DNA of 47,260 nucleotides from a virus. Shown one piece after another: positions 1-47,260 of this stretch; positions within the stretch are counted from its first letter, which is position 1; the number at the start of each line of letters is the position of its first letter. Below the pieces are notes generated by a model that searched no databases, was not told the origin of the DNA, and saw only the letters and a list, made by a program, of their open reading frames with translations. The stretch is from IMG/VR virus record IMGVR_UViG_3300037119_001799, positions 1 to 47,260 of that record. One strand, 5' to 3'. The position numbers and the translations under genes were made by a program.

Positions 1-106
1 GGATCCAGCCAGGACTCACAGCCTCGGCGTGGTCGACCGCCGTCGCCATGCCCTCCTCGCCCTTGCGCTTAGCTTCGGCCCAGTCGAGCAGTGGCGTGCC
101 TGACAT
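1..106 (-). CDS. Partial phage protein, 3' end outside window
   Basis: The ATG at 106-104 is preceded by AAAGGAC, a good ribosome binding site. It opens a frame starting MSGTPLLDWAEAKRKGEEGM that runs without a stop to base 1, so only about 35 residues are visible. From memory, the 'EGMA.AVDHAE.VSPGW' pattern recalls a family of roughly 100-residue hypothetical phage proteins found near recombination genes, but I cannot confirm this. No function is assigned. It lies just downstream of the terminator that closes the neighbouring leftward regulator gene, so it probably has its own promoter or depends on read-through. Confidence 0.6.
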   Translation of the reverse strand, partial: MSGTPLLDWAEAKRKGEEGMATAVDHAEAVSPGWI

Positions 107-122
107 GTCGGTTGTCCTTTAG

Positions 123-163
123 AAAAAAGGCCAGCATCTGGCGTGGGGCGGCAGACGCTGGCC
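123..163 (-). terminator. Intrinsic terminator after the leftward regulator
   Basis: On the minus strand a 12-bp stem (arms 152-163 and 129-140, GGCCAGCGTCTG against CAGATGCTGGCC, one A/C mismatch) with an 11-base loop is followed at once by six T (the A run at 123-128). It begins six bases after the stop of the 169-468 gene. This is the textbook layout of a factor-independent terminator and the clearest one at the left end. Confidence 0.85.
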
Positions 164-168
164 CGAGG

Positions 169-468
169 CTACCCCCTCTTTGAGCTGCTGGTTCGTTTGA
201 GCTTTCTCAAGCCGGCCTTGATGCGCTTGAGCTGTACCTTCTGGACAGACGCATGACCGGGGATGCTGTCATGCTCCTTCCAGCGCCAAAGGGTCGCGAG
301 GGGAATCCCGCTGGCTGCGGACAGGTGCATGAGCTTCGCGCTCGATATCAATTTGGCTACTTGCATGAAGCAGAGCCTGCCGTAATGAAAAGCAAATTGC
401 AACAATTTTGAATCCGCCAAACCGTCCACAGTCCCTGGATAATTTGATTGTTTGACATTACTTTCCAT
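169..468 (-). CDS. Small putative HTH regulator, divergent from early operon
   Basis: A 99-residue basic protein. The stretch around residues 45-70 (AKLMHLSAASGIPLATLWRW) fits a helix-turn-helix, with a short 'ASGIPLATLWRW' turn and recognition helix. A lysine/arginine-rich tail follows (KRIKAGLRKLKRTSSSKRG). The ATG at 468 has GGAGG about 14 bases upstream, which supports the long start. An internal Met at residue 35 is an alternative that would still keep the HTH. It is divergent from the early operon, the place where temperate phages keep a Cro or repressor-type regulator, and it ends in a strong terminator. The fold and the control role are inferred. There is no peptidase domain, so it is not a LexA/CI-type self-cleaving repressor. 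Confidence 0.6.
   Translation of the reverse strand: MESNVKQSNYPGTVDGLADSKLLQFAFHYGRLCFMQVAKLISSAKLMHLSAASGIPLATLWRWKEHDSIPGHASVQKVQLKRIKAGLRKLKRTSSSKRG
394..408. promoter_or_regulatory. Candidate operator: AAATTG-CAA-CAATTT
   Basis: A perfect 6-bp inverted repeat with a 3-base spacer lies inside the 5' part of the regulator gene, in an AT-rich patch about 100 bases upstream of the early operon start. The size and symmetry suit a dimeric HTH protein. Only one copy was noticed, so operator function is a weak inference. Confidence 0.3.
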
Positions 469-482
469 TATGGCAAACTAAT
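452..482 (+). promoter_or_regulatory. Candidate promoter of the rightward early operon
   Basis: A perfect TTGACA at 452-457 is followed after 19 bases by ACTAAT (477-482, four of six matches to TATAAT), 23 bases before the first early ATG at 506. The spacing is longer than the ideal 17, and a second pairing (TTGATT with CATTAT, 16-base spacing) overlaps it. It lies across the start codon of the leftward regulator, so that protein or its transcription could affect it. Confidence 0.4.
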
Positions 483-505
483 CCTCCCAACCAGGAGACA
501 CCTAA

Positions 506-817
506 ATGTTGCGGCCCCAACCCACCAAGCTAAACAACATTGCTCGCAAGTATACACGCATGGCCATCAGTGGCCGGCGCGAAGACGCCGTCCGGATGCT
601 GGCCTTCGGCGTGTCGATGCTTGAGCAGGCCATGCTGATCGACGCCGACAAGGATCGCGTCGCCGACATGGCCAAGCTGCTCCACGACACCGTCTCCAAC
701 ATCTGCGGACGCATGCACCGGGAGATGGACGAGCAGGGACTGGCCTGGGAATACCAGCCGATCGACATGACGGATCTCGACATCGTCCTGGCGCGGCTCC
801 CGAGGACCAAGCCATGA
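506..817 (+). CDS. Hypothetical early phage protein (103 aa)
   Basis: First gene of the rightward early operon. The ATG is preceded by CCAGGAGACACCTAA, a strong ribosome binding site. The product is basic at the N-terminus (KLNNIARKYTRMAISGRRED), then a predicted all-helical protein with a Met-rich middle. No catalytic or nucleic-acid motif is recognised. The stop overlaps the next ATG by four bases (ATGA), so translation of the HTH gene that follows is probably coupled to it. Confidence 0.7.
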   Translation: MLRPQPTKLNNIARKYTRMAISGRREDAVRMLAFGVSMLEQAMLIDADKDRVADMAKLLHDTVSNICGRMHREMDEQGLAWEYQPIDMTDLDIVLARLPRTKP

Positions 818-1062
818 GAGCCATGAGCGACGACCAAGGTAAGAGATTGACCTACAGCAACTACAGCATCGCCGAAATCGCGGACATCCTTAGCCTACAC
901 ATCAACACGATCAGGCGAGCGATCAAGCAAGGCCGTATCAAGTCGGTCAAGTTTGGCGACTCTCACCGTATCGCAGCCGCTGAACTGGAGCGGATCCTCA
1001 CGGCCGGTTTTACCCTTGACCCACAACTGCCAACGCGCGGACGGCCAAGGAAAATCAGCTAA
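814..1062 (+). CDS. Excisionase/MerR-type HTH DNA-binding protein
   Basis: An 82-residue protein. Residues 14-50 (YSIAEIADILSLHINTIRRA followed by IKQGRIKSVKFG and the SHRI turn) read as a winged helix-turn-helix of the excisionase/MerR (HTH_17) type: helix, recognition helix 'HINTIRRAI', then the strand 'GRIKSVKFG..HRI'. Such proteins serve as excisionases or small phage regulators. A second in-frame ATG three codons later (MSDDQG) is also possible. It overlaps both neighbours (ATGA on the left, TAATG on the right). With no integrase gene in the window I cannot say whether it acts in excision or in transcription control. Confidence 0.75.
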   Translation: MRAMSDDQGKRLTYSNYSIAEIADILSLHINTIRRAIKQGRIKSVKFGDSHRIAAAELERILTAGFTLDPQLPTRGRPRKIS

Positions 1063-1268
1063 TGCCCTACGATGACCCCCTCGTCCTGTACAAACAGCTA
1101 GCTCCGGAATTCAACATTCACTATCGCCGCAAAACAATCTCGGACAAATGCAAGGTGGGTGAATTTCCGATGCCTCTACAGCTTAGCTCGCGACGTATTG
1201 CGTGGCGCTATTCGGACATCGTGAAATGGCTCGACAGTCGCCCCCGCAAGCCCGAGGTGCAGCCATGA
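1062..1268 (+). CDS. AlpA-like small DNA-binding protein
   Basis: A 68-residue protein whose start overlaps the stop of the preceding HTH gene (TAATG). The pattern 'RRKTISDKCKVGEFPMPLQL' followed by 'RRIAWRYSDIVKWLDSRP' matches the AlpA/MerR-like layout, in which a short HTH is followed by '..W...DI..WL..R'. AlpA-type proteins are small regulators of prophage and phage genes. The tandem of two different small HTH proteins at the head of the early operon suggests a local control circuit, but their targets are unknown. It ends in an ATGA overlap with the next gene. Confidence 0.65.
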   Translation: MPYDDPLVLYKQLAPEFNIHYRRKTISDKCKVGEFPMPLQLSSRRIAWRYSDIVKWLDSRPRKPEVQP

Positions 1269-1639
1269 GCGACCGCAGCATCCACAAGGTCACCGCCTGC
1301 CGCAGCGGCACGACCAGCTACGGCATGGACTACGAATGCGAGTACACGATCACGTTCGACTATCTGCCGGGCGCCAAGCCGATTCTCTGGCCCACTGACC
1401 ATGCTGACGCCGGCTGGCCCGCGGAGATCTCGTTCGTGTCGATCGACGCCGACGTCTCCGAGCATGGCGCCTTCGCCGATCTCGCGATGCGCGACCTTGT
1501 CGAGTGGGCCAAGGACTGGCTGGACGAGCACCACGACGAGCTCGTCACCCAGGCCGAGCAGGACCGCCAACCGGATCCCGACGACGCGCGGGACCGCATG
1601 ATCGAAGACCGGGAACTCAACCGTGACAACGACAACTAG
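1265..1639 (+). CDS. Hypothetical acidic early protein (124 aa)
   Basis: The start chosen is the ATG at 1265, which overlaps the previous stop (ATGA). A longer frame from 1202 would run far into the preceding gene. The N-terminal half looks strand-rich (YGMDYECEYTITFDYLPGAK, then PAEISFVSIDADVSE). The C-terminal half is helical and very acidic, ending in a D/R/N-rich tail. No family is recognised. The charge pattern is compatible with a small protein-binding or DNA-mimic role, but that is speculation. Confidence 0.65.
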   Translation: MSDRSIHKVTACRSGTTSYGMDYECEYTITFDYLPGAKPILWPTDHADAGWPAEISFVSIDADVSEHGAFADLAMRDLVEWAKDWLDEHHDELVTQAEQDRQPDPDDARDRMIEDRELNRDNDN

Positions 1640-1657
1640 AGCCGCCGAGGGGGCGGA

Positions 1658-1718
1658 GTGTGGGAGGCGGCTGTGGTCGCTAGAGTGGTTGGCTAGCATG
1701 GCCTGCCGTCTCCCACGC
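1658..1718 (+). ncRNA. Two-tier stem-loop between early genes
   Basis: In the 99-base gap before the next gene, 1658-1671 (GTGTGGGAGGCGGC) pairs with 1705-1718 (GCCGTCTCCCACGC) over 14 positions, two of them G-T. Inside the 33-base loop a second perfect stem, GCTAG (1679-1683) with CTAGC (1693-1697), can form. There is no T run after it, so it does not look like a normal terminator. It could be an RNA stability element, an attenuator or a small RNA. Function unknown. Confidence 0.45.
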
Positions 1719-1738
1719 TTTCTTGGGAAGCCCGACCC

Positions 1739-1927
1739 ATGAGCGTCACCCTGGAGCTAACCGAGCTGGAAGCCGACTATGTCACCCAGGCGCTGCTGCA
1801 CGAGCTCACCGTGACCGAGCTCATTTTGTGCCGCATCACTGGCGCCGTCGAACCTGAGGTGTTCAACACCGCGGCGACCAAGGCCGCCCTGCTCGACGGC
1901 CTCATCGAGAGGATCATGTCCGAATGA
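1739..1927 (+). CDS. Hypothetical early protein (62 aa)
   Basis: A small acidic helical protein (MSVTLELTELEADYVTQALL at the N-terminus), starting 20 bases after the stem-loop. The pattern resembles the many small two-helix phage proteins with an 'ELTxxExxxVxxAL' opening, but no function can be assigned. The stop overlaps the next start (ATGA). A clear Shine-Dalgarno is lacking: GGGAAGCCCGACCC is the nearest purine-rich stretch. Confidence 0.6.
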   Translation: MSVTLELTELEADYVTQALLHELTVTELILCRITGAVEPEVFNTAATKAALLDGLIERIMSE

Positions 1928-2166
1928 CCTGGGCCGGCCTCTGGGCGATCGTCCTGATCCTCGTCGGCCGGGCAGCAACCGCCGCCGACTACTGGGAGAT
2001 CGCCGCCTACCGCCTGGGCAAAGATCTCAAAACGGAAGAGCGCAACATCATCCCCCTGCCAGGACGTTACAGCTCCCGCGAGCTGTGCCTCCAGGCCCTG
2101 GCCTGGACCCCGGGCCCCAGGGACATGCGGCTGCGCTGCGACAAGATTGAAAGGAAAGAACAATGA
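1924..2166 (+). CDS. Small exported protein with signal peptide
   Basis: An 80-residue product. Residues 1-21 form a hydrophobic stretch (WAGLWAIVLILVG) ending ATA|A, a good type I signal-peptide cleavage site. The mature part of about 60 residues has two cysteines (ELCLQAL, RLRCDK) that could form one disulfide. It would act in the periplasm of a Gram-negative host. Its place in an early operon, right before the ERF recombination gene, is odd for a secreted protein. Superinfection exclusion or envelope modification are possible roles, without direct support. It is coupled on both sides by ATGA overlaps. Confidence 0.65.
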   Translation: MTWAGLWAIVLILVGRAATAADYWEIAAYRLGKDLKTEERNIIPLPGRYSSRELCLQALAWTPGPRDMRLRCDKIERKEQ

Positions 2167-3002
2167 CCAACCAGGAGATACCAGAAGTGACCGACGCACT
2201 GCCGATCGAGACCTACCGCAACCGCTCGCCGGAGATCGGCCAGCTCGCCGCCGCCCTCTGCAAGGCCCAGGGCGCCATGGACGTGGCCAAGAAGGGCAGC
2301 ACCAACCCCCACTTTCGCAACGCCTACGCGGATCTCGCCAGCGTCTGGGATGCCATACGTGAGCCGCTGTCCAGCAATGGCCTGTCGATCGTGCAGTTCC
2401 CGCGCACCGTCAAGAACGGCGTGGAGATCGAGACCATCCTGCTGCACAGCTCCGGCGAGTACATGGGCGACGTGCTGTGGGTGCCGTGCCTGAAGTTTGA
2501 TGCCCAGGGCATTGGCAGTGCAATTACTTATGGTCGTCGTTACTCCGCAATGAGCATCGCTGGAATCGCGCCGGCTGCCACGGCCGCCGAAAAGGCAGAC
2601 AACGTCGGCGACGATGACGGCAACGCCGCATCCCACAAGGCCGGCCTGCCAGGATCCGCCGGCGGCGGCACCGACTTCCGCCCGCCCGGTCCCCGGCGCA
2701 TGCCGACCAACAACTATCTGGAAGACGCCAAGGCGGACGGCCTCGTGGACGAGACGCGCGCCAAGGGCGAGATGCCGGGCAAGCCCAAGGCGAACGGCGG
2801 CAACTCCGTCAAGCGGGCTGAGTGGTGCGCCAAGGCAGTCGCCTACTTCAAGACAATCCCGCCGCAGAAGGAGCTGGAGGACTGGTGGCAGAAGGAGACA
2901 GAGAAGCTCGAAATCATCGAGCACGCCATGCCGGCGGAGTACGACCGGCTGGTCGCCGAATTCGATCGCGCCATCGAGCGCTCAGCAACGAAGGCCAAGT
3001 AA
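2163..3002 (+). CDS. erf: ERF-family single-strand DNA annealing protein
   Basis: A 279-residue protein of the ERF recombinase family. The signature is in the first 150 residues: 'AALCKAQGAMDVAKKGSTNP' followed by HFRNAYADLASVWDAIREPL, then 'GLSIVQFPR', and 'GIGSAITYGRRYSAMSIAGI', the conserved end of the ERF core. ERF proteins (P22 Erf type) bind and anneal single-stranded DNA for phage recombination and genome circularisation. The middle (residues 150-220) is Gly/Pro-rich linker and the C-terminal part is helical and charged. The start overlaps the exported-protein gene (ATGA) with AAAGGAAAG as ribosome binding site. No RecE-type exonuclease is seen; the following gene is the usual type of partner found beside such annealases. 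Confidence 0.9.
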   Translation: MTNQEIPEVTDALPIETYRNRSPEIGQLAAALCKAQGAMDVAKKGSTNPHFRNAYADLASVWDAIREPLSSNGLSIVQFPRTVKNGVEIETILLHSSGEYMGDVLWVPCLKFDAQGIGSAITYGRRYSAMSIAGIAPAATAAEKADNVGDDDGNAASHKAGLPGSAGGGTDFRPPGPRRMPTNNYLEDAKADGLVDETRAKGEMPGKPKANGGNSVKRAEWCAKAVAYFKTIPPQKELEDWWQKETEKLEIIEHAMPAEYDRLVAEFDRAIERSATKAK

Positions 3003-3616
3003 TGGACAACCGTCATCACAACATGCCGCCCCTGGCCGAGCGCCTAGAGCTCGACCACGCCAGCCTCAGCGCCCAGGCGGCAGAGGCCGCCGCCATGGTG
3101 CCGGCCGCCCTGGATCTGATCACCTCGGACGAGGATGCCGCCGGCTACGTCGAGACCGCCAGGGCCGTGAAGGATGTCGGCGCCCTGGTCGAGGCGGCGC
3201 GCAAGAAGGAGAAGGAGTCCATCCTGCGCGACGGCAGGATCGTTGACGCCTACTTCGCCAAGCTGTCGGGCCCGATCTCCGCTGCTCAGATTCGGGTGGT
3301 CAAGGAGATCAATACCTACCAGCAGGCCAAGCTGCAGGCCGAGCGCGAGCGCGAGGAGAAGGAGCGCAAGGCGGCGGAGCTGTTCGATGAGCCGCCGCCC
3401 GCGCCTGTCATGGTGAAGGACGCCGCCAGGATCACGACGATCGGCGCCAAGGCATCGGCCAGCCGGCGCTGGGTGCATGCCGTGGTCGATCCCCTGGCTG
3501 TGCCACGTCAGTACCTTTGTGTGAACGAAGCCGCGGTTAAAGCGGCGATCGCCGGAGGCATGCGGGAGATCCCGGGGATAAAAATATTCGAAGAGATACG
3601 CACATCGATTCGCTAG
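3002..3616 (+). CDS. Recombination-associated coiled-coil protein beside ERF
   Basis: A 204-residue product starting at the ATG that overlaps the erf stop (TAATG); a longer frame from 2822 would run inside erf. Residues 35-125 are helical and highly charged, with an E/K/R-rich coiled coil (EREREEKERKAAELF). The C-terminal 80 residues hold the pattern 'SRRWVHAVVDPLAVPRQYL..NEAAVKAAI' and 'REIPGIKIFEE'. I know this layout from phage proteins encoded next to annealases and nucleases, where a helical stalk precedes a small 'VP..YL..d...i.a.i..G...IPGi.i' domain. The biochemical activity is not established. Operon position suggests it assists recombination or replication. Confidence 0.65.
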   Translation: MDNRHHNMPPLAERLELDHASLSAQAAEAAAMVPAALDLITSDEDAAGYVETARAVKDVGALVEAARKKEKESILRDGRIVDAYFAKLSGPISAAQIRVVKEINTYQQAKLQAEREREEKERKAAELFDEPPPAPVMVKDAARITTIGAKASASRRWVHAVVDPLAVPRQYLCVNEAAVKAAIAGGMREIPGIKIFEEIRTSIR

Positions 3617-3618
3617 CC

Positions 3619-4086
3619 ATGAAACACACCCCCTCGCCACGCAGCATGTCTCTTGCCGATCGGCTCAAACGCTTCTCCAAAGCAGATGCTTCTGGCTGCC
3701 ATCTTTGGATCAGCACTATCTCGAAACGAACCGGCTACGCACAGATCAGTTGGAAGGGCGGAAATAGAAGCGCCCATCGTATGGCCTGGGTTTCTGCTCG
3801 CGGCCCTATCCCGAAAGGGATGCAGGTTTGCCACCGCTGTGATGTGCGTCACTGCATCAACGTCGATCATCTTTTCCTCGGCACCCACAAAGACAATATG
3901 GCCGACAAGACAATGAAAGGACGCGCCCCAAGCGGATCGCGTAATGGGAACAGCAAGCTATCTGACGATCAGATACTTGCTATCCGTGCTGCACCAACGG
4001 GATATGGCACAGGCCTGCCGCTGGCAAAGCAGTATGGAGTTACAGCCGCCGCCATTAGTTATGTGCGGCGAAAATCAACTCGTTAA
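3619..4086 (+). CDS. HNH endonuclease (HNH_3 type)
   Basis: A 155-residue protein with a clear HNH core: AHRMAW at 52-57, CHRCDVRHCINVDHLFLGTH at 71-90, then DNMADKTMKGR. Cys71, Cys74 and Cys79 could bind structural zinc, and His84 and His90 sit at the HNH metal positions. After the core, 'SKLSDDQILAIRA' with 'LAKQYGVTAAAISYVRRK' is a helix-turn-helix found at the end of many free-standing phage homing endonucleases. It follows the ERF partner by only two bases and has no good ribosome binding site. It may be a mobile insertion in the early operon rather than a packaging or recombination nuclease. Confidence 0.85.
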   Translation: MKHTPSPRSMSLADRLKRFSKADASGCHLWISTISKRTGYAQISWKGGNRSAHRMAWVSARGPIPKGMQVCHRCDVRHCINVDHLFLGTHKDNMADKTMKGRAPSGSRNGNSKLSDDQILAIRAAPTGYGTGLPLAKQYGVTAAAISYVRRKSTR

Positions 4087-4102
4087 ATTAGGAGAAGTCA
4101 AA

Positions 4103-4273
4103 ATGCGCGCGTCAATCACAACCACGATCGTCATTGTCCTGGCCCTGGTCTCCAGCATGACCCAAGCCCAGACCGTCTGCTCGACCTACGGCAACGTCAC
4201 CAACTGCTACAACTCCGACACTGGCAAGACCACGGTCTGCACGACGTCCGGCCACATCACGACGTGCGGCTGA
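4103..4273 (+). CDS. Small secreted four-cysteine protein (56 aa)
   Basis: The start is the ATG at 4103, which has TTAGGAGAAG eight bases upstream. The larger frame from 3944 overlaps the HNH gene and is rejected. Residues 1-23 form a signal peptide (TTTIVIVLALVSS, cleavage after TQA). The mature part of about 33 residues is Thr/Asn/Gly-rich with four evenly spaced cysteines (VCST, NCYN, VCTT, TCG) in a roughly doubled pattern, suggesting two disulfides. There is no lipobox. The next gene encodes a second protein of the same kind, so the pair is likely periplasmic. Function unknown. Confidence 0.7.
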   Translation: MRASITTTIVIVLALVSSMTQAQTVCSTYGNVTNCYNSDTGKTTVCTTSGHITTCG

Positions 4274-4274
4274 C

Positions 4275-4478
4275 ATGCGCGCCATAGCCATGATCACTGC
4301 CATCCTTGTCCTGGTCCCCAGCATGGCTGGAGCCCAGGTGACCTGCGAGCGTGGCGGCGGCGGCATCCCCTACTGCTTCGTGCAGGCCGGCGATAGGGGC
4401 ATGTTTTGCCTTGAGACCGTGTGCTGGCGCGTGATCCGCTGCGGCGAAAGATGGTGTTACGATGTTGAGAGGAACTGA
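4275..4478 (+). CDS. Small secreted six-cysteine protein (67 aa)
   Basis: It begins one base after the preceding stop. Residues 1-21 form a signal peptide (MITAILVLVPSM, cleavage after AGA). The mature part of about 46 residues contains six cysteines (TCER, YCFV, FCLE, VCWR, RCGE, WCYD), enough for three disulfides. The N-terminal hydrophobic segment, the Gly-Ala cleavage site and the VTC or VCS start of the mature chain resemble the preceding gene, so they may be diverged duplicates. It ends in an ATGA-type overlap with the next gene. Superinfection exclusion, an inhibitor or an envelope-stress role are all possible. Confidence 0.7.
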   Translation: MRAIAMITAILVLVPSMAGAQVTCERGGGGIPYCFVQAGDRGMFCLETVCWRVIRCGERWCYDVERN

Positions 4479-4828
4479 TGGGCCGCCCAACCAACGCTCC
4501 GTACATCGACATCGATTCGTTATGCGACGCTGCCGAGGCTGCGGGGCTGGCCTGGGCTGATGCCAGTGCCGCTGCCGATGCGCTGGAGCAGACGCGCAAG
4601 AGCGTCCTGGCCCACAGCATGGCCGGCTATCTGCAGGAAGGCATGCCCAGCAACAAGGCCGAGACCTATGCCCTGGCGCAGGAGGCCTACACAGACTTCA
4701 TCCGGCGCATGGTGTCCGCCCGTAAGGCCGCCGATCGCGCGCGTGTACATTACGAGATCCTGAAAACCAGGATCGAGCTGATGCGGACCAACGCATCGAC
4801 CGAGCGGGCAGCAATGAACATGAGGTGA
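4478..4828 (+). CDS. Conserved-type phage helical protein (116 aa)
   Basis: An almost entirely helical protein. The layout 'AWADASAAADALEQTRKSVL', then a segment with PSNKAETYALAQEAY, then 'ARVHYEILKTRIELMRTNAS' with TERA is one I associate with small proteins encoded in phage recombination/replication modules. The 'Y..lk...el.RtN.STeRA' end is the most characteristic part. Its role is not known to me. The start overlaps the previous stop by one base (TGATG), and the next gene follows after four bases. Confidence 0.65.
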   Translation: MGRPTNAPYIDIDSLCDAAEAAGLAWADASAAADALEQTRKSVLAHSMAGYLQEGMPSNKAETYALAQEAYTDFIRRMVSARKAADRARVHYEILKTRIELMRTNASTERAAMNMR

Positions 4829-4832
4829 CGCA

Positions 4833-5129
4833 ATGGACATCAACTACAAAATCGATAACGCCATCGAAGACATGGCCATGGAGTCAGCCCAATGGGCCCA
4901 GGCCTATGCGATGCTTCGTGTCGCGACAGAGCTGGGTAGCCTTTCCATCCAGGTGAAATACCTGGGCAACGGCAATGCCTCCACGCAGATGGGCGCCATC
5001 GAAGCCTTTGGCTTGGCCATGAAAGAGAGCATCTCTGAGTTGGCAACCACGATCAGTGACGCCACCGGGGAACTGACCGGCGCAGTCGGCGACGTCACTG
5101 TCGCCCTGACGGAGGCGAAGGATGACTGA
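4833..5129 (+). CDS. Hypothetical early protein (98 aa)
   Basis: A small acidic protein following the previous gene by four bases, with GAGGTGACGC as ribosome binding site. The first 40 residues are helical (AIEDMAMESAQWAQAYAMLR) and the second half is Gly/Thr/Ala-rich with a repeated 'T..isDATGELTGAVGDVTVA' texture. No family is recognised. It belongs to the early operon by spacing and direction. Confidence 0.6.
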   Translation: MDINYKIDNAIEDMAMESAQWAQAYAMLRVATELGSLSIQVKYLGNGNASTQMGAIEAFGLAMKESISELATTISDATGELTGAVGDVTVALTEAKDD

Positions 5130-5135
5130 CAGCCG

Positions 5136-5825
5136 ATGAAAAAGACCCTCAAACGGCTCCGGCAGCCGGGCCAGAGCGCCTACACCGTCGCCGGCATTGG
5201 CTTCGAAAAGAAGGCCGACATCCACAAGCACGCCCAGGCGATCCACCGCGCCCTGCCGCTGATCGGACAGGTCGTGGAGGGACCGGCGCGCGACTTTATG
5301 CTCGGCCTGTTCCAGCACCATCACAACTGGACCGGCAAGCAGGGCGCCGGCGTCAAGGCCGTCGTGGTCGGGCCAGACGGCTATGGCGGCAAGCTGCTGC
5401 GGCTGCGCCGGGTCGACGGCAGCGAGGTCGACATCTCCTGGCGGCAATGCATCTACGGCCAGACCTCGCAGATCGGCGTGCTGCGTCACGAGATCGTCGG
5501 CCAAATCCTGGAGGCGCGCGACGCTGCCTTTGCCGGCGAGGTTCTGCTGATCCGCTGCCCGATTGACGATGTGCTGGTCGATCGCCACGGCGTCGATGTC
5601 GACCACGCCCCGCCCAATACTTTTGCCGCGATCGCCAAGGCGTGGTGCGCCGCCGAGGGCATCGACATCGAGGATGTCGAGGTGGCCGAGGACATCAGCG
5701 GCGTCGACCGGCTGGCCGATCGCAGTCTGGCGATGCGCTGGCAGGCCTACCACAAGCTGACAGCGACGCTGCGGGTTATCAGCCGGCAGGCCCACATCCG
5801 GCTGACGCGGGGGGTGTCACCATGA
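5136..5825 (+). CDS. DUF3223/DCL-family protein
   Basis: A 229-residue protein. Features of the DUF3223 (DCL-like) domain are visible: 'FEKKADIHKHAQAIHRALPL' at the start, a 'GLFQHHHNWTGKQGAGVKAV' block, then 'RRVDGSEVDISWRQCIYGQT' and 'LRHEIVGQILEARDAAF'. After it comes a 'CPI..vLVDRHGVDVDHAPP' followed by NTFAAIAKAWC block, which matches the 'vDH..p.tF..l...w' part seen in longer members. The family occurs in phages, bacteria and plant DCL proteins (DCL is needed for plastid rRNA processing). The histidine/aspartate-rich motif hints at a nucleic-acid enzyme, but no activity is established to my knowledge. It ends in an ATGA overlap with the next gene. Confidence 0.75.
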   Translation: MKKTLKRLRQPGQSAYTVAGIGFEKKADIHKHAQAIHRALPLIGQVVEGPARDFMLGLFQHHHNWTGKQGAGVKAVVVGPDGYGGKLLRLRRVDGSEVDISWRQCIYGQTSQIGVLRHEIVGQILEARDAAFAGEVLLIRCPIDDVLVDRHGVDVDHAPPNTFAAIAKAWCAAEGIDIEDVEVAEDISGVDRLADRSLAMRWQAYHKLTATLRVISRQAHIRLTRGVSP

Positions 5826-6028
5826 TCGACATCGTGAAACGTCTACGCGCTCCGCCCCTAGCCGAGCGAAACGAGGGCATCAAGATCGAAGCCGCCGACG
5901 AGATCGAGCGGCTGCGGGCGGCGCTGCAAGAGATCGTGAAATCTGACGGCTGCCACTTTGGCAGCGAGGGCACCGCACGCATCTTCAACATCGCCCGCGC
6001 AGCACTCGGGGAGGCGAAGGATGAGTGA
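5822..6028 (+). CDS. Small coiled-coil protein with EIERLR motif (68 aa)
   Basis: The start chosen is the ATG at 5822, which overlaps the DUF3223 stop (ATGA); the longer frame from 5642 lies inside that gene. The product opens 'MIDIVKRLRAP' and contains 'AADEIERLRAALQEI', a short coiled coil, followed by 'ARIFNIARAAL'. It is a clear relative of the next gene: both start M[IS]DIV and share EIERLR at protein level and GACGAGATCGAGCGGCTGCG at DNA level. Proteins of this kind are common in phage early regions and have no known function. Confidence 0.65.
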   Translation: MIDIVKRLRAPPLAERNEGIKIEAADEIERLRAALQEIVKSDGCHFGSEGTARIFNIARAALGEAKDE

Positions 6029-6482
6029 CATCGTAAGACTGCTGACCGAGCGTCGCAAATTCAGGCACGGCAACGATGGTGAAAAACACTGCCTTGTCCC
6101 GCACGAGATGCTCTGTTCGGCCATCGACGAGATCGAGCGGCTGCGGGCTGACCTGACGGAGGCGGACGAAGCCATCCGCGAGTTGCAGCAGGCAGCCTGT
6201 GATCGGGAAGGTGGTCTGCGTGAGATCATCCATGCCGGGGCCAACGAGATCGAGCGGCTGCAGGTGGCGCTGCGTGGCATCCGCGCCAAGAGCGCCCAAA
6301 TGGCTGAAGACGACGGCTTGTGGTTTGGAGCCGCGACTGCCGCTGAAGCCTACCTGCAGCAGGAACTGCGCACGTTGTGCGCGGTCATCGAGGGCGTGTC
6401 ACCGGACGAGTGCGCTCGCGCCGCCTACGACTGCAAGCTGGCGGTGAAGCTGCCGATGCGCCGGCCACACGGCTCGCGCTAG
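6021..6482 (+). CDS. Coiled-coil protein with duplicated EIERL motif (153 aa)
   Basis: Starts at the ATG at 6021, eight bases before the end of the previous gene, with GGGGAGGCGAAGG as ribosome binding site. It reads 'MSDIVRLLTERR', then 'AIDEIERLRADLTEADEAIR' and again 'GANEIERLQVALRGIRAKSA', so the coiled-coil unit of the smaller preceding gene occurs twice here. It looks like an extended paralogue formed by local duplication. It is the last gene of the rightward early operon; its TAG stop shares the bases CTAG with the stop of the convergent leftward gene. Function unknown. Confidence 0.65.
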   Translation: MSDIVRLLTERRKFRHGNDGEKHCLVPHEMLCSAIDEIERLRADLTEADEAIRELQQAACDREGGLREIIHAGANEIERLQVALRGIRAKSAQMAEDDGLWFGAATAAEAYLQQELRTLCAVIEGVSPDECARAAYDCKLAVKLPMRRPHGSR

Positions 6483-7327
6483 CGTACCCGGGTCGTCGGC
6501 GAGAGAGGCCTCGGAGCAGCCGTAGGCGCGGCCGGCGCACGCTGGACCCGAGCTGCATAGATAGCCTGGGCCCGGGCGGCGTTGCCTTGCGGGGCCGCCT
6601 GCTGCGCCTGCTGCGGACCTTGAGCCTGGAATTGCTGGGCAAACTGAGCCCGCTGCTGCGGGGTCATCTGCTGCAGCGCCGCAGCCTGCTGGGGCGTAAA
6701 CCGCTGTTGCTGCTGGGCCGGTGTCATGTTGGCCGTCGCCCGCAGATTCGGATTAGCCACCACCGGCCGCGCCGCCTCGGCTGCACTAGCGGCCTGTACG
6801 CGCTGAGCATAGGCCGCCCGTTGCTGCGGGTTCATCGCCTGCATGCGCTGGGCCAGGGCCGCCTGCGTGGCACCCTGCGCGTAGCGTTGCTGTTCAGCCG
6901 GTACCATCTTCGCGAACTGCGCCTGCTGGGCTGCCGCATTCTGGGCCGCCATCTGGGGCGTGTAGGCGCTGCGAATGCCCGACTGAGTCGCCGGCTGTAA
7001 GGTGGCGCGGGCTGGCGTGGCTGTCGGCGGAACCCCGTAGTTCCCGGCAAGCGGTCGCTGCCCCGCCCCGGCCAATGCCTGGGTCCGCAATCGAGTCGCC
7101 GTGTCAGTCGGCGCTGTCGGCAGAACCATATTGCCCACAGGGCCAGGAGGCGCCGCAGTCTGCCGTATTGCTCCCCCGCTCTGTGTGATGAGCCCCTTCG
7201 GCGGGGCAGCAGCCGGCGTGGCAGCAGCCTGCAATCGCGTTGGCGCTGCGGACGGAGCGGTGCCGTAGTTGTAGGCGGACGGCTTGGCGGCAGGCGATGT
7301 CGGTGGCTTGACGGGGGGCAGGGCCAT
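6479..7327 (-). CDS. Low-complexity Ala/Gln/Pro-rich protein (282 aa)
   Basis: The composition is dominated by Ala, Gln and Pro. The N-terminal 120 residues are disordered and Pro/Ala/Thr-rich. Residues about 120-235 contain a loose repeat of 'MTPQQRAQFAQQFQAQ' type (MVPAEQQRYAQG, MNPQQRAAYAQRV, MTPAQQQQRFTPQQ, MTPQQRAQFAQQF), which would form helices. The 'P..QR..(Y/F)AQ' units recall low-complexity phage virion or scaffold-like proteins, but no family is recognised. It is the last leftward gene of the late region, downstream of the lysis genes, and may be virion-associated or chaperone-like. Confidence 0.65.
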   Translation of the reverse strand: MALPPVKPPTSPAAKPSAYNYGTAPSAAPTRLQAAATPAAAPPKGLITQSGGAIRQTAAPPGPVGNMVLPTAPTDTATRLRTQALAGAGQRPLAGNYGVPPTATPARATLQPATQSGIRSAYTPQMAAQNAAAQQAQFAKMVPAEQQRYAQGATQAALAQRMQAMNPQQRAAYAQRVQAASAAEAARPVVANPNLRATANMTPAQQQQRFTPQQAAALQQMTPQQRAQFAQQFQAQGPQQAQQAAPQGNAARAQAIYAARVQRAPAAPTAAPRPLSPTTRVR

Positions 7328-7369
7328 GGTTCCAATCTCCCAGCTTCCCCACCACTATAGGCGCGAACC

Positions 7370-7651
7370 GTGGCAACCACCAAGATAGACGAGATCCACG
7401 AGTGGGTCGCCATGTTCAACGAGGAGGCGCTGCTCGCCGATGGATTCGAGGATGCCTTCCTGGGTATCGCCGATCGCTGCGGCCAGCCCAGCTTGGCGAT
7501 CTACGATACCGAGCGTTGCATCGAGATCCTGATGAAGCGCGACGGCATGGACCGAGAAGGCGCCGAGGAGTTTTTTGAGTTCAATACGTTGGGCGCCTGG
7601 GTCGGGCCCCACACGCCGCTCTTCCTCTGCCGGTACAAATCCAAATCCTAG
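7370..7651 (+). CDS. Small conserved-type protein, GTG start (93 aa)
   Basis: A rightward gene isolated among leftward ones, starting with GTG at 7370. The sequence 'FNEEALLADGFEDAFLGIAD' followed by 'SLAIYDTERCIEILMKRDGM' and 'EGAEEFFEFNTLGAWVG..TP' is familiar from small proteins of unknown function in many phages and plasmids: 'ADG...A.iG...r......vYD...C...l...dGM..eeA.ef.efN..Gaw.g..TP.f'. The high similarity to that pattern makes it a real gene despite its orientation. An independent promoter must lie in the 42-base gap or inside the divergent neighbour. Confidence 0.75.
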   Translation: MATTKIDEIHEWVAMFNEEALLADGFEDAFLGIADRCGQPSLAIYDTERCIEILMKRDGMDREGAEEFFEFNTLGAWVGPHTPLFLCRYKSKS

Positions 7652-7666
7652 AACCCCTCGCGCAGT

Positions 7667-8344
7667 CTAGGGCGCGCGCCGTTTTTCTTGTGCCGTTTGC
7701 GCCCGCGATGAACGCCGATCTCCGCCTGTCTCGGGCGAAATGAACCACAGTTCCGGCGCCCAACCAGCGCGGATTCGATAGCGTAGGATCGGCGAACCGA
7801 TACCGGCTTTCGCTGCGGCATCCTTCATCGTCATCGGTCCCCATGGCGTGTCGATCATAACGTGACGACGCTGATTGATGCGTTGATCGGTACTGACCGC
7901 CCAACGACAATTCGATTTCGAATAGCCTTTGTCATTGTCGATGCGATCAAGCGACAGGCCGGGCTCGAACGTCGGACCCATATCAGCGATGAAGTTTTCG
8001 AAGGTTTCCCAACGCTGGCAAACATCGATGCCGCGCGCGCCGTAGCGCTTATACGAAATGTGTTTAGGATCACGACAGCGCAGAAGCATATGGCTCCAGC
8101 GCGGGCGGAGAGTCCTTTCGAGGTCAGTTCGTCGCCGCCAAGGCCGCTTGCATCCGCACGATTTGAATTTGTGGAAATGCTGCTTTGTCAGGATGATGAT
8201 TTTACCGCAGTCGCACCGCACTTCCCATCGCGTGCGGCGGTCCTCGACGTGAGAGAATTTCACGCACGTTAGATGATGATGGGTTTGCCCGGTAATATCC
8301 TCGCCCCACCGTCTAGCCGATCCCAGCGGTATAGCCGCCTCCAA
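7667..8344 (-). CDS. HNH/AP2-type homing endonuclease-like protein
   Basis: A 225-residue protein. An N-terminal zinc ribbon is formed by CDC at 44-46 and CGC at 63-65. The middle carries the pattern of free-standing phage HNH/AP2-like nucleases: 'RWSHMLLRCRDP', 'YKRYGARGIDVCQRWETFEN', 'FIADMG', 'LSLDRIDNDKGYSKSNCRWA', then Q..NQRR. These are selfish DNA elements that often insert beside or inside essential genes. A C-terminal 'MTMKDAAAKAGIGSPILRYR' HTH fits target binding. The start is uncertain: the longest frame opens with TTG at 8344, inside the endolysin gene, and GGAGGCGGC lies just after that TTG, so the true start may be further downstream (for example GTG at residue 28). Confidence 0.75.
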   Translation of the reverse strand: MEAAIPLGSARRWGEDITGQTHHHLTCVKFSHVEDRRTRWEVRCDCGKIIILTKQHFHKFKSCGCKRPWRRRTDLERTLRPRWSHMLLRCRDPKHISYKRYGARGIDVCQRWETFENFIADMGPTFEPGLSLDRIDNDKGYSKSNCRWAVSTDQRINQRRHVMIDTPWGPMTMKDAAAKAGIGSPILRYRIRAGWAPELWFISPETGGDRRSSRAQTAQEKRRAP

Positions 8345-8771
8345 ATGTCAGTGTCAGGCATTCACATCGCGGCGGTGCCGCGCTTAATCCTAAGTGTACC
8401 CAACCATTCGGGGGCATTTCAAGAATCAATTGATCGATCTCGAGCTCCTTCAGGTGAGGCTCGATCGCAAGACACACGGCATGCGGATCCCCGAATCCAG
8501 GAATGATGAAGTCGCAGGCGAGTCCATGCATGTGCGCGCTGGTGAGAGATCCACCTACGTGTTTGTTCAGAGCTGCCCCACGATAGCCGCTCGTGATGGT
8601 GACCTCGTTGCCGCCGCAGATCTCCCGCACCCGCTCCATCACTCCGGCCAACCGCTTCAGGTTCAGGAGCTCATCGACGTTGGGTGTGTTTCCCAGGCCA
8701 CGGCGTGCCGCTGTCTGTGATTGCGTAAACTCTGCCAGACTGAAGTGCTCGCTGAGCATGGCGGTTGGCAT
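8313..8771 (-). CDS. Endolysin: M15-family peptidase (D-Ala-D-Ala type)
   Basis: A 152-residue peptidase of the M15_3 type. Visible landmarks are 'SEHFSLAEF' at the start, 'ITSGYRGAALNKHVGGSLTS' at 59-78, the zinc site 'SAHMHGLACD' (His80 and Asp87 in S-x-H-x-x-G-x-A-x-D) and 'GWVHLGL' with His126 as the third ligand. These enzymes cut peptidoglycan stem peptides or cross-links. There is no signal peptide, so the protein needs a holin for export. The ATG at 8771 has AGGGAC upstream. It lies four bases after the holin-like gene, forming the lysis pair. Its last 32 bases are shared with the 5' end of the HNH-type gene. Confidence 0.9.
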   Translation of the reverse strand: MPTAMLSEHFSLAEFTQSQTAARRGLGNTPNVDELLNLKRLAGVMERVREICGGNEVTITSGYRGAALNKHVGGSLTSAHMHGLACDFIIPGFGDPHAVCLAIEPHLKELEIDQLILEMPPNGWVHLGLSAAPPRCECLTLTFGGGYTAGIG

Positions 8772-8774
8772 GGT

Positions 8775-9014
8775 TCACTTGTCCCTATGGTCGCCGCCCA
8801 TCCGCCCGCCGGCAAAGGCTAGGGCCGCAGCAAGCGCGCCAGCCAGCAGCTCGGTAAGCTGACTCCTGAGATTGTCGCACCGGCCGGTCGCTTCGGGATT
8901 GAGCCAGCAGAACACCAAGCCCGCTAGCACGACGACACAGTGTACGGCTATGACGCCGGCGACCAGCAAGAACGACGCTTTGACGAGGTCGAAGCGAGGT
9001 GGCCTGCCGGCCAT
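8775..9014 (-). CDS. Putative holin with two transmembrane segments (79 aa)
   Basis: The start chosen is the ATG at 9014 (MAGRPPRFDLV), with AAAGGGATGTCAGGTC upstream. A longer frame from 9110 would add 32 unlikely residues. Two hydrophobic segments are seen: residues 11-34 (FLLVAGVIAVHCVVVLAGLV) and about 53-71 (LLAGALAAALAFAGG), joined by a short charged loop and ending in a charged tail. Size, topology and position right before the endolysin gene support a class II holin. No sequence family is recognised. Confidence 0.75.
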   Translation of the reverse strand: MAGRPPRFDLVKASFLLVAGVIAVHCVVVLAGLVFCWLNPEATGRCDNLRSQLTELLAGALAAALAFAGGRMGGDHRDK

Positions 9015-9036
9015 GACCTGACATCCCTTTCTCCCC

Positions 9037-9300
9037 CTACGCCTGGATGGCGAGTACGCGGATGGGGCCGGTGGCAAAGCGAGCCACGACCTGCGTTTTC
9101 CCTGCGCCATTATCGCGGCAATAAATGTAGACGGTGTTCGCAGGCGGAGCCGCTGGATCGGTGCGCTCGGTCATCTGGATGCGCCGCTCTCCGGTCGTCA
9201 GGTTGAGGCTCTGCACCGAGGCGTTAAGGAACGTCTGGTTGCCCTGGAAGACGTTGGCCTGCTCGAGCAGGGCACCGATGGGCGTTGCTCCGATTCGCAT
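9037..9300 (-). CDS. Small structural-type protein (87 aa)
   Basis: A strand-rich product ('NQTFLNASVQSLNLTTGERR', 'TVYIYCRDNGAGKTQVVARF', 'GPIRVLAIQA') without signal peptide or membrane segment. The pattern 'YCRDNGAGKTQL..RF..G....A' is typical of short beta-structured phage proteins that sit near tail or fibre genes. It lies between the giant protein and the lysis pair and follows a second small beta-rich protein after nine bases. A minor virion component is likely. Confidence 0.6.
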   Translation of the reverse strand: MRIGATPIGALLEQANVFQGNQTFLNASVQSLNLTTGERRIQMTERTDPAAPPANTVYIYCRDNGAGKTQVVARFATGPIRVLAIQA

Positions 9301-9309
9301 GTCAGCCTC

Positions 9310-9594
9310 CTAACCGAAATACCAGACATCGAGGACCGCACTCGCTGCCGACTCGATGATGGTGACGTTCGACAGTTTGCTGGTGATCGAAATCGGCGTG
9401 CCAACCGCGATCTTCATGTCGTTGGTCGTTGCCGGTGCGGGCAAGCCGGTCGCGGCAGCACCCAGGTTGACATGCACCGCCTGGGCGCTGGGCATGAGAA
9501 GCGCCCAGCGGGCCGTGGAGGGCACAGTGAGTGCGGTCGACGCCGCCAGTGACGTGATGTGTTGGCTGCCCACGAAGGGCGTGAATTCAACCAT
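9310..9594 (-). CDS. Small structural-type protein (94 aa)
   Basis: A beta-rich protein ('HITSLAASTALTVPSTARWA', 'AVHVNLGAAATGLPAPATTN', 'VTIIESAASAVLDVWYFG'). GAGGGAGAAG lies just upstream of the ATG. 'LTVP..ar.alimp..q.v.v' and a C-terminal 'vLDVwYfG' are features of small phage decoration or tail-fibre accessory proteins. It is 12 bases after the stop of the giant protein gene, so it is part of the same late transcript. Confidence 0.6.
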   Translation of the reverse strand: MVEFTPFVGSQHITSLAASTALTVPSTARWALLMPSAQAVHVNLGAAATGLPAPATTNDMKIAVGTPISITSKLSNVTIIESAASAVLDVWYFG

Positions 9595-9606
9595 GGTCTT
9601 CTCCCT

Positions 9607-12600
9607 CTATGGCTGCGGCCTGAACACTGACATGGCCGATTCCTGCTTTGCTGCGTTCAGCTCGCGGATGGTCATCTGCTTTTCCGCGGCGCTCATCTCT
9701 CTGTCGTTTTCTACGCGCCGGACCTTCTCGTTGATCTTGCCTTCTCGCTCGATGACCTTGGTGAACTGACGATACTTCTCGATCAGCGGCTCGTTCCGCT
9801 CCATGTAGGACTCGAGTTCCGCTGCCGGCCGCCCCTGCTTCTTCAGTTCTTTGTAGGTGTTGTAGGCTTCCTTGATGGAATCGCCCTGGTTGTAAAGCTG
9901 GCTGATAAAGCGGCTGCTCCCACGCTCCGAGCTGGGTGTCTCCGATACGATGTTCTGGCTGAGCGCTCCTACCCAGTCCTTGGCCGGACGCGTCGGCTCA
10001 TCGGACAGGCCGCGCAGCGCGACATCGACAATCTGCGATGCCGTGTGGCCAAGCCAGCCGGTGTAGGCGCGCAGCAGATAGTCGAGCTGGACCGGGGAGT
10101 AGGTCGATGCCTCCTCGCCGCCAAAGAACCGCGCCACCCTGTTCAGTCCCTCGCTGGCACTGCGCGCCGCCATGCTCGATTCGCTGGTATAGCGAGCCTC
10201 GGGGCGCACTCGCTCAAGGCGCTGGCTCTCGATCGGCGAGCCGGTGCGGCTCTCGTTCCTGGCAACCTCAAAGATGGGTGACAGGGCCTGCGGCACGAAG
10301 CCCAGCATCATGTTGTCCTGGGCGATCGAGAACATGTTCTTGCGCCAGCGATTGAAGTCCATGTCCTTGTCGTACATAGCCATCGCACTGATCGCCATCA
10401 TGCGGGCCAGGGATCCCACTTCGAAGCCCATCGGGATCCGCCACTCTTTGCCGAACGCCTTGAACCAGAAGTTGGAATTCTGGTCGTACTCGTCGCGCGC
10501 CAGGTAGTCTTTGTCGTCCTTGTAGATCTCGTGCAGTGCCAGGTTGGCGGTTGCCAGGACGATGACGCCCTGGGTCAGGCGCCACGCAGCCTGCTTGCCC
10601 AGCTTGCCGCCGACCGCCAGGGAGATGCTCTCATCGGCGTTCGCTGCCGAACGCCCCGCCTTGTAAATGCCCTGCAGCCACGCGCCGGTGAACGGCCGGA
10701 GCTCGAGGATGGTGCGGACGATCGGCGACGCGCCCTTCAGCGTGATGTCGTTAAGATCCCGGGCTGCGAACGATGCCATGTCATGCGGCACGCCGTCCTT
10801 GATGAGCTGGTCGTAGAACGCGTAGCGGTTCACGCCCTCGGTCATGCCAACCAGCTTGGCGTAGGCCCCGCCGATTCGACTGAAGTAGCCAGCGAATGTC
10901 TTCAGCTTGTCCGGCGAATCGAGAATATTTGCGACCGTGGTGTCCTTGACGCCGGCATCGTTGAGCGCAGCGAAGCGCACCACGCCACCGCCGGCGATCG
11001 CATCGGCCATCTTCCGGCTGATGTTCTCGGGCCGCTCCTGGCCGGCAACCGCATAGGCGACGTTCAACAGGTCGCCCTTCATGTCATGGGCAGCAAAGCC
11101 GCGGACCCAATTGCTGATGACGTTGCGATTGATGTTGGACACCGCCGAGGCGTTGATCGTGTCGCGGATTAGGTTCTTCACCTGGAAGATGGGGTTCATC
11201 GCCGTGCCAATCTGGAGCACCTTCTTGGCAGCTCGACCCAGGCCCATGAGCGGGAGATCCGACTGCATGTATTCAAGCGCGGAGATCGCCTTGAAGATGA
11301 ACGGATCCTTGACGTGGAAGTAAACCTGCTCGCCGTCTTCCATCACCCAGACGGTCTCGGCCTTGGTCTTCTTATCGATGACGCTGTCATATTCCTGGCG
11401 CGTCAGCCGGGTGACGACATTGCCGTTCTGCTCGGCCGTGGTCAGCACATTGGTCGCCGCCTGATTGCGCAGCGACGCATCGATCATGTGGCCCCAGTTG
11501 CCGAAAGCATTCTCCCATAGATCGTTGTTGAGCTTTTCCTCGCCGCCCTTCAGCGTCTTGAACGCCTCCTGCTTGACCATGCCGAACTTGTTGGGAGCGC
11601 CGGCGAACGATCGGCTGTTGCTGTCCTCGACCACGCGATAGAACGGGACATAGAACGGGTTTTCCCACAGAGCGTCGATCTTGCCCTGGGCCGCGGCGTG
11701 TTGCGCGTCGCCCTCCGCACCAGGGGCGAAATCTGTGCGCGCAACCGTGCGCTTCAGCAGGCCACTCTTCACGGCGAGATCCAGGGCGTTCTTGTTGAAC
11801 GTCTCGAGCCGCGCCAGGGCGTCACCGTAGGCGGTCCTGCGATCGGTCGTGGTGGATCCGTCCAGCATCTTCCATTGGCCGGTGAGCTGGCCGTCAGCCA
11901 GTGTCTTGAAGGCCTCGATCGTAGGTGCATCCATCAGGCGTTCGCGGTCTTGCGTGGCCAGCCGATCGGCCCGCTCGCCAGCCACCCACCAGATGAAGTC
12001 AGTGGCCTCGCCCAGCTTGTCGAGTGGCCGAATTAGATGGTCGATCACGCCGCCGTTCTTTTCGTCCATGCGGTAGGCCTGACCGTCGATCTTCAGCGTG
12101 CCCCAGCGCTTGAACATCTCGATCGCGCCGGCAACGGAGTTGGCAATGCGCAGCCCGACATAGCCCTCATCATCGCCTGCCGACTTCACGCCGATGTAGG
12201 GATCGAAGACCTCGCGGACGACTGCCTTGCCGGCAGTGCTGCGGTTGTCCCACATCTGCCGCGCGGCATTGATCAGTCCGGTGGCTTCCGGTGCGGCGCG
12301 AGCTTTCAGGAATGCCGCCTTCTGCTCCGCCGTGCGCGGGCGATTGGGGTTCTCGCCCATGTTGGCGGGGTTGCGCGGGCTGAACAGCGTCTGCCCTTCC
12401 TCGACCGCGGCGGTGCGCAGAGCGTCGGTGATCTCGAAAGAGTGGACCGGCGCCTCTGTCGTATCGCGCATGTACTCCAGGACCAGCGAGCTCTTCTCGC
12501 CCCTCGTCCAGGCCTGGTACTGGCGATCACGCGTCATGCCCTGGAACTCGGGATGCTCGCCAACCCAGGCGCTGAAGTGTTCCCACGACCGGGTGCGCTC

Positions 12601-15600
12601 AGCCCCGAGGGTATCCATCTCGGTCTTGGCGCCGAACTTCTTGCCGGCCTTGTTGGCCAGGATCGGGAGCTGCTTGTCGTAGAAGGCGTCCATGCCTTCG
12701 CCGCCGACCTTGAGATCCTCGCTATGCAGGCTGCGAACGGCATACGGATTCTTGGCGAGATCAGGCTCGGGCTGCGCCAGGAGCCTATCGGCTGCGTCCT
12801 GGCCGACATAGTCCGGCAACGTCTCGGTGGTGACGTGCTGCATGTCAACGACTGCGCTGCCATTCCTGTCGTGGGCAGTCAGGCGCATGTTGTCGCCAGT
12901 GCCGTGCAGCGTCACATCCGAGATGTGCTGGCTGAGATCGAACCGATCGGCGACGGTCTTGCCGACATCCCAGGTGACGCGGTCGTAGCCGTTCTCCGCG
13001 GCGTAGCGGATCACCCGCTTCATCGCGAGCTCGGGCCATGTCGTCTTGAATGGCGCGTCAGGAACGCCCCCTGTGCCCTTCTCGTTAGCTTGATAGGCGT
13101 CGTAAAATTCCTGCGCCTTGGCCAGATCTTCCGGCGTATTGAACTCCCACCCTACTGGCCCATCGCGGGCGATCGCCATCCGCGCCTCGCCAATCGTGTC
13201 GAAGCCCAGCTTGTCGTTCGCCATTATCATTACGTTCAGGCCATCCTTGGATGCCTGAAGGCGCTCGGCTGCATCAGGTTCGCCGGCGGCCCTATAGCCC
13301 TTCTTCTTGCCGGCCTGATGCCAGTCGCTCTGGATCTCGGCGACGTGCAGCACCTTCTGGTTGCCCATCCAGCGATCGTCAAAACGGATGTGCGCCAGGA
13401 CGTTGGGCTCCTGCCAGTGGGATCCCTTGAACGCACCCTCGTCGCCGAACTTCGCCGGCATATCTCCGGTCAGTGCATGGACCCGATCGAACTCCGCCTG
13501 CTCCTCCGGTGTCCACTTCTCGAATGCACCTTCCAGGTCGCCGTACTTTTCGATCATCTTTTTGTTGAAGGCCTGATACTCGGGCTCAACCTCCTGCTTG
13601 ATCGGCAGCGTCAGCAGCAGCTCGCGGTAGTTCTTGCCGCCGCCCAGCGTCCACTCTTCGTATTTCGGCTGGCCTCCTCCGGTCTTCCGATTGATCGCAT
13701 CGAGCGTATTGAATTCCTGCAAGATCCTCCGAGGCACTTGACCCTCGGGCATCTGGTCGATGAAGTCCTGCAGCTCGCCAAACCGATTGCGCTGCTGGGG
13801 CGTCATCGCATCGCCCTTGATGGTCTCGGTGACCTTGATCTCGTTGGCGCGGATGTAGTCGAGCAGCTCTTCCTTGGTGACGCTCTTGGGCTGCTTGGCC
13901 AGCCAGTCCTCGACACCCACCCATTCACGCTCCTCGGCCTTGATGCCGGGCATGTTCTTGATGGTGGCAGCCCACTGGCCTGGGGGCGCCTTGGTCTGCT
14001 TCAGGCCTTCGACGCCGCGCGTCAGCGCACTGTAGAAGACAGGCGCCGGCTCCCGGGCTTCCCCGGTCCTCGGTGAAAAGAGACTGTCGCCGCTGACCTC
14101 TAGTCGGTTGACGCCGGGCGTACCTTCTTCCGGGGTGGAGATGCCGGTGCGGAGGGGGTCGCGGAGGTACGGGCGCGCATCGCCGCGATCGCGTTCCTGG
14201 ACGCCCGCGCTATCTCCGCGTCCGTCATCATCACGTCCGCCGGATCGTCCGGGTCGTCGCTCCAGGGAGCGTAATACATTGTCGACTTCGGCATCTGGGA
14301 TCCCCTTGCTACGGGCCAGCTCGCGCTGCGCGCCGGCGTAATCGACATTCACTTCATCTGCGGGTATGCCACCGAGCTTCTCGTACAGGGTCTTCTCGGG
14401 ATACCACCAGACTGCCTGCAAATCGGCGTTGGTCAGTGGCACCTCGTGATACGCCGCAATACGGCGGGCCTGATTTATAACATCCCGCATCCACACCCGA
14501 TCGGCACCGGACTTGGGCGACTCGTTGATCCCGCGCAGACCATGTAACAACCTTTCCGATGCGAAAACAACCTCGCTTTTCTTCCTGGTGCCGTCGTCAT
14601 ATTCAGATCGGAAAGTCCTGAAATCCTTCTCGTGCTGCCTCACGGTCTGCTCGGCGACCTCGATCAGCCCCGGCGTGTCCTGGGGAACCTTCATGCCCTC
14701 CTCTTCCAGGGCATTAGTCATGCGCGCTGTTTGCTTGGTCAGATCCTGCTTGCCGACCAGGGTGCCGGTCAGCCTGCCCCAGGCGCGCATGAACCAGAGA
14801 TCCATCGTCACCGGATCGTAGTTGCCGCTCAGATTCTGGAAGAACCCCTGGCCGATCTTGGGGCCCAGGATGGCGGAACCAAAAACCACGGTGTCGACGT
14901 TCTCGCCGCCGATCTTGTAGCCCATCTTCTTGAGATCACGCACCGTCCACTCGGTGTTCATAAACTCGATGACCTCGTCCATCGTGCCCTTGGCGTCGAG
15001 CAGGCCGTTCAGCTTCTTGAAGTTGGTGTTCATCGGCCCTTTTTGTTTCGACCCCAGGATGTCGGTGGGGAAGCGGCCGGTCTCCTTGAAGTGTTCATAG
15101 ATCGGATCGGTCAGGTTGGCGTTGTTCTGCACCTTCTCGCCCTGGCTGGTGATGGCCAGGGTCGCGGTGAAGGCAAAGAGCTGATGCGGATCGTCCTTGA
15201 GCTCGGGGTGAATAACCTCGGCGATCGCCAGCGCCTCCTTGAACGAGCTCGTGTACCAGTCCGTAGCAGCGCCCCGCTCGTTGAAGGCGCGAATCGCCTC
15301 GGCCGCAATCACCCGGGCCAGCATGCGATCGGTCTGGGGATTGGGCCCGGTGATGCGCCCGGTCGGAATACCCATCGCGATCAGGGCCTTCTGCCCTCGG
15401 ACCATCAGCTCTCGGGCAATGTCCTGCGTCTTGCGGGATCTCGGTTTCATAGACGGCGTCGCGGGATCCAGGATGTCGTTGACGCTAAGCGCGTGCTCCT
15501 CCGGCGTCGGCTGGATCGGCCGCGGCGAGAACAGCGTGTCGCCTTCCAGGGTCTCGTTGAACACCCGGGCAATGTTCTGCGCCGTGATGTTCTGGACGTC

Positions 15601-18600
15601 AGCCCGGGAGATCGTCTTCAGGTCCGGCCCGTCATGCTCGACTATCAGGGCGTTCAGGCCGGCATCCCTGGCGCCACGCACGATCGCCTGGATCTGCCGC
15701 GGTGTCGGCACCACCGTGGCGTGGACAATCCCGGAATTGAAATCGACGCGCACTGCGCCGCTGCGATTCATAAACTCAGCCATCGCTTCGGATCCGCCGG
15801 ACTCGACCAGTTGCTGAGCAATGTCACGGTGATCGGTGTTGCGCGTGTCGCCCAGGTAGTCGCCCCTCCTGGCCACGAACCGATCGCCCTGGCGCACGTA
15901 GTCCTGCGCCTCGTGCCGGCCGGACAGGTCGAGCATGGCGCCATCGCTGGTGATGTATCCCGCCTCCCGGGGATTGTTGGTCAGGCCGGTGAGCGCCTTG
16001 GCCCGCTCGGTGAGCTCGGCGGCGTCGATCGGATCCGCCGGCCGCCGCGGGGAGAACAGGGATCCCTGATCCGGCCCTCCCTCTTTGTCGTATTTCCCAA
16101 AGCCATATCGCTCGTAGGCTGATCCCGCCATGGGACTGCTTGGCGGCGTCACACCCTTGGGCGTGGTTGCAAGCAGGTCTCCCTGACGTTCACCGCCGAA
16201 CAGTGGCAGCTCTTCCGCACCCTGCTGTGGCGCCCCGCTAACCTGCCGGCCGCGCATGCCAACCTCGGCGAGCTGCCGATCGGCGACACGCTGGCGGGCG
16301 GCGAGCTCTTCGCGCGTGGCTTCGCGGGTCTCGAGGAGCGTCGGCCCTGCCGGCTCGGTGTCGGCGCGCCTGGGCGAGAAGACTGTGCCGTCGTCTAGTG
16401 CATCCGGAGCTCTAACATCCGCGCCGCCGCGCGCAGGTTCCGCGCCAGCTTGCGGGCCCGTGGGCTGTTCTCCTTGGCGAGCAGCTTCTCCGCCAGGACG
16501 CGCAGGTATCTCGGGCGCTGCAGCGGCTTCGAAGGGGATGTCGATGTCGGGGTCGGAGTCTCGCTTGCCGCCACTGTAGTGCTCCTCTAGCAGGTCAAAA
16601 ACTTGAGCAAGGAGAGGATCGCTGCCCTTTTCAGCCTTCAGCATATCGTAGTTATTCGTCTCTGGATCGCCATAGAAATTCTGGGCGTCAGCCGTCTCCT
16701 TGGTCATCCAGCGATCAGTCGCCCTGTCAAAGGCTTGCTGAGGTGTCTCGCCCTCTTCCCGCCGGTAGAGCTGGGCCACTTCGAAGACGGCATCCTGGGG
16801 AAGGCCCTGGTTGTTGACGGCGTCCTCGATCAGATCTCCCGCTTCCTCGCGCATGACCTGTTCGCGCGCGGACTCCGTGACCATGCGCTCGTTGGCCACT
16901 GACGCCGGCGCCAGATGCCCGCCGCCCTCCTGCCTGATCGGCTTGCCGCTGCGGGAGTAGCGGCTCATGTCCTCCCCCGCCCAGATCTCCTCGCGCGCCG
17001 CGCGGACCTTGGCCGCATAGTCCGAGGCCGTGGGCTCCACCGCAGCGACCGGCTCGGCTGCCGCGGCCGGCTCCACCATGGCGCGGACAGCCGCCTGCTC
17101 ACGCGCGAGCTGGGGAGGCGCTGTAGCGCCCTCTACGATTGGCACAGTTGGCGCTGGAACGGGCGCAGCGGCCTGGATGGGAGTGGAGGGAGCCACCTCC
17201 ACAGGGGCCACTGGCGGGGCTGCGACAGGCTCTCCCGTGATCGGCCGCGTGGCCGCGGGGACCGGCTCCGGCATGACGGCCCGGCCGCGCACCGGCGCCG
17301 GCGGCGCTGCCTCACCCGTTACTGGAGCAGCCGGCTGTCCAGCCGCGGCTGCCGCCCGCTCCATCCCGGGCGACGGCGTGCCAACCGCGGCGGCATCGGC
17401 CATCCGCTGCTGCTCGCGCAGCATCGCCTCCTGGACCCGCACCATGTCGGGGCTGGGCTCGGTGGGGTTGAGCATGGCATCGAGCTGCTGGCGGAGGTCC
17501 GCTACTTGAGCTGCCGCCCGCTTGGTTAGGCCGGCCTCGCCGCGGCCTCGTGGCTTGGCGACGAGCCCGGCGATCTGCTCTTGCAGCGCCTGCGCCTCGG
17601 GGCTGGCCGCCGCCTCCTGGCGCCGCTTCTGATCGAGCTGCTCTATCCAGCTCTGATAGGCCTCCATCCTGACGCGGGCTTCGTTGTAGGGCTGGCCTGG
17701 GATGGGGCTGATCCGGCTCGGTGGCAGCGGATCCAGGAAGCCTTCCGGCATCCAGGGCGGCGGCAGCTCGGGCGCCGGCGCGTTAAAGGGATCCGCCCCT
17801 TGCTCACGGCGGGCGTTCTCCCGCATCGCCATCAGGGCGGCGTTCTCTTTCTCCGCCTTGCTGCCCCAGCGATGGGCCTCGATTTGGGCATAGACATCGT
17901 GGACTTCGCTGAGGTTCTTGAGCCAGATCTGCGACTGTGTCGCCACCGGCCCGCCAGGCTTGATGAAGAATTCCTGCAGCCGCCCCATCGCCTCACGAAT
18001 GCCGGCGATCAAATCCTTGACCACTTGCTTGGCAGCATCGACGCCGTAGCGCGCTTCGACGTAGTCGACCACCTTGACGGCGTAGGTCGGGAAGTGCGGT
18101 GTCTCGCTCCCGACTTCGGCAATCATCTCCTTCACCATGAACCGCTTCACCGCGGCTTGGTGGAGTGCGTCGCCTTCCGCTCCCTGCGGATAGCTCGCCC
18201 GCTTCGGCGCTTCAGCCCCGGAGAGCCGCTCGACGTGAGCTAGCCCCTCTGGCGTCATATTCTGTTCGACAACGCGATAGAGAACCTCGCCCAGGTTGAC
18301 CCCGTCTGTGCCGGGAACCACCGTCTTCTCGAGGATGTGCCCCCACTCGTGGCGCGTGACCTGGGCAGCGTTGCGCTGCGTGTTGTTGGTCAGGAAGATT
18401 GTGTTGGGGAACAGCCGGTTGTTGACCACGCCGTCGAACGGGATGTTGGCATCGTTCTCGATGTAGACGACGTCGATCCCCTGCTTGCCGTAGACCTCCT
18501 TCTGGACCTCGGCGAGCTGCGCCGGGATCGTGTCGGGGCGCTCCTTGCCGTCCCACGGCTTCAGGTCGAACTCGGTCTTGCCGTCCGGCATCTGGTAGAC

Positions 18601-19965
18601 GTAGGCGCCATCAGGACGCTGGAAGACATCGCCGCCGTTCAGTACGCCCTTGTCTTTGAAGATTCCCAGGATGTCGGCCTGGGCGATCTCCATGGGATCC
18701 TCGGTGTCCCGGGCCCTGGCGCGGAGCTCATCGATCTCGACATCGGTGATCAGCCGGCGTGCGGTGTCGATCGCGCCGTCGACCGTGTCCTGGCCCATCA
18801 CCTGTTTGCCGACATCGTCGGGCGTCTTGGGTGTCGGTGTGCGCGGCGACGTCTCGGTATCGGCTTTCCCACCGCGCCCATGGAAAGCAGACGCAGCTAT
18901 ATCCGCCGGCGCGAACAAGGCCTCAGCCACACCGGAAGCGGCGACCTTGCCCCAGTTCATCTTGTCATCGAGGATGGCCTGCTTCGTTGCCTCGCCGCCG
19001 GCGGATAGCGTGCCCTGGCCGCCAGCCTGTAGGGCAAAATTCTTGGCCATCGTGGTGGCCACCGTCTTGCCGCCGGCGGTAACGCCGCCCAGGCCTCCGG
19101 TCGCAGCGCCTGTCACGGTGTCGATCGCCATGGCCACGCCAAAAGCCTTGTCGATCTCCGCTTTGATCTCTGGATCCGCGAGCGCTGCCTTGACGGCATT
19201 GATGTCGCGAGGATCGACCTTGTGCTTCTGCAGGATCTCGATGGCCTGCTGGCCGCCGCCTGTTGTCGCGCCGATCGCGCCGCCAACGATCGCACCGCCG
19301 GCCACGCCGCCCAGGGCGGTGCCTACGATGATCGGCACCATGGCGGTCGCCGAGCCTCCGGCCAAGCCGCGCAGCACGGCGCCGGGGTTCTTCATCACCT
19401 CGCCGAGCTCGCCACCCATGAAACGCTGCAGCGGCTCGTTGACGGCCAGATCCTTGAGCTCCTTCGAATCCGACACCAGCGCGCCCAAGCCTTTTTCGTA
19501 GCGCGCCCGCGCGTCGGCCAGCTTCTTTTCAAGCGCCGGGATCTGTTGCTGACGATTCTGCGGCATAAGGCCAAGTTGCGGCGGTATATCAGGATCACCC
19601 TGCTGGAAGACCTCGATCTGCTTCCTGAGGTTTTCCATCTCCTGCGCGGCGGATATCACCACCGTGCTGGCCATCGCCTGCATCGTGCCGTAGTAGCCGG
19701 TCGCGAGATCGCTGCCCCAGGTGCCGCGCGATTCCTCCGGCGCTGTGAGCTTCTCCGGCTTGGGCGGCTCGATCGGCTCCGGCTTAGGCGGCGGCGGCAG
19801 CAGGTAGTTCAGGATGTCTTTGTCGCGAAAGCCCTGCTCGCGCGCTGACTTGATCTCATCCGGATTGACGCCCATTGCGCCGGAGACATAGTCGACAATA
19901 TCGCTGTCGCCGTAGCCCTGCTTGCGAGCTGCGCCGATGCCGTAGGGATCCAGATCATCGGCCAT
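9607..19965 (-). CDS. Giant polyvalent-type virion protein with zinc metalloprotease
   Basis: A single uninterrupted 3452-residue frame. Residues 1-50 hold two 'AR.QG(Y/F).D.DI..Y(V/L)' repeats. Residues about 204-241 are a Gly-zipper-like hydrophobic stretch that could cross a membrane. HEWGH at 539-543 with KEMIAE at 612-617 is a zincin metalloprotease site (HExxH plus a distal Glu). About 820-990 is Pro/Ala-rich linker. Five FSPR motifs (Phe at 1196, 1304, 1479, 1963, 2528) separate modules. The 1990-2340 region carries 'GQWAATIKNMPGIKAEE', 'HVAEIQSDWHQAGKKKGYR' and 'DRVTWDVGKTVADRF'. The end (about 3060-3330, 'FAARDLNDITLKGA', 'LRPFTGAWLQGIYKAGRSAA') matches what I know as LPD38. These parts are typical of phage polyvalent proteins thought to enter the cell with the DNA. 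Substrate unknown. It starts four bases after the preceding stop. Confidence 0.85.
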   Translation of the reverse strand: MADDLDPYGIGAARKQGYGDSDIVDYVSGAMGVNPDEIKSAREQGFRDKDILNYLLPPPPKPEPIEPPKPEKLTAPEESRGTWGSDLATGYYGTMQAMASTVVISAAQEMENLRKQIEVFQQGDPDIPPQLGLMPQNRQQQIPALEKKLADARARYEKGLGALVSDSKELKDLAVNEPLQRFMGGELGEVMKNPGAVLRGLAGGSATAMVPIIVGTALGGVAGGAIVGGAIGATTGGGQQAIEILQKHKVDPRDINAVKAALADPEIKAEIDKAFGVAMAIDTVTGAATGGLGGVTAGGKTVATTMAKNFALQAGGQGTLSAGGEATKQAILDDKMNWGKVAASGVAEALFAPADIAASAFHGRGGKADTETSPRTPTPKTPDDVGKQVMGQDTVDGAIDTARRLITDVEIDELRARARDTEDPMEIAQADILGIFKDKGVLNGGDVFQRPDGAYVYQMPDGKTEFDLKPWDGKERPDTIPAQLAEVQKEVYGKQGIDVVYIENDANIPFDGVVNNRLFPNTIFLTNNTQRNAAQVTRHEWGHILEKTVVPGTDGVNLGEVLYRVVEQNMTPEGLAHVERLSGAEAPKRASYPQGAEGDALHQAAVKRFMVKEMIAEVGSETPHFPTYAVKVVDYVEARYGVDAAKQVVKDLIAGIREAMGRLQEFFIKPGGPVATQSQIWLKNLSEVHDVYAQIEAHRWGSKAEKENAALMAMRENARREQGADPFNAPAPELPPPWMPEGFLDPLPPSRISPIPGQPYNEARVRMEAYQSWIEQLDQKRRQEAAASPEAQALQEQIAGLVAKPRGRGEAGLTKRAAAQVADLRQQLDAMLNPTEPSPDMVRVQEAMLREQQRMADAAAVGTPSPGMERAAAAAGQPAAPVTGEAAPPAPVRGRAVMPEPVPAATRPITGEPVAAPPVAPVEVAPSTPIQAAAPVPAPTVPIVEGATAPPQLAREQAAVRAMVEPAAAAEPVAAVEPTASDYAAKVRAAREEIWAGEDMSRYSRSGKPIRQEGGGHLAPASVANERMVTESAREQVMREEAGDLIEDAVNNQGLPQDAVFEVAQLYRREEGETPQQAFDRATDRWMTKETADAQNFYGDPETNNYDMLKAEKGSDPLLAQVFDLLEEHYSGGKRDSDPDIDIPFEAAAAPEIPARPGGEAARQGEQPTGPQAGAEPARGGADVRAPDALDDGTVFSPRRADTEPAGPTLLETREATREELAARQRVADRQLAEVGMRGRQVSGAPQQGAEELPLFGGERQGDLLATTPKGVTPPSSPMAGSAYERYGFGKYDKEGGPDQGSLFSPRRPADPIDAAELTERAKALTGLTNNPREAGYITSDGAMLDLSGRHEAQDYVRQGDRFVARRGDYLGDTRNTDHRDIAQQLVESGGSEAMAEFMNRSGAVRVDFNSGIVHATVVPTPRQIQAIVRGARDAGLNALIVEHDGPDLKTISRADVQNITAQNIARVFNETLEGDTLFSPRPIQPTPEEHALSVNDILDPATPSMKPRSRKTQDIARELMVRGQKALIAMGIPTGRITGPNPQTDRMLARVIAAEAIRAFNERGAATDWYTSSFKEALAIAEVIHPELKDDPHQLFAFTATLAITSQGEKVQNNANLTDPIYEHFKETGRFPTDILGSKQKGPMNTNFKKLNGLLDAKGTMDEVIEFMNTEWTVRDLKKMGYKIGGENVDTVVFGSAILGPKIGQGFFQNLSGNYDPVTMDLWFMRAWGRLTGTLVGKQDLTKQTARMTNALEEEGMKVPQDTPGLIEVAEQTVRQHEKDFRTFRSEYDDGTRKKSEVVFASERLLHGLRGINESPKSGADRVWMRDVINQARRIAAYHEVPLTNADLQAVWWYPEKTLYEKLGGIPADEVNVDYAGAQRELARSKGIPDAEVDNVLRSLERRPGRSGGRDDDGRGDSAGVQERDRGDARPYLRDPLRTGISTPEEGTPGVNRLEVSGDSLFSPRTGEAREPAPVFYSALTRGVEGLKQTKAPPGQWAATIKNMPGIKAEEREWVGVEDWLAKQPKSVTKEELLDYIRANEIKVTETIKGDAMTPQQRNRFGELQDFIDQMPEGQVPRRILQEFNTLDAINRKTGGGQPKYEEWTLGGGKNYRELLLTLPIKQEVEPEYQAFNKKMIEKYGDLEGAFEKWTPEEQAEFDRVHALTGDMPAKFGDEGAFKGSHWQEPNVLAHIRFDDRWMGNQKVLHVAEIQSDWHQAGKKKGYRAAGEPDAAERLQASKDGLNVMIMANDKLGFDTIGEARMAIARDGPVGWEFNTPEDLAKAQEFYDAYQANEKGTGGVPDAPFKTTWPELAMKRVIRYAAENGYDRVTWDVGKTVADRFDLSQHISDVTLHGTGDNMRLTAHDRNGSAVVDMQHVTTETLPDYVGQDAADRLLAQPEPDLAKNPYAVRSLHSEDLKVGGEGMDAFYDKQLPILANKAGKKFGAKTEMDTLGAERTRSWEHFSAWVGEHPEFQGMTRDRQYQAWTRGEKSSLVLEYMRDTTEAPVHSFEITDALRTAAVEEGQTLFSPRNPANMGENPNRPRTAEQKAAFLKARAAPEATGLINAARQMWDNRSTAGKAVVREVFDPYIGVKSAGDDEGYVGLRIANSVAGAIEMFKRWGTLKIDGQAYRMDEKNGGVIDHLIRPLDKLGEATDFIWWVAGERADRLATQDRERLMDAPTIEAFKTLADGQLTGQWKMLDGSTTTDRRTAYGDALARLETFNKNALDLAVKSGLLKRTVARTDFAPGAEGDAQHAAAQGKIDALWENPFYVPFYRVVEDSNSRSFAGAPNKFGMVKQEAFKTLKGGEEKLNNDLWENAFGNWGHMIDASLRNQAATNVLTTAEQNGNVVTRLTRQEYDSVIDKKTKAETVWVMEDGEQVYFHVKDPFIFKAISALEYMQSDLPLMGLGRAAKKVLQIGTAMNPIFQVKNLIRDTINASAVSNINRNVISNWVRGFAAHDMKGDLLNVAYAVAGQERPENISRKMADAIAGGGVVRFAALNDAGVKDTTVANILDSPDKLKTFAGYFSRIGGAYAKLVGMTEGVNRYAFYDQLIKDGVPHDMASFAARDLNDITLKGASPIVRTILELRPFTGAWLQGIYKAGRSAANADESISLAVGGKLGKQAAWRLTQGVIVLATANLALHEIYKDDKDYLARDEYDQNSNFWFKAFGKEWRIPMGFEVGSLARMMAISAMAMYDKDMDFNRWRKNMFSIAQDNMMLGFVPQALSPIFEVARNESRTGSPIESQRLERVRPEARYTSESSMAARSASEGLNRVARFFGGEEASTYSPVQLDYLLRAYTGWLGHTASQIVDVALRGLSDEPTRPAKDWVGALSQNIVSETPSSERGSSRFISQLYNQGDSIKEAYNTYKELKKQGRPAAELESYMERNEPLIEKYRQFTKVIEREGKINEKVRRVENDREMSAAEKQMTIRELNAAKQESAMSVFRPQP

Positions 19966-19969
19966 GTGC

Positions 19970-20980
19970 TTAGCCGTAATTGATCAAGCCGCTGGGAGGC
20001 CTGTAAGGCTCGTAGGGATTCTGTATCAACGGACTCAGCTCGCCTGATTTACCCTTGGCACCAGGCACGGTGATGATGTCCTTCAGATCCTTCTTGTCCG
20101 GCTTGGTGGTGGAACCCCCGGGCGCGACCGCACCCTTGGTGCCCTTCCTGCTCAGAAAATCCGCAAGGTTATTCGCTTGATCGATAAGCGGCTTTCTCTC
20201 TTCATCGAACCTATTCTGGAGCGCCTCACGTCGGTCCCTGATCTCCTTGAGCGTCTCCGCATGGGCCGCCTTTTCCTTTGCGGTAACCGCGTCTCCGGCC
20301 TTCGCCAGAACCGACTTTTCCATCTCGTCGAGCTTGCTGAGCTGTGGGGTATAGATCGCCGTAAGATCTCTGATCAGGTTGCTGTTGGCCGTAACCGTTA
20401 AACCCAGCGCCCTGGAGGTTTCCGGATCCCTGCCGTTCAACTGCTCGCCCTTTTCATTCAGGACAGGCTTTGCCGGCTTATCAGGATCTGACGGATTGGT
20501 AGACCACAGGTTGCCATCGGCGTCGGTGAAGGCCTTGCCCTGCAGCTTCACGGCATTTGCTTGCGCCGTCTTGTCCCGCTCTTCAGTTGCGTCGCGCTGG
20601 AGCTGGTTCTCCGTCGATGTATGCAGGCGCTGCAGCTTGTCCCGCTCCACCTGGGCCTCGATGTTCTGCTGATTGATAAACCTCTGGGTGCTGGCCGAGA
20701 TCGATGCCGCACCGAGCGTGGCGCTCTTGCCGATCTCAGCTACCTTTTCCCGGCTGCCGCGATCGAGCGCGCCCTCTTCCTTCGCCTGGGAAAGTGTTTT
20801 GTCCGTCTTCTCCCGATCATAGGTCTGCTCTTTTTCCAGGCGCTGCATGCCGACTTCCCCCTGCAGCTTGATGGATTGCGCCGTTGCTTCCTTTTCAAGC
20901 GCAGACTTCATCGCCAGCCCGGTGAAGTTCTGAGTGGCTTCAAACAAGCCAGCCATGGCTGCATCGAAGTTGAATGCCAT
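19970..20980 (-). CDS. Coiled-coil internal virion/ejection protein candidate (336 aa)
   Basis: After an N-terminal 'FDAAMAGLFEATQNFTGLAM', residues about 28-140 are a long charged helix rich in Glu, Lys and Gln (LQGEVGMQRLEKEQTYDREK, then RLHTSTENQLQRDATEERDK). Residues 150-185 form a small beta insert (AFTDADGNLWSTNPSDPDKP). More helix follows (residues 225-285), and the tail is disordered and Pro/Gly-rich (NPYEPYRPPSGLINYG). No catalytic motif. Its size, helix content and place directly before the giant protein match internal or ejection proteins of short-tailed phages. Its start shares one base with the previous stop. Confidence 0.65.
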   Translation of the reverse strand: MAFNFDAAMAGLFEATQNFTGLAMKSALEKEATAQSIKLQGEVGMQRLEKEQTYDREKTDKTLSQAKEEGALDRGSREKVAEIGKSATLGAASISASTQRFINQQNIEAQVERDKLQRLHTSTENQLQRDATEERDKTAQANAVKLQGKAFTDADGNLWSTNPSDPDKPAKPVLNEKGEQLNGRDPETSRALGLTVTANSNLIRDLTAIYTPQLSKLDEMEKSVLAKAGDAVTAKEKAAHAETLKEIRDRREALQNRFDEERKPLIDQANNLADFLSRKGTKGAVAPGGSTTKPDKKDLKDIITVPGAKGKSGELSPLIQNPYEPYRPPSGLINYG

Positions 20981-21585
20981 TATCGCCTCCCGCCTGCGCG
21001 CCGCTCGGCACGGTTACGAGGAACAGCCACAGGCGGCGGTGCAGCCGGTGTTGGGAATACGAGATCCTCGCTTGCCCCTGGATGCTTCACCACCCCGGCA
21101 TGACGCTTGATCTGTTCCATCATGGCCGGATCCTCTGTCATGACCTGAACCTGCCTGCTCATTTCCATGAACTGCTGCGGCTTGATGTTGAAGATTTTGA
21201 AAACCTGATTGGTATAGATGTGCGTTGCCCGAATGATGTCGGACATGGTGAGCTTGATGATCTTGGCCTTCTCGGCAAAGTCGAGCGCATGCAGCATCAT
21301 CGTCATTGCAGCAGGGATCGCTGCCTGCGGCGGCAGAGTGCCCCTGCTTTGCACAAGCATTATCTGAATGAGATTTACGGGAACCAACGCGCAATCGCTG
21401 ATGGGATCTGCTCGATTATTTTTCAGTCGTGACAGAATGCTGTTGCTGTCTCCCTTCAGGCCCATGTTCATTCCGATAAGAAGAACCTTCATATAATTCT
21501 TGCGCGCATTCTCGCTGTCGAAACTCGCTTCAATCGCATTCTCGACATCGCGCAGGGTCTTGTTCTGCAGTGTGCTGCTGGTCAT
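20980..21585 (-). CDS. Virion-associated helical protein (201 aa)
   Basis: A mostly helical protein with many Met residues (YMKVLLIGMNMGLKGDSN, AAMTMMLHALDF, QFMEMSRQVQVM), followed by a Pro-rich, then Arg-rich end (PPPVAVPRNRAERRAGGRR). No recognised domain. The tail 'RNRAERRAGGRR' is basic enough to touch nucleic acid. It sits in the block of putative internal virion proteins, one base after the Gly/Ala-rich protein gene, and is probably a component or chaperone of that set. Confidence 0.6.
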   Translation of the reverse strand: MTSSTLQNKTLRDVENAIEASFDSENARKNYMKVLLIGMNMGLKGDSNSILSRLKNNRADPISDCALVPVNLIQIMLVQSRGTLPPQAAIPAAMTMMLHALDFAEKAKIIKLTMSDIIRATHIYTNQVFKIFNIKPQQFMEMSRQVQVMTEDPAMMEQIKRHAGVVKHPGASEDLVFPTPAAPPPVAVPRNRAERRAGGRR

Positions 21586-21586
21586 G

Positions 21587-23059
21587 TTACACCGTCACCG
21601 ATCCGGTAACCTTTTGGCCGGGGCTGTTGATCAAACCAGTGGGCACTGCCGTTCGCGCTGCCGCTTGCGCTGGCGTTAGCTCTGCCGTCGGCAGTGGATT
21701 TGGCGGGGTGATCCATGGCGGTGTGCCCCACACAGCAGTCGGCGCTCGATCGGCCATGTTATAAGCTCGCCGGTTATCGATAGCTTCAGCGGCGTAGTTG
21801 CGAGCGGCTTGCGCTTTCATAAGATCGAGTTCTTCTTGGGAGGGCGGTGCCTTACCGCCTTCTCCTCCACTAAAGAAACCTTTGCCCAAACCGGAAAGCA
21901 TCTGCAGCCCGCCATAGACCAGCATCGGATTTTTCTCGGCCCAGGTGCCAATCTTGCCGAACATGCCAGAAGACTCAGTGGCAGCGGTGTCGCTGCCTAC
22001 TAGTGGACCTTTGGCAAACTCTCCTGTCCCTGTATTTGAGGTCGTGCCGAACGTCGTTTTTGCCGTCCCCGTAACCGCTGTATCGCTGCCCGCAGTGGGA
22101 GACGCTGGCGTCGTGGGCGTCGTGGGCGTCGTGGGCGTCGTGGGCGTCGTGGGTGTCGTGGGTGTAGTGGGTGTAGTGGGTGTCGTTGTGCTGCCTGCTT
22201 TAAGATCAGGCGGCGCTGAACTCGCATATTCTTCAGGAACGACATTGCCGAACGCATCATACTCAGTGGCGCTAGCAAGAGTGTCTGTGCCCGCACCGCC
22301 CGCAAGCGTGTCTGTACCAGTGCCGCCTGCAAGCTGGGTTGTGCCCGTGCCTTCCGTACCCGTGGGAACAGAGCCCGTGAAATCGGCAGTGGTCACTTCG
22401 GGCGGTGTCGCTGCGTTTTGCACGTTGAGCAAACTGTCGGGTGCTGTGGTGCCGGCCACCATCGTATCTGGAACCCCGACTGCACTAGCGGCAGAAGGAT
22501 CCAAAGAAGCGTAAGCAGCACTGCTGGGGTCAAAGCCATTGACCATGTTGATGGCGTCGTAGCCGCCTGCACCGCCAAACTCCGCAACATTCACTGCCGG
22601 GGCAGCAACCTCGGCAGCAGTATTAACGGCAGCGGGCGCGGCAACCTCGGCAGCCCCTTGCACTGCACCGGCCGATCCGGTCGCAGCCTGGGCCGATGCG
22701 TTTGCGATTTCAGCGCCTGTACCAGCCGTGCCTGTACCAGCCGCGCCCGCACCCGCAGTCCCTACAAAATTTGTCGCCTCACCCGCACCTGTTGCCGCAC
22801 TTCCGGCGACATCTGCACCCGCCGTCGCCGCTGTCGCCGCTTCACTGGCAAACGCGCCCATACTGGCAGCAACGCCACCGATTGCACCGACTGCACCAAG
22901 CGCCATGCCGGCGTACTGCAGCTCCTTGATCTTGGCGATCGTTCCAATCGCGCCCAAGGTGGCACCAAGAATGCCAACGACGGCAAAGGTCGTGAAGCCA
23001 GTAGCAAACCCGGTCCCGACCGCGAGGGCGACGGCACCAATGGAAATTGCGCCACTCAT
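21587..23059 (-). CDS. Gly/Ala-rich protein with TTP tandem repeat (490 aa)
   Basis: The start is the ATG at 23059 (MSGAISIGAVALAVGTGFAT), with CTGGAGGCGAACA as ribosome binding site and an ATGA overlap with the previous gene. Residues 1-75 are hydrophobic and Gly/Ala-rich with two or three possible membrane segments. A long Ala/Gly/Thr stretch follows, then a (Thr-Thr-Pro) tandem repeat of about nine units. The C-terminal 120 residues are more ordered (KNPMLVYGGLQMLSGLGKGF, then 'LDLMKAQAARNYAAEAIDNR'). An N-terminal membrane-active part plus a flexible linker suits a protein ejected to cross the cell envelope, but this is inference from layout. Confidence 0.65.
   Translation of the reverse strand: MSGAISIGAVALAVGTGFATGFTTFAVVGILGATLGAIGTIAKIKELQYAGMALGAVGAIGGVAASMGAFASEAATAATAGADVAGSAATGAGEATNFVGTAGAGAAGTGTAGTGAEIANASAQAATGSAGAVQGAAEVAAPAAVNTAAEVAAPAVNVAEFGGAGGYDAINMVNGFDPSSAAYASLDPSAASAVGVPDTMVAGTTAPDSLLNVQNAATPPEVTTADFTGSVPTGTEGTGTTQLAGGTGTDTLAGGAGTDTLASATEYDAFGNVVPEEYASSAPPDLKAGSTTTPTTPTTPTTPTTPTTPTTPTTPTTPASPTAGSDTAVTGTAKTTFGTTSNTGTGEFAKGPLVGSDTAATESSGMFGKIGTWAEKNPMLVYGGLQMLSGLGKGFFSGGEGGKAPPSQEELDLMKAQAARNYAAEAIDNRRAYNMADRAPTAVWGTPPWITPPNPLPTAELTPAQAAARTAVPTGLINSPGQKVTGSVTV
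22107..22187. repeat. 9-bp tandem repeat, nine units
   Basis: Units of GGCGTCGTG (plus-strand form) repeat nine times without gaps. The first five are identical; later units carry T for C at position 3, A for C at position 6 in two units, and one final base change. The gene reads leftward, so each unit gives Thr-Thr-Pro. The identical copies suggest recent slippage expansion, so copy number is likely to vary between isolates. Confidence 0.9.
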
Positions 23060-23541
23060 TGTTCGCCTCCAGTGATCACCACTTCGTTGAGCGCGGTGTC
23101 GCGGCGTGACGCAAGCCGATCGGCTTCGTCGGTAAATTCCTGCTCTGCCTCGGCAACCGTGGTGGCTGATGTCGGGAAGAGCATCGTCATGTGAATGTCG
23201 GTGACTGCAGCGATCACTTGCTTGCGGTTGGCTGCAGCAGGCAGCACGGCATAGCCGGTGATGCGCTGGGTATCTTCGCCGGTCCACACCATGGCATCAC
23301 CATGGATGACCAGCACCGTAGGAATCTTGATCAAGGCTCCGGTGATCTGATAACCCGCCGGCAGCAGCATCGTGCGCGCATACAGGCCTGCATGCAGGAC
23401 GTGATGCATCTTGATGTCGATCTGCGGCTGCTCTTGGAGTTGACGTTCCTCGAGTCTGTAAACCTGGGCAATGGCTTTCCTGCTCATCGCCGGGATGCTG
23501 GCCGTCTGCATCAACTGGCGGCGCAATTTAGCCTGGCCCAT
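23056..23541 (-). CDS. Phage protein, possibly cupin-like fold (161 aa)
   Basis: After a helical N-terminus (KLRRQLMQTASIPAMSRKAI), residues 45-115 alternate strands: 'IDIKMHHVLHAGLYARTMLL', 'PAGYQITGALIKIPTVLVIH', 'GDAMVWTGEDTQRITGYAVL', then KQVIAAVTDIHMTMLF. This order (HHVLHAGLYARTM.LPAG....G..ik..tv.vi.G......) resembles small cupin-like (RmlC-type) proteins of phages, with His46, His47 and His50 at the usual metal positions. No enzyme activity can be claimed. It overlaps the GNAT gene by 14 bases and the next gene by four. Confidence 0.6.
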   Translation of the reverse strand: MGQAKLRRQLMQTASIPAMSRKAIAQVYRLEERQLQEQPQIDIKMHHVLHAGLYARTMLLPAGYQITGALIKIPTVLVIHGDAMVWTGEDTQRITGYAVLPAAANRKQVIAAVTDIHMTMLFPTSATTVAEAEQEFTDEADRLASRRDTALNEVVITGGEQ

Positions 23542-24040
23542 GGCGCACCTTCTTGAAGAACACCCGGTTGACCTCGGTGTAACCGCACTTCGGCAGAAGC
23601 TTAGAGAGGCTGCCGCCCATCGGTGCGCTGATCAGCAGACCAGGCGAGCCCATGGCGATAGCATGCTTCTCGGCCTCGGCAATCAAACGAAGACCGATGC
23701 CGCCTTTGCGGTGAGCGGCGGCGACAAAGACGCTCTCGACTACCGCGACGTTCACGCCGTAATGCGGCAGTAGACTGATCAGCATCGACAGGAAGCCGAC
23801 AAGCTCACCGTCTTGCACTGCCGCGAAGACATGCAGAACGCCGGCCTGGTGGAGCTTCCGATAGTTCTCGACCTTGGCGTCGTGCGGTGGCATCCCGTCG
23901 ATCGCCGTCTCGGCAGCATACTCCGCGATCAGAGCCGGGAAGCTTGGCCAGCCCATGAGCAATTCCCAGTCGATCAGATGCACGCCATCCCAGATCATGG
24001 CTGGCACTGCCGTCGCCGTGAGGGTTTGGGTGGGTTCCAT
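23528..24040 (-). CDS. GNAT-family N-acetyltransferase
   Basis: The start chosen is the ATG at 24040, which overlaps the previous stop as TAATG; a GTG at 24055 is an alternative. The product has 170 residues. 'GVLHVFAAVQDGELVGFLSM' is the strand pair before the acetyl-CoA site. 'NVAVVESVFVAAAHRKGGIG' with LRLIAEAEKHA is motif A, where the pantetheine-binding loop reads R-K-G-G-I-G. 'GSPGLLISAPMGGSLSKLLP' with KCGYTEVNRVFFKK is the C-terminal half. The acceptor is unknown. It sits inside the virion protein block, beside a cupin-like protein, so it may modify a virion or host protein. Confidence 0.85.
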   Translation of the reverse strand: MEPTQTLTATAVPAMIWDGVHLIDWELLMGWPSFPALIAEYAAETAIDGMPPHDAKVENYRKLHQAGVLHVFAAVQDGELVGFLSMLISLLPHYGVNVAVVESVFVAAAHRKGGIGLRLIAEAEKHAIAMGSPGLLISAPMGGSLSKLLPKCGYTEVNRVFFKKVRHGPG

Positions 24041-26064
24041 TAGTAGTTGAGCCACATATTTGGGGCGAGCCAGTTGATGCCAATCTGGCCCCCGCCCAGA
24101 GCCTGTTCTGATATGCCGACATCCCTTATGGTTTTCAGAGCATTGGCCACATTAGTGATGATGTTGTTCATATGCTGGGTCTTCGCTGGCCCATCGAGAT
24201 CTGCACTAGAGGCAATAGCCGACATGGCTGTCATCGCTTCCGAGTATATTTGCGCCGCACCGTTGGATGTCTCGAGCAGCATCTTGTTGTTATTCGTCAT
24301 TTGAGTGATGCGCTCGTCGTAGTATCCCTTCTGCTTAATGTTCTCGATGTTGCCCTGGTTCGTCAGCCGCTGGATTTCCTTTTGGGTTTCATTGTTCGAT
24401 GCAGCGATGATCCGTTTCGTTGCATCCTCCCGTTGGGAGATCGTCAGGTTCATATCCCTCTGGATGTTCGCTACGGCGACCTGGGTCGTGTAATTCATTT
24501 CCGCCACGGCCTTGTTGCCCGCGTTGGCTCGCTCCTGCGTGCCGAACGATGTCTGCTGCTGCACCCAGGCGAGGTGCTGCTGAGTGGCAGCCTGGCTGCT
24601 CTGGACCCAGCGCGCGGTCGCGTTGTTCTTATCGGCAACGGTGAGCTGGGTATCTTTCTGGATGTTGGCGATTCCCGTCTGTGCCGCGTTGTTAGCGTTT
24701 GCCACGGTCAACGCGCCAAGGTTGGCCTTTGTCTGCACGTCGAGGGCGTTATTTGCCTGAATCTTGGCGATGGCGTTTCGGGTTGCATCTTCACGCGCCT
24801 GGATCTTCTCCGTCGCGGTGATGTTCATCCCGGCAATCATCTTGTCCGTAGCATTACCGGCTTGCTCGACGGCCAGCGCACCGGCTGCCTGCTTGTCGGC
24901 GACAGTCAAATTCGTCTGTTGCTGGATTCTCTCAAGGGTAATCTGAGTTTGGTTGTTAAGCTGACTCGCCTTCCAATCAAACTCGATCTTCTTATTTGCG
25001 GTTTTGTCCTGAAGCGAAGCAATTGCCTGATTGCTCAGCGCCTGCGCGGTAGCAACGTCGAGATCTCCGCGCGCATTGATGCCGGCAACTATCTTGGCCG
25101 TCTCTCCCTGCTTGCCCGCGACATCGAGATCCCCGCGTGCATTGATGTTAGCCACTTCTTTACTAATATCGCTGATCATCCCCTGCACGATGATGGCGGT
25201 CTGCTGCTTCTTGCCTTCGACATCGAGTGCCGAGTCCGCCTGGATGTACGCGATCATCTCGGCCGATCGATTCCGCTTGTCCTCGGCTGACAGGGTTGTG
25301 CTGGCATTTATATTGGCAACGAACTTCGTGGCATCCACCTTCGCGGCCTCGGTGATAAGAGCCGTGGCTGCCCGCTTGTCTTCCGCCGACAGTGTCGTGT
25401 TGGCGTTCACCGCCGCGATCCACTCGTCCTTCCGTGCATTCCTTTCGGCAATACTCAGGCTGGCGTCAGACGCTATCCACGAAGCGTACTTCTGGGTGTC
25501 GCCCTGGATCTTGGCGATGTTGGTCGAGCCCTGGATCTGCGCCGCCGTCATCGACTCGCCGCTGATGATCTTGGCGTTCTCGATGGCTGCGGTGTTCTTT
25601 GCCCCGGCCGTGAACTCGAGCGCCCGGTTCTCTGCCGCGTAGGTGTTCGTGGCGGCGTCGGCGTAGGTCTTGGCATCGGCGGTGGCGATCGGCGTGGCCG
25701 CCGTATAGAGCGCGGTCTGGCCGGCGTTGACGCCCGCGGTCGAGTTAATCAGACCGCGCGTGTTCATCATCCTTCTGGCGTTCGCCTCGGCCTGCTCCAT
25801 CAGCGGCGAACCAGACTTGATGATCTTGCCGATCTGGCCCTGGACGGTCTGCTCGTCCGTCACCTTGAGCGCATCGGGATCGTAGCCAACCGCAGGAGCG
25901 GCCGGCGTGTCCGGTATCACCACAGGCGGCGGCGGCGTGGCTGTCGGCTGCGCGTTGTCGTTGATCAGGCTAGGAGGCGGCGGCGGCGTAACGTCCGGCG
26001 TCCCCGGATAAGGCGGGGGAACATAGGTCGGAGGAGTGGGGACGGTGGTGGGTGCAACGGCCAT
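24040..26064 (-). CDS. Repetitive helical virion protein with Pro-rich head (674 aa)
   Basis: Residues 1-60 are Pro-rich and disordered (PTPPTYVPPPYPGTPDVTPP). From about 150 to 560 the chain is an array of roughly 25-32-residue helical units sharing '(V/I)A.I....(D/T)L.VADK...(T/A)', for example 'VANINARGDLDVAGKQGETA', 'IANIQKDTQLTVADKNNATA' and 'VANIQRDMNLTISQREDATK'. The last 60 residues differ (SADLDGPAKTQHMNNIITNV and a Trp/Asn-rich end). Such arrays make long rods or bundles, as in tail-needle or ejection-tunnel proteins. It lies right after the tail-fibre gene. The exact virion role is inferred. Confidence 0.65.
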   Translation of the reverse strand: MAVAPTTVPTPPTYVPPPYPGTPDVTPPPPPSLINDNAQPTATPPPPVVIPDTPAAPAVGYDPDALKVTDEQTVQGQIGKIIKSGSPLMEQAEANARRMMNTRGLINSTAGVNAGQTALYTAATPIATADAKTYADAATNTYAAENRALEFTAGAKNTAAIENAKIISGESMTAAQIQGSTNIAKIQGDTQKYASWIASDASLSIAERNARKDEWIAAVNANTTLSAEDKRAATALITEAAKVDATKFVANINASTTLSAEDKRNRSAEMIAYIQADSALDVEGKKQQTAIIVQGMISDISKEVANINARGDLDVAGKQGETAKIVAGINARGDLDVATAQALSNQAIASLQDKTANKKIEFDWKASQLNNQTQITLERIQQQTNLTVADKQAAGALAVEQAGNATDKMIAGMNITATEKIQAREDATRNAIAKIQANNALDVQTKANLGALTVANANNAAQTGIANIQKDTQLTVADKNNATARWVQSSQAATQQHLAWVQQQTSFGTQERANAGNKAVAEMNYTTQVAVANIQRDMNLTISQREDATKRIIAASNNETQKEIQRLTNQGNIENIKQKGYYDERITQMTNNNKMLLETSNGAAQIYSEAMTAMSAIASSADLDGPAKTQHMNNIITNVANALKTIRDVGISEQALGGGQIGINWLAPNMWLNY

Positions 26065-26073
26065 GGTGTCCCC

Positions 26074-28881
26074 CTAAGTCGTCGTGAACGTCTTGGTGAC
26101 GCCGTTGATGCGGATGAACACGCCTGCCGTGGTCGTCCACATATCACCGTTGCCGGGAGTGGTGGGCGCAACGCCGTGCGGGATGCGAAAGCCACTGTTT
26201 GCGGCCACGCTGGCCGCGGTCAGCAACAGCCCGGCGCACGACGCGCCACCGTTTGCATACATACGGAACGCCTCGGTGAAGGTCACGTCGGCCCCCAACT
26301 TGCGCAGCGAGAAGATGAGAGCGCCCGTTGGCCCGGTGCCGTTTTCCACATAGCTCTTGATGGCAGCGAACGAACCATGGCCATCGGCAAACATGATCGC
26401 GCCGCCGTTGCCTACCGCAGATCCTTCATCAACCAGATACGCCGTTGCACCCTGCGCGCCTAACGGAGCAAAGTTGGCTACCGCCTGACCCGTGCCGCTC
26501 AGATGCAGCTTGGCGGTGGCGTTGACACTGAGCCCCAGCCCGGTCCCGTCCCACCGTGCGACCTCGGCCGGATTACCCGCCGTAATGGTGACGCTGTTGA
26601 TGAGGTAACTGCTGCCTGCGCGGGCAATGCCAAAGACCGCCTGCGAAAGGGTGTAGGCGTCGTTGACCGTGCGAAGGAATAAGTTGCCGCTCGTGTCGGA
26701 GATCCACTCCCACATCTTTCGATCAGCGCCCATACCGGGCTGATACATCTGGATCATTGTCGAGGCAGTGGTGACGCCGTAGGACCGGATGCCGCCCTCG
26801 CTACCCGACGAGGTGCCGGTGATCGAGCCGGTGGCGAGAACATCACCCGTAACATCGAGCGCCCTGGTCGGTTGTGTGATGGCACCAATCCGGGTGTTGC
26901 CCGCAAAAACATTCATCGCCGTGGTGTTGCCGTAGTAATTGAAGCGATTGGTTCCGGCCGGGACGTTGCCGTAGAAACCAAAGATGTTGGTTCCGGTGAC
27001 CAGAGAGCTTTCGGCAATAAACCCGTACTGATTCATGCCGCCAGCCGCGAAGCCTGCAAGGGTGGTCTGTGCGGCCGAGTAATGCCTGAGAGCGGCAAGA
27101 TTTGTTGCCGTCGCCAGCGACCCAACCTGGGTTTGGTACATGATTATCGTTACCGGAGTAGTCGTCGAAATAACGCCATCATTGTAAATGCCAAAAGAGT
27201 GCGAGATCATCGGCTTTGAAATACGAAGGGCGACGTTGCTTACGGCACTGCTTCCAATGCCGACTGATTCAAGGACACGATCAAAATAGAAAGCCTCGGT
27301 GTCCTTGAATGAAATGTTGCCCGCAGGGGAAATCAGCATCGCTTGAAGTGGCACTGCCGCTGCATTGGCAGCGCCCGCGTTGTTTGGCGCGAACAGAAAC
27401 TGTATCGCAGAGGTGGTTCCGTTTTCTGCCAACTTAATCGCAGCAGCAGAACTGTTGGTCGCCACGTATTTCCAGCCACCATCGAAGTGCAGGTTGCCCA
27501 TCAGTGCGCGATTGCTGGTAATTGTAATATCGCCAAGCGCCCAGATCTTACTGCCGGTGGTGGTAGGGCTAAGAACTGTTGCTCCAAGATTGAGGATGTT
27601 GCTCACAGCAAACGTGTTTTGCGTGAGTGATGCATATGACCCGCCGACACCCGACAGGATCATTGTCAATGTCGTACCGGCGGTAACCGTCAGCGGCTGA
27701 TAAGACCCGACGCCGGTATTATCAACGCCCTCGATAGCCACGCTAGTTGCGCCGGGGACAATGCGAACGCCCTTGGTCACACCTCGGGCTAGGAACGCCG
27801 TCGTACCGTCAGCCACGGTGATGGTGAGCGTGTCGGCAACGGCAAGAGTGTTGCTAACAGTGGTTGGTGGATGAAAGGTGATATCGGATATCGTATAAGT
27901 ACTGCCGCGTGTGACGGTGAAGGCGAACGCCGATGCGCTGTAGACGTCATTAAGCGAGCGCAGGACAAAACTGCCGTCCGCGCCAACGGCATAAAACTCC
28001 CACATCTTCTGATCAGCGGGCCTACCCGGTTGAATGATCTGGATCGTTGATGCGCCGGTTCCAACGCCAACCGAACGCAATCCGGCAGTATTGCCTACGG
28101 TCGTGGTGCCGGTGATCTGACTGGACGCCAGAATGTCGCCCGTGACATCGAGGGTCTTGGTCGGCGCGACGTTGCTGCCAATGCGTGTGCTGCCCAAGAT
28201 GGAATTAACGGCGCTGCCGTTCATGTAAAGATTCCACTTGCCTACGCCAGACGCAAGCGAACCTACAAATCCGTAGCTGGTGCCAGGTGTGGTGCCGATA
28301 CTTGCGGCTGCCAGAAATCCATAATGATTGGAGATCGTGGCACCACCGGCATTCAAGACCGCTGCGCTGAAATGAATGTAGTTCGTATAAGTAGCTACCG
28401 TCGCGTTGAACGTCGGATAGGACAGGTATGACGTTGGTGCGCTGTTCGCATCCGTCTGCACTTCGCCAACAACGGCAACATTCGCTGCCGACGCATTGCC
28501 AGTGAGCGGAGCCACGATACGGAGATTGCTGCCCAACAAGCTGGTCGTGCCGATGCCGAGGCCGATGTTGGTATTGTCCCAGAACAACTGCTGGCCCGCC
28601 GTTGTGTTCTGCGAGTAGACACCCAAGGGACCGGCAAAAACTACCGAGCCCTGTGTCAGCACGCCCGAACCCGTACCGCCCTGCGCCGGCGGAAGCTGCG
28701 CCACTGTGGTCAGCGCCGTCGCGCCCGCGTTGATCACCACCGGCTTGTTCGCGTTGCCGGTCAGCAGCGGCATCTTGTTGAAGCCTAGCTCGATGTCGCT
28801 GAACTCAGCCCGGATCGGGGACGACGCGCCCTGCGATCGCGTAGCCGGCGTGCCGCTGGCTTCGTAGAACTCGTTGCTCAT
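26074..28881 (-). CDS. Tail fibre protein (935 aa)
   Basis: The start is the ATG at 28881 (MSNEFYEASGTPATRSQGAS), overlapping the nozzle gene stop (ATGA) with AGGGGATTGCG upstream. The opening 'GTPATRSQGASSPIRAEFSD' is the attachment end seen in short-tail phage fibres. The body is a long beta-structured Gly/Thr/Asn-rich chain with an internal duplication: 'RIGSNVAPTKTLDVTGDILA' and 'RIGAITQPTRALDVTGDVLA', each followed by 'sqiTGTt..G...GlRs(V/Y)GV' and a 'MWE(F/W)' block. The C-terminal 'GFRIPHGVAPTTPGNGDMWT' with TTAGVFIRINGVTKTF is a common fibre end. It would bind the host surface. Confidence 0.85.
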   Translation of the reverse strand: MSNEFYEASGTPATRSQGASSPIRAEFSDIELGFNKMPLLTGNANKPVVINAGATALTTVAQLPPAQGGTGSGVLTQGSVVFAGPLGVYSQNTTAGQQLFWDNTNIGLGIGTTSLLGSNLRIVAPLTGNASAANVAVVGEVQTDANSAPTSYLSYPTFNATVATYTNYIHFSAAVLNAGGATISNHYGFLAAASIGTTPGTSYGFVGSLASGVGKWNLYMNGSAVNSILGSTRIGSNVAPTKTLDVTGDILASSQITGTTTVGNTAGLRSVGVGTGASTIQIIQPGRPADQKMWEFYAVGADGSFVLRSLNDVYSASAFAFTVTRGSTYTISDITFHPPTTVSNTLAVADTLTITVADGTTAFLARGVTKGVRIVPGATSVAIEGVDNTGVGSYQPLTVTAGTTLTMILSGVGGSYASLTQNTFAVSNILNLGATVLSPTTTGSKIWALGDITITSNRALMGNLHFDGGWKYVATNSSAAAIKLAENGTTSAIQFLFAPNNAGAANAAAVPLQAMLISPAGNISFKDTEAFYFDRVLESVGIGSSAVSNVALRISKPMISHSFGIYNDGVISTTTPVTIIMYQTQVGSLATATNLAALRHYSAAQTTLAGFAAGGMNQYGFIAESSLVTGTNIFGFYGNVPAGTNRFNYYGNTTAMNVFAGNTRIGAITQPTRALDVTGDVLATGSITGTSSGSEGGIRSYGVTTASTMIQMYQPGMGADRKMWEWISDTSGNLFLRTVNDAYTLSQAVFGIARAGSSYLINSVTITAGNPAEVARWDGTGLGLSVNATAKLHLSGTGQAVANFAPLGAQGATAYLVDEGSAVGNGGAIMFADGHGSFAAIKSYVENGTGPTGALIFSLRKLGADVTFTEAFRMYANGGASCAGLLLTAASVAANSGFRIPHGVAPTTPGNGDMWTTTAGVFIRINGVTKTFTTT

Positions 28882-31010
28882 CGCAATCCCCTGCGCATGC
28901 TGTACTGGTAGATCACTGAGTTGACCGTGTAGGGCAGGATGTAATTGGTCCCCGAGGAGATCGTGACCTGGATGTTCTCGGACGTGCCCACCAGGTCGGT
29001 CGTCGTGGGTGTCAGCGTCTGACCGTCCCAAACAAAATCGTCCCAGGTAAACTCATCCCACAGCGGCGCCGGCGCGAAACTGCTCTCGTAGCCCACTTCC
29101 CCTGGCTGATTGATCAGCGGCGTGCCGTAGCCCAGCCGATAACCGAACTGGAAGCCCGCCCAGGCCTCGCCCTGAATCTCCACCGTCGCCCGGCGGTAGC
29201 GCTTGTCGACGCGTGGGCTGCGCAGAAAATCCCAGGCCATCGTGATGTATGCCGGGATCACCGCGCCGTCGAACGAGCTGCCCTTGTCGAGCTGATAGAT
29301 GTAGCCAAGGGTGTCGCTGGATCCGAAATAGATAACCTCTTCGCCCTCGGACGTAGTCTGCTCATCGATGACGTGAACGGGATTGGGAAAGTAAACCGGA
29401 ATACTGCCCAAATAACGCTGGTTGGATGTCGTCACATAGAGCCCCGCCCCCGTGCTGAAGAAGACGCGGTACTGACCCTTGGTGCGGTTGATGCTCGAGG
29501 CCGAGAGGCGCGTGCGGTTTTCGAGAATGAACGGCAGCACGTTGCTCGTCATCGTGCTCGCGGCGAAGTTTCCGAAATTCAGCGAGGCCTGCTGGGTGAT
29601 GACACCGAGATCATCAAACACGAAAACGTCGAAGATGTTCTGTACCGAGTAACGCCGCGCGCCGTTGCTGGTATTGTAGTTGACCAAATTCCAATCAGTG
29701 TCATCGGTGCCGTACAACATTTGCGTATGGGACGCGTGATAGACGCCCAAGGTCGCCGTCTGCTCGCTGCCCGGCAGCCGCGTAATCGCGGCGATGATCG
29801 AGCCAGTCGCGATCTCGCCGCCGCCATTGATCGGCAACCACAGGAACGGCGCGCCAGGTCCGGAGAACAGCAACGAGCTCGCATAGGTGAAGAACAGGTG
29901 ACCCTTGTGGACCGCGACGTTGGTTGGCTTGTCGTCGGGTAGGCCCGTGGTGATCGGCACATAGGCCTCGCCGTCAAACTCGAATCCCTTGTTGACGTTG
30001 TCGCATCCGTAAATGCGCTGGGTTGCCTCCTGGCCGGCGAAGTTACCCTTGTCGAACTGATAGCGGCCATTGGGCAGGATCGTAATGGCCGTCTGGATCC
30101 CGCTCAGCGTGACCGTGGCGCCGCTCACCGTGACCGTGGCAGCGCCGGCCGAGAAATTGCCGCCTGTTGGATTGGCGATCACGAAGTAGCCCGCGGCGGC
30201 GCCCGCCCAGGTCGCGGCGCTTTGTGTCACCACTCGCTTGATCACCGCGTTAACCGCGCCCTTGATCAGCGTCTGGCCATCCTGCGGCTCAGCCGTGCCG
30301 CCGAGCGTGAAATTCACGATGTTCAGCAGCGGGACGCTCACCCAGCCGGTGGGCGAGGCCTTGTAGATCGCCGCCGCGGTGCCGCCTGCGTTGTTCCTGA
30401 AGGCATAGACGTTGTCGGCGCCGGCGAACGTCATGGCCACAACGCCCAGGATCCGGCCGCTGCCCGGCACGGCCAGGATATCCGCCCGATAGATGTCGGC
30501 CGCAGCCGCCGTGTACCTGGCCCGATCCTCGATCGATATGCTCACCGAGGTCGTTGTCGCCGTCCCGATGGCGATCGGCCCGGGCGTGGTGATCGCCCCC
30601 GTCTCGTTGAAAACGCCCGTAACCTTGGTCACGACTATGTAGTCGCCGGCCGCGCTCGAGCTCGTGGTGACAACCGTGCCTGTCGCCCCGGAGCCGGCCT
30701 GGGTGATGACCTGGCCGGTCGTTGGCACGTTGGTGAAGCTCGCGACCTGAACGATGATCCACGACGCATCGCTCGGCGAGGGGCGCCCGCTATAGCGTTC
30801 GTAGCCGCCGATGCGGCCATAGCCGCCGGTCAGCATGACCTCGAAATTGGATCCCTCGCGCAGGGCGCCGCTCTGTAGCGCCTGGCTGGGTGTCGTCTGA
30901 TCCAGGCCGCCCGGGAAAGCGTTGGGCCCCTGAATGATGGAGCCGAGCTGCGTCACCGACTCTCGGACGTCGACCATCTTCTTGCGGGGCCAGTCGGTGA
31001 CGGGGCTCAT
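28878..31010 (-). CDS. Tail nozzle / tail tubular B-like protein (710 aa)
   Basis: The start overlaps the adaptor gene stop (ATGA). Evidence is the layout of a beta-propeller-like nozzle: 'GLDQTTPSQALQSGALREGS' followed by NFEVMLTGGYGRIGGYERY (the conserved opening of such proteins), several strand blocks, 'GRYQFDKGNFAGQEATQRIY' with GCDNVNKGFEFDG, 'HKGHLFFTYASSLLFSGPGA', and 'RVFFSTGAGLYVTTSNQRYL' near the end. It would form the distal part of the short tail and hold the fibres. The next gene encodes the fibre. The family assignment rests on order, size and these patterns. Confidence 0.8.
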   Translation of the reverse strand: MSPVTDWPRKKMVDVRESVTQLGSIIQGPNAFPGGLDQTTPSQALQSGALREGSNFEVMLTGGYGRIGGYERYSGRPSPSDASWIIVQVASFTNVPTTGQVITQAGSGATGTVVTTSSSAAGDYIVVTKVTGVFNETGAITTPGPIAIGTATTTSVSISIEDRARYTAAAADIYRADILAVPGSGRILGVVAMTFAGADNVYAFRNNAGGTAAAIYKASPTGWVSVPLLNIVNFTLGGTAEPQDGQTLIKGAVNAVIKRVVTQSAATWAGAAAGYFVIANPTGGNFSAGAATVTVSGATVTLSGIQTAITILPNGRYQFDKGNFAGQEATQRIYGCDNVNKGFEFDGEAYVPITTGLPDDKPTNVAVHKGHLFFTYASSLLFSGPGAPFLWLPINGGGEIATGSIIAAITRLPGSEQTATLGVYHASHTQMLYGTDDTDWNLVNYNTSNGARRYSVQNIFDVFVFDDLGVITQQASLNFGNFAASTMTSNVLPFILENRTRLSASSINRTKGQYRVFFSTGAGLYVTTSNQRYLGSIPVYFPNPVHVIDEQTTSEGEEVIYFGSSDTLGYIYQLDKGSSFDGAVIPAYITMAWDFLRSPRVDKRYRRATVEIQGEAWAGFQFGYRLGYGTPLINQPGEVGYESSFAPAPLWDEFTWDDFVWDGQTLTPTTTDLVGTSENIQVTISSGTNYILPYTVNSVIYQYSMRRGLR

Positions 31011-31723
31011 GCCAGCGACTCCGCGATCGTGAACGACTGCGCCTGTTGCCGGGAGAGCTGGCGCATCATCTGGGCGTAGCCAGACTGCCCGCGATCGAGA
31101 ACCTCAGGCGCCGATTCGTAGCCGGCGTAGTAGGTCATCGCGAGGTAGACGATCAGCATGTGATACTGCAGCGGCAGGCCGACAGGCGTGTCGTCATCAA
31201 GCGCCATAATGGACGGCGCCACGTAGTAGTCGGCGGTGATCGTGTAGGCGTCAGTCGGCGGCGGAGCCACCACCACGATGTCGCCCGGGCCGATCGCCAC
31301 CACGGTCGGACGCGTCTTCACGGTGCGCTGAGCGCCGAACATGTAGCCGTCGCGCCAGGAGTCGTAGCCGATCGGGCCTAGCGCTTCTTCATCGTTGATG
31401 TTGGCGACAGTGGTGTAGCAACGGAAGCTGTAGGGATCCCACTTGCCGAAATCATCCCGGAGAACACCTACCGTGCCGGGGCCGGTGCCGAGCGGATAAT
31501 CGTAGTCACCAAAGACCGTGAGGAACGTGACGCCGGCGCCCACCAGGTTGGACGATCGCATCCACTGCCAGTCGTCCTGCTTGGTCTGGACGGCCTGCCA
31601 GGCCCGATCGATCCACCCTACCAGGCGCGCATCCTCGCCTGTGGGCGTGCCCTCCGTCGAAGAAACCACGCCCGAGACGCCGCACTCGCGCCCCAGCGTG
31701 CGGACGAGCTCGAGGCGGTTCAC
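31007..31723 (-). CDS. Tail adaptor / tail tubular A-like protein (238 aa)
   Basis: A 238-residue protein starting 'MNRLELVRTLGRECGVSG', then 'RLVGWIDRAWQAVQTKQDDW' with QWMR: the helical head of gp11/tail-tubular-A-type adaptors, in which W..A....Q....W.W is typical. A central beta part follows (FGDYDYPLGTGPG, 'ITADYYVAPSIMAL') and a C-terminal helix region ('LPLQYHMLIVYLAMTYYAGY', 'MMRQLSRQQ'). It would sit between portal and nozzle. It follows the preceding gene by two bases and overlaps the nozzle gene by four. Confidence 0.8.
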   Translation of the reverse strand: MNRLELVRTLGRECGVSGVVSSTEGTPTGEDARLVGWIDRAWQAVQTKQDDWQWMRSSNLVGAGVTFLTVFGDYDYPLGTGPGTVGVLRDDFGKWDPYSFRCYTTVANINDEEALGPIGYDSWRDGYMFGAQRTVKTRPTVVAIGPGDIVVVAPPPTDAYTITADYYVAPSIMALDDDTPVGLPLQYHMLIVYLAMTYYAGYESAPEVLDRGQSGYAQMMRQLSRQQAQSFTIAESLA

Positions 31724-31725
31724 AG

Positions 31726-32214
31726 CTAGTAGGTCCGGCGGCGCAGCTCGGCGAAGTGAGCCGGCCCGCGGGGATTGTTGTCTACCAGGATCTGGACGTT
31801 GGCGACCGCCGAGGGAACGCGATGGATCACGTTCTGCGTGCCGAGCTCGTCATGCTGGGTCGTGATGGTGACGCTCTTGGCGCGCACCAGGACATCGACG
31901 TAGCAGCGCTTCATGGTCATCTGCAGGCCAACCGGCACATAGGAAACCGGCAGCGTCTGCCAGATGCCGTTGTGGATCACTTCAGGCTTGTGTCCGTTGA
32001 CCTCACAGAAATAGGACGTCGGCGCGTTGCGCTCGGAGGCCGGATAGATCTCGATGGTGACCGGCTCCTGTTCGAACATCAGCCGATCGAGATGCTCCTT
32101 GTCGGCGAGGATCTTCTCGTCGGCCTGGACGATCTCGCTGTCCCGATCGTCTTCATCGATGATGGGATCGAGCTGATCGATTTTAATTTCGTCTGTGCGT
32201 AGTGCAGGTCGCAT
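31726..32214 (-). CDS. Head-tail region protein (162 aa)
   Basis: The opening 'MRPALRTDEIKIDQLDPIID' and the acidic segment to residue 35 precede a beta-rich part: 'PVTIEIYPASERNAPTSYFC', 'VNGHKPEVIHNGIWQTLPVS', 'YVPVGLQMTMKRCYVDVLVR'. I recognise this type as a conserved neighbour of capsid and adaptor genes in short-tailed phages, but not its exact job. A head-completion or capsid-surface role would fit. It begins downstream of a strong terminator, so it needs its own promoter or some read-through. Confidence 0.6.
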   Translation of the reverse strand: MRPALRTDEIKIDQLDPIIDEDDRDSEIVQADEKILADKEHLDRLMFEQEPVTIEIYPASERNAPTSYFCEVNGHKPEVIHNGIWQTLPVSYVPVGLQMTMKRCYVDVLVRAKSVTITTQHDELGTQNVIHRVPSAVANVQILVDNNPRGPAHFAELRRRTY

Positions 32215-32241
32215 GAGCCCCTCCTTTTGGGCGGAGAAAGA

Positions 32242-32264
32242 ACGGGGGGCACGAAGCCCCCCGT
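32242..32264 (-). terminator. Strong intrinsic terminator after the Pro/Gly repeat gene
   Basis: A perfect 9-bp GC-rich stem (ACGGGGGGC / GCCCCCCGT) with loop TTCGT on the minus strand, followed by TCTTTCTCC. It lies seven bases after the stop of the 32272-32994 gene and before the 32214 start. It separates the capsid part of the late region from the tail part and should create a step in transcript level. Confidence 0.75.
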
Positions 32265-32271
32265 GTATCGG

Positions 32272-32994
32272 TTACGCTACCGGCGTCGGCGTCGGCGGTG
32301 TTTCCGGTCCCGGCGGCAGATTGCCGAACAGGAAGCCGACAAACGCCTTCAGCTTCTCGATCTGCTCTGGCGTGATCGGCGGCTTGGGCGGCGTGGGCTG
32401 TGGTCCCGGCAAAGTGTTGTCGACAACCGGCGGACCACCGGGGAAGCCCGAGCCGCCACCCGGCAGAGAACCACCCGGCCAACCCGGCACCGTAGGCCAG
32501 CCCGGCGAGGGCTGCGGTCCCGGCAACGAATTGTCTGGATAGACCGGAATGTAGATCGGATGGGTCGGCTCGAGGCCCGATTCCGGCGGTGGAGTGATCG
32601 GGATGTAGATCGGATGCGACGGATGCGGGAAACCTTCAATGCCACCCGGCAGGCTTCCACCCGGCCATCCCGGTACAGTCGGCCAACCTGGACGCGGCGG
32701 CTGCGGACGAGCCCACGGCGGAGAGTAGCCCGGATCGACCGGACCTCCCTGACCAGGGAAACCGCCACCACCGGGCAGACCACCCGGCCAGCCAGCAATC
32801 GGCGGCCCAGCACCGCCACCGCCACCCGGCAGGCTTCCACCTGGCCAGCCTGGAACGGTTGGCCAACCCGGATGCAGCGGCGGCCCCGGCTGACCCGGGA
32901 ACGGCGGCTGTGGACCAGGCAGCCCATGATCAGGATGCGGCAACTGGTTGGGGTCGACTTCGTACCCCTGCACGATGAAGTACTTGGCAGCCAT
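32272..32994 (-). CDS. Pro/Gly/Trp repeat protein in the head cluster (240 aa)
   Basis: The N-terminal 15 residues (MAAKYFIVQGYEVDP) look ordered. Then follows a Pro/Gly-rich chain with three near-identical copies of 'PGWPTVPGWPGGSLPGG' and two copies of 'HPIYIPI/V' flanked by Pro-rich spacers. It is not a strict Gly-X-Y collagen. The last 45 residues include a short helix 'TPEQIEKLKAFVGFLFGNLP'. CAAAAGGAGCAAAC gives a strong ribosome binding site. Its place among capsid genes suggests a flexible surface decoration or a scaffold for fibrous appendages. No family is recognised, and the repeats are also present in the DNA, so length may vary. Confidence 0.65.
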   Translation of the reverse strand: MAAKYFIVQGYEVDPNQLPHPDHGLPGPQPPFPGQPGPPLHPGWPTVPGWPGGSLPGGGGGAGPPIAGWPGGLPGGGGFPGQGGPVDPGYSPPWARPQPPRPGWPTVPGWPGGSLPGGIEGFPHPSHPIYIPITPPPESGLEPTHPIYIPVYPDNSLPGPQPSPGWPTVPGWPGGSLPGGGSGFPGGPPVVDNTLPGPQPTPPKPPITPEQIEKLKAFVGFLFGNLPPGPETPPTPTPVA

Positions 32995-33013
32995 GTTTGC
33001 TCCTTTTGAGGTT

Positions 33014-33047
33014 GATCGCCGGGTTTGGTGATTCGCCCCCGGCGATC
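33014..33047 (-). other. Perfect 10-bp inverted repeat between head genes
   Basis: GATCGCCGGG (33014-33023) and CCCGGCGATC (33038-33047) are perfect partners with a 14-base loop. It lies between the stop of the 33054 gene and the start of the Pro/Gly repeat gene. There is no T run after it on either strand. It could protect transcript ends or tune translation of the repeat gene. Confidence 0.55.
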
Positions 33048-33053
33048 CCCCCT

Positions 33054-33533
33054 TTAGCTGACCTGGGGCCGATCCGGCAGGGTCGTAATGTTGGTAAATG
33101 TGTAGGTCATGCCCGTCAGCGGCGTCTGAACGGACGTACCAAAGGTCCAGCCGCCAACAGCAGTCGATCCCGCCTTAACCACCTCGTACCCAACCGGGCA
33201 GAAGTTGTCGGGGACTGGCCCAAAGTTGGGCGCGTACATAAAAGTGCCCGAGGGGCTGAGATCAACAAGATCCCCCTGCGTGGCAAGCTGAACACCCGTG
33301 CTGCTGTAACCGATCAAAAAGACGCAGCCCTTGTTCGCCGTAACAGGAACGAACGCGAGGCCGGTCGCCGCATCGGTCGTTGGCGTGGCACCGTTGGTGA
33401 CTGCCGTCTTGTTATAGACCTTGCCGTTGAGCGAATAGGAAACGGCAGAGTTGGTAATGGTCGAGGTCGTCCCCGCCACCAAAGTCGCATTCCCCAAACA
33501 CAGCGTGATAGGGGCTTGAGCATAGACGTCCAT
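33054..33533 (-). CDS. Beta-rich structural protein, head region (159 aa)
   Basis: A Thr/Gly/Val-rich product with alternating strands ('ITLCLGNATLVAGTTSTITN', 'AVSYSLNGKVYNKTAVTNGA', 'GLAFVPVTANKGCVFLIGYS', 'GWTFGTSVQTPLTGMTYTFT'). AGAAAGGAACTCAGAT lies upstream of the ATG. 'YSLNGK.Y.K......P.TDA.TG..F.P' is typical of small phage head-decoration or head-fibre proteins. It follows the other small structural gene by 14 bases. Role inferred from fold texture and neighbourhood. Confidence 0.6.
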   Translation of the reverse strand: MDVYAQAPITLCLGNATLVAGTTSTITNSAVSYSLNGKVYNKTAVTNGATPTTDAATGLAFVPVTANKGCVFLIGYSSTGVQLATQGDLVDLSPSGTFMYAPNFGPVPDNFCPVGYEVVKAGSTAVGGWTFGTSVQTPLTGMTYTFTNITTLPDRPQVS

Positions 33534-33547
33534 ATCTGAGTTCCTTT

Positions 33548-34042
33548 CTACGCGGCTGCCGGATTGAAACCGTTGCCGTCGAAATAGACAGTTGAAGTGG
33601 TGGCATCCAAAGCGGTCGTACCGCCTGTGAATGCACCGGAGGCGTTGATCAGGATCGAGCCGACAAGGGCTGTGCCCGCCGGCCCGGCTGGAAAGCCAAT
33701 GCCGGCTGACGTTGCGCCCTCGGCTCCAGCAACCGGCACAACAACGCCCGCTGCATTAACGTAGAACGACACATACCTGGAACGGCCTGCGCCTACGTTG
33801 ATGCCGGTCAGCGCTGGCATGTCGGTGCTGGCTGGGATTCGCACGAGCGTGCCGTTGACCGCGGCGTAGTAATCGGCCGCCCCGATCTTCGCCAATGGAC
33901 TTGCGCCTGCCTTGATCACAAGACCGGCCGGCTTCAGCGAGAGCGCTGACGCCGTGCTGGTGGACTGAGAGAGGGCCTGGATGATCGCCTCTCTGTCCGC
34001 CGCCGCTCCCACCTTCATAAGAATTTGAGCTACAGTTGCCAT
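33548..34042 (-). CDS. Small structural protein after the capsid gene (164 aa)
   Basis: The first 35 residues are helical (VAQILMKVGAAADREAIIQA). The rest is beta-rich and Ala/Gly-rich ('GLVIKAGASPLAKIGAADYY', 'GINVGAGRSRYVSFYVNAAG', 'TALVGSILINASGAFTGGTT'). TAAAGGAGCCCTGACAC gives a good ribosome binding site. It follows the capsid gene by 14 bases, the usual place for a decoration or head-stabilising protein. No family name can be given. Confidence 0.6.
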   Translation of the reverse strand: MATVAQILMKVGAAADREAIIQALSQSTSTASALSLKPAGLVIKAGASPLAKIGAADYYAAVNGTLVRIPASTDMPALTGINVGAGRSRYVSFYVNAAGVVVPVAGAEGATSAGIGFPAGPAGTALVGSILINASGAFTGGTTALDATTSTVYFDGNGFNPAAA

Positions 34043-34056
34043 GTGTCAGGGCTCCT

Positions 34057-35136
34057 TTAGTTGGTGAGAACCTTGGAGCCGACATTTCCGACTGCCATCC
34101 AACCTGGGTTTTCAATCATCACGACTTTCCACCAGATCGTGCCGCAATAGCCGCGCTGGCCAAGCGGATCGCTCTTCGACTTTTCGCCAGGAGCGAGATA
34201 GGTCGGATCCAAAGCCGACAGACCACGCACCGCGATCTGGCTCCAGGCGTCCTGTGCCGTCACGATGAACGGATAGACGTCAATGTTGGCGCCGGTCGTT
34301 GACGCGTACTGGCTCGAGGTCGACGCGACCGTGGCGCCGGCGTTCTGCAGCGACGGCAAATCCGGCGAGGTGATGAAGCGGAAGCGCTCGATCTTGCCGA
34401 TTTCGAATTCCATCGGCTTGCCGCTCGCGTACCGCTCGACCGGAGTGAAATTCGGAATGTCCCGAATATCCGGCTCGAGATCGGTGTGGCAGTAGACGGT
34501 GAAGCCTTCGGCCACGGCGTCGGTGCCGTACTGGTTGCTCGGCTTCAGCACGCGATTGACCGGCGTGCCGTGATTGGCCTGCAGGTTCTTCGCAATGCGG
34601 CGCACCATGTTCAGGCTGAACGACCCGTTGACGGTGCTGACGCTTGTGCCAGTGCCTCCGTAGTACTGATTGGTACAGGCGCGGAGCTGTCCGTAGGCGA
34701 TCTGCTCGTTGACCAGCGTCACCCGCTCGCCGACTTGCTTGATCATCGCCTCTGGGATGTCGTCTTCGTACAAGTGATAGGTCTTGTCCGAAAATCCGTA
34801 GAGACAACCGTACTGCTGGACGACCACGGTGATGTCCTGCGCGGTCATCGAGTCGGGCGCCGGCGTCACACCTTCCGAGATCTGATTGGCGGCAGCCATC
34901 GCAAGCGAGCGATCGCCGTCAACATTCTGGAAGAATTGGTTAACGGTATTGAAATTCGCCGCGGTCGCGCCGTAGGGCACCCAACGCCTGGCGACGTAGG
35001 TGTCGGAGTTGTTCTGTGGCATTGGCACCTGGCGGCCGGAGCGGCCGAGGCACTCTCTGGGTACAGCATGCTTGAGAATCTGACCCTTGAATTTATCGAT
35101 TCGGCCGGGTTGTAGGCCATAGGTCTGCATTGCCAT
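34057..35136 (-). CDS. Major capsid protein, N4-gp56 type
   Basis: A 359-residue protein. The signs of the N4-gp56 capsid family are 'KFKGQILKHAVPRECLGRSG' with RQVPMPQNNSDTYVARRW at 14-50, 'SEGVTPAPDSMTAQDITVVV' with QQYGCLYGFSDKTYHLYEDD at about 88-130, and 'AYGQLRACTNQYYGGTG' after that. The C-terminal half contains the 'FEIGKIERFRFITSPDLPSL' strand block and ends 'MAVGNVGSKVLTN'. These proteins form the capsid shell with an HK97-like fold. AGAAGGATCTCGAA is the ribosome binding site. A hairpin lies just before it. Confidence 0.9.
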   Translation of the reverse strand: MAMQTYGLQPGRIDKFKGQILKHAVPRECLGRSGRQVPMPQNNSDTYVARRWVPYGATAANFNTVNQFFQNVDGDRSLAMAAANQISEGVTPAPDSMTAQDITVVVQQYGCLYGFSDKTYHLYEDDIPEAMIKQVGERVTLVNEQIAYGQLRACTNQYYGGTGTSVSTVNGSFSLNMVRRIAKNLQANHGTPVNRVLKPSNQYGTDAVAEGFTVYCHTDLEPDIRDIPNFTPVERYASGKPMEFEIGKIERFRFITSPDLPSLQNAGATVASTSSQYASTTGANIDVYPFIVTAQDAWSQIAVRGLSALDPTYLAPGEKSKSDPLGQRGYCGTIWWKVVMIENPGWMAVGNVGSKVLTN

Positions 35137-35154
35137 TTCGAGATCCTTCTATGA

Positions 35155-35179
35155 GCACGGCGCCAGCGGCGCGGCGTGC
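35155..35179 (-). other. Hairpin upstream of the capsid gene
   Basis: On the minus strand GCACG-CC-GCGCC can pair with GGCGC-CGTGC (ten pairs, one two-base bulge, three-base loop). It sits four bases downstream of the scaffold stop and 18 bases before the capsid ATG, just upstream of its ribosome binding site. There is no T run. It may mark an RNA processing or stability point that raises capsid over scaffold output. Confidence 0.5.
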
Positions 35180-35182
35180 GCG

Positions 35183-36052
35183 TTACTCGGTGAAACCTGA
35201 ATTAAAGAGGTCAATGGATGATGGAACGTGAGGGCCCGGCGGTGTGCCGTTTCCCCGCGGCTGGACGGCGGCCATGATGCGGTCCCTGCGGGCCATATCA
35301 GTGCGAGCCGGTGTCTGTTGGCGTGCTGCAGCAGCAGGGGCGCGAGCCTTGGCCAGATCGGCATAGCACTTGTCGATCGAGCGTTTGGTAATCGCGGCTG
35401 AGTAGGTGTGGTTCAGTAGGTGCTGGTACTCAGGCGTTTGAGTGGTCAGCCATCGACGGTAGGCGTTGTTGGTATCCTCGGGCTTGCCGACGAACTCACG
35501 CCAACCGGGATGGAGGTCATCAAGATCCTTGAGCCCCTCACTATGAACGATCGTCGCGGCAACGGCGCGCATCTGCTCGGGATCGACCACCGGAGTCGCC
35601 GCTTGCGCGGTGCCCCTCAGGTTCGCTCGTTTCAGAATACGCTCGAGGCCGGCACGATGGTGTTTGGCCAATTCAGGAAAGTCTTCCTTCAGCTCGGCGA
35701 AATCGTCTTCGGTAATTTCTACCGCGGCGCCCGCCGGCGTCTGGCTCCTCACCTGGTTTAGTACCTGCTGCATGTTGCCCAACGTCCCGAACGCCCTGGA
35801 CAATTGCTGCTTGAGGTTCGCCGTCTCATCGGCGGCGTTCTTCAAGCGTTGCAGTTCGTCCTCGGTGAGCCGGACATACCTGGGCGTTGGAGCCCGCGGC
35901 TCTTGCACAGGCGCCGGCGCTTCAGTGGCGACAGCCGGTGGCGGCGTCTCCTTTGCAGGAGGCGCATCCGAATCAAAGCCGTCCGCGAATGCTGCATTAG
36001 CAGCCGCGATCTGCTCTTCCGTCTGCTCGACTACTTCCGCTACTTCAGCCAT
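35183..36052 (-). CDS. Scaffold-type head assembly protein (289 aa)
   Basis: An acidic N-terminus (residues 1-40, AEVVEQTEEQIAAANAAFAD), a Pro-rich linker (40-60), a helical core ('LTEDELQRLKNAADETANLK' then QQLSRAFGTLGNMQQVLNQV, and 'EITEDDFAELKEDFPELAKH') and a basic, Pro-rich end ('TDMARRDRIMAAVQPRGNGT'). Charged helix plus acidic head and basic tail, directly before the capsid gene, is the usual form of a scaffolding protein that drives procapsid assembly and leaves the head. GAGAGGAGCAC precedes the ATG. It overlaps the preceding small gene by eight bases. Confidence 0.7.
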   Translation of the reverse strand: MAEVAEVVEQTEEQIAAANAAFADGFDSDAPPAKETPPPAVATEAPAPVQEPRAPTPRYVRLTEDELQRLKNAADETANLKQQLSRAFGTLGNMQQVLNQVRSQTPAGAAVEITEDDFAELKEDFPELAKHHRAGLERILKRANLRGTAQAATPVVDPEQMRAVAATIVHSEGLKDLDDLHPGWREFVGKPEDTNNAYRRWLTTQTPEYQHLLNHTYSAAITKRSIDKCYADLAKARAPAAAARQQTPARTDMARRDRIMAAVQPRGNGTPPGPHVPSSIDLFNSGFTE

Positions 36053-36317
36053 GTGCTCCTCTCAGTCCGGCGCGCATATTTCTGTGAGCCGGTTCGTCAG
36101 CCGTCTCGATCGGCGGCATTGGTTCGCGACCGAGGCGCACCAGCGCCTTCAAGGCCGCAATCTCTCCACGCACCCGCGCCGTCTGTTCCGGCGAAAGGGG
36201 GGCGTCGTTCATCAACCGCGCCTTCTCAAGGCGCTGCTTCAGGAATAGCTCGATCTTGATCCAGAGCGGGCTGGTCCTCTCGAACGGGGTCAGCACGAAG
36301 TCCTGGTCGGTGCTCAT
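36045..36317 (-). CDS. Small protein between portal and scaffold (90 aa)
   Basis: A helical, charged protein: 'TSPLWIKIELFLKQRLEKAR' then 'LSPEQTARVRGEIAALKALV' with RLGRE. The pattern 'P.W..i...L...l...r..nd..l...eta..RG.I..lk.l..l' is common to small proteins encoded beside portal or scaffold genes, of unknown role. It overlaps the portal stop by four bases (ATGA) and the scaffold start by eight, so the three are translated as a coupled set. Confidence 0.65.
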   Translation of the reverse strand: MSTDQDFVLTPFERTSPLWIKIELFLKQRLEKARLMNDAPLSPEQTARVRGEIAALKALVRLGREPMPPIETADEPAHRNMRAGLRGAHG

Positions 36318-38857
36318 TGCTCAAAGCCTCCGCCCCTGCGCGCTGTGCCAGCGGGCTCGGTTGGAGGAGCGATCGCCGGCCCCACGCGCGAGCTGCGCAC
36401 CCGACCGTTGGCGCCGTTGCTGCCGTTCTTGTCGGCGCTGAGCTTTTGCTGGACATCGAGCTTCATCGCCACTTCGGCGAGCTTGGCCTTCACTTGCTCG
36501 ATCGTGAGGCGGTGCATCGCGGCGTATTCCATGACGGCGAGCTGGCGCCGCATCTCGATCTCGTGCAGCGCCACCGTGCGATCGCTCATCACGTCTTCGC
36601 GCTCGACCTGGATCCGCCTGCCCTCGAGCTTGATGCGCTCGGCATCGGTTGCCTGCCGCATCTTGGCGACCTCGATCTGCGGCGGCGCCGGCGGCGGCTG
36701 CTGGTCGAGGGCTGCCTGTTCCTCTTCGCTGTTCTCGAGCTTGCGTGGATCGAAGCGCTTCGACTTGAGAAATTCCTTCATCGTCTTGCGCGCGTTCAGG
36801 CCGTAGGCCGGATCCTTCGCGACCACGAGCATCTGGTTCAGCATCTGATCCTGGATGCTGCGCTCGACCAGCGCAGACGAGCCGTGCGCGTCGATCGCGA
36901 AGTCGCCCTTCTCATCGTCGGGAACGTCAGGATCCAGCAGCAGGTATTCGTAGTATTGCCGGATCAGCGGCTCGGTGACGTAGTCATCGAAGCCGTTGCC
37001 CACCTGGCGCAGCAGTTGGTTGGCATTGTTATTTTGGAGCTGCATGCCCCCCAAGGTTTCCGGCTGCGTCGGGCCGCTCTGGCCCTGCGTCACCAGGGGA
37101 ATGTTCGTGCTCTCTTCGGCCAGGCGCATACCGAGCTGCACGATCTCGCTCAACGGGGCCGTCGTATTCGGCACGGTGAACATGCCGAACGCCTGGTCGA
37201 CAGTGATGTTCGCGTCCGATTGCAGCTCCCACACTTTGTCGGGCGTGATCGTCCATCGGCCATCGGCCGGCTGAATGGCATCGCGGTTGATGACGATCTG
37301 ACTGCCGGCGCTCTTGCCGGCGTTGTTCAGCATCGCCCGCACCGCGCCGTTGGTGATGCGTTGCGCCGGACTGACTTGCTCAGCGACACCGATACCGAAC
37401 CACTGGCCAGGGCGCCGGCGCCACGGCACGGCGTGGTAGGGCAGCTCACCGGAGAGCTCGAGCGGATTGAACGTCGCCTTGACCACGCGATCGTTGATCA
37501 TGGTGACGATCGCGTAGACCTGGTCCTTCAGATCCTCCGGCGGCGATTCCTTCGCGGCGTGGCAGATGCACCAGTAATCATCGCGCGACAGGACACCATT
37601 AAAATACCAGATCTCGAACTGTGATCGGCGCTGTTCCTCGGCCGGCTGGTTTGGCTTGTCGCTGTCCTCGTCGCCCATCCCGCCGGGGCCTTCCTCGATC
37701 ACGGCCTCGATTTGGCTCTTGATGTAGCCAGGCGAACTCATCAGCTCGCGCACCTGGTGCTCGGAAACAAAGTCGCGCTCGAAACAGTGGCCGCCGTTGT
37801 GGACGTTCTCGCCGCACGCTGGATCCGGATAGAAATTCCAGGCGTCGACCCACTTGGTGCCCGGGAAAACCTTGGTGCGAACGATGACCTCGATGGGGCC
37901 GGCGTCAGTCCTGTTCGCCACGACCTCACGGCGGCTCATCGGGAACGGACCCTTGAGCACGCCAACGCCGAGGCGAGCCGCATCGAAGATGGTTTTGCGG
38001 GCCTCGGCCGGATAGCAGGATTCGAGCATCCAGTCGTAGACGCGGAGCTCGGCTTTCTTGGCCTTCTCGCGGGCGAGCATGATCTGCTCCTCGGCGAGAT
38101 CCTTGGCGGTCAGCGGAACCTGGGGCTCGGGCGGCGCGCCCCCAGCGGCGCCGGTCACTGCGGCCATCACGTCGGGCGGCATCCCCGCCGGCGGCATGCC
38201 TGGGGGAGGGGATGGCATGGGGGGTCCGCCGGGGGGAGCAGCGGCGCCAGCAGCAGGAACCGCTCCCTCCGCCGGCGCCGGCACCTCAGCAGCAGGAGGC
38301 TGCGCGCCTGCCGCCGGATCCGGGGGAGGCGCGGCCGCCTGTCCAGGGGGAACTTCGCCCGGTTTGGCGGGCCGGGTAAGCGGCACCCCAAGGGTCGGGC
38401 TCATAACCTGGTCTTTAGATCTCTTGAGCTCGATGACGTCCGGAACCGGCGTCTCGTTGAACGAAAAGGCCTTGTCGTCTAACGGCAGTATGATCTCGCA
38501 CAGCTTGGCTGAGCCGGCGTCCACGTACCTGGCGGTGATCGGAATGAAGATGGTGGACTTGCCGTCAGCCGGCGGAAGAAAGTTGCGCGTCAGCGGCCCT
38601 TCCATCGACTGCGGCTTGGCCCAGCGGTTATTCGCCATCTCGTGCCGGTTGGCGCCGTCGATGCCGACATAGGATTCTTCGCAGGCCAGCCAGGCATCCT
38701 CGCAGCCGGAGGCTTTGCGGGCCCGCTTGGCGTCCTCGCGCAAGTCGGAGATCACCTGGCCAATCGTCGCCAGCCGGGCGGGATCCGGGTCAAGGAACGG
38801 CTCCATCAACGCCCGCAGCCTGGGCGATAGACCGCGAGGGAGCCGGACGCGCGCCAT
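36314..38857 (-). CDS. Portal protein with Pro-rich insert (847 aa)
   Basis: Recognised by position between the terminase genes and scaffold and by portal-type blocks: 'GANRHEMANNRWAKPQSMEG' with PLTRNFLPPADGKSTIFIPI, 'DWMLESCYPAEARKTIFDAA' with RLGVGVLKGPFP, 'KWVDAWNFYPDPACGENVHN', 'NPLELSGELPYHAVPWRRRP' and the helical C-terminus ('LHEIEMRRQLAVMEYAAMHR'). It forms the dodecameric gate for DNA at the head vertex. Residues about 156-250 are an unusual low-complexity Pro/Ala/Gly/Met stretch ('PPGMPPAGMPPDVM') inserted before the main core. It overlaps the previous gene by one base (TGATG) and the next by four. Confidence 0.85.
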   Translation of the reverse strand: MARVRLPRGLSPRLRALMEPFLDPDPARLATIGQVISDLREDAKRARKASGCEDAWLACEESYVGIDGANRHEMANNRWAKPQSMEGPLTRNFLPPADGKSTIFIPITARYVDAGSAKLCEIILPLDDKAFSFNETPVPDVIELKRSKDQVMSPTLGVPLTRPAKPGEVPPGQAAAPPPDPAAGAQPPAAEVPAPAEGAVPAAGAAAPPGGPPMPSPPPGMPPAGMPPDVMAAVTGAAGGAPPEPQVPLTAKDLAEEQIMLAREKAKKAELRVYDWMLESCYPAEARKTIFDAARLGVGVLKGPFPMSRREVVANRTDAGPIEVIVRTKVFPGTKWVDAWNFYPDPACGENVHNGGHCFERDFVSEHQVRELMSSPGYIKSQIEAVIEEGPGGMGDEDSDKPNQPAEEQRRSQFEIWYFNGVLSRDDYWCICHAAKESPPEDLKDQVYAIVTMINDRVVKATFNPLELSGELPYHAVPWRRRPGQWFGIGVAEQVSPAQRITNGAVRAMLNNAGKSAGSQIVINRDAIQPADGRWTITPDKVWELQSDANITVDQAFGMFTVPNTTAPLSEIVQLGMRLAEESTNIPLVTQGQSGPTQPETLGGMQLQNNNANQLLRQVGNGFDDYVTEPLIRQYYEYLLLDPDVPDDEKGDFAIDAHGSSALVERSIQDQMLNQMLVVAKDPAYGLNARKTMKEFLKSKRFDPRKLENSEEEQAALDQQPPPAPPQIEVAKMRQATDAERIKLEGRRIQVEREDVMSDRTVALHEIEMRRQLAVMEYAAMHRLTIEQVKAKLAEVAMKLDVQQKLSADKNGSNGANGRVRSSRVGPAIAPPTEPAGTARRGGGFEQ

Positions 38858-39270
38858 CAGGCGGCCGGGGTGTCGGGGGTGTCGTCAGTCACGAGATCGC
38901 CCAGGCCAATGAGCTCGCCAACGGAGAGCGGGCCTTCAGCGGCCTTGGTGTCCAGTTGGGAGAGCGGCACCGGCTCGACGGCGACCTCGATCGTCTCGTC
39001 GGCGATCTCGCGCCAGTTGGCGAGGAACTCGCCCATCTTGTCGGGCGGGACGGACAGTTGCTCTTCGTCGCCGCCGTTGACCTTGGTGCGGTAGTCGTAG
39101 GCCGTGATCAGCTCGTCACGCTTTTTGGCGATAACTTCGAATTCGGGTTGCAGCTTGGTGAGCAGGCGGCCCAGGCGGTATGCGCCCTTGAGCGGCAATG
39201 GCCGCTTTTCCTCAACGATTGTGCGGACAATCTGATGGGCGACGAAGACTTGGGCAGCAGTCAGTTTCAT
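38857..39270 (-). CDS. Small protein before the portal gene (137 aa)
   Basis: The start is the ATG at 39270 (MKLTAAQVFVAHQIVRTIVE) with GCAGGAACCCACG upstream. A longer frame adds 16 residues without a good start. 'EEKRPLPLKGAYRLGRLLTK' with LQPEFEVIAKKRDELITAYD is a compact helical unit, and the C-terminal part is acidic. This form ('a..L.lk.ay.l.rl...l..e.....k.rdeLi..Yg') is often found in small phage proteins near portal genes. Function unknown. First gene of the portal/head operon, overlapping the portal start by one base (TGATG). Confidence 0.65.
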   Translation of the reverse strand: MKLTAAQVFVAHQIVRTIVEEKRPLPLKGAYRLGRLLTKLQPEFEVIAKKRDELITAYDYRTKVNGGDEEQLSVPPDKMGEFLANWREIADETIEVAVEPVPLSQLDTKAAEGPLSVGELIGLGDLVTDDTPDTPAA

Positions 39271-39481
39271 CGTGGGTTCCTGCGCTGAACAGGCAAGGCC
39301 GCCTAACGCTGGACGCATGCAACCCTGCGGCGGGGGGCACGGTATACCAATACCCCACTAGGCTCAACGGATTGTGTCACCGCACTGACTCAGGTGCAGA
39401 TCTAGGCCCATGGACGTTCTGGCCGATGCCCTGTACCTTGGCCGAGCTCCGTTTCGTGGTTGGGACTCGAGCACGCAAAAG

Positions 39482-39517
39482 ACGCCGGCACGGACTCCAC
39501 CTCTCTCGTGCCGGCGT
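39482..39517 (-). terminator. Hairpin with T run, possible terminator
   Basis: A perfect 11-bp stem, ACGCCGGCACG (39482-39492) with CGTGCCGGCGT (39507-39517), loop 14 bases. On the minus strand it is followed by CTTTTGCG, on the plus strand by TTCTGCG. It could end leftward transcripts reading through from terL, leaving the portal operon to its own promoter between here and 39270. Confidence 0.6.
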
Positions 39518-39616
39518 TTCTGCGTCTGGGGGTTAGTGCGCGGCGGGCCCGCTTGCGGTCGGGGTTTCGGGCCGTCGCCCTAGCCGCGCGAATCGCAGCC
39601 TACCGCAAATCCCGGA

Positions 39617-39633
39617 AACCCGGTTACCGGGTT
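39617..39633. promoter_or_regulatory. 17-bp near-perfect palindrome
   Basis: AACCCGGTTACCGGGTT: seven-base arms AACCCGG/CCGGGTT around a three-base centre. The size and symmetry suit an operator for a dimeric protein as well as a small hairpin. It lies about 350 bases upstream of the portal operon start. Its use is unknown. Confidence 0.4.
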
Positions 39634-39822
39634 CTGACAAAAATCAAAAATCCCGCAGAACCAAAGAGGAACTGGGTGCGGCAGAAATCTGCTCACCATT
39701 TTTGCCGGGGAGAAAAGGGCCCTAACTATCCCGACTTTCCCCGCTTTCCCGCGAACGGAAGGCGAACTAGCCGCAATAATAGGGGGTCGAATCGCCTCAT
39801 TTAGTGCGGCGAAATGGGACAT

Positions 39823-39854
39823 TACGGAAACAAAGGCCGGGAGTTGTTTCCGTA
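39823..39854. other. Perfect 11-bp inverted repeat
   Basis: TACGGAAACAA (39823-39833) and TTGTTTCCGTA (39844-39854) are exact partners around a 10-base loop. The stem is AT-rich compared with other hairpins in the window, and no T run follows on either strand. Such symmetric sites serve as protein-binding sites or RNA stems. Confidence 0.55.
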
Positions 39855-39953
39855 GACAAACCCAGAACGGAGCCAGGCGCCGTTTATATTGTGCACGCTA
39901 TCTTGCTGTTTTGATTGGAATTACAGGCACTTATAGAGAATTTTGTCCGGACG

Positions 39954-39995
39954 CCGCTCAAAATGGCGCTCACCTTCTGAGCGGTTTTGAGCGCC
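39954..39995. other. Interleaved inverted repeats (pseudoknot-like order)
   Basis: Arm A CCGCTCA (39954-39960), arm B GGCGCTCA (39965-39972), A' TGAGCGG (39978-39984) and B' TGAGCGCC (39988-39995) occur in the order A-B-A'-B'. In addition GCTCAAAA (39956-39963) can pair with TTTTGAGC (39985-39992). The transcript could form competing hairpins or a pseudoknot. A role is not known. Confidence 0.5.
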
Positions 39996-40038
39996 CCGCC
40001 AGAATGGCCGCTGACTAACCCAGCGATATCCAGCGCCC

Positions 40039-40086
40039 TGGCAGGCTTGGCTGCCTTGGCAGTAATTGGCAGTTAATGGCAGCCAA
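40039..40086. repeat. Phased TGGCAG repeats within an inverted repeat
   Basis: TGGCAG or TGGCTG occurs at 40039, 40048, 40057, 40067 and 40077, that is every 9-10 bases, about one helix turn. The outer pair TTGGCTGCC (40047-40055) and GGCAGCCAA (40078-40086) is also a perfect 9-bp inverted repeat. Phased short repeats near terminase genes can be binding sites for the small terminase, a regulator or an initiator. Confidence 0.5.
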
Positions 40087-40202
40087 TTCCTAACCCATTG
40101 ATATTGCCCCACATTCCTGTGCGCAAAAAGTTACAAGGCATAGGCTCGGTCTATACCCCCGAAAAACAGGGTGCATCCGCCACCTTGATTTTCTCAGTGA
40201 AG

Positions 40203-40230
40203 AACAGCCCGGGATCCGGCCGCTGTTTTT
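40203..40230 (+). terminator. Hairpin with T5 on the plus strand
   Basis: AACAGC (40203-40208) and GCTGTT (40222-40227), with inner CCGG/CCGG pairing (GAT loop) and a two-base bulge, followed by TTTTT on the plus strand. It lies 30 bases beyond the terL stop. It would stop a rightward (antisense) transcript before it enters terL. On the minus strand only TTCTTCAC follows, a weaker signal after terL. Confidence 0.5.
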
Positions 40231-40259
40231 CTCAGTAGCGTTTAGCCGGCAAACGCCAG

Positions 40260-41621
40260 TCACATGCCGAGCGTGCCCATCCCGGGATCCGGGTTGCCAT
40301 AGAACGGCAGGGGCTTGCGCACCGGGCGATCGGTCTCGTTGCGGATCTGGTCGGCGACCGTGGCCAGCAGGCGCCAGGCTGAGGCGCCGTGGCTGTACTG
40401 GTCATGCTTGGGCTCACCCGGCTCGCCGGTCGTCATCGTGATGTTGCGGGCGTAGTGCTTCAGGCAGTCGAACAGCCGGCGCCCGCCGATGTGGCCCGAC
40501 GCCGACTTCCTCTGGCTGTTGTCGATGTAGACCCTGGGGAACATCATGCGGGCGGCGCGGATGGTATCCTCGACCGGCACCGGCTTGTGCAGGGCTTTGA
40601 CCGATCGCCGGCCCAGGCGGCGCAGCTCGTCGTAGGCCGAGCTCTTGGAAATCGGATTCTTATTTTTCCCATCATGGGGCAGCCAATCGGTGCCCCAGCG
40701 GTAGCCCAGCTTGTCGAACTCGGCCACGAATTCGGTGTAGCTGCGGTAAGAATCCTCAAAGTAGCTGATCACATTCAGCACGCCTGGCGCCGGCATCTGC
40801 ACCAGGATGATGGCCATGGCGTCATTCCAGCCCAAATCCCAAATCGTGTGAACCGGCAGCCTGGGATCGTATGGGACGGAGCGGTAGCGCTCCGAATTGA
40901 TCATCTCGCCGATCTCCTTGGCGAAGATGGCGCCGGCGACGATCTGCCTGCAGTTGCCTAACCAGATGTTGTCGTAGTCGTCGGGTGCAGTCCTCTCCAT
41001 GTACTTCCGCTCGGCCTCGAGGACCGCGGGAAACCAGGGATTGTCGGAGTAATTGACCTTGGCCACGACCGCGTCGTCGCGCTGATTGACGACGAATCGT
41101 TGAAACGTCTCATCGTCCTCCATATCCGGGTTAAATGTGACCCAGATCTCGCTGCCAGGGACGCGGATGGTCGGGACCAGGATGTCCCAGGATCTCTTGG
41201 AGACCGTCTGGCCTTCCTCGACCCAGACAATGTCCACGGCTTCGAAAGACTTGATGCTGTCCACGGTGTGGGAGGCGAGGCCGGTGAAAATGAACCTGGT
41301 GCCATTGCCGCCCACGATGTCGGTGTCCGAGACCGAATAGAATCCGCCCATGCCGAGCGCGGCGATGCGGTCGATCAGCAGCGCGTAGACCGAATGCTCG
41401 ATCGATCGCTGGATCTCGCGGGCGCACAGGATACGGAGCCGGTGGGCTGAGCCCATGACCAGGAGCGCATTGGCGAACGACCAGCTCTTGCCGGATCCGC
41501 GGCCACCGTAGGCCACCTTGTAGCGGTGGGCGTTGAGCAGGAAGCCGAGCTTGCGCGGCAAGTCGATGTCGACCGTGCGCTGCGGCTTGGGCAGGACGAT
41601 CGCTTCGGCGACGTCGCTCAT
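40260..41621 (-). CDS. terL: Terminase large subunit
   Basis: A 453-residue packaging motor. Walker A is GGRGSGKS at 39-46; Walker B with the catalytic Glu is IVWVEEG at 131-137; 'VTFNP' at 161-165 is the coupling region. The nuclease domain begins near 255 with 'HTIWDLGWNDAMAI' (first acidic residue Asp262), followed by 'YFEDSYRSYTEFVAEF', 'WLPHDGKNKN' and a late 'DCLKHYARN' helix. It is of the PBSX-like (Terminase_3) type. It cuts concatemeric DNA and pumps it through the portal. The start overlaps a 26-codon reading frame (ATGA), and the small terminase lies four genes further upstream in the same transcript. Confidence 0.93.
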   Translation of the reverse strand: MSDVAEAIVLPKPQRTVDIDLPRKLGFLLNAHRYKVAYGGRGSGKSWSFANALLVMGSAHRLRILCAREIQRSIEHSVYALLIDRIAALGMGGFYSVSDTDIVGGNGTRFIFTGLASHTVDSIKSFEAVDIVWVEEGQTVSKRSWDILVPTIRVPGSEIWVTFNPDMEDDETFQRFVVNQRDDAVVAKVNYSDNPWFPAVLEAERKYMERTAPDDYDNIWLGNCRQIVAGAIFAKEIGEMINSERYRSVPYDPRLPVHTIWDLGWNDAMAIILVQMPAPGVLNVISYFEDSYRSYTEFVAEFDKLGYRWGTDWLPHDGKNKNPISKSSAYDELRRLGRRSVKALHKPVPVEDTIRAARMMFPRVYIDNSQRKSASGHIGGRRLFDCLKHYARNITMTTGEPGEPKHDQYSHGASAWRLLATVADQIRNETDRPVRKPLPFYGNPDPGMGTLGM

Positions 41622-41698
41622 TGGACCAGGAACCAGATCGCCGAGAGCACGAACGACACCGCTCCGACCAGGGCGAGGCGCAGGGCCACGGCGACCAT
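41618..41698 (-). CDS. 26-residue putative membrane microprotein
   Basis: An ATG at 41698 overlaps the stop of the preceding gene (TGATG), and its TGA overlaps the terL ATG (ATGA), so it is tightly linked on both sides. The translation, MVAVALRLALVGAVSF then VLSAIWFLVQ, is almost wholly hydrophobic and would make one membrane span. Double coupling argues for real translation. The function, if any, is unknown: it may be a small membrane protein or only a device coupling terL translation to the upstream gene. Confidence 0.5.
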   Translation of the reverse strand: MVAVALRLALVGAVSFVLSAIWFLVQ

Positions 41699-41982
41699 CA
41701 ATGCACCGGAAGGGTAAGCCGGACGGAATCGCAGATCAGGCGATCGATCATGGCAACGGCGGTGCCGCGCTTGGCGATCTCGGACGTGAGCTCGTGGATG
41801 CTGTCGTCCTTGCCGGCGACCACAGCGGCGATGCGGATGTACTCCATGGTGTATTCGGTGACGAGGTAGCGGCCGCCGCGATCCATGAAGCCGTGGGCCA
41901 TAGCTTCGATATCTGGGGTTCTCTCCACCGGCATGAGGATGGGGATGGTCTCATCCAGGACGATGAAGAGGAACGGAATCAT
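41698..41982 (-). CDS. Hypothetical protein upstream of terL (94 aa)
   Basis: The start chosen is the ATG at 41982 (MIPFLFIVLDETIPILMPVE), overlapping the preceding stop (ATGA). The longer frame from 42114 would cover the preceding gene. The hydrophobic first 17 residues are followed by mixed helix and strand ('GRYLVTEYTMEYIRIAAVVA', 'AVAMIDRLICDSVRLTLPVH'). No family is recognised. It belongs to the compact terS-to-terL gene string. Confidence 0.6.
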   Translation of the reverse strand: MIPFLFIVLDETIPILMPVERTPDIEAMAHGFMDRGGRYLVTEYTMEYIRIAAVVAGKDDSIHELTSEIAKRGTAVAMIDRLICDSVRLTLPVH

Positions 41983-42179
41983 CCTCGTTGCATTCGATGG
42001 AGGAATTCGTCGGAGGTGACGACATAGTAGTGCGCGCCGGCGCTCTTCATCGGCTGGCGCTTTTTGAGCGCGATGCCCTCGGCAGTCTGGCGCCAAATGC
42101 GATGGGTCGCCCACTGGCCCAGGCCCAGGCCCATCAGGAAGCCAATCGAGCCGGCCCAGGCAACGGTTTCCCAGTCCAT
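41979..42179 (-). CDS. Small membrane-anchored protein (66 aa)
   Basis: The start chosen is the ATG at 42179 (MDWETVAWAGSIGFLMGLGL), overlapping the previous stop (TGATG); a GTG one codon earlier is also possible. Residues 5-22 are one membrane span, followed by a basic helix (THRIWRQTAEGIALKKRQPM) and a C-terminal 'SAGAHYYVVTSDEFLHRMQR'. The topology suggests an inner-membrane anchor with a cytoplasmic tail. Role unknown. Confidence 0.6.
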   Translation of the reverse strand: MDWETVAWAGSIGFLMGLGLGQWATHRIWRQTAEGIALKKRQPMKSAGAHYYVVTSDEFLHRMQRG

Positions 42180-42403
42180 CACGCGCTCCCCTGAAGCAGT
42201 TTGTACTTGGCCCTTTCTAGCAGAAACACAGCATCGCCTATGCCGTGGCTTGCAAACAGCACGAGATCGCCATTCGGCAGTTCGCCGGTAATCAGTATCT
42301 GGACGAAACCCTGACCTTTGGCATCCTCGAGCATTTGGTCCGGATCGAAGCGGGCGCCGTCACCAAAATCCACAAGGTGGAGCTTGACCACGTTGTCGGT
42401 CAC
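42179..42403 (-). CDS. Small conserved-type phage protein (74 aa)
   Basis: 'NVVKLHLVDFGDGARFDPDQ' with MLEDAKGQGFVQILITGELP and 'AVFLLERAKYKLLQG' is a pattern I have often seen in short phage proteins next to terminase genes ('vV.lhlvdfGdg.r...d.iLe.ak..gf..vlv.Ge...g.l....s...g.al.lle.ak..l'). The function is not known. The ATG is three bases after the terS stop, with the ribosome binding site inside the end of terS. Confidence 0.7.
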   Translation of the reverse strand: MTDNVVKLHLVDFGDGARFDPDQMLEDAKGQGFVQILITGELPNGDLVLFASHGIGDAVFLLERAKYKLLQGSA

Positions 42404-42406
42404 CGC

Positions 42407-43009
42407 TCACTCCCGCCTGCCATCGATCAGGTTGGCGCGCACGGTGATCTGGGGATCTCGACCAGGCCCGGGATCCGGCCCGACCAGGTTGACCTGGATG
42501 GCGAGGTTTTCCTGGCGCTGGCGGTTGTCGCGTTCGAACAGGCCGAGGTGCTTCATCAGTTTGTCAGCGGCCTCCAGCTTGGGCCAGAACTTGAGCTTGC
42601 AGACGCGGCCGATCTGCTCGCGATCGTCGCCGTGGCCGCCCCAGATCTCGGTGACCTCGAAGCTGGCGACCGATGCGGCCATGCCCTCGTCCCATTCCGA
42701 GGGCGGGACCAGGCTGCCATCGTCGCGATAGAACTTGCGGGAATCGTTGAAGGCGACGTTTTTGACTTCGCGCAGGGTGCGCTCGTTCGAGATCTCGGCG
42801 ATGTCGGCGACCCGCTTCGCGGCGGCCTCGAGCTTGGCCTTGACCTCCGGATGCTTCAGGAGCTCGTAGCCCTGCCGATGGATATTCTTGTTCTTGTAGC
42901 CGGCGGTGACCGCAGCCTGGGCCGAGTTGTAACCATTGCCGAGATAGGCCGCCACGAACTTCTCGCGCATCGCCCGGTTGTTCGCAGCCGCGAGCCTGCT
43001 CGGTGGCAT
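42407..43009 (-). CDS. terS: Terminase small subunit (Terminase_2 type)
   Basis: The start chosen is the ATG at 43009 (MPPSRLAAANNRAMREKFVA), one base after the preceding stop; a TTG at 43072 would run into that gene. The product has 200 residues. Residues about 15-60 hold the DNA-binding signature of the family: 'KFVAAYLGNGYNSAQAAVTA' with GYKNKNIHRQGYELLKHPEV. Then comes a helical oligomerisation part ('LEAAAKRVADIAEISNERTL') and a central 'FNDSRKFYRDDGSLVPPSEW', typical of Terminase_2. The C-terminal part ends in a small beta segment. It recognises phage DNA for packaging and works with TerL. Confidence 0.88.
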   Translation of the reverse strand: MPPSRLAAANNRAMREKFVAAYLGNGYNSAQAAVTAGYKNKNIHRQGYELLKHPEVKAKLEAAAKRVADIAEISNERTLREVKNVAFNDSRKFYRDDGSLVPPSEWDEGMAASVASFEVTEIWGGHGDDREQIGRVCKLKFWPKLEAADKLMKHLGLFERDNRQRQENLAIQVNLVGPDPGPGRDPQITVRANLIDGRRE

Positions 43010-43010
43010 C

Positions 43011-43403
43011 TTACGGAGCGGGCTTGATCGGCTCGGCTTCCTCTTCCTCGCCGGCGCCAAAGCCTTCGTCAAAGTTTGCCGCGGCCGCGGGGCCTTCGGC
43101 GTTCTCGGGATCCACGATGTTGAGGATCTCGGTCATCAGCTCGCCGATGCCGGCCTCGTCGCCGGAGAACGTCTTGGGGGCCGGGGGTCCGCCTTCGGCG
43201 CCCATCTCGGGGGCGGCCATCTCGTCCATGCCACCTTCCAGGCTGAACGATCCATCGGCGTTTTTCAGGATGGTCGCCACCACGGTGGCTTCGCCACCCA
43301 TGTCCTCGGGAGGAGCGGCGCCCATATCATCGGGCGGCATTCCGCCCATGTCGGGAGGCATACCGCCGGGAGGCGGGGGAGCTGGTGCAGGCGCGAGAGC
43401 CAT
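43011..43403 (-). CDS. Acidic Pro/Gly/Met-rich low-complexity protein (130 aa)
   Basis: Residues 1-40 repeat 'GGMPPDMGGMPPDDMG' units; the middle is a small mixed segment ('EATVVATILKNADGSFSLEG') and the C-terminus is very acidic ('FDEGFGAGEEEEAEPIKPAP'). The Met-Pro-Pro-Asp texture recurs in the Pro-rich insert of the portal ('PPAGMPPDVM'). AAAGGAAGGGACCAACC precedes the ATG. It comes just before terS. A DNA-mimic, a packaging accessory or a head protein are all possible. Confidence 0.6.
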   Translation of the reverse strand: MALAPAPAPPPPGGMPPDMGGMPPDDMGAAPPEDMGGEATVVATILKNADGSFSLEGGMDEMAAPEMGAEGGPPAPKTFSGDEAGIGELMTEILNIVDPENAEGPAAAANFDEGFGAGEEEEAEPIKPAP

Positions 43404-43542
43404 GGTTGGTCCCTTCCTTTGTAGGCGTGGGGTATCTGGATACCACGCCTGGGAGGTCGGGGACAGACTAACCGCATCGGAGCGAGATGACTGCCCATCT
43501 CCTTAGCGGGCTACTCGCCTGCCCCTTCCCCTTCCGGAAGTC
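43404..43542. promoter_or_regulatory. Leader region with two hairpins upstream of the terS operon
   Basis: A 139-base gap between two leftward genes. It contains a bulged hairpin, AGGCGTGG (43423-43430) with CCACGCCT (43443-43450) and an inner TAT/ATA, and a perfect 6-bp stem, GAGATG (43484-43489) with CATCTC (43496-43501). No T run follows. The first hairpin ends 9 bases before the AAAGGAAGGG ribosome binding site. This is the longest gap in the packaging region, so a promoter or attenuator for the terS-terL string is likely here. Confidence 0.45.
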
Positions 43543-43764
43543 TCACCGCAGCGGGCCGGGGCGGGGCGGGTCGAGGTCACCCGGAATCCGAACGCGCACC
43601 GAGGCGACGGATCCGATTGCTGCCCACTCGCCGCACCAGGCGTCGGCGGTTGTTCCTGGCCAGTCGTTGCGCTTGCCGCGGTTGTTGCCCGGGATGAGGC
43701 GGCGGCAGCGGCCACGTTTGAGGGTTCCAACGTAGTACTGGCAACTGACGCAGCTCTCAGCCAT
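43543..43764 (-). CDS. Small Cys4 zinc-site protein (73 aa)
   Basis: The start chosen is the ATG at 43764 (MAESCVSCQYYVG). Cys5 and Cys8 (CVSC), Cys20 in 'KRGRCRRL' and the Cys in 'WCGEW' form a likely zinc site of the common small phage type 'CgtC.y......g.C........d.WCGEw'. The tail is Pro/Arg-rich. The same pattern starts the upstream neighbour, so the two arose by duplication or share a recurrent module. Role unknown. Confidence 0.7.
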   Translation of the reverse strand: MAESCVSCQYYVGTLKRGRCRRLIPGNNRGKRNDWPGTTADAWCGEWAAIGSVASVRVRIPGDLDPPRPGPLR

Positions 43765-43768
43765 GGCA

Positions 43769-44395
43769 CTACCTCCGCGGTTTGTTCTTCGATCCTGGCG
43801 GCCGGCCGACTCGCTTCTTGGCCTTGGCGACCCTGGCGGCCTTGTCCTTCGCTTTAGCAAGTTTAGCACGCGCCTTGGTCAGGGCGGGCAGCTCCCCCTC
43901 CAGCGGCCGCGCCGCCGCTCCTAGCGCCGCCTGTTCCCGGCGCCGGCGGTAACTTTCGAGAGAAAGCCGGATGGTTTCGGGTGGGATGCTGGCGATCGCC
44001 GTGATGTCGTCGGGGGTTGCCTCGTTGAGCAGCCAGCGGTGGAAGGTTCCGGCGCGGGTGACGGCTTCCTTGAAGGATTCGAGGACTTCGGGCTGGGCGC
44101 GGGCCAGTCGTTTCTCGATCTTGCCGCACATGGCGTGGATCCCGGCCAGGGTCTCCTGGAATTGCCGGGTGTAGTTTTCGCGCGCGACGGCTTCCTCGGC
44201 CGACATCTTTGGCACCGGGCTATCCTTGATACCGCGGCTCCACTCGCCGCAGCCTGAGGTGGCCATGACGCCGGGCCATTGGCCAACGGCATCTCCGGCG
44301 ACGCCATAGACTGGCGGGTGGGCGCGGCAGCGGCCGGCGTCTTTAGTGTTGGAGGCGGCCTGGTAGTGTCGGCATGTGCCGCAAGTTTCGCTCAT
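43769..44395 (-). CDS. Cys4 zinc-site protein with AT-hook-like tail (208 aa)
   Basis: The N-terminal 55 residues carry the zinc pattern CGTCRHYQ, GRCRAHPP and SGCGEWSRG (Cys5, Cys8, Cys23, Cys49). Residues about 65-150 are helical ('ENYTRQFQETLAGIHAMCGK', 'LESFKEAVTRAGTFHRWLLN'). The last 35 residues are extremely basic ('KARAKLAKAKDKAARVAKAK') and end with KKRVGRPPGSKNKPRR, which resembles an AT-hook (GRP core) plus nuclear-protein-like basic ends. DNA binding through the tail is likely. The role in packaging or late control is not known. Confidence 0.7.
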   Translation of the reverse strand: MSETCGTCRHYQAASNTKDAGRCRAHPPVYGVAGDAVGQWPGVMATSGCGEWSRGIKDSPVPKMSAEEAVARENYTRQFQETLAGIHAMCGKIEKRLARAQPEVLESFKEAVTRAGTFHRWLLNEATPDDITAIASIPPETIRLSLESYRRRREQAALGAAARPLEGELPALTKARAKLAKAKDKAARVAKAKKRVGRPPGSKNKPRR

Positions 44396-44410
44396 GGTGG
44401 CTCCGTCTGG

Positions 44411-44614
44411 TCATGGTGGATCGATGGTTGGGGTTGTGTCCGGCACCAGGTGTTTATGGGGGCCGGTTACGCGCACGCAAAGGCAGCCCTGGTCACGATA
44501 CAGGGCGGCCCATCTTTCGGCTTCTTCCTCGCTGGAGAGGATTTCGACTCCGAGGTCGTCGTCGGCTGGGTCAACGAATTCGACGTGCCAGACCCTGACG
44601 AAGAACTCGCTCAC
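44411..44614 (-). CDS. Hypothetical protein (67 aa)
   Basis: A small acidic protein with strands and a helix: 'FFVRVWHVEFVDPADDDLGV', 'SSEEEAERWAALYRDQGCLC', 'VRVTGPHKHLVP'. The frame overlaps the previous stop by four bases (ATGA), which supports it as part of the leftward string. No family recognised. Confidence 0.6.
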   Translation of the reverse strand: MSEFFVRVWHVEFVDPADDDLGVEILSSEEEAERWAALYRDQGCLCVRVTGPHKHLVPDTTPTIDPP

Positions 44615-44817
44615 GCCGGCTTCGGCGGCTCGACTGGCTTGGGATCCGGCGGTGTCACCGGCTTCTCTTCCGGCTCATCCTCGCCCTCTTCCGGCTCGAC
44701 CGGCTTGTCCTTGGGATCCGGCGGCGCTTCGTCGGCGGTCGCCTCGTAGGTTGGCCGTGCGGCCTGGTGCTTGGCCATCATCCAGGCCACGGCTTCCTCG
44801 ACGTTCATCAATTCCAT
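44611..44817 (-). CDS. Hypothetical protein with acidic Pro/Glu tail (68 aa)
   Basis: The start chosen is the ATG at 44817 (MELMNVEEAVAWMMAKHQAA), overlapping the previous stop by one base (TGATG). A short helix of about 20 residues is followed by a disordered Pro/Glu/Asp/Lys tail ('PVEPEEGEDEPEEKPVTPPD'). The composition suggests a linker or an acidic decoy. No function known. Confidence 0.55.
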   Translation of the reverse strand: MELMNVEEAVAWMMAKHQAARPTYEATADEAPPDPKDKPVEPEEGEDEPEEKPVTPPDPKPVEPPKPA

Positions 44818-45194
44818 CACTCTGCTCCTTCGTGTTCGCTTCCATTGAGCGCGGTTACGGCAATATGGTCGATTTCCTTCAGTAGGTGCCGCGCCCACTG
44901 GGCATGTAGTGCGCCGATATCGATGCCGGTGTCCTTCAATACAACCCCGGCGACTTTGATCAGCTTGTCGTTCAGCGGCGTGAACAGATCCTCGGGATAG
45001 GCTTCGCACCAGCAGGCGATCTTATCGAGCGCCTCCTCGTGGTTCTCGATGCGCTGGGTCAGGATCAGGATCTGCTGCGCCAGGGTCTCGAACAGACGCT
45101 TGAGCTCGATGGCATGCATCCAGGTCTTGCTCGAGTCGCCGTTTTTGACGAACTCGTGCAGCCAGACCAGTGCCACCTTCTGCTTGTCGGTCAT
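44817..45194 (-). CDS. Helical hypothetical protein (125 aa)
   Basis: A mostly helical product ('VALVWLHEFVKNGDSSKTWM', 'IELKRLFETLAQQILILTQR' with IENHEEALDKIACWC, 'WARHLLKEIDHIAVTALNGS'). No recognised domain. It is followed by a coupled small gene. The 48 bases before its start contain no other gene. Confidence 0.6.
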   Translation of the reverse strand: MTDKQKVALVWLHEFVKNGDSSKTWMHAIELKRLFETLAQQILILTQRIENHEEALDKIACWCEAYPEDLFTPLNDKLIKVAGVVLKDTGIDIGALHAQWARHLLKEIDHIAVTALNGSEHEGAE

Positions 45195-45242
45195 TGCAGA
45201 ATAACCATTACCAGAGTCTTATTCGGCGAAGGCCTGGCCTAA

Positions 45243-45401
45243 TTAGGCGAAGACCAATTGCCAGATACCCCAGCCGGCCAGGATGAACATTGCCCAGCAG
45301 CCGAGGCAGAGAATGATGATCGCCCCGACCGGAGGAATGGCGTCGAGGAAATCCTCAGGCGGATTGGGCGGCCTGGCTCCATACAGGGAGTGTCTGACCA
45401 T
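45243..45401 (-). CDS. Small membrane protein (52 aa)
   Basis: An ATG at 45401 with a perfect GGAGG seven bases upstream opens a 52-codon frame: MVRHSLYGARPPNPPEDFLD, then a hydrophobic part 'AIIILCLGCWAMFILAGWGI' and WQLVFA. It would have one or two short membrane spans and a basic/Pro-rich N-terminus. It lies 12 bases after the stop of the tailspike-like gene. Small hydrophobic proteins in this place can be holins or spanin parts, but the lysis enzyme is far away (8313-8771). Confidence 0.65.
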   Translation of the reverse strand: MVRHSLYGARPPNPPEDFLDAIPPVGAIIILCLGCWAMFILAGWGIWQLVFA

Positions 45402-45413
45402 CGGCGTCCTCCA

Positions 45414-46631
45414 TCATGGCGTTCCCACGAGTCCGCCTTCCCGGTCGTCGGGCTCGGGCTCGGGCGGCGGTGTCGGGGCTGCTCCTCCCTCGCTCTGCGG
45501 CGACCATGCGGTCAGTGTCTTGCCGTCCGCGCGGGTGCCGGCGGGAAAAGTATAAAAATGCGGCGGCGCACCGGCTGACACCGTGAGGTGTTCCGAGTTG
45601 TTCTCGATCTCGCAATCGTTGGGCCTGTTGACCTGATTGGTTATGTTGATGGCCGGCGCGCGGTCAGGATCGGTCGGGCAGAACTGGTTATCACGCGCCA
45701 CGTTGGAATAAGTTTTATCGTTGTCCGCGTGAAGGACGAGTTCTCCTTTGTAGGGATGGCTGCGTGCCGGATCGCGTGCATTTCCAAATGTTATGTTGTC
45801 GCGCATCGTATTATTCCAGCTATCAAACAAGACGATTCCGCCGCCGTCATTGTTGTAGGAGAGGTTGTTGACGATCGTATTGTGATGGCAGGCCTGGTCC
45901 GCCTGGATGCCATTTCCGTCGGTGGTATTGCAGCGTTGATCGCAACAAACATTGCCTTCTACAAGGTTGTAAGACCCCGCATCGACAAACGCCGATCCTT
46001 GAAATCCACCGGCATACATATGAATTCCGCTGGTCCCTGGCGTGACGCGCCCGTTGCCGGAGATGGTGTTGCGCGTGACGATGTAATGGTTGCCGCTGAG
46101 TTCAATTCCGTGAGTGTGGTTGTCCTTGATGGTGTTCATATCGAACACGCTCTCGTCGCCTTCCTGCAGATTGACGAGAGAGACGGCAATCCCATTGCCT
46201 TTGTTCGCGCGGATCATGTTGCTGATGATGCGATGGCTGCCGCCGGCTGCATCGCCAATCCAAATTCCCGCACCACAGTCGTGGATGTCGCACTCCTCCA
46301 CCGTGCAGTGGTGTGCGCGCTGTTGAATTGTCACGCCGGCGTAGCGATGGCCGGACAACTCGAACCCGGTGACGGAAACATAAGCGCATCCTTGCAAAAT
46401 TAATGCATTAGTCATCTTGGCTTTGCCGCTGCCATACGTGCCGAGCTTGAGCGGCTGCGCGTTGGTGGCCTGCGTGCTGACGATCAGCATGGCGCTCGAC
46501 GTCGAGCCGCCTTTCTGAAGATAGGTGTTGCCGCCGCGCAGGGTGCCGGCCCGGCTCCACGAATTGTAGGGGCTCGATTGCGTGCCGTTGCCGCTGCCGC
46601 CGGCTGACGGATCGATGTAGTAGGTCGCCAT
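45414..46631 (-). CDS. Right-handed beta-helix tailspike-like protein (405 aa)
   Basis: The start 'MATYYIDPSAGGSGNGTQSS' with PYNSW is the usual opening of pectate-lyase-like beta-helix proteins. From about 75 to 340 the chain repeats short strands and turns rich in Asn and Gly: 'VTGFELSGHRYAGVTIQQRA', 'IISNMIRANKGNGIAVSLVN', 'NTIKDNHTHGIELSGNHYIV', 'NTIVNNLSYNNDGGGIVLFD', with several 'N(T/L)(I/S)..N' rungs. The tail is Pro-rich. Beta-helix spikes bind or cut surface polysaccharide. The active-site residues cannot be named with certainty. AGAGGTGGAAA is the ribosome binding site. It may be a second receptor-binding protein besides the fibre. Confidence 0.75.
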   Translation of the reverse strand: MATYYIDPSAGGSGNGTQSSPYNSWSRAGTLRGGNTYLQKGGSTSSAMLIVSTQATNAQPLKLGTYGSGKAKMTNALILQGCAYVSVTGFELSGHRYAGVTIQQRAHHCTVEECDIHDCGAGIWIGDAAGGSHRIISNMIRANKGNGIAVSLVNLQEGDESVFDMNTIKDNHTHGIELSGNHYIVTRNTISGNGRVTPGTSGIHMYAGGFQGSAFVDAGSYNLVEGNVCCDQRCNTTDGNGIQADQACHHNTIVNNLSYNNDGGGIVLFDSWNNTMRDNITFGNARDPARSHPYKGELVLHADNDKTYSNVARDNQFCPTDPDRAPAINITNQVNRPNDCEIENNSEHLTVSAGAPPHFYTFPAGTRADGKTLTAWSPQSEGGAAPTPPPEPEPDDREGGLVGTP

Positions 46632-46653
46632 TTTCCACCTCTCGTGTTGAGTA

Positions 46654-46848
46654 TTATCCCAGGCGCAGCAGCGGGCCCAGCATGCGCCACAGCAGCAGGA
46701 TGATCAGCAGCACCGCGATCACCCACATGCACTTGACCACCATCTCGGGCAGCGGCACGCCGATCATGCCGAGCACCCAGATCACCAGCCACACCGCGGC
46801 GACGATCACGACGATATAGACCAGCGTCAGAATAAGAGTTTCAACCAT
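46654..46848 (-). CDS. Two-span small membrane protein (64 aa)
   Basis: Two strongly hydrophobic segments: residues 4-28 (LILTLVYIVVIVAAVWLVIW) and 36-57 (VVKCMWVIAVLLIILLLW), joined by 'GMIGVPLPEM'. GGAAGGAGTGCGG precedes the ATG. The pattern 'VY.vv.i..v.lviW.l..IgVPLPe...k..w.i..il..l.ll' is common in small phage membrane proteins; some are called holins by position. Here no lysis enzyme is adjacent, so the function stays open. Confidence 0.7.
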   Translation of the reverse strand: MVETLILTLVYIVVIVAAVWLVIWVLGMIGVPLPEMVVKCMWVIAVLLIILLLWRMLGPLLRLG

Positions 46849-46874
46849 GGCGCCGCACTCCTTCCGTCAGGTTT

Positions 46875-46973
46875 TCAACAGACGCTGGTTACAGCGTCAT
46901 AACCCAGCCAGGCGCGCAGCCGCCGCAGCTTCTCCTCAGTCCACGTCTTAATCTTCTGCCAGAGCTCCGTCAT
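46875..46973 (-). CDS. Short coupled reading frame (32 aa)
   Basis: An ATG at 46973 overlaps the stop of the preceding gene (ATGA). The product MTELWQKIKTWTEEKLRRLR with AWLGYDAVTSVC is an amphipathic basic helix. It is shorter than most annotated genes, but the overlap, the absence of any alternative and the regular helix support real translation. Function unknown. Confidence 0.45.
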   Translation of the reverse strand: MTELWQKIKTWTEEKLRRLRAWLGYDAVTSVC

Positions 46974-47152
46974 ACCCACGTACCCGCAAAACAGGTGCAG
47001 GGCCACTCAGGCGTCGTCTCATCGACCGGCAGGCCATCCCAATCCATGCACCAGTGCGCCTTCGTTCCCTCCAGAACCCGGCCGCGCCAGCGCAGGCACT
47101 CCTCGTTCCAGGCGATGGCGCGCTCCAGCGGGTCGTTCACGTATATCGTCAT
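46970..47152 (-). CDS. Small Trp/Cys-rich phage protein (60 aa)
   Basis: 'AIAWNEECLRWRGRVLEGTK' followed by AHWCMDWDGLPVDETTPEWP and CTCFAGTW. The 'WC.DWD.LP.DET.PE...C.C' ending is common to small phage proteins of unknown function. Four cysteines near the Trp-rich end could bind a metal. It is coupled by four-base overlaps on both sides. Confidence 0.65.
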   Translation of the reverse strand: MTIYVNDPLERAIAWNEECLRWRGRVLEGTKAHWCMDWDGLPVDETTPEWPCTCFAGTWV

Positions 47153-47253
47153 CGGCTCGCTCCCAGCGTATGCGCCCGCTTGCGGCCTTCGTCTAACTGG
47201 TCCTTCCTGAACCAGCCCATGGCGATCGCCTTCTTTCGTTCCGCCCGCGTCAT
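47149..47253 (-). CDS. Short basic protein or 3' end of a longer gene
   Basis: The frame MTRAERKKAIAMGWFRKDQL with DEGRKRAHTLGASR ends in an ATGA overlap with the next gene. The ATG at 47253 is only seven bases from the window end and the frame stays open beyond it, so this may be the C-terminal end of a larger gene. The piece is very basic. No function can be given. Confidence 0.4.
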   Translation of the reverse strand: MTRAERKKAIAMGWFRKDQLDEGRKRAHTLGASR

Positions 47254-47260
47254 GCCGAGC

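Follow-up and report, generated by a model that had tools for sequence, protein, structure and literature searches.

Iyer et al. proposed in 2017 that polyvalent proteins are processed into separate units by MPTases, citing the DdrB protein of phage P1 (PMC5512222), and the processing of these widespread proteins, together with the sites at which it would take place, has been an open question since then. As cited in that report, DdrB is proteolytically processed before packaging; the N4 vRNAP, which contains an HExxH domain, is packaged uncut, an observation that counts against self-cutting (PMC5512222). LPD38, a domain associated with polyvalent proteins, is stated there to be phage-only. Another giant protein, gp25 of Escherichia phage PTXU04, is required for efficient plating (PMC11879866). 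No repeated junction motif was found in PMC5512222, from whose text the words 'linker' and 'interdomain' are absent, and no published junction or substrate mark for polyvalent proteins was found in the open-access literature searched.

We report the analysis of a giant polyvalent protein encoded by an entire IMG/VR virus record of 47,260 bp, which we refer to as the window. The protein carries a short repeated mark, FSPR, at the edges of its modules, and related proteins carry the same mark at the edges of modules that have been exchanged between them. We put the probability that it is a self-processing and probably ejected polyprotein, with a zincin that cuts at the marks, at about one in two.

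Results

Genome and gene order

The late genes run in the order TerS, TerL, SU10-type portal, a scaffold-like gene, N4-gp56 capsid, SU10 adaptor and tail genes, followed by GNAT, a set of small genes, the giant gene and an M15 peptidase. The podovirus-like gene order and N4-gp56 capsid described in an earlier note on this DNA are borne out by family matches for TerS, TerL, portal, capsid and adaptor (Table 1). No near DNA relative of the window was found among phage records. Just upstream of the GNAT acetyltransferase gene, which lies within the late operon, is the gene for a 674-aa protein of degenerate repeats (~IQxDxxLTxADKxxA), a possible internal virion protein; phage vB_Pun_Y3 has a GNAT gene similarly placed ahead of its giant polyvalent gene. 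A Pro/Gly-rich protein with a repeated sequence is encoded between the capsid and tail genes, and the HNH endonuclease is probably a free-standing homing enzyme.

Table 1. Features of the window; residues are those of the giant protein and coordinates those of the window.
Feature	Residues	Coordinates	Strand	Basis or remark
Giant polyvalent protein, whole frame	3452 aa	9607..19965	-	ORF
Tandem short helical motif (ARKQGYGDSDIVDYVSG / AREQGFRDKDILNYL)	8-55	19801..19944	-	sequence reading
Gly/Ala-rich hydrophobic segment	193-245	19231..19389	-	sequence
Zincin-like domain	476-700	17866..18540	-	conserved in L002, L109, L190; hhalign; AF2 order
HEWGH, zinc-binding/catalytic motif	539-543	18337..18351	-	H539, E540, H543 invariant 4/4
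KEMIAE, E613 likely third zinc ligand	612-617	18115..18132	-	E613 invariant, 617 varies
FSPR mark 1	1196-1199	16369..16380	-	sequence
Cassette 1	1200-1307	16045..16368	-	L002 1622-1701, blastp E 6e-21
FSPR mark 2	1304-1307	16045..16056	-	sequence
Cassette 2	1308-1482	15520..16044	-	unique among four relatives
FSPR mark 3	1479-1482	15520..15531	-	sequence
Cassette 3, GPKIGxGFF...TMDxW domain	1483-1966	14068..15519	-	54% to L002 1135-1621, end to end
FSPR mark 4	1963-1966	14068..14079	-	sequence
Cassette 4, NYREL...EIQSDWHQ domain	1967-2531	12373..14067	-	L002, L190, L109 homologues
FSPR mark 5	2528-2531	12373..12384	-	sequence
Constant C-terminal part	2532-3452	9610..12372	-	piece comparison, relatives
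LPD38 domain	3151-3327	9985..10515	-	PF18857, E 5.6e-30, 105 bits vs cut-off 27
TerS				PF03592
TerL				PF04466
SU10-type portal				PF23899
SU10 adaptor				PF24175
N4-gp56 family major capsid protein		34057..35136	-	TIGR04387, E 6.7e-56
HNH endonuclease		3619-4086	+	PF13392
GNAT acetyltransferase		23528-24055	-	PF00583
Degenerate-repeat protein	674 aa	24040-26064	-	
Pro/Gly-rich protein, repeated PGWPTVPGWPGGSLPGG		32272-32994	-	

The giant protein and its relatives

The giant gene is a single frame that takes up about 22% of the window, as the earlier note had it, and the Gly-rich segment and the Pro/Ala linkers lie where that note placed them. Its reading of the end of the protein as LPD38-like is confirmed by Pfam. 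Several further domains of polyvalent type had been claimed, and other blocks of the chain do recur in polyvalent proteins, but a Pfam search of the whole protein gave no domain besides LPD38. The PHROGs matches are confined to the last 900 residues, and no RNA polymerase domain was found in Pfam, PHROGs or NCBIfam. Constant parts and four cassettes are joined in one chain, which is encoded among virion genes and includes a known polyvalent-associated domain; LPD38, size, late-gene position and multidomain relatives agree in supporting its assignment to the phage-type polyvalent proteins, the class already suggested for it. The protein is probably delivered into the host with the DNA, which would be consistent with the gene position and with the literature on the class (PMC5512222).

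Judged by its residues, the Gly/Ala-rich segment is possibly membrane-active. The tandem motif at the N-terminus follows the pattern A[RK]xxGYxDxxI..hL, present twice in the window protein and in that of L190 (L190 8711-8900), and the N-terminus of L002 has instead another short motif, of the type IHEFPAGTxxxVI; such N-terminal motifs could be interchangeable packaging or ejection (virion) signals.

Homologues of the C-terminal part were found in the C-terminal parts of giant proteins of Achromobacter phage CF418P1, Aeromonas phage phiARM81mr, E. coli phage PTXU04 and Vibrio and cyanobacterial phages, and a profile of this part gave no match in the PDB. The first full-length relative is the 3341-aa protein of L002. 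The zincin segment is rare: besides the window it is common only to L002, L109 and L190, and the clade is absent from 398 genomes of one order. Neither tblastn of the N-terminal part against phage records nor searches of viral contigs with whole-protein and zincin-only seeds returned a match. Limnohabitans phage DC33 (PQ492659.1, L004) is labelled Inoviridae, yet has a 39-kb genome and a 3125-aa polyvalent protein, and this label looks wrong.

The zincin-like domain

Both motifs in which the earlier note had recognised a zinc protease, HEWGH and KEMIAE, are present. The residues H539, E540, H543 and E613 are invariant across the four relatives, which are 30-43% identical here, and residue 617 is E in two of the four and D in the other two. 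The zinc site had been assigned to His539, His543 and Glu617; both histidines are conserved, but E613 is the likelier third ligand because it is invariant, whereas position 617 alternates between E and D. The resulting pattern resembles the NExxxD pattern of thermolysin. A profile built from the four members aligned in hhalign with a second clade of polyvalent HExxH proteins (L082, L035, L047, L069 and L103) with a probability of 80 and an E-value of 1.3e-5, the HExxH columns falling upon HExxH and E613 upon the Glu of SEMVAD. Two low-confidence AF2 models (pLDDT 60-64) have the expected order of helix, strands, HExxH helix and Glu helix, and Foldseek found no match for either at E<=0.001. None of the four members matched a Pfam peptidase family at E<=1, and searches of the segment against Pfam, NCBIfam and PDB sequences returned nothing usable.

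The conserved HExxH and E, the order of secondary structure and the profile match support a zincin-like segment, named in this way and not after a peptidase family because there is no curated Pfam peptidase match. The zincin fold itself, a 3-stranded sheet with an N-terminal helix and two active-site helices, is putative.

FSPR marks and exchangeable cassettes

FSPR occurs five times in the window protein, against 0.018 copies expected from composition, and five times in that of L002, against 0.021. Nothing else in the frame departs as far from chance as these five copies, which had escaped the earlier note. They are encoded by five different 12-base sequences, with Ser as TCG, TCC, TCA or AGC and Arg as AGG, CGG or CGC, and the mark codons vary in L190 and L098 as well; selection therefore acts at the level of the protein. 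L190, which was retrieved solely by homology of its zincin and before its marks were inspected, proved to have FSP[RK] five times, and the marks of L109 are FSPK, FSPR and HSPR. In total, there are 17 copies of FSP[RK] in the 11,724 aa of the four zincin-clade proteins, as compared to 7 in the 334,724 aa of 160 other relatives, and none in the other likely genes of the window. We count the four proteins as one case because they belong to one phage lineage, the N4-gp56 capsids being 69-74% identical across the three phages with the same zincin.

The four related proteins were cut at [FH]SP[RK] and the pieces compared by blastp. The pieces align end to end, the N-terminal pieces matching one another and the C-terminal pieces likewise, and the middle pieces differ in order and content, being swapped, reordered or unique among the four. 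The marks therefore coincide with the edges of modules: uniform sites lie between end-to-end pieces, as in a self-processing polyprotein. The homologue of cassette 1 in L002, for example, occupies another position in the cassette order, and cassette 4 matches L002 1702-2283, L190 1722-2288 and L109 814-1311 over almost its full length. In L002, residues 2284-2454 form an ART-PolyVal domain (PF18760, E 3.2e-12; 20-162 of 171 aa) with FSPR on both flanks.

The domains of cassettes 3 and 4 are frequent in phage polyvalent proteins, the first having 450 relatives in viruses and the second at least 546, and neither has a Pfam family (cassette 3 gave a weak match to DUF7178 only). The former, GPKIGxGFFxNLxGxFxxxTMDxWxxRxWGR, is widespread in viral giant proteins and occurs on some bacterial contigs; the latter, NYRELLLTLP...EIQSDWHQxGxKxGY...ITPxMR, frequently comes last among the domains of shorter proteins.

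Versions of the mark in other polyvalent proteins

We scanned 166 giant relatives without bias for all repeated 4-letter words, with one wildcard allowed. Besides repeats of the ART domain, the top words were FSRxQ (six copies in L082), FSPR (window and L002; corrected E ~2e-7 for the window) and FSPK (L190). The repeated words VYHGT and KSAIGN were set aside as stemming from repeated ART domains. With a reduced alphabet (F=Y, K=R, D=E), [FY]SAR[DE] of L103 and [FY]Q[KR]RE of G622 join the top words, [FY]SAR occurring six times and [FY]Q[KR]RE four times; FSNR occurs three times in L098 (P 4e-6). G622 was likewise retrieved by zincin homology alone, to that of L103, and only then showed its four marks, which stand beside ART-like and other blocks.

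One homologous junction, the end of the NYREL...QSDWHQ domain (...ITPxMRxxVxxGxPLF), continues as FSPR, FSNR, FSAR or FSRAQ in different proteins, and the version found there agrees with the marks elsewhere in the same protein. Of 85 within-protein pairs, 40 agree in the residue x of [FY]SxR, where 8.2 would be expected, a value reached in 0 of 2000 shuffles. Without the window clade the agreement is 20 against 4.05 expected (0/2000 shuffles); when L103 is removed as well it falls to 5 against 2.3 (144/2000) and is not significant. In total there are five cases, the FSP[RK] lineage, L082, L103, L098 and G622, which were partly found post hoc and of which L082, L103 and G622 are perhaps not fully independent because a related zincin clade is common to them. 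Each of the eight proteins with marks contains just one HExxH, and it always lies upstream of the first mark. A zincin does not imply marks, since many polyvalent proteins with HExxH have none.

A single universal junction motif was rejected: the loose pattern G..[FY]S.?R is only mildly enriched over all relatives (51 copies against 29.3 +- 6.0 in shuffled and 29 in reversed sequences), and our claim is accordingly confined to marks that are specific to each protein. The word [FY]ADGG occurs four times in L162 (residues 535, 1267, 1991 and 2445), partly following duplicated HELQH domains, and FxxGG also comes after that domain end in L112, L132 and L144. This is possibly a further junction word, but we dropped [FY]ADGG of L162 as a claimed mark since it follows repeated domains.

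Discussion

The constant N-terminal part of the giant protein holds the helical tandem, the Gly-rich segment that may act on membranes, and a single putative metallopeptidase of zincin-like type (H539, E540, H543, E613). Exchangeable cassettes and the constant LPD38 part come after it, with FSPR (family FSP[RK]) at every junction. We propose that the whole is a self-processing polyprotein. The marks would be recognition sites at or beside which the resident zincin cuts, in cis or in trans, either before packaging or after ejection, and the cassettes would then be released to act as separate effectors inside the host. A new cassette could be inserted wherever both of its edges bear the mark.

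The marks may instead remain uncut and serve in docking or sorting, through a factor for packaging, ejection or unfolding, or they may cap units that fold independently. Their position between modules, often after Gly, would suit this, as would the fact that in one cassette part of the mark region, GxPLF, forms a domain end conserved in some 70 relatives. We consider it unlikely, as a low-complexity linker and unrelated domains are followed by this mark too, and a plain cap would not switch its version in step with the other junctions of its protein.

The same switching bears on who would read the marks. A host protease or a separate phage protease could cut them, leaving the zincin to act on host proteins; the same mark data speak for this, and Iyer et al. 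also admit MPTases as effectors on host proteins (PMC5512222). A resident reader is favoured because the mark is uniform within a protein and changes between proteins, a variation from phage to phage that is harder to reconcile with host proteases, and no further likely gene of the window phage carries FSP[RK]. We therefore regard cutting by another protease as distinctly unlikely.

The earlier note had seen in this protein a good candidate for an undescribed injected effector; on that reading the protease would be directed at a host target, and the protein's own junctions would be nothing special. The conserved HExxH and E and the place of the gene within the virion module accord with it, but it leaves unexplained the marks, the exchange of cassettes and the constant placing of HExxH ahead of the first mark; the repeated FSPR junctions point first to processing of the protein's own chain, and this reading as a whole is very improbable. 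It is hardly credible that the marks are remnants of DNA recombination or of a recent internal duplication that also shuffled the cassettes: the reordering falls exactly at the marks, but their codon diversity, with Ser as both TCN and AGC, and the lack of DNA likeness beyond the motif among the copies (in the codons compared) largely rule out a recombination hot spot.

Returning to self-processing, we suggest tentatively that polyvalent proteins in general carry protein-specific punctuation codes (FSP[RK], FSRxQ, [FY]SAR, FSNR, [FY]Q[KR]RE), each read by the protein's own zincin, between exchangeable cassettes that are released as effectors. If this is true, mark and protease would co-evolve and a foreign mark would go unread by a given protease. 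The question of processing becomes approachable with short peptides, because the marks give exact predicted sites alongside a resident protease. Furthermore, where profile searches find nothing, the marks offer a means of dividing giant phage proteins into their domains, and the arrangement would be a natural example of how a single chain can supply several proteins.

Viral polyproteins have uniform sites between their products and encode the protease in the same chain; the likeness is one of analogy and not of homology, and the protease class, the swapping of cassettes and the phage context differ here. PTXU04 gp25 is homologous in its C-terminal part (23.8% identity over 89% of the query, E 2e-31), but has a motif of HExxxH type and no marks of FSPR type. 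N4 gp50, the vRNAP, is similar in its length of about 3500 aa, its HExxH domain and large helical C-terminal part (PMC12633501) and its N4-gp56 capsid; it differs in its RNAP domain, which was not detected in the window protein, and in being packaged uncut. In StenR_269 a virion RNAP is annotated within the late virion gene set. P1 DdrB, which we liken to the window protein from its published description only, is also a giant polyvalent protein with a zincin, though a C-terminal one; PMC5512222 gives neither its cut site nor the protease. The class described by Iyer et al. (PMC5512222) agrees with our protein in being a very large, multidomain late-gene product with LPD38, an HExxH MPTase and unrelated enzymatic cassettes. 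Whereas processing by the MPTase was itself proposed in 2017, the repeated punctuation of the junctions, uniform within a protein and present in protein-specific versions, appears to be new, judging by the open-access papers searched.
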